Below are positions 1 to 37,310 of a DNA stretch of 37,310 nucleotides, one piece after another. Location: the NCBI GenBank assembly GCA_903923135.1, contig CAIXWN010000177.1, positions 1-37,310 on the forward strand, given 5' to 3'. The position numbers and the translations under genes are program-made. A model generated the notes under the pieces. It was not told where the DNA came from and ran no database searches. It saw only the letters and a list, made by a program, of their open reading frames with translations. How positions within the stretch are numbered: the first letter of the stretch is position 1; every line of letters starts with the position of its first letter. This DNA is from an uncultured Caulobacteraceae bacterium. Its GTDB lineage: Bacteria > Pseudomonadota > Alphaproteobacteria > Caulobacterales > Caulobacteraceae.

Positions 1-936
1 ATCGAGCGGCTGATGGGGCTGGAGGTGCCGATCCGCGGCCAGCTGATCCGGGTGCTCTACAGCGAGATCGGCCGTATTCTCAACCACCTGCTGAACATCA
101 CCACCCAGGCCATGGACGTCGGCGCCCTGACCCCGATCTGCTGGGGTTTCGAGGAACGCGAGAAGCTGATGGTGTTCTATGAGCGGGCCTCGGGCGCGCG
201 CATGCACGCCAACTACTTCCGGCCGGGCGGCGTGCGGCAGGACCTGCCCGAAGCCCTGATCAACGACATCGAGACCTGGTGCGGGACCTTCCCCAAACTG
301 CTCGACGACATCGAGACGCTGATCACCGGCAACCGCATCTTCAAGCAGCGCAACGTCGACATCGGCGTGGTCAGCAAGGCCGAGGCCCTGGCCTGGGGCT
401 TCAGCGGCGTGATGCTGCGCGGGGCAGGGGTCGCCTGGGACCTTCGTCGCAATCAGCCCTATGAGTGCTACGACGAACTCGAGTTCGACATTCCCCTGGG
501 GCTGAACAGCGACTGCTACGACCGATACCTGTGCCGTATGGAGGAGATGCGCCAGTCGGTGCGGATCATGCGTCAGTGCGTCGAGCGCCTGCGCAAGACA
601 CCCGGCTTGGTTCTGTCGGACGATCACAAGGTCTCGCCGCCGCGGCGTGGCGAGATGAAGCGCTCGATGGAAGCCCTGATCCACCACTTCAAGCTGTTCA
701 GCGAAGGCTTCCACGTCCCGACCGGCGAGGTCTACGCCGCCGTCGAGGCGCCCAAGGGCGAATTCGGCGTCTATCTTGTCTCCGACGGCACGAACAAGCC
801 CTATCGGTGCAAGATCCGCGCCCCGAGCTTCGCGCACCTGTCGGCGATGGACTGGATGAACCGCGGCCACATGCTGGCGGACGTCAGCGCCATTCTGGGC
901 TCGCTGGATATCGTCTTCGGGGAGATCGATCGTTGA
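1..936 (+). CDS. nuoD: NADH-quinone oxidoreductase subunit D (5' partial)
   Basis: This is the 49-kDa-type subunit of complex I, part of the peripheral Q module next to the quinone site. The reading frame is open from base 1, so the N-terminal part (roughly the first quarter of a ~400-residue protein) lies outside the window; 311 residues are visible. The start shown here reads [14 protein letters not shown], and the C-terminus carries the conserved [19 protein letters not shown] and [23 protein letters not shown] stretches (the latter spans about residues 289-311 of the visible part) typical of NuoD/NDUFS2. The stop codon TGA at 934-936 overlaps the TTG start of nuoE. Identification is secure from sequence and from the downstream nuo genes. 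Confidence 0.97.
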
Positions 937-1601
937 GTGTCCGTCGTCTCGCCAAGGACCAGCCTGCCGCCTTCGAGTTCACGCCCGAAGGCCTGGAAAA
1001 GGCCGCGTGGTGGATCGCGAAGTTTCCCGCCGGCCGCCAGCAATCGGCGGTGATCCCCCTGCTCTGGCTGGTCCAGAAGCAGGAAGGCTGGGTGCCGGAA
1101 CCGGCGCTGCGCGTCGTCGCCTCCCTGCTGTCCATGCCGGTCATCCGGGTTCTGGAAATCGCCACCTTCTACACCATGTTCCAGCTCTCACCGGTGGGGA
1201 CGGTGGCGCACATCCAGCTGTGCGGCACGACGCCCTGCATGCTGCGCGGCGCCAATGCCCTCAAGGGTGTGCTGGCCGCCCGGGTCTGCGCCAAGGACCA
1301 CACCTCGGCCGATGGCCGCTTCTCCTGGGAAGAGGTTGAGTGCATGGGCGCCTGCGCCAACGCCCCCATGGCGGCGATCAACGACTATTACTACGAGGAC
1401 CTGACGCCGGAGGCGCTCGAGGCGCTTCTCGAGGCCTTCGCCGCCGGCCAGACGCCCGGGCCGGGCTCGGCCATCGGACGGCAGGGTGCGGCGCCGGAGG
1501 GCGGGGCTTTGACCCTGACTGATCCGACACTCTACGACGGCTCCCGGGCCAGGCCGCTGGGCGCCCTGCCCAATACGCCCGCGCCGGGGCCGGCCCAGTG
1601 A
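933..1601 (+). CDS. nuoE: NADH-quinone oxidoreductase subunit E
   Basis: This is the 24-kDa subunit of the NADH-dehydrogenase module, with a thioredoxin-like fold that holds the N1a [2Fe-2S] cluster. The four ligands are visible as C97-X4-C102 (CGTTPCML) and C137-X3-C141 ([10 protein letters not shown]). I chose TTG at 933, overlapping the nuoD stop as TTGA: it gives [14 protein letters not shown], and a GGGGAG Shine-Dalgarno lies at about 919-924. The frame is open much further upstream inside nuoD, but that part is only a shadow. The protein is 222 residues. About 50 residues after the cluster domain are Gly/Pro/Ala-rich and look disordered. The next gene starts with a 4-bp GTGA overlap. 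Confidence 0.95.
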
Positions 1602-1840
1602 GCGACGAGCCGGCCCCTGCCGTCTCCGGGGGGGCGCCGGCCTTCCGCGCCACCCGCAACGCCGGATTCGTCGCCTGCCTCATCGGGGTTCTGGTGATGG
1701 TTTCCGGCCGCTACATGGCCGGCGCCCCGGTCTGGCTGACCTACGTCGGTGTCTCGGTCATCGTTTTCGGCTGGGGCCTGTTCGCCTACGCCCTCTACCA
1801 GCGCGCCGTCCTTGTGCGCGCCCATACTGCGAAGAGTTGA
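1598..1840 (+). CDS. Small two-helix membrane protein inside the nuo operon
   Basis: This 80-residue protein is not a canonical complex I subunit. It begins with GTG at 1598, overlapping the nuoE stop (GTGA), and ends just before nuoF. A short Pro/Ala-rich N-terminus is followed by two hydrophobic segments, at about residues 25-45 ([15 protein letters not shown]) and 48-68 ([20 protein letters not shown]), with a basic C-terminal tail ([13 protein letters not shown]). The predicted topology is a hairpin with both ends on the same side. Tight overlaps on both sides imply it is translated together with NuoE and NuoF. A role in assembly or stability of complex I is inference from position only. 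I do not recognise the family. Confidence 0.85.
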
Positions 1841-1842
1841 TC

Positions 1843-3159
1843 ATGGTCGGCATACTCGAAGACAAGGACCGCATTTTCACCAACCTCTACGGTCTGCACG
1901 ACTGGGGGCTGGAGGGCGCGCGCGCCCGGGGGGTCTGGAACGGCACCACCGAGATGCTGGCCCAGACACCGGAGTGGATCTGCGACCAGATCAAGGCCTC
2001 GGGGCTGCGCGGGCGGGGCGGGGCGGGCTTCGCCACCGGCCTGAAGTGGACCTTCATGCCCAGGCAGCTCAGCGAACGACCGCACTATCTGGTGGTCAAC
2101 GCCGACGAGTCCGAGCCGGGGACCTGCAAGGATCGCGAGATCATGCGCAACGATCCGCACCGGCTGATCGAGGGCTGCCTGGTGGCGTCCTACGCGATCC
2201 GCGCTCACGACTGCTTCATCTACATCCGCGGTGAATATGTCTTCGAGCGCGAACGGCTGGAGGCCGCGCTGATCGAGGCCGCCGCCGCGCGACTGATCGG
2301 CAAGGACAATGTCCACGGCTGGGACTGCAACATCCGCGTGACCCATGGCGGCGGCGCCTACATCTGCGGCGACGAGATGGCCCTGCTGGAAAGTCTCGAG
2401 GGCAAGAAGGGCCAGCCCCGCCTGAAGCCGCCGTTCCCGGCCGGAGCCGGGGTCTATGGCTGCCCGACGACGGTCAACAACGTCGAATCCATCGCCGTCA
2501 CCCCCGAGATCCTGAGGCGCGGCGCCGAATGGTTCGTCGGTTTCGGCCGTCCCAAGAATTCCGGCACCAAGCTGATGAGCGCCTCCGGCCACGTCAACCG
2601 GCCCTGCGTGGTCGAGGAGGCGATGTCGATCCCGCTTCGCCAGCTCATCGACGACCACTTCGGCGGCGTCCGTGGCGGCTGGGGCAATCTCAAGGCGGTG
2701 ATTCCCGGCGGGTCCTCGGTGCGGATGATCCCCGCCGAGGAGGCGGAGGTCGCCCTGATGGACTTTGATGATCTTGCCGCCCGCAAGTCGGGTCTGGGCA
2801 CCGCGGCCATGATCGTCATGGACAAGGACTGCGACATTGTCGCCGCCATCGCCCGCCTGTCCTACTTCTACAAGCATGAGAGCTGCGGCCAGTGCACCCC
2901 GTGCCGGGAGGGCACCGGCTGGATGTGGCGAATCATGGAGCGGATGGTCACCGGCGAGGCCGAGCCGAAGGAGATCGACATGCTGCTCGATGTCGCCAGC
3001 CAGGTCGAGGGCCACACCATCTGCGGCCTCGGCGACGCCGCCGCCTGGCCCATCCAGGGCCTGTTCCGCCACTTCCGTCCCGAGATCGAGCAGCGGATCG
3101 CCAACTATCGCAGCCGTCGCGCCAATGTCCCCGGCGTGACCTTGATTGCGGCGGAGTAG
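1843..3159 (+). CDS. nuoF: NADH-quinone oxidoreductase subunit F
   Basis: This is the 51-kDa subunit that binds NADH and FMN and carries the N3 [4Fe-4S] cluster; it is the electron entry point of complex I. The glycine-rich nucleotide loop [16 protein letters not shown] lies at about residues 50-65. The cluster ligands are C348, C351 and C354 ([11 protein letters not shown]) and C394 (HTICGLGD). An in-frame TTG exists at 1837, but ATG at 1843 gives the family start [12 protein letters not shown] and has GAAGAG at 1831-1836 as ribosome binding site, so I chose it. The protein has 438 residues, the normal length. A gap of 104 bp separates it from nuoG. Confidence 0.96.
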
Positions 3160-3178
3160 GGGCGTATCGCCCCCGCCC

Positions 3179-3250
3179 ATGGTCGATCACCCCGACACTC
3201 TCGTCCTGCAAATGCCGCGCCGCGCCGCTGTCGCCGACGCGGCGCGCTGA
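3179..3250 (+). other. Short leader-like ORF and hairpin before nuoG
   Basis: The nuoF-nuoG gap is unusually long for this operon. It contains a 23-codon frame, ATG 3179 to TGA 3248-3250 (begins MVDHPDTLVLQM), without a convincing ribosome binding site. Its end overlaps a perfect 8-bp GC inverted repeat, CGCGCCGC at 3221-3228 and GCGGCGCG at 3239-3246, with a 10-base loop. No T-run follows, so it is not a standard terminator. It may be an RNA stability or processing hairpin. Coding status is doubtful. Confidence 0.25.
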
Positions 3251-3263
3251 GAGAACGCCACCC

Positions 3264-5321
3264 ATGCCCAGAGCCAAGGTAAACGGCGTCGAGATCGAGT
3301 TCGAAGGCGGGATGACCGTCCTGCAGGTCGCCGAACTGGCCGGGGAGGAGATCCCGCGCTTCTGCTACCATGAACGCTTGTCCATCGCCGGCAACTGCCG
3401 CATGTGTCTGGTCGAGGTCCGGCCGGGTCCGCCCAAGCCCCAGGCCTCCTGCGCCCTGCCGGCCGCGGACGGCCAGGAAATCCTCACCAATTCGCCCATG
3501 GTCCAGAAGGCCCGTCAGGGCGTGATGGAGTTCCTGCTGATCAACCACCCGCTGGACTGCCCGATCTGCGACCAGGGCGGCGAATGCGATCTTCAGGACC
3601 AGTCGATCGGCTACGGCCGCGACGAGACGCGTTACGGCGAGAACAAGCGCGCCGTCGAAGAGAAGCAGATGGGCCCGCTGATCAAGACGGTGATGACCCG
3701 CTGCATCCAGTGCACCCGCTGCGTGCGTTTCATCACCGAGGTGGCCGGGGTTCCGGACATCGGCCTGATCTCCCGCGGCGAGGACGTGGAGATCACCACC
3801 TACCTCGGCAAGGCCGTGGCCAGCGAACTGTCGGCCAATGTCATCGATCTGTGCCCGGTGGGCGCCCTGACCTCGAAGCCCTACGCCTTCAACGCCCGGC
3901 CCTGGGAGCTGACCAAGACCCAGAGCGTCGACGTCATGGACGCCCTGGGCAGCGCCATCCGCATCGACGCCCGCGGTCCCGCCGTCCTGCGAATCCTTCC
4001 GCGCACCAATGACGCGGTCAACGAGGAGTGGATCAGCGACAAGACCCGCTACGCCTGCGACGGCCTTGCCCGTCAGCGGCTGGACCGGCCGATGGTCCGC
4101 CAGGATGGCAAGCTGAAGCCGGCCACCTGGGCCGAGGCCTTCGCCGCCGTCGCCGCCCGCATCAAGGCCGCGTCGCCGGACCGTATCGGCGTCATCGCCG
4201 GCGACCTGCAGGACGCCGAATCGATGAAGGTGGCGCTGGACCTTTTCCGGTCCCTGGGCGTGGCCTCGCTCGACTGTCGCCAGGATGGCCTCACCCTTGG
4301 CCAGGGGCCGCGGGAAAGCTGGCTGTTCAACAGCACCATAGAAGGCCTTGAGCAGGCCGATGTGATCCTGCTGGTCGGCGCCAATCCGCGCCTCGAGGCC
4401 CCGGTGCTCAACGCCCGCATCCGCAAGCTCTGGCTGGCCGGCAAGACCCGCATCGGCGTCATCGGCGAGCGCGCCGATCTGACCTATGGCTACGATCATC
4501 TCGGCGCCGGTCCGTCCTCGATCGCCGGTCTGAGGGATGACGGATCCGACTTCGCCGCCGCCCTGAAGGCCGCGCGCCGTCCGGCGATCATCATCGGGCA
4601 GGGCGCCCTGACCCGGCCGGACAGCGCCGCCGTCCTCGCCGCGATCGCGGCTCTGGGCGCCGCGGTGGGCGTGGTCCGCGAGGGCTGGAACGGCTGGAAC
4701 GTGCTGCATACCGCCGCCGCCCGGGTGGCCGGCCTCGACCTGGGGTTCATCCCGGCCGCCGGGGGCCTGAACGCGGCGGAAATGACCGCCAGGGGCGCCC
4801 TGGATGTGCTGGTCCTGCTCGGCGCCGACGAGATCGACCTGACCGGCACCGACGCCTTCGTGGTCTATCTGGGAACCCATGGCGATGCGGGCGCCCATCG
4901 GGCGGACGTCATCCTGCCGGGCGCCGCCTACACCGAGAAGAACGGCCTCTACGCCAACACCGAGGGCCGCGTGCAGCGCGGCGAGCGCGCGGTGTTCCCC
5001 AAGGGCGAGGCCAAGGAGGACTGGTCGATCCTTCGGGCGCTGTCGGACCATCTGGGCGCGCGACTGCCCTATGACACCCTCGAACAGCTGCGCAGCGCCC
5101 TGTTCGCCGATCATCCGACCTTCGGACAGATCGACTACGCGCCGGGATCGACGCCCGCCGCCCTGGACCTGGCCGGGCTTGGCGTCGCCGGCGCGGTGGC
5201 CCCGACGCCCTTCGGCAGTCCGGTCAAGGTGTTCCACCTGACCAATCCGATCGCCCGGGCGAGCGTGACCATGGCCGAGTGCGCGGCCGTGGCCTCGGGC
5301 CTGAAGCTGGCGGCGGAGTAG
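3264..5321 (+). CDS. nuoG: NADH-quinone oxidoreductase subunit G
   Basis: This is the 75-kDa iron-sulfur subunit that carries electrons from NuoF towards NuoI. The N-terminal [2Fe-2S] ferredoxin domain has C34, C45, C48 and C63. Next come the His/Cys region ([17 protein letters not shown]) and a [4Fe-4S] domain ([12 protein letters not shown], later CPVGALTSK). The rest is a degenerate molybdopterin-oxidoreductase domain. At 685 residues it matches the mitochondrial/alphaproteobacterial form and is much shorter than the ~900-residue enterobacterial NuoG. The start ATG at 3264 gives [15 protein letters not shown]; the frame continues upstream but is not conserved-looking there. It ends four bases before nuoH. 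Confidence 0.96.
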
Positions 5322-5325
5322 ACCG

Positions 5326-6393
5326 ATGATCGACTGGGGTTCTCCCATTGGCTGGCTTCTGATCACCTTCGGGCAGATCGCCGCGGTCCTGGTGTGGATC
5401 CTGTTGTCCCTGGCCTTCCTCCTGCTGGCCGACCGCAAGGTCTGGGCCGGGGTGATGATGCGCAAGGGTCCCAACGTGGTGGGGCCCTTCGGCCTGTTCC
5501 AGTCCTTCGCCGACTTCCTCAAGTTCGTGTTCAAGGAAGTCATCATTCCGGCCGGGGCCGACAAGGTGATCTTCCTGCTCGCCCCGCTGATCAGCTTCAC
5601 CCTGGCCTTCGGCGCCTGGGCGGTGATGCCCCTGGCCCCGGGCTGGGTGGTCGCCAACATCAATGTCGGCATCCTCTATCTCTTCGCCATCTCGTCCCTG
5701 GGCGTCTACGGCATCATCATGGGCGGCTGGGCGTCCAATTCGAAATACCCGTTCCTGGGCGGCCTGCGCTCCGCGGCGCAGATGGTGTCCTACGAGGTCT
5801 CCATCGGTTTCGTGATCATCACCGTGATCCTGCTCAGCGGTTCGCTGAACCTGCAGACCATCGTCGAGAAGCAGGCCGGCGGGTTCTGGCACTGGAATGT
5901 TCTGGGCGGCGCCGGCCTCAAGGGGCTGCCCGCCGCCCTGGTGATGTTCCCCATGGCGGTGATCTTCTTCATCTCGGCCCTGGCCGAGACCAACCGCCCG
6001 CCCTTCGACCTTCCCGAGGCGGAGTCGGAACTGGTCGCCGGCTACCAGGTCGAATATTCGTCCACGCCCTATCTGCTGTTCATGATCGGCGAGTACACCA
6101 ACATCGTGCTGATGTGCGGCATGATCGCGGTGCTGTTCTTTGGCGGATGGCAGGCGCCGTTCCCCACGCCGTTCACGGCCTCCTGGGATCCCACGGCCGC
6201 CAGTTTCTTCGGCTTCATGTGGTTCTTTCTCAAGATCATCATCATCTTCTTCCTGTTCGCCATGGTGAAGGCGATCGTGCCCCGCTACCGCTACGACCAG
6301 CTCATGCGCCTCGGCTGGAAGGTTTTCCTGCCCACCTCCCTGGTGGCGGTGATCCTGGTCAGCGCCTGGCGCGTCTTCGGGCCCGGCGCGTGA
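5326..6393 (+). CDS. nuoH: NADH-quinone oxidoreductase subunit H
   Basis: This is the ND1-type membrane subunit at the junction between the peripheral and membrane arms; it forms much of the quinone chamber. It is 355 residues with about eight hydrophobic segments. Family motifs are visible: [18 protein letters not shown] near residues 46-63, and [20 protein letters not shown] near 220-240, the acidic loop next to the quinone site. ATG at 5326 follows the nuoG stop by four bases. Its stop overlaps the start of the small lipoprotein gene as ATGA (6393). Confidence 0.97.
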
Positions 6394-6620
6394 TGACGCG
6401 GGCGGCGCTCCTGTGCGCCCCGGTGGCGGCCATCAGCCTGGGCGGCTGCGGGTCTGTCTCGGCCGATTCCTATGGCCTCGGGCACGGCGACGCCAACTAT
6501 GACGCCCTCAAGGCGGCGAGCGAGCGCTGCGCGGCGTCCGGCGGGGCGATCCGCGTGCGCAAGGGCGCCGATACGCGGGATCTGGCGAACTATGACTGCG
6601 TGATCGGCAAGGCGAGGTAG
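6393..6620 (+). CDS. Small lipoprotein inside the nuo operon
   Basis: This 75-residue ORF starts at ATG 6393, overlapping the nuoH stop, and ends six bases before nuoI. The N-terminus is a short lipoprotein signal: [19 protein letters not shown], with lipobox L-G-G-C at residues 16-19, so the mature protein would be acylated on C19. The remaining ~56 residues are polar and contain two more cysteines (SERCAASGG and YDCVIGKAR) that could form a disulfide in the periplasm. It is not a known complex I subunit. Its placement with a 4-bp overlap suggests coupled expression with NuoH and NuoI; any function in complex I is inference. I do not recognise a family. Confidence 0.8.
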   Translation: MTRAALLCAPVAAISLGGCGSVSADSYGLGHGDANYDALKAASERCAASGGAIRVRKGADTRDLANYDCVIGKAR

Positions 6621-6626
6621 CGGAAC

Positions 6627-7118
6627 ATGTTCCAGCGCATAGGTCAGGCCATCCGCGGCGCCGCGCTCATGGACTTCGTGGGCGCCTTCGGGCTGGGCAT
6701 GAAGTATCTCGTGCGGCCCAAGGCCACGGTCCTCTATCCCAACGAACGCAATCCCCAGTCGCCGCGTTTCCGCGGCGAACACGCCCTGCGCCGCTATCCC
6801 AATGGCGAGGAACGCTGCATCGCCTGCAAGCTCTGCGAGGCCGTGTGCCCGGCCCAGGCCATCACCATCGAGGCCGAGCCCCGCGAGGACGGCTCGCGGC
6901 GCACGACCCGCTACGACATCGACATGGTCAAGTGCATCTACTGCGGCCTGTGCCAGGAGGCCTGCCCGGTGGACGCCATCGTCGAGGGGCCCAATCTCGA
7001 GTTCGCCGTCGAGACGCGCGAGGAACTCTACTACGACAAGCAACGGCTCCTGGAGAACGGCGATCGCTGGGAACGGGAGATCGCAAAGAATCTGGAACTG
7101 GACGCCCCCTATCGGTAA
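6627..7118 (+). CDS. nuoI: NADH-quinone oxidoreductase subunit I
   Basis: This is the TYKY-type ferredoxin subunit holding clusters N6a and N6b, which pass electrons to N2. Two complete [4Fe-4S] motifs are visible: C64, C67, C70, C74 ([12 protein letters not shown]) and C103, C106, C109, C113 ([12 protein letters not shown]). An amphipathic N-terminal helix ([21 protein letters not shown]) precedes them. The length of 163 residues is normal. It lies six bases after the lipoprotein gene. An 86-bp gap without a recognisable gene separates it from nuoJ. Confidence 0.97.
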
Positions 7119-7204
7119 GACACCAGCGCGATAATCGAGGGTTCGATCCTGCGCCTGTGGCGCCACCCCACCCTCGCGCGCTTTGACGGAGATCTGACGG
7201 CCTC

Positions 7205-7822
7205 ATGGTCCTACAGGCGATCGCCTTCTACCTGCTCGCCGCCACGACGGTGGCGGCGGGGCTCGCCGTGATCACGGCCAGGAACCCCGTTCACTCGGTG
7301 CTCTTCCTGATCACCGCCTTCTTCTCCGCCGCAGGCCTGTTCGTGCTGATGGGGGCGGAGTTCCTCGCCATGATCCTGGTCGTGGTCTACGTCGGCGCCG
7401 TGGCGGTGCTGTTCCTGTTCGTGGTGATGATGCTCGACGTCGACTTCGTCGCCCTGCGGGAAGGGTTCGCCCGCTATCTTCCCATCGGCGCGGCGATCGC
7501 CGGGGTGATGACCGTCGAGATGATCTTCGTGGCGGTGAGCGTCGCCAGCACCGGGGCGGCGGCGGGTTCCGTCGGACCGGCGGGCAACGTCGGATCGGTG
7601 AGCAACGCCGAGGCGATCGGCCGGGTGCTCTACACCGACTATGTCTACTTCTTCCAGGCGGCCGGTCTGGTGCTGCTGGTCGCCATGATCGGCGCCATCG
7701 TGCTGACGCTCAAGCACCGCGAGGGCGTCAGGCGGCAGGATGTCAGCCGTCAGACGGCGCGGACGACCGCCACCGGCATGCGCGTCGTCTCCATCAAGTC
7801 GGGCGAAGGGATCGACGAATGA
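7205..7822 (+). CDS. nuoJ: NADH-quinone oxidoreductase subunit J
   Basis: This is the ND6-type membrane subunit, five transmembrane helices, next to the proton channel entry. The 205-residue protein has the conserved early block ([20 protein letters not shown]) and the third-helix motif [20 protein letters not shown], which contains the family's conserved pi-bulge region. The C-terminal 40 residues are basic and cytoplasmic. A Gly/Ser/Val-rich loop (residues ~115-135) joins the last two helices. The stop overlaps the nuoK start as ATGA at 7819. Confidence 0.95.
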
Positions 7823-8127
7823 CCATTGGCCTGTCCCAGTATCTGATTGTCGCGGCGATCCTGTTCACCATCGGGGTCCTCGGCATCTTCGTGAACCGAC
7901 GGAACGTCATCGTCATCCTGATGTCGGTCGAACTCATCCTGCTGGCGGTGAACATCAACCTCGTGGCGTTCTCGGTGTTCCTGCACGACGTGGTCGGGCA
8001 GATCTTCGCCATGTTCGTGCTCACCGTCGCGGCGGCCGAGGCGGCCGTCGGCCTGGCGATCCTGGTCACCTTCTTCCGTTGGCGCGGCACCATCGCCGTG
8101 GACGACGCCTCCGTGATGAAAGGCTAG
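7819..8127 (+). CDS. nuoK: NADH-quinone oxidoreductase subunit K
   Basis: This is the ND4L-type subunit, 102 residues and three transmembrane helices. The two membrane glutamates needed for proton translocation in the family are present: one in [16 protein letters not shown] (helix 2) and one in [14 protein letters not shown] (helix 3). It overlaps nuoJ by 4 bp and ends one base before the nuoL start, so translation is coupled across all three genes. Confidence 0.96.
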
Positions 8128-8128
8128 G

Positions 8129-10180
8129 ATGTCTCCTCAACTCCTTGTCAGCCTGCTGCTGTTCGCGCCGCTGCTCGGCGCGCTGATCGCCGGCCTGTTC
8201 GGACGCCGCATCGGCGATGTCGCCTCCATGTCGGTCACCACCGGCCTGCTGTTCGTCGCCTGCGCGCTCGGCTGGACCACCTTTTTCCAGGTCGTGGGCG
8301 GCGGCTGGCCGCCGCATTTCACCGTCGAGATCGCGCCGTTCATCAATGTCGGCACGTTCCACTCCGACTGGTCCATCCGCATCGACACGCTGTCGGCGGT
8401 GATGCTGGTGGTGGTCACCACCGTTTCGGCCCTGGTTCACCTCTACAGCTGGGGATACATGGCCGACGATCCGGCCCGCCCGCGCTTCTTCGCCTATCTG
8501 TCGCTGTTCACCTTCGCCATGCTGGCGCTGGTCACCGCCTCCGACTTCATGCAGCTGTTCTTCGGCTGGGAAGGCGTCGGCCTGGCCAGCTATCTGCTCA
8601 TCGGCTTCTGGCACCACAAGGACACCGCCAACGCCGCCTCGATAAAGGCCTTCGTGGTCAACCGGGTCGGCGACGCCGGCTTCGCCCTGGGCATCATGAC
8701 GGTGTTCTGGGCCTTCGGCAGCATCCGCTTCGCCGAGATCTTCCCGCAGATGGCCTCGCACGTGCATGTGGTCTGGCGCTTCGCCGGCCAGGACTTCCGT
8801 CTGATCGATCTGGCCTGCTGCCTGCTGTTCATCGGCGCCATGGGCAAGTCGGCGCAGTTCTTCCTGCACACCTGGCTGCCCGACGCCATGGAAGGTCCCA
8901 CGCCGGTCTCCGCCCTGATCCACGCCGCCACCATGGTCACCGCCGGCGTCTATATGGTCTGCCTGCTGTCGCCGATGTTCGAGTATGCGCCGACGGCCAA
9001 GGAGGTCGTCACCATTGTCGGGGCGGTCACCTCACTGTTCGCCGCCACTGTCGGTCTGGCCCAGAACGACATCAAGCGGGTGGTCGCCTACTCGACCTGT
9101 TCGCAGCTCGGCTACATGTTCCTGGCGGCGGGGGTAGGGGCCTATCCGGCCGCCATGTTCCACCTGTTCACCCACGCCTTCTTCAAGGCGCTGCTGTTCC
9201 TGGGCGCCGGCGCGGTAATCCTGGCCGTCCATCACGAGCAGGACATGCGCAAGATGGGCGGGCTCTGGCGGGTGATCCCGATCACCTACGCGGTCATGGT
9301 GCTGGGCACGATCTCGATCACCGGCGTCGGTCTTCCCGGCATCGACCTCGGTTTCTCGGGCTTCTATTCCAAGGACGCGATCATCAACGCCGCCTTCCTG
9401 GCGGGGCGCACCGACGGCATCTCCAACTTCGCCTTCATCATCTCCCTGATGGCCGCGGGCCTGACCTCCTTCTACTCCTGGCGCCTGATCTTCATGACCT
9501 TCCACGGCAAGGCCAAGTGGGGTCACGACAGTCACGCCGCCAACGATCATGCGCAGGACGACCACGCCCACGGCGACGATCACGGCCACGGCCACGGCCA
9601 CGGCCATGGCGGCGCGCCGCACGAGGCGCCCTGGGCGATGCGCGGGCCGCTGCTGCTGCTGGCCTTCGGCGCCATCGCCGCCGGCGGTCTGTTCGTCGAG
9701 CGCTTCGTCGGGCCGGAGCGGGCGGACTTCTGGCGCGGCTCGATCTTCACCCTGCCGGCCAATCACATCCTGGATTCCTTCGCCTCGGTGCCTCCCGCCG
9801 TGGTCTGGGCGCCCCTGGTGGTCACCGCCCTGGGCTTCGCGGGCGCCTGGTATGCCTATGTGCTGAAGGAAGGCATGGGCGCCCGCATCGCCGCGCGTCG
9901 CGGACTGCTGTGGAGCTTCCTCTACAACAAGTGGTATTTCGACGAGCTGTACGAGCTGGTCTTCGTGCGTGGCGCCAAGGCGCTGGGCGACCTGTTCTGG
10001 AAGGGCGGCGACAAGGCGCTGATTGACGGGCTGGGACCCGACGGAGTCTCCCATGTCTCCTACGCCCTGGGCAAGGCGACCGGTCGTCTGCAGACCGGTT
10101 ACGTCTATCACTACGCCTTTGTCATGCTGCTGGGGATCGCGGGCCTGCTGTCCTATGCGCTTTGGTGGTTCTCGCGATGA
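8129..10180 (+). CDS. nuoL: NADH-quinone oxidoreductase subunit L
   Basis: This is the ND5-type antiporter-like subunit at the distal end of the membrane arm, with the lateral helix that couples the pumps. It has 683 residues. Conserved motifs include [20 protein letters not shown], the glutamate of helix 5, and [20 protein letters not shown], a core proton-channel stretch. The unusual part is a loop at residues ~466-498 with 11 histidines, including a (Gly-His)n run encoded by four near-identical GGCCAC hexamers at 9584-9607. The C-terminal half after it is the lateral-helix region. ATG 8129 is one base after the nuoK stop; the stop overlaps nuoM by 4 bp. Confidence 0.97.
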
Positions 10181-11664
10181 CCGGCATACTTTCCCTCACC
10201 ACCTATCTGCCGCTTGTCGGCGTCGCGGCGATCCTCGCCCTGCGCCTGCTCGCCGGCCAGGACGAGGCCCGGGCCAACGCCGGCGCGCGCTGGATCGCCC
10301 TGGCGACCACCCTGGCCACCCTCGCTCTGTCCGTCCTGCTGGTGGCGTCGTTTGACCGCAGTCAGACGGGCTTCCAGTTCACCGAGGACGCGGCCTGGTT
10401 CTCCGGCCTGCACTACCACATGGGCGTGGACGGCATTTCGGTGCTGTTTGTCCTGCTCACCGCCTTCCTGATGCCCATCTGCGTGCTCGCCAGCTGGCGG
10501 TCGATCAACAAGCGGGTGATCGAATACATGATCGCCTTCCTGGTCCTCGAGAGCCTGGTGATCGGGGTGTTCTGCGCCCTGGACCTGCTGGTCTTCTACC
10601 TGTTCTTCGAGGGCCAGTTGATCCCGATGTTCCTGATCATCGGCGTCTGGGGCGGCAAGAACCGCGTCTATGCGGCCTTCAAGTTCTTCCTCTACACCCT
10701 GCTCGGGTCGGTGCTCATGCTGGCGGCCATCCTGGCCATGATCTCCATCGCCCACACCTCCAGCATCCCCGAGCTGATGACCTATCATTTCGCCACGGGG
10801 ACCCAGACCTGGCTGTGGCTGGCCTTCTTCGCTTCCTTCGCGGTGAAGATGCCCATGTGGCCGGTGCACACCTGGCTTCCCGACGCCCACGTCGAGGCGC
10901 CGACGGCCGGTTCGGTGATCCTGGCGGGCATCCTGCTGAAGATGGGCGGCTATGGCTTCATGCGCTTCTCTCTGCCGATGTTCCCGTCGGCCAGCCTGGA
11001 ATTCACGCCACTGATCTTCGCCCTGTCGGTGATCGCCATCGTCTACACCTCGCTGGTGGCTTTCCGGCAGACCGACATGAAGAAGCTCATCGCCTATTCG
11101 TCGGTCGCCCACATGGGTTTCGTCACCCTGGGCATCTTCTCCGGCAACCTTCAGGGCGAGCAGGGGGCGCTGTTCCAGATGCTCAGCCACGGGGTGATCT
11201 CCGGTGCGCTCTTCCTCTGCGTGGGCATCGTCTATGACCGCATGCACACCCGCGAGATCGCCTTCTATGGCGGGCTGGTGAACCGCATGCCCTGGTATGC
11301 GGCGGTGTTCATGCTGTTCACCATGGGCAACGTCGGCCTGCCGGGCACCAGCGGCTTCGTCGGTGAAATCCTCACCCTGACCGGGACCTACGGGGCGGCG
11401 ACATGGCCGGCGATCATCGCCAGCTCCGGCGTGATCCTGTCGGCGGTCTACGCCCTGTCGCTCTATCGCCGCGTCGTCTTCGGCCAGATGACCAACCCGG
11501 CACTGGCCACGATCGGCGACATGGACAGCCGGGAGATCCTGATCTTCGCGCCCCTGATCATCGCCACCCTGGTCCTCGGCTTCCAGCCCGGCCTCGTGTT
11601 CAACCTGACGAACGCCTCGACCATCCATCTGGTCGACGCCTTCCGCGCGGCCACGGGAAGGTAG
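10177..11664 (+). CDS. nuoM: NADH-quinone oxidoreductase subunit M
   Basis: This is the ND4-type antiporter-like proton-pumping subunit. It has 495 residues from ATG 10177, which overlaps the nuoL stop (ATGA); an in-frame GTG at 10162 inside nuoL is less likely. Family motifs are [20 protein letters not shown], containing the helix-5 glutamate, and [20 protein letters not shown] with the adjoining lysine channel residues. About 13-14 hydrophobic helices are seen. It precedes nuoN by nine bases. Confidence 0.97.
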
Positions 11665-11673
11665 GACACCGCC

Positions 11674-13104
11674 ATGACTTTCCAGAACGCCGCCGCCCTG
11701 GCCCGGCCGGAGCTGATCCTTGTCGTCGCCGCCCTGGCCCTGCTGGTCTGGGGCGCCTTCCAGGGGCGCGTGACGGCCCTGTTCACCCTGGCCGCCGTGG
11801 CGTCCCTTATCGCCGCCGCCGGAGCGGCCGTTATCGGTCCCCAGGGCCGCGCCTTTTCCGGCGGCCTGATCGTTGATTCCGGGGCCATCTTCGCCAAGGT
11901 GGTCATCTATCTGACCAGCGCCGTGGCCATACCGCTCGGCGAACGCTGGTTCGCCCGGCGCGGCATGGGCCGGTTCGAGTACCCGATCCTGATCCTGCTG
12001 GCGGCCCTGGGCATGGGCATGATGGTCTCCGCCGGAGACCTGATCTCGCTCTATGTGTCCATCGAGCTGCAGTCCCTGGCCCTCTACATCCTGGCGGCCT
12101 TCCACAAGGACAACGAGAAGTCCTCCGAAGCGGGCCTGAAGTACTTCGTTCTGGGCGCGCTCTCCTCGGGGATCCTGCTCTACGGCGCCTCCCTGGTGTA
12201 CGGCTTCGCCGGCTCGACGCGCTTCGAGGTCATCGCCGCGGCGATGAGCCACAATGCCGGCCTCGGCGCTCTCTTCGGTCTGGTGTTCGTCATCAGCGGG
12301 ATTGCCTTCAAGGTCTCCGCCGCGCCGTTCCACATGTGGACGCCCGACGTCTACGAGGGCGCCCCGACCCCCGTGGTGGGCTTCTTCGCCGGCGCGCCGA
12401 AGCTGGCGGCCATGGTGCTTCTGGCCCGCGTGCTCAGCCAGGGGTTCGGCGACAGCGTCGACAAATGGCGGCAGATCCTGATCCTCATGGCCCTGCTGTC
12501 GGTGGCGGTGGGCGCCTTCGCCGGTCTGGCGCAGAGCAATCTCAAGCGCCTTTGGGCCTATTCCTCGATCGCCGGTATCGGCTACGCCCTCATCGGTCTG
12601 GCAGCCGGCGGCGTGGTCGGCATCCAGGCGATGCTTATCAACATGACGCTCTATGTAGTTGATGTTACGGGTTTCTTCGCCTGTCTCGCGGCCCTGTCGC
12701 GCAATGGAAAGCCGATGGAGACGCTGGCGGATTTCGCGGGCCTCGCCCGCGAGCGGCCTGCTCTCGGCCTCGCCATGACCGTCTTCTCGCTCTCGGCCCT
12801 GGGCATCCCTCCGATGAGCGGCCTGTGGGGCAAGTACTATGTGTTCGAGGCCGCCCTGAAGGCGGGCCTGGCGCCGGTGGCCGTGGCGGCCCTGGTGGGC
12901 AGCGTGGTGGCGGCCTTCTACTATCTGCGCCTGATCAAGGTGATGTGGTTCGATCCCAGCCCGGGCGCCACCGACGCGCCGCCGGCGGAAGCCTCGGCCG
13001 TGGCCTACGCCGCGGCGCTGTTCGGCTTTCCGGTCGTGCTGTTCGCCCTGATGGCCCTCGACCCCCTGGCCCACACCGCCGCGGTGGCCCTGTCGCTCCA
13101 TTAG
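11674..13104 (+). CDS. nuoN: NADH-quinone oxidoreductase subunit N
   Basis: This is the ND2-type antiporter-like subunit and the last complex I gene of the operon. It has 476 residues and about 14 hydrophobic helices. Conserved blocks are SLYVSIELQSLALYILAAF (helix-5 glutamate), SAAPFHMWTPDVYEGAPTP, and SLSALGIPPMSGLWGKYYVF near the C-terminus. It starts nine bases after nuoM. The 136-bp region behind it (13105-13240) holds only a weak GC inverted repeat (13106-13111 with 13124-13129) and no convincing terminator. Confidence 0.96.
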   Translation: MTFQNAAALARPELILVVAALALLVWGAFQGRVTALFTLAAVASLIAAAGAAVIGPQGRAFSGGLIVDSGAIFAKVVIYLTSAVAIPLGERWFARRGMGRFEYPILILLAALGMGMMVSAGDLISLYVSIELQSLALYILAAFHKDNEKSSEAGLKYFVLGALSSGILLYGASLVYGFAGSTRFEVIAAAMSHNAGLGALFGLVFVISGIAFKVSAAPFHMWTPDVYEGAPTPVVGFFAGAPKLAAMVLLARVLSQGFGDSVDKWRQILILMALLSVAVGAFAGLAQSNLKRLWAYSSIAGIGYALIGLAAGGVVGIQAMLINMTLYVVDVTGFFACLAALSRNGKPMETLADFAGLARERPALGLAMTVFSLSALGIPPMSGLWGKYYVFEAALKAGLAPVAVAALVGSVVAAFYYLRLIKVMWFDPSPGATDAPPAEASAVAYAAALFGFPVVLFALMALDPLAHTAAVALSLH

Positions 13105-13240
13105 CGCGGCGGCCGGGCTCCTGCGCCGCTCCTCGATCAGGGCGTGGCGATCATCGCTGGCGAGGGCCGCGGAACTGGGCGTATCAGGGACGGCGACGGC
13201 GGCCTGCGGGGGGCGGCCGACAGTTGCGGAGCGGCGGTCC

Positions 13241-15010
13241 TTGGTTGATGTCACCAGACGGGTGTTCGCCGGCAAGCTGCCGGCCGCGGCCCTGATCGTC
13301 GCGGCGCTTCCCGCCGCCGCGGCTTCAGCGACGGCGCCGGAGGCGTTCAGGGCCATCCACACCGCCGAATGGGCCTGGCGGGAGGCCGAGTTTCCCGACG
13401 AGGAGGATCCGAAGAAGCCGATCTCGCCCCGGCTGCCGGACGAGAGCGCCGCGGCGCAGGATCGCCGGCTGGCCTACTGGCGCGAGGTGCGCACGAAGCT
13501 GTCGGCCCTCGACCCCGCCGCGCTCAGCGCCGAGGACCGCGTCAACTTCGCCGTCTATGTCGCCCAGATCGACACCCTCGTCGCCGCGCAGGTCTGGCGG
13601 GACTGGGAGAAGCCGCTCAACAGCGACAGCGCCTTCTGGAGCGATCTGACCGGCGTGGCCCGGCGGACGTTTCACGCCGAGGCCGACTACCGCAACTACA
13701 TCGCCCGGCTGCGGCAATATCCCCGCTATTTCGACGATCAGATCGTCAACATGCGCGCCGGCCTGGCGCGCCGCTTCACGCCGCCGAGGGTGACGCTGAA
13801 GGGGAGGGACCTCTCCGTCGCCTCGGTCGCCCAGGCCGCGAGGCCGGAGGATACGGTCTACTACAAGCCGTTCTCTGCCATGCCGGCGGGGTTCCCGCCG
13901 ACGCTGGTCGCCGCCCTGCGCGCCGAGGGCGCCGCGGCGATCGTCCAGGCGGTCATTCCGGCGCACCAGCGGCTGCTGGCCTTCCTGCGTGATGAGTACA
14001 TCCCCGGCGCGCGCGAGGCCCTGGGAGCCGATACCCTGCCAGGTGGCCGGGACTACTACCAGTCCAAGATCCTGGAGTTCACCACCCTGGACTGGCCCCC
14101 TGAACGCATCCACGCCCTGGGCCTCTCGGAGATGGCGGTGATCCGCGGCCGCATGGACGCCATCCGCGCCGAGGTGAAGTTCGAGGGCGACCTGGCCGCC
14201 TTCCTGCGCCACCTGCGCAGCGATCCGAGGTTCTATGTGACCACGCCGCAGGCGTTGCTCGACAGGGCCGCCTGGATCGCCAAGACCTTCGACGGCAAGG
14301 CGGGCGACTGGTTCGGCCGTCTGCCGCGCCGCCGCTTCGCCATCGTTCCGGTGCCGGACGACATCGCGCCGTTCTACACCGCCGGCCGCGGCGGGCCGGG
14401 AGTCTATCTGGTCAACACCTATGACCTGCCGTCCCGGCCGCTCTACGCCCTGACCGCCCTGACCCTGCACGAGTCCGCCCCGGGGCACGCCTTCCAGATG
14501 CCCCTGTCGCAGGAGAACACCGCCCTGCCGGCCTTCCGGCGCGATACCTACATCTCGGCCTTCGGCGAGGGCTGGGCGCTCTATTGCGAGCGGCTGGGCG
14601 AGGAGATGGGTATGTATGAGACGCCCTACGACCGGTTCGGCATGCTCAGCTACCAGGCCTGGCGCGCGGCGCGCCTCGTGGTCGACACCGGGTTGCACAC
14701 CAAAGGCTGGACGAGGGAGCGGGCGGTGGCCTATCTGGCCGACAACACCGTCCTCTCCGAGCACGAGATCTCCACCGAGGTCGACCGTTACATCGCCTGG
14801 CCGGGACAGGCCCTGTCCTACTATCTCGGTCAGATGACCATCGTGGAGGCCCGGCGCAAAGCCCAGGACGCCCTGGGCGCCCGGTTCGACATCCGCGCCT
14901 TTCACGACACCGTGCTGCAGATGGGGTCGGTTCCCATGCCCGTGCTTGCAGCGCGCATCGATCGGTTCATCGCGGAAGGCGGTCCCTCGCCCTATGGCCA
15001 AGATGGCTGA
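13241..15010 (+). CDS. Tat-exported DUF885 family protein, putative metallopeptidase
   Basis: This 589-residue protein belongs to the DUF885 family, whose members are predicted zinc-dependent hydrolases; the substrate is not known. The signature HESAPGH is at residues 410-416, resembling the family's HExxxGH metal site, and a second acidic site lies in GEGWALYCERLGEEMG (E443). The N-terminus has a twin-arginine motif (TRRVFAGKL, residues 5-13) followed by a hydrophobic stretch and an Ala-rich cleavage region near residue 30, so export by Tat is likely. The start is TTG 13241, with GGAG about nine bases upstream; it is the only start that keeps the twin arginines. It sits between nuoN and birA and overlaps birA by 17 bp. 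Confidence 0.88.
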   Translation: MVDVTRRVFAGKLPAAALIVAALPAAAASATAPEAFRAIHTAEWAWREAEFPDEEDPKKPISPRLPDESAAAQDRRLAYWREVRTKLSALDPAALSAEDRVNFAVYVAQIDTLVAAQVWRDWEKPLNSDSAFWSDLTGVARRTFHAEADYRNYIARLRQYPRYFDDQIVNMRAGLARRFTPPRVTLKGRDLSVASVAQAARPEDTVYYKPFSAMPAGFPPTLVAALRAEGAAAIVQAVIPAHQRLLAFLRDEYIPGAREALGADTLPGGRDYYQSKILEFTTLDWPPERIHALGLSEMAVIRGRMDAIRAEVKFEGDLAAFLRHLRSDPRFYVTTPQALLDRAAWIAKTFDGKAGDWFGRLPRRRFAIVPVPDDIAPFYTAGRGGPGVYLVNTYDLPSRPLYALTALTLHESAPGHAFQMPLSQENTALPAFRRDTYISAFGEGWALYCERLGEEMGMYETPYDRFGMLSYQAWRAARLVVDTGLHTKGWTRERAVAYLADNTVLSEHEISTEVDRYIAWPGQALSYYLGQMTIVEARRKAQDALGARFDIRAFHDTVLQMGSVPMPVLAARIDRFIAEGGPSPYGQDG

Positions 15011-15734
15011 CAAGCGCCGCGTCCTCGCCTTCGACGACATCGATTCCACCAACGCCGAGGCGCGCCGCCTCGCCGAGGCTCACGAGGCCGGGCCGCTGTG
15101 GATCATCGCCGCGCGGCAACACCAGGGCCGGGGCCGACGCGGCCGGTCCTGGGAGACCGGCGAGGGCAACCTCGCCGCCACCTACCTGTTCGTCACAGCC
15201 AAGGCGCCGGCGGAAGCGGCGCAGGTCAGCTTCGTGGCCGCCCTGGCGGTCGCCGATCTGGCCGCCGCCTATGTTCCTGCCGGGCTGGTCGCCCTGAAAT
15301 GGCCGAACGATCCGCTGATCGGCGGTCGCAAGACCGCCGGCATCCTGGTCGAATCGGGCTCACTGGGACCCGAGGGGCTCTGGCTGGCCGTGGGCTGCGG
15401 CGTGAATCTCGCCCGGGCGCCCACGGACTCCAACCGCCCGGTGACCGCCCTGGCCGATCACATGACCGGTCCGCCGCCGCCCCCCCGGGCGGCGCTCGAG
15501 ATCCTCGCCGAGGCCATGGATCGCTGGCGGCTGGTCTGGGAGCGGGAAGGCTTCGCGTCGATCGCTGGGGCGTGGACAGCGCGCGCCTACGGCCTGGGAG
15601 AACCCTGTGTCGCCCACCTGACCACCGAGAGCGTCCGCGGCGTCGCCGAGGGCCTTGACACCGATGGAGCCCTGCGCTTGCGCCTGGAAGACGGCTCCGT
15701 CCGGCGGATCACTGCCGGCGATGTGTTCTTCTAG
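14994..15734 (+). CDS. birA: Biotin-[acetyl-CoA-carboxylase] ligase
   Basis: This enzyme activates biotin with ATP to biotinyl-AMP and attaches it to the biotin carrier domain of acyl-CoA carboxylases in the cytoplasm. Visible motifs are DDIDSTNAEARR, the biotinyl-AMP loop RQHQGRGRRGRSW near residues 39-51, and LKWPNDPLIGGRKTAGIL, the biotin-binding strand and catalytic lysine. It lacks the N-terminal helix-turn-helix of enterobacterial BirA, so it is a ligase only and not a repressor. A C-terminal SH3-like domain follows. The start is ATG 14994 (246 residues), inside the end of the DUF885 gene; ATG 15003 is an alternative. Confidence 0.93.
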   Translation: MAKMADKRRVLAFDDIDSTNAEARRLAEAHEAGPLWIIAARQHQGRGRRGRSWETGEGNLAATYLFVTAKAPAEAAQVSFVAALAVADLAAAYVPAGLVALKWPNDPLIGGRKTAGILVESGSLGPEGLWLAVGCGVNLARAPTDSNRPVTALADHMTGPPPPPRAALEILAEAMDRWRLVWEREGFASIAGAWTARAYGLGEPCVAHLTTESVRGVAEGLDTDGALRLRLEDGSVRRITAGDVFF

Positions 15735-15799
15735 GACGACGTTCGCGCCGCGGGCGTGTATAGCGCCGCCTTCCCGACGACATGGACTCTGGAAACCCG

Positions 15800-16579
15800 A
15801 TGCTGCTGGCTGTCGAGCAAGGCAACACCAACACCCTCTTCGCCGTTCATGACGGGGAGAGCTGGATCGCCCAGTGGCGGTCCGCCACGGAGGCCTCCCG
15901 CACGGCGGACGAATACGCCGTCTGGCTGGCGCAACTGCTGAACATGGCCTCGCTCAGCCTGGCCAATCTCGACGCCTGCATCATCTCCAGCGTGGTGCCA
16001 CAATCGATCTTCAACTTGCGCAACCTGGCCCGGCGCTATCTGAATGTCGAACCGATGATCATCGGCGAGAACGTCGATCTGGGCATCGCGGTGCGAATCC
16101 AGAAACCCTCCGAGGCCGGCGCCGACCGCCTGGTGAACGCTGTGGGCGCCCACATCACCTATCCAGGCGCCCTGCTGATCGTCGATTCGGGGACGGCGAC
16201 CACCTTCGACGTGGTCGCCCCCGACGGAGCTTTCGAAGGCGGCGCCATCGCGCCGGGGATCAACCTGTCGATGCAGGCTCTGCACGAGGCGGCCGCCCGT
16301 CTGCCGCGCATCGCCATCCAGCGACCGGCGCACATCATCGGCAAGGACACCGTCGAGGCGATGCAGGCGGGTGTGTACTGGGGCTATGTCTCCCTGATCG
16401 AGGGCCTGATCAGCCGCATCAAGGCCGAGTATCACGCGCCGATGACGGTCATCGGAACCGGCGGCATCGCCTCGCTCTTCGACGGCGCCACCCGGGCCAT
16501 CGACCATTTCGATCACGACCTGACGATCCTGGGCCTGCTCGAAATCTTCCGGCGCAATCCCCATGTGGGCGGACAATGA
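15800..16579 (+). CDS. coaX: Type III pantothenate kinase
   Basis: This enzyme phosphorylates pantothenate, the first step of coenzyme A synthesis; it belongs to the ASKHA fold. The start ATG 15800 gives [19 protein letters not shown], the family N-terminus, with GGAAA just upstream; the earlier ATG at 15782 has no ribosome binding site. Other motifs are [24 protein letters not shown] and [12 protein letters not shown], which form the second phosphate loop and pantothenate site. The length is 259 residues. Residue 6, usually Asp in the DxGNT loop, is Glu here. The stop overlaps the start of the RNase J gene (ATGA). Confidence 0.92.
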
Positions 16580-18264
16580 CCAAGACACACGCAGCGCCCG
16601 GCGACGAGCTGGTCTTCCTCCCGCTGGGCGGCTCCAACGAAATCGGGATGAACTTCAATCTGTACGGCTACGGACCGCCGCACCGGCGCAAGTGGATCGT
16701 GGTCGACCTGGGGGTCACCTTCGGCGACCAGACGACGCCGGGCGTCGAACTGATCCTGCCCGATCCTGCGTTCATCGAGGAGTATGCGAAGGACATCCTT
16801 GGCATCGTGCTCACCCACGCCCATGAGGATCACATCGGCGCCGTGGCCTGGCTGTGGCCGCGGCTCAAGGCGCCCCTCTACGCCACGCCGTTCACGGCTT
16901 TCCTGCTGCGGGAAAAGCTGCGCGAGAAGGGGCTGCACGAGCGGGCGCCGATCACCGAGATTCCCCTGAGCGGCTCCTTCTCCCTGGGGCCGTTCGACCT
17001 GACCCTGCTGACCTTGACCCATTCCATCCCCGAGCCCAACGGTGTGGCCATCCGCACGCCCCTGGGCACCGTCCTGCACACCGGTGACTGGAAGATCGAT
17101 CCCGAGCCTCTCACCGGCGATGTCACCGACGAGGGCGCCATCCGCCGGCTGGGCGACGAGGGCGTCCTGGCCATGGTCTGCGACAGCACCAACGTCTTTG
17201 TCGACGGCGAGGCCGGATCGGAGGCCGATGTCCGGGTCAACCTCAATGTCCTGATCGGGCAGCTCAAGGGCAAGGTCGCGGCCGCCTGTTTCGCCTCCAA
17301 CGTGGCGCGCATGGACACAATCATCCGGGCGGCCGAGGCCAACGGCCGCCGGGTCTGCCTGGTGGGGCGGTCGATGATCCGCATGGCGCAGGCCGCCCGC
17401 TCGGTCGGCCTCCTGGAGGGCGTGGGCCCCTTCCTCAGCGACAGCGACGCCAGGCACTTTCCCGACAACCAGATCCTCTATCTGTGCACCGGCAGCCAGG
17501 GCGAGGTGAGGGCGGCCCTGTCACGGGTGGCCGACGGCAGCCACCCCCATGTCAAGCTCGGCAAAGGCGACTCCTGCGTGTTTTCCTCGCGCATCATCCC
17601 CGGCAACGAGATCCCCATCCGCAACATGCAGAACAAGCTCGCCGACCGCGGCGTGCGGCTCTACACCGAGCGCGACCATCCGGGCATCCACGTCTCCGGC
17701 CACCCCTGTCGCGATGAACTCAAGCGCATGTACCAGTGGGCGCGCCCGCATATCGCCGTTCCCACCCACGGCGAACGGCGACATCTGCTCGAGCACGCGG
17801 CGCTGGCCAAGGACCTGCAGGTCGCTCATGCCGTCGCGCCTCGCAACGGCGATATGGTCCGCCTGGCGCCGGGCGCGCCCGGGATCATCGACGAGGTGCC
17901 GGCTGGCCGGCTCTATGTGGACGCCGGCATGGTGACGGCCGAGAACGGCGACGCCCTGCGCGAGCGTCGCCACGCCGCCTTCAACGGGGTTCTGGCGGTC
18001 AGCGTGGCCCTCGACGGGCGCAGCAAGCTGGCCTCGGGTCCGCAGGTGCGTGCGCTCGGCATGCCGTCCGACGCCGACTACCCGCTTGATGAGGCGCTCG
18101 ACGACCTGGCGCAGGAGGCCAAGGACGCCCTGTTCCGCCTGTCCGCCGACGACCGCGACGAGGACCACGCCGTCGAGGCGGCTCTGTCGCGAGCGCTGAA
18201 AAAGGCCGCCTTCCGCATCTGGAAGCGCCGCCCGGTGGTGGAGACCACCGTGCTGAGGCTATAA
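16576..18264 (+). CDS. rnj: Ribonuclease J
   Basis: This is a beta-CASP metallo-beta-lactamase nuclease with 5'-3' exonuclease and endonuclease activity in RNA processing and decay. It has 562 residues. The zinc motif HAHEDH is at residues 81-86; GDWKIDPEP and the later PTHGERRHL belong to the catalytic core and beta-CASP region. The N-terminus [20 protein letters not shown] is the form usual in alphaproteobacteria. A ~110-residue C-terminal domain follows. It overlaps coaX by 4 bp, so the two are translationally coupled. Confidence 0.93.
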
Positions 18265-18307
18265 GCCGTTTCAAACCGGATCCGCGCGGCCCCGCAGAGG
18301 AATTGTC

Positions 18308-18733
18308 ATGATCGGAAAACTGAACCACGTCGGTGTCGCCACCCCCTCCATCGAGGAGTCGTGGAAGCTCTATGTCGATGTGCTGGGCGCGACCTCGGTG
18401 ACGCCGAAGAGGGCCCTGCCGGAGCAGGGGGTGTGGGTGTCGTTCGTCGACCTGCCCAACGCCCAGATTGAACTGATCGAGCCCTATGGGGCGGACTCGC
18501 CCATTCACGGCTTCCTGGCCAAGAACCCGCGCGGCGGTCAGCACCACGTCTGCTTCGAGGTGCCCGACATCCTCGTCGCCCGCGATGAGATGCGCGCCAA
18601 GGGGGCGACCGTGCTGGGCACGGGCGAACCGCGGATGGGCGCGCACGGGGTTCCGGTGATCTTCCTGCACCCCAAGGACATGGGCGGCGTGCTCATCGAA
18701 CTGATGGCCGAACCGGCCACGGCCGCCCACTGA
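18308..18733 (+). CDS. mce: Methylmalonyl-CoA epimerase
   Basis: This enzyme interconverts (S)- and (R)-methylmalonyl-CoA in the propionyl-CoA to succinyl-CoA route. The 141-residue protein is two glyoxalase/VOC half-domains. Metal-binding residues appear in KLNHVGVATP (His near residue 7), QHHVCFEV (His near 80) and the C-terminal GGVLIELMAE (Glu). The Shine-Dalgarno AGAGGA lies at about 18296-18301. It is 43 bp behind the RNase J gene, and its stop overlaps the next gene as TGATG. Confidence 0.93.
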   Translation: MIGKLNHVGVATPSIEESWKLYVDVLGATSVTPKRALPEQGVWVSFVDLPNAQIELIEPYGADSPIHGFLAKNPRGGQHHVCFEVPDILVARDEMRAKGATVLGTGEPRMGAHGVPVIFLHPKDMGGVLIELMAEPATAAH

Positions 18734-18993
18734 TGGGCGTCGAGGAAGGCATCGCCATCTATCTGACCATCTGGTGGACGACCCTGTTCGCCATCCTGCC
18801 GCTTGGCTCGCGCAGCCATGCGGAGGAGGGCATTCCGGTGCCCGGCGGCGGTGATCCGTCCTCGCCGGTGAACCCGAATCTGAAAAAGAAATTCTTCACC
18901 ACCACCTGGCTCGCGGCGATCCTGTTCGCCATCCTCTGGGCGGTTCTGCACTTCAATCTGATCACCCTGCCGAGCCTGCCGGGCTCGCACTGA
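18733..18993 (+). CDS. DUF1467 family small membrane protein
   Basis: This 86-residue protein has two transmembrane helices, at about residues 7-24 ([18 protein letters not shown]) and 57-78 ([20 protein letters not shown]). A polar loop with [23 protein letters not shown] joins them. This pattern, [12 protein letters not shown] plus a basic PNLKKK loop, is that of DUF1467 proteins, which in alphaproteobacteria usually sit between mce and proS as here. The function is not known. It starts at ATG 18733, overlapping the mce stop by one base. Confidence 0.88.
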
Positions 18994-19030
18994 CGCCCAC
19001 GCCCCGAGAGACTCCGAGGAACGATCGACC

Positions 19031-20350
19031 ATGCGCCTGTCGCGCTATTTCCTGCCCGTCCTGAAACAGAACCCCGCCGAGGCCCAGATCGTCTCGCACC
19101 GGCTGATGCTGCGCGCCGGCATGCTGCGCCAGGAGGCGGCGGGCATCTACGCCTGGCTGCCGCTGGGCCTGCGGGTGCTCAAGAAGATCGAGCAGATTGT
19201 CCGCGAGGAGATGGATCGGGCCGGCGCGGTCGAGGTGCTGATGCCGACCCTGCAGCTGGCCGACCTGTGGCGCGAGAGCGGCCGCTACGACGACTACGGG
19301 GCGGAGATGCTGCGCATCACCGACCGCCATGAGCGGGAACTGCTTTACGGGCCCACCAACGAAGAAATGATCACCGAGATCTTCCGCGCCTATGTGAAGA
19401 GCTACAAGGAGCTGCCCAAGAACCTCTACCACATCCAGTGGAAGTTCCGTGACGAGCAGCGGCCGCGCTTCGGGGTGATGCGGGGGCGCGAATTCCTGAT
19501 GAAGGACGCCTACTCCTTCGATGTCGACGAGGAGCGCGCCCAGGCGGCCTACAACCGCATGTTCGTCGCCTATCTGCGCGCCTTCAAGCGTATGGGTCTT
19601 CAGGCCGTGCCGATGCGGGCCGAGACCGGGCCGATCGGCGGCGACCTGTCCCACGAGTTCATCGTCCTGGCCCAGACCGGGGAGTCGGCGGTGTTCCTCG
19701 ATCGGCGGATGCTGGACCTGCCGGTGCCGGGCGACGATGTGGACTACACGGCCGATCTCTCCGGCGTCGTCGCCGACTGGACGCGCCTCTACGCCGCGAC
19801 GGAGGATGTGCACGACGCCGCCCGTTACGAGAGCGAGACGGCCGAGGCGGATCGCCTCACGGCGCGCGGCATCGAGGTGGGCCAGACTTTCTACTTCGGC
19901 GACAAGTATTCCAAACCGATGAAGGCCTTTGTCAGCGGGCCCGACGGCGTCGACCGGCCCGTGCAGATGGGCAGCTACGGTGTGGGCGTCTCGCGTCTCG
20001 TCGGCGCCCTCATCGAGGCCAGCCACGACGACGCCGGAATTATCTGGCCGGACTCGGTCGCCCCCTTCGGCGTCGGCATCGTCAGCCTGCGTCCGGGCGA
20101 CGCCGCCGTCGACGCCGCCTGCGAGACCGCCTATGCGGCCCTGACCGCCGCCGGCAGGGAGCCGTTGCTCGATGACACCGACGAGCGTCCCGGGGGCAAG
20201 TTCGCCACCATGGATCTCATCGGCCTCCCCTGGCAGCTGATCATCGGCCCGCGCGGCCTGGCCGAAGGCAAGGTGGAGCTCAAGCGACGCGCCACCGGCG
20301 AACGTCAGAGCCTGCCGCTCGACGAAGCCCTGGCGGTCATCTGCGGGTGA
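19031..20350 (+). CDS. proS: Prolyl-tRNA synthetase (short alphaproteobacterial form)
   Basis: This class II synthetase charges tRNA-Pro. It has 439 residues, not the ~570 of the E. coli form: the ~180-residue editing insertion between motifs 2 and 3 is missing. Motif 2 is visible as [17 protein letters not shown] near residue 138 and motif 3 as [16 protein letters not shown] near 313; the C-terminal anticodon-binding domain is complete. Without the insertion, mischarged Ala-tRNA-Pro must be cleared in trans in such organisms. A GAGGAACG ribosome binding site precedes ATG 19031. Confidence 0.95.
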
Positions 20351-20366
20351 CGGACCGGATCGTCCC

Positions 20367-21635
20367 ATGAACGCGCGCCCGTTCGGCGGCTGGGAGCGGG
20401 CGATCGCGATCCGCTATCTGCTCACCAAGCGCAGTCACGGCGGCGTGGCGCTGATCTCGGCCATCTCCTTCACCGCCATCGCCCTGGCCGTGGCGGCCCT
20501 GATCATCACCATGTCGATCATGAACGGCTTTCGCAGCGAGCTGTCGGCCAAGATTCTCGGCTTCAACGGTCACGCCTATGTGGTGGGCGGGGCCATGTCG
20601 CCGGCGGACCGCGCCGTTGTCACGCGCCGGATCCGCGCGGTCGCCGGAGTCACCCAGGCCATGGGCCTGGTGGAGTCCCAGGCCCTGGTCCAGGGCCCGA
20701 CGGCGGCCGCCGGCGCGGTGGTGCGCGGCATCGACCCTGCGGACCTGCGGTCGACCGCCATCATCGCGGACAACATCAAGGCCGGCTCGATCAAGGGCTT
20801 CGGCGACGGCGAGGATGGCGGCGACATCGTCCTGGTCGGCCAGAAGCTGGCCGAGAGCCTCGGGCTCGCGGTGGGCGACCCCATCTCGATCATCTCGCCC
20901 ACGGGCGGCGCCACGGCCTTCGGCACCTTGCCGCCCAGCAAGAGCTACACCATCGGCGGCATCTTCTCGGTCGGGATGAGCGAATACGACCAGACCTTCA
21001 TCTACATGCCTCTGAACCAGGCGCAGCTGCTGTTCGGTCGCGACCAGGCGGTCGATTTCATCGAGGTGAAACTGGATGACCCGGACAAGGCGCCCGGGCT
21101 CAAGCGCGCCCTGGCCGCCGCCGCCGGTCCCGGAGCCATGGTCACCGACTGGACGGAGCGAAACCGCGCCTACTTCGGCGCCCTGGAGGTCGAGCGCAAT
21201 GTCATGAGGATGATCTTCATGTTCATCGTCGCCCTGGCCGCGCTGAACATCATCTCCGGCCTGGTCATGCTGGTGAAGAACAAGGGCCGCGACATCGCCA
21301 TCCTGCGCACCATGGGCGCCTCGCGCGGCGCCATCCTGCGAATCTTCTTCATGTCGGGGGCGACCATCGGCGTCACCGGCACCCTGGCCGGCCTGGCCTT
21401 TGGCCTGGCGTTCTGCCTGAACATCGAGGCCATCCAGCGCTTCGTGGAATGGGTCACCGGGGTGCAGGTGTTCAATTCCGACGTCTATTTCCTCTCCCAT
21501 GTGCCGGCCCGGGTCGACTGGACGGAAGTGGCCGGGGTGTCGCTCTGGGCTCTGGGCGCGTCGTTCCTGTTCACCCTGCTGCCCGCCTGGCGGGCCTCGC
21601 GCCTTGATCCGGTGGAGGCCCTGCGCAATGAGTGA
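20367..21635 (+). CDS. lolC: Lipoprotein-releasing ABC transporter permease LolC/LolE family
   Basis: This inner-membrane permease extracts lipoproteins destined for the outer membrane and passes them to LolA. It has 422 residues and four membrane helices: one near residues 27-50 (ISAISFTAIALAVAALIITM), then a ~230-residue periplasmic domain, then helices near 281-300, 321-345 and 388-408. The start (ERAIAIRYLLTKRS) and the end (PAWRASRLDPVEALRNE) are typical of the MacB/LolC permease fold. Alphaproteobacteria usually have one such permease instead of separate LolC and LolE. Its last codons overlap lolD by 8 bp. Confidence 0.93.
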   Translation: MNARPFGGWERAIAIRYLLTKRSHGGVALISAISFTAIALAVAALIITMSIMNGFRSELSAKILGFNGHAYVVGGAMSPADRAVVTRRIRAVAGVTQAMGLVESQALVQGPTAAAGAVVRGIDPADLRSTAIIADNIKAGSIKGFGDGEDGGDIVLVGQKLAESLGLAVGDPISIISPTGGATAFGTLPPSKSYTIGGIFSVGMSEYDQTFIYMPLNQAQLLFGRDQAVDFIEVKLDDPDKAPGLKRALAAAAGPGAMVTDWTERNRAYFGALEVERNVMRMIFMFIVALAALNIISGLVMLVKNKGRDIAILRTMGASRGAILRIFFMSGATIGVTGTLAGLAFGLAFCLNIEAIQRFVEWVTGVQVFNSDVYFLSHVPARVDWTEVAGVSLWALGASFLFTLLPAWRASRLDPVEALRNE

Positions 21636-22311
21636 GCCGATCCTCACCATAGAGGGCCTGCGGCGGACCTATGTCACCGGGCAGGGACCGCTTGAGGTGC
21701 TGAAAGGCGCCAGTCTCACCCTCGACGCCGGAGAGATTGTCGGCCTGGTTGGGCCTTCGGGTTCGGGCAAGTCGTCCCTGCTCCATGCCGCGGGCCTGCT
21801 GGAGCGACCCACGGCCGGCCGAATCCGTTTCATGGGCAAGGACTGCGGCGCCCTGGATGACCGGGTGCGCACCCAGATCCGGCTTCTGGGCATCGGCTTC
21901 GTCTACCAGTTCCATCATCTGCTGCCCGAGTTCAGCGCCCTGGACAACGTCGCCCTGCCGGCACTGATCGCCGGCAAGAGCCGGGCCGAGGCCCGGGCGC
22001 GCGCCGAAAGCCTGCTGACCGACCTGGGCCTGGCCGGTCGCCTGCACCATCAGCCGGGCCAGCTTTCCGGCGGCGAACAGCAACGGGTGGCCGTGGCCCG
22101 CGCCCTGACCAACCGGCCGCGCCTGCTGCTGGCTGACGAACCCACCGGAAATCTTGATCCCGCCTCGTCGGAGGCAGTGTTCAGGAGTCTGCGCGACCTC
22201 GTACGCAGCACGGGTGTCGCCGCCCTGATCGCCACCCATAATCTGGAGATGACCCGGCATATGGACCGTGTGCTCACCGTCCGCGACGGGCTCGTGGTGC
22301 CGCGCGCCTGA
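21628..22311 (+). CDS. lolD: Lipoprotein-releasing ABC transporter ATPase
   Basis: This cytoplasmic ATPase drives the LolC-type permease. It has 227 residues. The Walker A motif GPSGSGKS is at 42-49, the ABC signature LSGGEQQ at 146-152, and Walker B ends at D170-E171 (LLLADEPTGNLD); the switch His is in IATHNLEM. The start ATG 21628 lies inside the end of lolC (8-bp overlap) and gives MSEPILTIEGL; the frame is open upstream but only as a shadow of lolC. Only 20 bp separate its stop from the convergent protease gene, with no clear terminator. Confidence 0.95.
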   Translation: MSEPILTIEGLRRTYVTGQGPLEVLKGASLTLDAGEIVGLVGPSGSGKSSLLHAAGLLERPTAGRIRFMGKDCGALDDRVRTQIRLLGIGFVYQFHHLLPEFSALDNVALPALIAGKSRAEARARAESLLTDLGLAGRLHHQPGQLSGGEQQRVAVARALTNRPRLLLADEPTGNLDPASSEAVFRSLRDLVRSTGVAALIATHNLEMTRHMDRVLTVRDGLVVPRA

Positions 22312-22331
22312 GACCTCGGGCGGGCGGGCGC

Positions 22332-23597
22332 CTATTTCGGCTGTGCGCTCAGGAAGTCCAGGGCGTCGCCCACGGGGGTGAACAGATTGATATCCAGAGG
22401 CGCCCCGCCGATGCTGTAGCCGGCTTCGGTCATGCCCACCGCCGCGCCCTTGTCGTCCAGCAGCGGGCCGCCGCTGCTCCCGGGGTTCACCGAGACATCG
22501 CTCTGGATGAAGTTGAGGCCCTCGAAGGTGCGGTTGGCCGAGACGATGCCGCGGGTGACGGTGCTCTGGAACTTCTCGCCCAGGGGGGCGCCGATGGCGA
22601 ACACCGGATCACCCGGCTGCGGCGGGTCGCGGCGGAGGCGCAGCGGTTTGCGGCCGCGAGGATCGGTCTTGACCAGGGCCACGTCGCGCACCTTGTCGCT
22701 GCGGATCACCTCGCCCAGGCCCTCGATCCCGTCTGGCCAGCGCACCTTCACGAAGCGCGCGTCGCCCACCACGTGACGATCGGTAAGCAGCAGCCCGTCG
22801 TTCGACACCAGGAAGCCGCTGCCCTGCGCCTCGCCGGCGAAGATCAGCACCACCGAGGCCACCGCGTCGCTGATCGGCCGGGGGCCGGGGGCGAGGGCTC
22901 CGGCCAGGAAGATGGGGTCCTGCTTGCCCGGCCGGACCAGGTCTCCGGCCTGGACGGGCGCGCCGACGAAGGTCTTGCGGAAAGCCTCCGAGGCGATCAG
23001 GCCGCGCACGTTCTCCTTGAAGGCGCCAATCATCAGGGCCTGCCAGCCGCCGGAGCCGTTGGTCTTCATCTCGAAGCCGCCGCGGGTGTCGACCTTGGCC
23101 AGCACGGTCTTCTGGATCGACGAATAGATCTGCCACTGCAGGGCCATAACCGCCTGGCCATGCACTGACGTCAGGGTCGCGCCCTGCATGCAGTAGTTCA
23201 GGTTGATCTCGTTGATGATCCCGCCCACCTCCATGTCGCTGGTGGCGGAGGTTTTTTCGAAGATGTTGTCGGTGTCGCCGTCGACCTTGAACCCCGCCGC
23301 CTTCATCTCCGCTCGGAACGCGTCGATGTAGTCCGGCGACTTCAGCTCCTGCTGCCCGCCATGCCACGCCACCTTTGGCCAGGGGATGCAGAACATGCCT
23401 CCGTGCGGGCTCGACCACTCCGCGCCCTGCTCGAGCTTGACCACCAGATGGGTGAAGGCGAATGGCCGCACCTCGGCGCCGGAAGCCAGAACCGGCACCG
23501 TCACCGCCGGCGGCAGGACAAGGGGGGCGTCCGCCGCGCGGGCGCCGCCGGCCCCGAGCAGGACCAGCGCCGCCACAATCACCATCGCACCACGCAT
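22332..23597 (-). CDS. Secreted trypsin-like serine protease with unrecognised N-terminal domain
   Basis: The predicted product has 421 residues. A signal peptide (MRGAMVIVAALVLLGAGGARA) begins at ATG 23597, preceded by GGAG at a good distance; an upstream ATG at 23654 adds 19 residues that spoil the signal peptide. Residues ~250-421 are a chymotrypsin-fold domain with the complete triad: H275 (TDRHVV), D305 (RDVALVK) and S375 (NPGSSGGPLLDDKG). There is no PDZ domain, unlike DegP. Residues ~25-240 form a separate domain with three cysteines that I do not recognise. It is divergent from the M20 gene, sharing a 134-bp upstream region. Confidence 0.85.
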   Translation of the reverse strand: MRGAMVIVAALVLLGAGGARAADAPLVLPPAVTVPVLASGAEVRPFAFTHLVVKLEQGAEWSSPHGGMFCIPWPKVAWHGGQQELKSPDYIDAFRAEMKAAGFKVDGDTDNIFEKTSATSDMEVGGIINEINLNYCMQGATLTSVHGQAVMALQWQIYSSIQKTVLAKVDTRGGFEMKTNGSGGWQALMIGAFKENVRGLIASEAFRKTFVGAPVQAGDLVRPGKQDPIFLAGALAPGPRPISDAVASVVLIFAGEAQGSGFLVSNDGLLLTDRHVVGDARFVKVRWPDGIEGLGEVIRSDKVRDVALVKTDPRGRKPLRLRRDPPQPGDPVFAIGAPLGEKFQSTVTRGIVSANRTFEGLNFIQSDVSVNPGSSGGPLLDDKGAAVGMTEAGYSIGGAPLDINLFTPVGDALDFLSAQPK

Positions 23598-23731
23598 CGC
23601 CCGTCTCCGCCCTCGAAACGCTGCAGCAGAACACCAGCCCCGGGAGTCGTGCAAGGGCGGGGCGGGGCACTCGCCTGTCGCCCCCTCGGGGTGCTATCGC
23701 CTGAACACGACATCGTCAGGGGGAGTCAGAG

Positions 23732-25084
23732 ATGATCGCCGCAGTCAAACCGGTCCGCAGCCTGGCCGCCGCCGGCCTCCTCACCGTCGCCTTGTCCGCC
23801 CTGGGGGCGGCTCCCGCCCGGGCGCTGGACGTCAAGTCGCTCACGCCGGCCATCGTCGCCGAGGTCAACGCCGACTATCCGCGCATGGAGGCGCTATACA
23901 AGGACCTTCACAGCCACCCTGAGCTGGGGTTCCAGGAGACGCGCACGGCGGCGAAGCTGGCCGCCGAGATGCGAGCGCTGGGCTTCACGGTGACCGAAGG
24001 CGTCGGGCGCACCGGAGTGGTGGCGATCTATCACAACGGACCGGGACCCATGGTGCTTGTGCGGACGGAGCTCGACGCCCTGCCGATGAAGGAACGTACC
24101 GGCCTGGCCTACGCCAGCGAGGCGAAGGCCGTATGGCATGGCCACGAGACCTACGTCACCCACAGCTGCGGGCACGACTCGCATATGGCCATCTGGACCG
24201 GAACCGCCCGGGCCCTGCTCAGCCTGAAGGCGAAATGGAGCGGCACGCTGATGTTCATCGGCCAGCCCGCTGAGGAGGGCGAGGGAGGGGCCCGGGCGAT
24301 GCTCGCCGACGGCCTCTACACGCGTTTCGGCGGCAAGCCGGCCTACGCCTTCGCCCTGCATGTCGGGTCCGGACCGGCGGGGGAAATCACCTATCGGGCC
24401 GGACCGGTGACCTCCGCCGCCGACAGCCTGACAATCACCTTCTACGGTCGCGGCGCTCACGGCTCGATGCCCAACCAGTCCATTGATCCGGTGCTCATGG
24501 CCGCGCGCTTCGTCGAGGACGTGCAGAGCGTGATCAGCCGTGAGAAGGACCCCTTCGCCTTCGGGGTGGTGACCATCGGCGCCATCCAGTCCGGTTCGGC
24601 GGGTAACATCATCCCGGATGTCGCCGAACTGAAGGGCACCGTCCGCAGCTATGACCCGGTGGTGCGGGAACGCCTGCTGGACGGCGTGCGCCGCACCGCC
24701 CTGGGGGTCGCCGCCATGGCCGGCGCGCCGGCCCCCAAGGTCGAACTGGGTGACGGGGCCTGGCCGGTGATCAACGACGACGCCCTCGAGGGCCGGACCG
24801 CGACGGCGCTCAAGGCCGCCTTCGGCGAGCGGGCCCACGAGAGCGCCCAGCCGTGGACGGCCAGCGAGGATTTTTCCGAATTTGTCCGCGCCGGGGTTCC
24901 GGGAACCTATCTCAGTCTCGGCGGACTCGATCCGGTCCTGCTGGCCGCCGACAAGGCCAGGGGCGAGCCGCCACCCACCAACCATTCCCCGTTTTTCGCG
25001 CCCCTGCCCGAGCCGACAATCAAGACCGGCGTGGAAGCCATGGTGCTGACCGTCATGAACGTCATGCCGCCTTCGGGTCGTTAG
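23732..25084 (+). CDS. Secreted M20 family amidohydrolase/peptidase
   Basis: This 450-residue protein is an M20D-type zinc hydrolase, similar to IAA-amino acid and hippurate amidohydrolases; the natural substrate cannot be told from sequence. The signal peptide occupies about residues 1-31 (cleavage after APARA), so it acts in the periplasm or outside. Metal-site motifs are DLHSHPELGFQETRT, VRTELDALPMKERTG, HSCGHDSHMA and GQPAEEGEGGARAM; the dimerisation domain includes GRGAHGSMPNQSIDP, and the last metal ligand is the His in PPPTNHSPFF. The ribosome binding site GGGGGAG lies about eight bases before ATG 23732. Confidence 0.9.
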   Translation: MIAAVKPVRSLAAAGLLTVALSALGAAPARALDVKSLTPAIVAEVNADYPRMEALYKDLHSHPELGFQETRTAAKLAAEMRALGFTVTEGVGRTGVVAIYHNGPGPMVLVRTELDALPMKERTGLAYASEAKAVWHGHETYVTHSCGHDSHMAIWTGTARALLSLKAKWSGTLMFIGQPAEEGEGGARAMLADGLYTRFGGKPAYAFALHVGSGPAGEITYRAGPVTSAADSLTITFYGRGAHGSMPNQSIDPVLMAARFVEDVQSVISREKDPFAFGVVTIGAIQSGSAGNIIPDVAELKGTVRSYDPVVRERLLDGVRRTALGVAAMAGAPAPKVELGDGAWPVINDDALEGRTATALKAAFGERAHESAQPWTASEDFSEFVRAGVPGTYLSLGGLDPVLLAADKARGEPPPTNHSPFFAPLPEPTIKTGVEAMVLTVMNVMPPSGR

Positions 25085-25147
25085 AGCCCGATCCGTTGGC
25101 GCGGAACAGATGCGGTCGGTGAAGCGGGCGCATCGTGTTTGGATCCA

Positions 25148-25195
25148 GGACTTGGTCTCTGCGACCAGATGAGTCCCTCCGGTCGGAGTTTGCCC
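25148..25195 (+). terminator. Nested hairpins after the M20 gene, possible terminator
   Basis: Two stacked stems follow the amidohydrolase stop. GGACT-TGGTC (25148-25157) pairs with GACCA (25163-25167) and, after a four-base bulge, AGTCC (25172-25176). A second small stem, CTCCG/CGGAG, follows and is succeeded by a short T-run (GAGTTTG). This arrangement could end transcription before the next promoter. The T-run is weak, so the call is tentative. Confidence 0.35.
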
Positions 25196-25213
25196 CGGGC
25201 GGGCCGGCCGGAG

Positions 25214-25251
25214 GGAACGGCGGGGGCGGGCCAGGCGTTCATAAACGGTTC
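25214..25251 (+). promoter_or_regulatory. EcfG-type stress promoter overlapped by a GTTC-N7-GTTC repeat
   Basis: GGAAC at 25214-25218 and CGTT at 25236-25239 are separated by 17 bases, which fits the alphaproteobacterial general stress sigma factor consensus GGAAC-N16/17-CGTT (SigT in Caulobacter). Overlapping the -10 element is GTTC-ataaacg-GTTC (25237-25251), which matches the alphaproteobacterial LexA box format and also looks like an 11-bp-spaced direct repeat bound by OmpR-type regulators. The start codon of the glycine-zipper gene is 51 bases downstream. Binding is inferred from sequence only. Confidence 0.5.
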
Positions 25252-25302
25252 AGTCTGACGGCCCTAAACCCGGGGCCAGAGAGTCCACACAGGGGTGATC
25301 CG

Positions 25303-26145
25303 ATGACGAAACCATTCCATGCCCGGGCGGCCACGGCGCTCGCCGTCGTCCTGGCCGCCGCCACGATGATCGACGCCGGCGCCGCCGGCGCCCAGTCGGG
25401 CCCGCCGCCGCCGCCGAACAGCTACCCGTCCCAGGGCCAGTATGCGCCGCAGTCCCAGTCGGACCTGCAGTACCAGTCCCAGGGTCAGTACAACCCGCCA
25501 CAAGGGCAGTATCAGGACCAAGGTCGTCCCCCGGGACAATACGGTCAGCCTGCGCAGGGGCAGTACCAGGACCAGTACCGTTCTGAGGGACAGTACGGCC
25601 GGCCCGGCGAGTTCGCGCCGCCGCCGGGTCAGTACGCGCCGCCGCCGCCCGGCGCCGAGAGCCCCGGTTCGATCTATGACTATCGCTCGCAGCGCTATGA
25701 CTACGAATACGGCCGCCGTTATTCCGACTGGGCGGCGCGCGCCTGCATCGAACGGCGCAACGACAACGCCGCCGCCGGCGCCGTCATCGGCGGGGTTCTC
25801 GGGGCCATCGTCGGGTCCGGCGTGGCCGGTCGTGGAGACCGCGGCGCCGGCGCCGTGGTCGGCGGGGCCCTCGGCGCCACGACAGGCGCCCTGATCGGTT
25901 CCAGCAGCGGCGCGCCGGGCGGTTGCCCGCCCGGCTATGTGCTCAGATCGGGCGCACCCACCTTCGTGTATGAGCGTCCGGCTTACGGCGTCTTCTGGGC
26001 GCCGGCCTGGTATAACCCTTGGGCCTGGTCCGGCGGCGCCTGGGTCTATCGCCCTTATCGCTCCTGGTACTTCACCCACGGCGGCGCCTACTACCGTCCA
26101 GGCTGGCGGCCGGGTCACTACGAGTACCGCTACCGCCGCTGGTAG
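25303..26145 (+). CDS. Glycine-zipper envelope protein with Gln/Pro/Tyr-rich repeats
   Basis: This 280-residue protein is exported: residues 1-29 form a signal peptide (hydrophobic core [15 protein letters not shown], cleavage after AGAQ region). Residues ~32-125 are low complexity, with repeated GQY units ([36 protein letters not shown]). A glycine-zipper double helix follows near residues 158-205 ([17 protein letters not shown] and [16 protein letters not shown]), suggesting membrane association or oligomerisation. The C-terminal ~60 residues are very rich in Trp and Tyr ([15 protein letters not shown]). The start is ATG 25303 with AGGGG seven bases upstream; the in-frame upstream extension lacks a signal. 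Function is unknown; a stress-related envelope role is inferred from the promoter. Confidence 0.82.
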
Positions 26146-26166
26146 CCTGTCGCCGCGGTGTCGCGT

Positions 26167-26183
26167 CCGAAGCCCGGCTTCGG
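26167..26183 (+). terminator. Hairpin after the glycine-zipper gene
   Basis: CCGAAGC (26167-26173) and GCTTCGG (26177-26183) form a perfect 7-bp stem with a three-base loop, 22 bases behind the stop codon. There is no T-run after it, so it could be a weak terminator or an RNA 3'-end stabiliser. Confidence 0.35.
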
Positions 26184-26261
26184 GCGCGATGGCCGCGGCG
26201 GTTGGGATTGCGCAGCCGTTTCTGTACCGTCGGGCGCACCATCCCGACGGAGCCCTGGACG

Positions 26262-27122
26262 ATGCTTTTCAAGACCCTGCTCTATGACGTCACCGACCGC
26301 GTCGCCACGATCACCCTCAATCGGCCGGAGAGCTTCAACGCGATAGCGCACGGCATGCCGGGCGAGATCCGGGCGGCCGTGGAGCAGGCCGAGGCCGACC
26401 CGGACGTTCACGTCATCGTTGTCCGCGGAGCCGGCAAGGGCTTCTGCGGCGGCTATGACCTCAAGCTCTACGCCGAGCGACAGGGCCCGTCCGGCGGCTC
26501 CCAGGACATGCCCTGGGACCCGACTGTCGATTTCACCGGCATGTGGCGGAACACCCAGGACTTCATGAGCCTGTGGCGCGCCGAAAAACCCACCATCGCC
26601 CGGGTGCATGGCGCCGCGGTGGCCGGCGGGTCCGACATCGCCCTCTGCTGCGACTTCCTGATCATGGCGGACGACGCCCGCATCGGCTACCCGCCGGCGC
26701 GCGTCTGGGGCGTGCCCACGCCGGCGATGTGGGTCTATCGTCTGGGGCCGCAGATGGCCAAGCGGATGATGATGACCGGCGATCTGATCGACGGCAAACG
26801 GGCCGTGGAGATCGGCCTGGCGCTGGAATCGGCGCCGGAGCCCGATCTGGACGCCGCGGTGGAACGCCTCGTCGGCCGCCTTCGCGGCGTGCCTCACAAT
26901 CAGCTGATGATGACCAAGATGGTCGTCAACCAGGCCTATGAGGCCATGGGGCTGGCCAACACCCAGCGCCTGGCGACCCTTTTCGACGGCGTGGCCCGCC
27001 ACTCGCCGGAGGGCCTCTGGTTCCGCGAACGGGCCCAGGCGGTCGGTTTCAAGCAGGCCGTCGCCGAGCGGGACAGCGGCGAGCCGATCGCGCCGGGTGT
27101 GTCGAAACGCCGCCGCCGATAG
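26262..27122 (+). CDS. Crotonase-family protein (enoyl-CoA hydratase-like)
   Basis: This 286-residue protein has the crotonase fold: an oxyanion-hole stretch [17 protein letters not shown] near residues 51-67 and [17 protein letters not shown] near 117-133. It therefore probably handles a CoA thioester. The two glutamates of classical enoyl-CoA hydratase are not kept: the first position is D125 (GGSDIA) and the second falls in YPPARVWG (P144-A146). The reaction is thus uncertain; hydratase, hydrolase or isomerase chemistry are all possible. The start is ATG 26262, giving [20 protein letters not shown]; the frame extends upstream only as a shadow of the previous gene. Confidence 0.85.
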
Positions 27123-27128
27123 AGCGAA

Positions 27129-27158
27129 CTCCGACCAACTGGAATCGTCTGGTCGGAG
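27129..27158. terminator. Perfect inverted repeat between convergent genes
   Basis: CTCCGACCA (27129-27137) and TGGTCGGAG (27150-27158) form a perfect 9-bp stem with a 12-base loop, seven bases after the crotonase stop and in the gap to the convergent sulfotransferase gene. It is likely a shared, bidirectional transcription end, though the T-run (CCCTTTTTA at 27188-27196) lies about 30 bases further on. Confidence 0.45.
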
Positions 27159-27240
27159 ATAACCTGCTCTACATTCAAAAGCTTCAGGCCCTTTTTATCC
27201 GATCCGATTGTGGCAGTCAGATCCGGAAGGGCTCTGGGAG

Positions 27241-28779
27241 CTACCGGCCCAGGGCTTCCAGCAGGGGGGCCAGACGCGTCTCGTGGCGTCGCCACCGCGC
27301 CACCGATCCGTTGAAGATCGGCTGCCGGACCTGCCCGGCGCTGGCTGTCGCCACCGCCCGCCGGCTCTCGTGGAACCTCAGGCATTCGGCGGCCCAGGGC
27401 AGGCCGCAGGTCTCCGTCACCAGGCGACGGATCTGCGCCTCTGGCTCGGCCACAAGGGCCTCGTAGCTGACCTCGGCCACCCGGCCCGGCAGCACCTGTC
27501 GCCAGTGATCCATCATCGTCTGATAGCGTCGCCACTCGGCGGCGATGTCGGCGAAGTCATAGAGGGTCTCGTTGCCCCGCACGAAGAGCTGGCGCCAGCA
27601 GGCCACGGCGGTGTCCACCGGGTCCCGCGTCGCGTGAAGTATGGTCGCCCGCGGAAACATCAGGTGGATCAGTCCGATGTGCAGATGGTTGTCGAGGGTC
27701 TTGTCGGTGGGCCGGGTGCGGTCAGGCCAGCCACGCAGGCGTTGGGCCTCCAGATACCGCCGCGCCATGCGCCGGAAATGGTCGGCCTCCCTGGGGCCGT
27801 CGGGCGGGTAGGGGAAGCGGCCCTCGACCGCCCCCCACAGAGCGCTGCTCTCACCCAGGCCGGAAACCTGCGGGTGGCTGGCCAGGATCTGTTCGATGAG
27901 ACTCGAGCCGGATCTCGGCATGCCGACGATGAAGATCGGACGGGCCGTCCGGTCGCCCTCGCCCTGGTTGGCGGCGATGAATCGGGCGGTGAACAGGTGT
28001 CGGAGTCGCGTGACGGATCTAGCGTGTTCCCGCGCCACGACCGCCGGCCGCGAGCCAGGATCTCCCTGGCTGAGGGTCCGGCGCTTGAGCGCATTGCCGG
28101 CTTCGAAAGCCTGGAAGGCGCCCTCGTCATCCCCCTGCGCCTCCAGGACGCCGCCCAGGGCGAACAGCAGGCCGGTGTGCGTCACCTCGTCGAGGGTCGG
28201 ATCTGCGGCGGCCGCTTTCAGGGCTGCGGTCTCCAGGGGCGTGACCTCGCCCGGGCTGAGCACCGCCAGCCGCGTGAGGGCGCCCGGGCGCGAGGCCGGA
28301 TCCTCGGCGAGCACCCGGTACTGCTCGATCGCCGCCTGGGTCCGGCCAAGCACGCCCAGGGCGATGGCCAGGCTGACCCGCGTCTGCGCGCTCCGCGGGT
28401 CCAGGGTCAGGGCTCGCCCGAACGCCGCGGCCGCCGGCTCCCAGGCGCCCAGGGCCTGCTCGGCGACGCCCAGGTTGTGGTGGGCCTGGACCAGGTCTGG
28501 CTGTCGGCGGAGCACCGCCTTGAGCCGCCGGCGCGCGTCATCGTGTCGCCCGACCCGCAGATCGATCACCGCCAGGGAATAGCGCGCCCTCACGTCGTCG
28601 GGATCCAGGCGTTCGGCCTGCAGGTAAAGGGAGCACGCCTCAGCGAGTCTGCCTGCGGCGTAGCGATCGGCCGCGGCGTCGAGAAGGGCCCTTAGTCGCG
28701 CAGCATCCTCGCCCGCCTCGCGGCGGTGTCGCGGCCTGCGCCGGGCCCCCTGGGTCCCGTCCGTCATGCGACCATCCAT
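27241..28779 (-). CDS. TPR-repeat sulfotransferase family protein
   Basis: The 512-residue protein has two parts. Residues ~25-150 are three or four tetratricopeptide repeats (YAAGRLAEACSLYLQAERLD, then HHNLGVAEQALGAW). Residues ~280-500 are a sulfotransferase domain: the 5'-phosphosulfate loop GMPRSGSSLIEQ begins at G286, and the 3'-phosphate loop HATRDPVDTAVACW lies near 385. PAPS-dependent transfer of sulfate is therefore expected; the acceptor is unknown. There is no signal peptide, so it is cytoplasmic. ATG 28779 has a G-rich ribosome binding site seven bases upstream; ATG 28767 is possible. It begins 38 bp after the TonB-dependent receptor gene on the same strand, so a common mRNA is likely. 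Confidence 0.87.
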   Translation of the reverse strand: MDGRMTDGTQGARRRPRHRREAGEDAARLRALLDAAADRYAAGRLAEACSLYLQAERLDPDDVRARYSLAVIDLRVGRHDDARRRLKAVLRRQPDLVQAHHNLGVAEQALGAWEPAAAAFGRALTLDPRSAQTRVSLAIALGVLGRTQAAIEQYRVLAEDPASRPGALTRLAVLSPGEVTPLETAALKAAAADPTLDEVTHTGLLFALGGVLEAQGDDEGAFQAFEAGNALKRRTLSQGDPGSRPAVVAREHARSVTRLRHLFTARFIAANQGEGDRTARPIFIVGMPRSGSSLIEQILASHPQVSGLGESSALWGAVEGRFPYPPDGPREADHFRRMARRYLEAQRLRGWPDRTRPTDKTLDNHLHIGLIHLMFPRATILHATRDPVDTAVACWRQLFVRGNETLYDFADIAAEWRRYQTMMDHWRQVLPGRVAEVSYEALVAEPEAQIRRLVTETCGLPWAAECLRFHESRRAVATASAGQVRQPIFNGSVARWRRHETRLAPLLEALGR

Positions 28780-28817
28780 CCGCGGCCCCCCCTGGGTCGC
28801 GCTAAGCCGATGATGAC

Positions 28818-31475
28818 CTATCTGAAGCGGTACTGGAACTCCACGCCAAAGGTGCGCGGGGCCGTCAGGCTGGCCAGGCGGTCCGTCACTTCGGGACTGG
28901 TGTTCACCAGAACGCCCCCCGCGGAGTCATACCCCGTCGTGTTGAACAGGTTATCGGCGTAGGCGATGATGCTGTAGCGGTTCTTCACGTCGGTCCAGGT
29001 GGCCCGGAGGTTCACCTGGCTGTAGGCCGGCGCGAGATTGTACGACCGGTTGAACGGCGAGGAATATTCCTTGTCCTTCCAGACCAGGGTGCCGGACAGG
29101 GTCAGCGTGCCGGGCTCGAAGTGCAACCTGTAGAGCGCGTTGAGCGAGACCTTGTTCGCCGGCGCCTCGGCCAGGGACTGGCCCACCAGATTCTGCACGC
29201 CGCCGCCCTTGGCCAGGCATCCGCCTGAGGTGTTCGCTCCGGGCGCCACCGCCTGAGGGTCGGCCGTGTCCTGATAGCACTGGCCGTTCATGCTCGCGAT
29301 TGTCGACGAAATATAGGCGTAGTTCAGGCTCAGCGTCAGATTATCGATTGGCTGCCACAGGGATTCCAGTTCAAATCCGTAGGTGTGTGCCTCCGGAATG
29401 TTGATGATCTGGGTGTTGATCACGCCGCTGGCGCTCTGAACGCCCAGGGGTTGCTGGTCATTGTAGTAGAGATAATAGAAAGCCGAGACGTTCGCCTGGA
29501 AGGTGTGGCTGATCGATTTCTTGAAGCCGATCTCGAAGGCGTCGACGGTTTCCGGGGCGGTTTCTGGAGCCGGCGCCAGGATGCCGGAGTTGAAGCCTCC
29601 GGTCTTATAGCCGCGGCTGTATTTCGCGTAGGCCAGAGTTTCCGAGTCGGGTGTCCAGGCCAGGTTCGCCGTCCCCGTCCAGGCGCCCCAGCGGGCGTCG
29701 AGCGGCCGGATGCCCTTTCCGGTCGCCGGATCAATGTAGCAGGGCTTGGTGCCCGGATCGACGGTCGCCGGGCAGGATGTCGCGTCGAACGCCGGGGTGC
29801 CGGCCCCGAAGGTTCCCACGCCAAGGCCGAACTCCGAGGCGTTGAACAGCACGACGCGGAAGGCTTCCTGGCCGTACTTGCGGTCGTTGGAGTAGCGGAC
29901 CCCGCCGGTCAGTTTGAAGGTCGGGGCGAACTGCCAGTCCACCTGGGCGAAGGCCGCCTCGGACTCCTCGTGCAGCTTGGTGTCCTCGTTATAGGACGAG
30001 CCGGTTGGGTTCAGCGGGGCCGGCACGAAGCCGTGGCCGGTCAGCAGGGCGCCCAGCGACAACGGGGCCCGGACCTGGGGTTGGTTGGGGTCGTTCACGT
30101 TGATCGGCTGGTCATAGTATTCGTTATAGTAGTAGAGGCCGGCCAGCCACTGCAGCTTGCCCGATCCCGTGGACGAGAAGTCCAGTTCGTGACTGTAAAA
30201 GTTTTCGAACTCGTCGAAGGTGAAGTTCGTGTGGCCCGGGAAGACGGTCAGGTTGCCTGCGCCTTCAGGCCCTTGCAATTGGTAGGACTGCACGCCGCTG
30301 GACACGCCCTGGTTGTTCACCCACGGGGCGGTGAGCCGATAGGCGAAGGACTGGAATCCGAACAGGTATTTCACGTCGAAGGACGGGAAGTGGTAGGTCA
30401 CCGCCGTCGACACGAGGGCGTCCTTGCCCTGGTTGGCGTTGGACTTGAAGTCGGCGTCGAAATTCCTCAGCGCCGTGGCGTTGGGGTTTCCGACGGGGGT
30501 ATTGGGCAGGGTGACCACGCTGCCAGGCACGATGGTGTCGATCCCCGAGGCGCATCCCAGGCCGCCGCCCCCGCCGGGCAGGGCGCACAGGCCGTAGTTC
30601 TGATTGGGGAACAGAACGCTGGAGAACTCCCGTGTGTCCAGCGGGCCCAGAAGGGTTTCGGTGTGATAGCTGACGTTGTAGTCGCTCGTGGCCGCCTTGA
30701 TCCAGTAATCCAGGTTCTGGCCGATGTTGCCTTCGAGTTGAACCTCGACGTGATAGGCGTTGCCGTTGCCGCCCTGGGCGACGCTGCCGCCCTCTCTGGC
30801 CCCGTCGATGTTCTTGTAATAGCCGCCCTTCTGGTCGGTGTAGTTGCCGCCGATCCGGAAGCGCAGGGAGTCGGTGATCGGGCCGGATGCGGCGGCCTCG
30901 ACGAACCACTTGCCATAGCTGTCGACGCCCGTGCGGGCCTCCGCCTGGAGTTCCTTGGTCGGCCGTTTGGAAACGTAGTTGATCGCGCCGCCGTCGGCGT
31001 TGCGTCCGTATAGCGTGCTCTGCGGGCCCCGGAGCACCTCGATGCGGTCCACGAACAGGCTGTCGCTCTGCAGGATGGTCGAGGCGTTGGCGCCGTTGTA
31101 GATGCCGTCGACATAGACCGCGACGCCGGATTCAACCGCCAGGTTGTCGGTCTGACGGCCGACGCCGCGCACGTAGGGGCGGTTGTCGAAGGTCGAATAG
31201 GACAGACCCGGGGTATAGTCGGTGAGGTCCTGCACGGAGGCGATGCCCAGCAGGTCGCGCTGCTGCGCGGTGAAGGCCGAGATCGCGACCGGCGTCGTTT
31301 CGAGTTTTTCCGACCGCTTTTCGGCCACCACCACCAGTTCGCCGATCGCCGTGGCTTCGCCTGCCGGCGCGGCTGCCGTCGTCGCCGCCGCGGCGGCTGC
31401 GGCCTGGGCGGACCCGGCCAGGGTCCCGGCAAACAGAGCGACAGCCGACGCGCCGCACAGAAGCACAGTTTTCAT
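28818..31475 (-). CDS. TonB-dependent outer-membrane receptor
   Basis: The 885-residue protein is a 22-strand outer-membrane transporter. The signal peptide ends near residue 25 (GSAQA). A TonB-box-like stretch (GELVVVAEKR) is at ~45-54. The plug domain covers ~58-173, with VQDLTDYTPGLS, YVRGVGRQTD and RIEVLRGPQSTLYGRNADGG. The rest is beta-barrel, ending in VEFQYRFR. No ligand can be named; the plug is of the type common in Caulobacter and sphingomonads. ATG 31475 was chosen because GGGAGGAA lies just upstream and the signal peptide begins there; an ATG at 31532 would add 19 unsuited residues. The receptor is followed by the TPR-sulfotransferase gene. Confidence 0.92.
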   Translation of the reverse strand: MKTVLLCGASAVALFAGTLAGSAQAAAAAAATTAAAPAGEATAIGELVVVAEKRSEKLETTPVAISAFTAQQRDLLGIASVQDLTDYTPGLSYSTFDNRPYVRGVGRQTDNLAVESGVAVYVDGIYNGANASTILQSDSLFVDRIEVLRGPQSTLYGRNADGGAINYVSKRPTKELQAEARTGVDSYGKWFVEAAASGPITDSLRFRIGGNYTDQKGGYYKNIDGAREGGSVAQGGNGNAYHVEVQLEGNIGQNLDYWIKAATSDYNVSYHTETLLGPLDTREFSSVLFPNQNYGLCALPGGGGGLGCASGIDTIVPGSVVTLPNTPVGNPNATALRNFDADFKSNANQGKDALVSTAVTYHFPSFDVKYLFGFQSFAYRLTAPWVNNQGVSSGVQSYQLQGPEGAGNLTVFPGHTNFTFDEFENFYSHELDFSSTGSGKLQWLAGLYYYNEYYDQPINVNDPNQPQVRAPLSLGALLTGHGFVPAPLNPTGSSYNEDTKLHEESEAAFAQVDWQFAPTFKLTGGVRYSNDRKYGQEAFRVVLFNASEFGLGVGTFGAGTPAFDATSCPATVDPGTKPCYIDPATGKGIRPLDARWGAWTGTANLAWTPDSETLAYAKYSRGYKTGGFNSGILAPAPETAPETVDAFEIGFKKSISHTFQANVSAFYYLYYNDQQPLGVQSASGVINTQIINIPEAHTYGFELESLWQPIDNLTLSLNYAYISSTIASMNGQCYQDTADPQAVAPGANTSGGCLAKGGGVQNLVGQSLAEAPANKVSLNALYRLHFEPGTLTLSGTLVWKDKEYSSPFNRSYNLAPAYSQVNLRATWTDVKNRYSIIAYADNLFNTTGYDSAGGVLVNTSPEVTDRLASLTAPRTFGVEFQYRFR

Positions 31476-31636
31476 CGCGTTCCTCCCGGATTGACAAGCG
31501 GTTTTGGCACCACCCTTGTTTCGAATGTGCACCCCTAACTAAACGCCGTCAACTTGGAGTCATGACCAGGGCTCCATCGCGTTTTCGAGGACAGCATTCG
31601 TCGCCTGTCGGAGTCCTGCGATACTGCATCCGCGAA

Positions 31637-31654
31637 TTTTGCGGCGCCGCAAAA
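31637..31654. promoter_or_regulatory. Perfect 18-bp palindrome, operator-like
   Basis: TTTTGCGGCGCCGCAAAA is fully symmetric with no spacer. The A/T arms lie outside and the GC core inside, the opposite of an intrinsic terminator (which would end in T on the coding strand), so a dimeric regulator's binding site is more likely. It lies about 160 bp upstream of the receptor gene and about 180 bp upstream of sidA. Confidence 0.4.
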
Positions 31655-31778
31655 GCTGTTCCGATGTGTCCCCGGGCGCGTCGCTTCTCTCACGGTCGGG
31701 CCCCTGGACCGTCGTGGAGATGATGCGGCGCGGAATCGCATCCCCGACGGGAAGCGATCGTGAAAGCGCTTGACGCGC

Positions 31779-31809
31779 GAACAAAAGCGGAACAGAACAA
31801 ACACGGAAC
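31779..31809 (+). promoter_or_regulatory. Two tandem LexA (SOS) boxes upstream of sidA
   Basis: Two matches to the alphaproteobacterial LexA box, written here on the plus strand as GAAC-N7-GAAC (complement GTTC-N7-GTTC), lie one base apart: GAAC-aaaagcg-GAAC at 31779-31793 and GAAC-aaacacg-GAAC at 31795-31809. They directly follow TTGACG at 31770-31775 and would cover the spacer and -10 of a promoter, 25 bases before the sidA start. Repression by LexA until DNA damage is the expected outcome. Confidence 0.85.
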
Positions 31810-31834
31810 AACACTTTTTCGGGAGGCGGTCGGC

Positions 31835-31924
31835 ATGATCCGGTTTGCGCGGGAATCTCTGGCCTTGGCGTCGGTGGTCGGGTTTGTATGGATGGTGTGC
31901 CAGGTGGCGGGTTACGCGGGATAG
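31835..31924 (+). CDS. sidA: SidA-like SOS-induced cell-division inhibitor (29 aa)
   Basis: This very short gene encodes 29 residues, beginning MIRFARESLALA, with a basic N-terminus and one hydrophobic helix (about residues 8-25, SLALASVVGFVWMVCQVA). A strong Shine-Dalgarno, GGGAGG, sits at 31821-31826, eight bases before the ATG. Two LexA boxes lie just upstream. In Caulobacter crescentus, SidA is a 29-residue inner-membrane peptide induced by DNA damage that blocks division through FtsW, and its gene, as I recall, neighbours dnaE. Length, topology, promoter and position agree. I have not aligned it to the reference sequence. It ends 49 bp before dnaE, so some readthrough into dnaE on SOS induction is possible. 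Confidence 0.85.
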   Translation: MIRFARESLALASVVGFVWMVCQVAGYAG

Positions 31925-31973
31925 CTGCGGGGCGCGATCGCCGGGGTGATTCGATCGGCGGAAGGTCAGGGCT

Positions 31974-35411
<3,438 letters not shown>

Positions 35412-35441
35412 AGCCGTCTAGGCCCGGCCGCGGCCGCCGCC

Positions 35442-35599
35442 TTGCTTTTCCCGGCCTCAGAGTCTAGGTAGCGCTTCATCACGCACGCGAAACGTTCGGC
35501 CAGACGCGGGTCTATCCCCGCGACGCGCCGTTCCGGTCCTTATCCTTCGGGAGGGGTTTGTTTCGCGGAGGCTCGAACCGGAAGAAGGAAAAAAGGTTC
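35442..35599 (+). promoter_or_regulatory. Candidate promoter and structured leader of rpsB
   Basis: The dnaE-rpsB gap contains TTGCTT at 35442-35447 and TCTAGG at 35463-35468 as a possible -35/-10 pair. The leader holds a long-range 7-bp stem, TTCCGGT (35531-35537) with ACCGGAA (35577-35583), enclosing a smaller stem-loop around a TTCG loop (TCC-TTCG-GGA near 35543-35552). The second arm ends next to the purine-rich ribosome binding site AAGGAAAAAAGG, so folding could control access to it. S2 is autoregulated in other bacteria; autoregulation here is inference. Confidence 0.35.
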
Positions 35600-36472
35600 A
35601 TGGCGCTACCCGAATTCACCATGCGTCAGCTGCTGGAAGCTGGCGCCCACTTCGGCCACCAGACCCACCGCTGGAACCCGAAGATGGAGCGTTACATCTT
35701 CGGCGCCCGCGCCAACATCCACATCATCGATCTGTCCCAGACGATGCCCTTGCTTCACCAGGCCTTGGTGAAGGTGCGTGAGGTCGCCGCGTCCGGCGGG
35801 CGGGTTCTGTTCGTCGGAACCAAGCGTCAGGCGGCCGATCCGGTTTCCGCCGCCGCCAAGCGCTGCGCGCAATACTACGTCAATCACCGGTGGCTGGGCG
35901 GCACGCTCACCAACTGGCGCACGATTTCGGGCTCAATCGCCAGGTTGCGGGAGCTCGAGGGCGTCCTCGACGGCGGCGACGGCGCCGGCCGCACCAAGAA
36001 GGAGCTGCTGCAACTCAACCGCGAACGCGACAAGCTTGAGCTGTCGCTGGGCGGAATCAAGGACATGGGTGGCATTCCCGACCTTATGTTCGTGATCGAC
36101 ACCAACAAGGAAGGCATCGCCATCCAGGAAGCGCGCAAGCTGAACATTCCGGTGATCGCCATCCTGGACACCAACTGCGACCCGCAGGGGATCACCTTCC
36201 CGATTCCCGGCAATGACGACGCCGCCCGCGCCCTGCAGCTCTATTGCGACCTGATGGCCGATGCCGTTCTGGACGGTCTCACCGAGGGCCAGGTGGCCAT
36301 GGGTGTCGACATCGGCGCCGCCGAGGCTCCCCTCGAGCCGGCCCTGCGGATGACAGCGGCGATCGAACCCGGCGCCGAGGTGGATGCGCCGGCCGCGCCG
36401 GAACCGGAGCTTGAAGCGGCGTTCACGGGCGAAGCCCCGGCCGCCGTCGAGGAACCGGCCGTCGAAGGCTGA
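35600..36472 (+). CDS. rpsB: 30S ribosomal protein S2
   Basis: S2 joins the small ribosomal subunit late and is needed for S1 binding. The start ATG 35600 gives [20 protein letters not shown], the family N-terminus, after a strong AAGGAAAAAAGG site; the in-frame GTG/TTG extension upstream (about 14 residues) covers this site and is not real. [20 protein letters not shown] and [15 protein letters not shown]-like blocks ([18 protein letters not shown]) are conserved. At 290 residues it is ~50 longer than E. coli S2: the tail from about residue 237 is Ala/Glu/Pro-rich and acidic. Confidence 0.97.
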
Positions 36473-36478
36473 ACACGA

Positions 36479-36540
36479 CGGGGCGTCCGACCGCCCCGCC
36501 TTTGAACTGTGTCCCGCCCGCCGTCTGTTTCCGGCGGGCG
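36479..36540 (+). terminator. Two hairpins between rpsB and tsf (attenuator-like)
   Basis: CGGGGCG (36479-36485) pairs with CGCCCCG (36492-36498), followed by CCTTTG. A stronger stem, CGCCCGCCG (36515-36523) with CGGCGGGCG (36532-36540), 9 bp and an 8-base loop, follows. Neither has a long T-run. They probably lower, but do not stop, transcription into tsf, or mark a processing site that sets the S2 to EF-Ts ratio. Confidence 0.5.
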
Positions 36541-36573
36541 ATACTCGAATCCCTATGCGGAGCTTGAAAACTC

Positions 36574-37310
36574 ATGGCTGAAATCACCGCCTCTCTGGTG
36601 AAGGCGCTGCGCGATAAGTCCGGCGTCGGCATGATGGACTGCAAGAAGGCCCTCCAGGAAACCGCCGGCGACATGGAGGCCGCGATCGACTGGCTGCGCG
36701 CCAAGGGCCTTTCGAAGGCCGCCAAGAAGGCCGACCGCGTCGCCGCCGAGGGCGTGGTCGCCGTCGTCTCCCGGGTTGATGGCGCGGGCATGACCGCGGC
36801 GGTGATCGAACTCAACGCCGAGACCGACTTCGTCGCGCGCAATGAAGGCTTCCAGGGCGCCGCCCGCAAGATCGCCGCAGCCGCCCTTGATGTGGACGGT
36901 GGGGTCGAAGTGCTGCGCGCCGCGCCGCTCGACGGGGCGACGGTGTCTGACGTGATCACCGGGCTCATCGCCACCATCGGCGAAAACATGCTGCTCCGCC
37001 GTTCGACGCGCTTCGCCGTCGGGCAGGGCGCGATCGGCGCCTATGTCCACGGCGCCGCCGCCGGCGCGGCCGACCTGGGTCGTATCGGTGTTCTCGTCGC
37101 CGTCGAAGGCGCCGGTGATCAGGCCGTCCTGCGGGAACTGGGCCGCAACATCGCCCTGCACGCGGCGGCGACGGCCCCCCTGTCGCTGTCGATCGACGAA
37201 CTCGATCCCGCGGCGGTGGAACGCGAGCGCGCGATCTTCACCGAGCAGTCGATCGCCTCTGGCAAGCCGCCGTCGGTGGCCGAGAAGATGGTCGAGGGCC
37301 GCATCCGCAA
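36574..37310 (+). CDS. tsf: Elongation factor Ts (3' partial)
   Basis: EF-Ts is the guanine-nucleotide exchange factor of EF-Tu. The N-terminal UBA-like domain ([20 protein letters not shown], then [20 protein letters not shown]) and the EF-Tu contact motif [11 protein letters not shown] are intact. The gene runs off the window end after 245 codons; roughly 60 C-terminal residues are missing from view. It follows rpsB in the order usual for bacteria (rpsB-tsf, normally then pyrH and frr). ATG 36574 is the only sensible start. Confidence 0.97.

Follow-up and report, generated by a model that had tools for sequence, protein, structure and literature searches.

A probable sidA gene directly before dnaE in a Caulobacteraceae bacterium, and similarly placed SOS-boxed micro-ORFs in other Alphaproteobacteria

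Background

The locus described here raises the question of whether an open reading frame (ORF) of 29 codons, preceded by LexA boxes and followed by dnaE, encodes an SOS division inhibitor of the SidA type, and whether comparable ORFs precede dnaE outside the Caulobacteraceae. The DNA analyzed is a stretch of 37,310 nucleotides from an uncultured Caulobacteraceae bacterium, which we call the window. Caulobacter crescentus SidA is described as a 29-amino acid inner membrane protein that acts on FtsW (PMC4211646). The start codon of its gene is among those corrected by ribosome profiling and related data (PMC4117421), and because it needed correction, genes like sidA must be regarded as easily misread.

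Results

The window ORF and its surroundings

The elements of the locus, in order along the window, are:

31770..31775, + strand, TTGACG, a possible -35 element just before the LexA boxes, judged from its letters
31779..31793, + strand, LexA box 1, GAACAAAAGCGGAAC, an exact GAACN7GAAC
31795..31809, + strand, LexA box 2, GAACAAACACGGAAC, an exact GAACN7GAAC, 16 nt after box 1
31821..31826, + strand, ribosome binding site GGGAGG, recognized by sequence, 8 nt before the ATG of sidA
31835..31924, + strand, sidA, 29 codons plus TAG, probable single-helix SOS division inhibitor (family match, conservation, pN/pS)
31974..35411, + strand, dnaE, replicative DNA polymerase III alpha, 1145 aa (curated models)

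The local description given by a first-pass annotation of the window holds. The ORF has exactly 29 codons, a ribosome binding site precedes it, two LexA boxes lie upstream of and outside 31835-31924, and the ATG of dnaE is found 49 nt past the sidA stop. The single membrane helix of that description is likewise predicted from the 29-aa translation (MIRFARESLALASVVGFVWMVCQVAGYAG), whose most hydrophobic 17-residue stretch, LALASVVGFVWMVCQVA (residues 9-25), has a hydropathy of 2.09. An in-frame GTG at 31760 could extend the ORF to 54 aa, but conservation among relatives starts at the ATG at 31835 and not at the upstream GTG. A sigma-70 promoter scan found none at TTGACG or elsewhere in the sidA upstream region, and a terminator scan returned one terminator-like site, at chance level, inside the sidA ORF.

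The dnaE product scored 1381.9 bits against the replicative Pol III alpha model NF004226 (cut-off 1002). Assignment as an error-prone polymerase was rejected, the corresponding model giving 583.2 bits against a cut-off of 939; since the replicative model was passed and the error-prone model failed, the gene is taken to encode the replicative enzyme. To the left of sidA, a minus-strand gene (28818-31532) resembles those of TonB-dependent receptors, although no model among the best 25 of 26 matches was over its cut-off. In several relatives its place upstream of sidA is occupied by what we take, by eye, to be a LolD-type ABC gene.

Exact GAACN7GAAC occurs three times in the window against a shuffle mean of 0.67, and because 6 of 100 shuffles of the window reach three, the box count alone is weak evidence. 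The third site, GAACCGTTTATGAAC, lies on the minus strand at 25237-25251. The 15-mer of box 2 is present in a single copy in the genome. One-helix micro-ORFs have 24 start codons on the two window strands (21 on the plus and 3 on the minus strand), and only the one at 31835 has a box, with one mismatch allowed, ahead of it.

Membership of the SidA family

The SidA identity put forward in the first-pass annotation is borne out by the NCBIfam equivalog NF033228.1, 'cell division inhibitor SidA' (div_inhib_SidA), which the window peptide matches over residues 1-26 with 65.2 bits (cut-off 35, E 3.5e-18); in a six-frame search of the genome with the same model it scores 62.9 bits. The existence of a model made for SidA makes it doubtful that the gene is likely unannotated, as had been supposed, and novelty cannot be claimed for a family already known and named by NCBI. 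The window SidA is rightly described as an orthologue in the expected place.

Across 390 Caulobacteraceae genomes NF033228 gave matches at E <= 0.1 in 353, a threshold that permits about 39 chance matches at most, and passed its cut-off in 209; the remaining 37 had no match at E <= 0.1. Among 14 named control genomes, four matched, Caulobacter vibrioides included, one of them over the cut-off. At E <= 1, a tblastn search with the 29 residues gave matches in 92 of the 299 genomes from the order. All matches below E 0.02 fell within the window's own family, and no other copy in this search was more than 81% identical over 26 residues. One genome of the family, rated 100% complete (G201, genus g2), showed no SidA in either search (tblastn, E <= 1; NF033228, E <= 0.1). 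The 29-aa query had no match in 50,697 phage records, no Pfam match and no PHROGs match, and its two poor plasmid matches (E 4 and 9) both fell within other genes. A divergent form, MVSALHNMLSFAAVTGFVFLMCHVVSLAA, is present in Asticcacaulis-like genomes; it scores 17.4 bits, below the cut-off of 35.

A second SidA-like ORF, MTRLIRETLAFAAAATFVWAVCVGALVVGDLFRSLPA, was seen at L057 (G017:C3, about 315111-315185; locus 1462-1575, minus strand). It scores 29.7 bits, again below 35, its ATG overlaps the stop codon of the preceding ORF, and it is near a ParB-like gene, with no dnaE in the 3-kb locus. Perhaps this is a copy of SidA carried by a mobile element.

The family match bears on the reading of the ORF as a small hydrophobic SOS toxin of the DinQ type, which would harm the membrane generally and would not inhibit the divisome. 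DinQ is a toxic peptide with a single helix and under SOS regulation (PMC3567139), and the window ORF shares one helix, SOS boxes and a length of about 30 residues with this type. On the other hand, the window peptide passes the SidA equivalog model, and single changes in FtsW and in FtsI relieve the effects of C. crescentus SidA (PMC4211646), and we consider a toxin of this kind very improbable.

Conservation and selection within the family

We compared 102 Caulobacteraceae loci, the window included, in which some genomes are represented twice and 83 peptides are distinct. The reading frame proved to be kept in relatives, a SidA ORF preceding dnaE in 102/102. The same-strand dnaE lies downstream in 60/60 loci chosen by SidA similarity; conversely, a SidA ORF, accepted if it scored at least 15 bits with a model made from 12 of these sequences, lies upstream in 42/42 loci chosen by DnaE similarity. 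The order sidA-dnaE is found in named contigs of Caulobacter, Phenylobacterium, Brevundimonas and Asticcacaulis. Peptides of 29 aa make up 78 of the 102, the others having 28, 30 or 31 residues, a count that favors 29 because the start nearest 29 codons was chosen where several were open. A LexA box within 130 nt is exact in 76/102 loci and present with at most one mismatch in 102/102, and in 106 of the 126 listed spacings between neighboring boxes (<= 1 mismatch) the distance is 16-18 nt.

By column counts, R3, R6, E/D7 and FVW at 17-19 are conserved. The purifying selection that the first-pass annotation had suggested looking for is evident: the in-frame pN/pS for 46 close pairs is 0.237, whereas the other two frames give 1.37 and 2.35 and the lowest value among 200 neutral simulations was 0.67. 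The sidA reading frame is under purifying selection.

A chance ORF might be suspected from a length of only 29 codons in a window that holds 503 start codons opening ORFs of 22-48 codons (174 on the plus and 329 on the minus strand). This explanation is already contradicted by the frame-specific constraint over the 46 pairs, the NF033228 match and the position kept in every locus, and its chance of being right is negligible. The ORF could also be a cis-acting leader peptide through which dnaE translation or transcription is tuned, the protein having no activity of its own. Its position might suggest this, since the two genes share a strand with 49 nt between them and the ORF precedes dnaE at every one of the 102 loci. 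Against this, the residues listed above are conserved with a pN/pS of 0.24, plasmid-expressed C. crescentus SidA blocks division (PMC4211646), and the gap between sidA and dnaE varies from 20 to 325 nt when its end is set where the dnaE match begins, some large gaps arising where that match starts inside dnaE or after a divergent N-terminus. We regard the leader peptide as improbable. The reading that we prefer, with a probability of about 0.93, is that the window ORF is sidA and encodes a LexA-controlled one-helix inhibitor of FtsW that halts division after DNA damage.

LexA control and the FtsW target

The C. crescentus SOS box is given as GTTCN7GTTC (PMC9578287), and the GAACN7GAAC before sidA is the same motif read on the opposite strand. 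One LexA domain is shown for this genome, and about 50 nt upstream of its match lies the gene's own box, GAACACCCAGAGAAC, of the same form as the sidA boxes. Genome-wide there are 139 copies of GAACN7GAAC against 21 of a reversed control. By analogy with the C. crescentus work, sidA would be under LexA control in cells.

Two FtsW/RodA matches were considered for the target. Since L275 is flanked by genes that read, by eye, like murD and murG, we take it to be FtsW; the first-ranked match, L274, was rejected as FtsW and taken as RodA, as it adjoins a PBP2-like gene (by eye). Changes at FtsW residues 31 and 145 suppress SidA in C. crescentus, where a third suppressor position is 246 (PMC4211646). 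The candidate has A31 and F145, as the C. crescentus protein does; with a numbering that hangs on the listed start codon, its position 246 is I, with A at 245 and 248.

SOS-boxed micro-ORFs before dnaE outside the family

Regions upstream of dnaE in other Alphaproteobacteria were searched with a filter that accepts an ORF of 22-48 aa with a 17-residue hydropathy of at least 1.5 and an exact box 15-110 nt upstream. Its thresholds were set after the first sightings of the pattern outside the Caulobacteraceae, and 60 later class loci were scored with the thresholds fixed. Applied to the 102 Caulobacteraceae loci, the filter recovers 60 when the box must be exact and 82 when it may have one mismatch, and so overlooks true cases. 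The sampling was not random, and the counts for each set, with an exact box and then with one mismatch allowed, are:

Named contigs, the 38 that rank highest by DnaE match outside the family, from 80 retained: 10/38 and 11/38
Class draw, the 78 genomes not of the family whose DnaE is closest, from 387: 22/78 and 23/78
Order draw outside the Caulobacteraceae, 40 loci taken from 46: 23/40 and 31/40
Further class loci, 60 drawn from the better-scoring listed part of 274 matches, one of which (L321) has only 203 bases: 5/60 and 6/60

In the two class draws, the cases with an exact box come from 12 numbered taxonomic families (joined tables). Named contigs and numbered genomes may overlap, and removal of identical regions left 214 of 216. 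An exact LexA box is present in 66 of these 214 distinct regions, and in 60 of the 66 boxed regions the box is followed by a one-helix micro-ORF of 22-48 aa, where random box positions would give 18.7. The opposite strand of the boxed regions has 0 micro-ORFs in place, and 33 of the 148 regions without an exact box have some one-helix micro-ORF in 600 nt. The exact pattern is absent from 154/214 regions. Control windows from the flanks of L072-L151, largely coding, gave the pattern in 0/1514 cases with an exact box and in 1/1514 at one mismatch, and 20 Markov shuffles of the first 156 regions gave 0 exact cases and, at one mismatch, a mean of 0.6 and at most 2. Over 18 close pairs of the peptides pN/pS is 0.172 in frame, against 1.26 and 2.51 out of frame and a neutral minimum of 0.53.

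Examples of the peptides are MRRVVQDVSAATAVLGFAWMIAMWGSVLGAA (L237, Maricaulis type), MTNFLKDFLALSSVVGVLWAVTVWSAIVGSALT (L173) and MIRVLVQEAAALASIALFVAMIGLWAGVITGV (L149, Ancylobacter polymorphus); L131 is a Parvibaculum form. Further SOS-boxed one-helix micro-ORFs before dnaE were seen at L114, L116, L118, L125 and other loci. By eye, and uncounted, many of the peptides have a charged pair, KD, QD or RE, just before the helix, where SidA has RE.

Ten of the outside peptides, one of them trimmed at its N-terminus, were compared with NF033228: none reached 35 bits, the Ancylobacter peptide scored 13.2, and the other nine had no SidA match. A model built from the Caulobacteraceae peptides placed 28 of 65 outside peptides above the 1% level of 1300 region-shuffled decoys. 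The test is weak: only a single real peptide (18.8) scores higher than the top decoy (16.8), and near-duplicates are numerous among the 28.

Discussion

The window gene itself is one more SidA, and the interest of the analysis lies in the dnaE-linked SOS micropeptides outside its family. By their place, control and form, the most likely reading of these peptides is that they stop division. We propose a class-wide family that would include SidA and go back to common descent. In its full form, the idea is of an old alphaproteobacterial micropeptide, LexA-controlled, with one helix and placed before dnaE, of which SidA is the branch in the Caulobacteraceae and the other members are unrecognized SOS division inhibitors; to this we give an even chance. 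The peptide sequence of such an old system would have diverged until the family model no longer recognized it, with box, helix, size and place persisting, and its members would halt division in the SOS response of Maricaulis, Parvibaculum, Ancylobacter and other alphaproteobacteria. In a narrow look at the literature, we met no description of an SOS division inhibitor from any alphaproteobacterium other than Caulobacter. The pattern offers candidates of 30-45 residues in named strains such as Ancylobacter polymorphus DSM 2457 (L149). If the proposal is true, many lineages of the class have retained a DNA damage checkpoint gene next to the gene of the replicative polymerase.

For the window gene, the C. 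crescentus work suggests that LexA, bound to the two tandem promoter boxes, would hold sidA off. After DNA damage RecA would become active, LexA would be cleaved and the 29-residue SidA would be made. To judge from its sequence, the protein would insert as one helix, with the N-terminus (R3, R6, E7) probably in the cytoplasm and the C-terminus outside. As carried over from C. crescentus, SidA may then bind FtsW in the FtsW/FtsI/FtsN complex of septal cell wall synthesis and keep the complex inactive, so that division would wait for DNA repair.

The closest known system is C. crescentus SidA, to which the window peptide is likened through the family model NF033228 and with which it has 29 residues, one helix and LexA boxes in common. 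C. crescentus DidA is likewise a small one-helix inhibitor of the FtsW/I/N complex; DidA, however, is induced by DriD and not by LexA and binds FtsN (PMC4211646), whereas the window ORF has LexA boxes and the SidA match. YneA of Bacillus and SosA of Staphylococcus (PMC13396833, PMC6851548), as well as SulA of E. coli (PMC4211646), are SOS-induced division inhibitors that are likened to it by their job alone, and in a passage of PMC4211646 that does not mention SosA the yneA and sidA genes are called unrelated to sulA.
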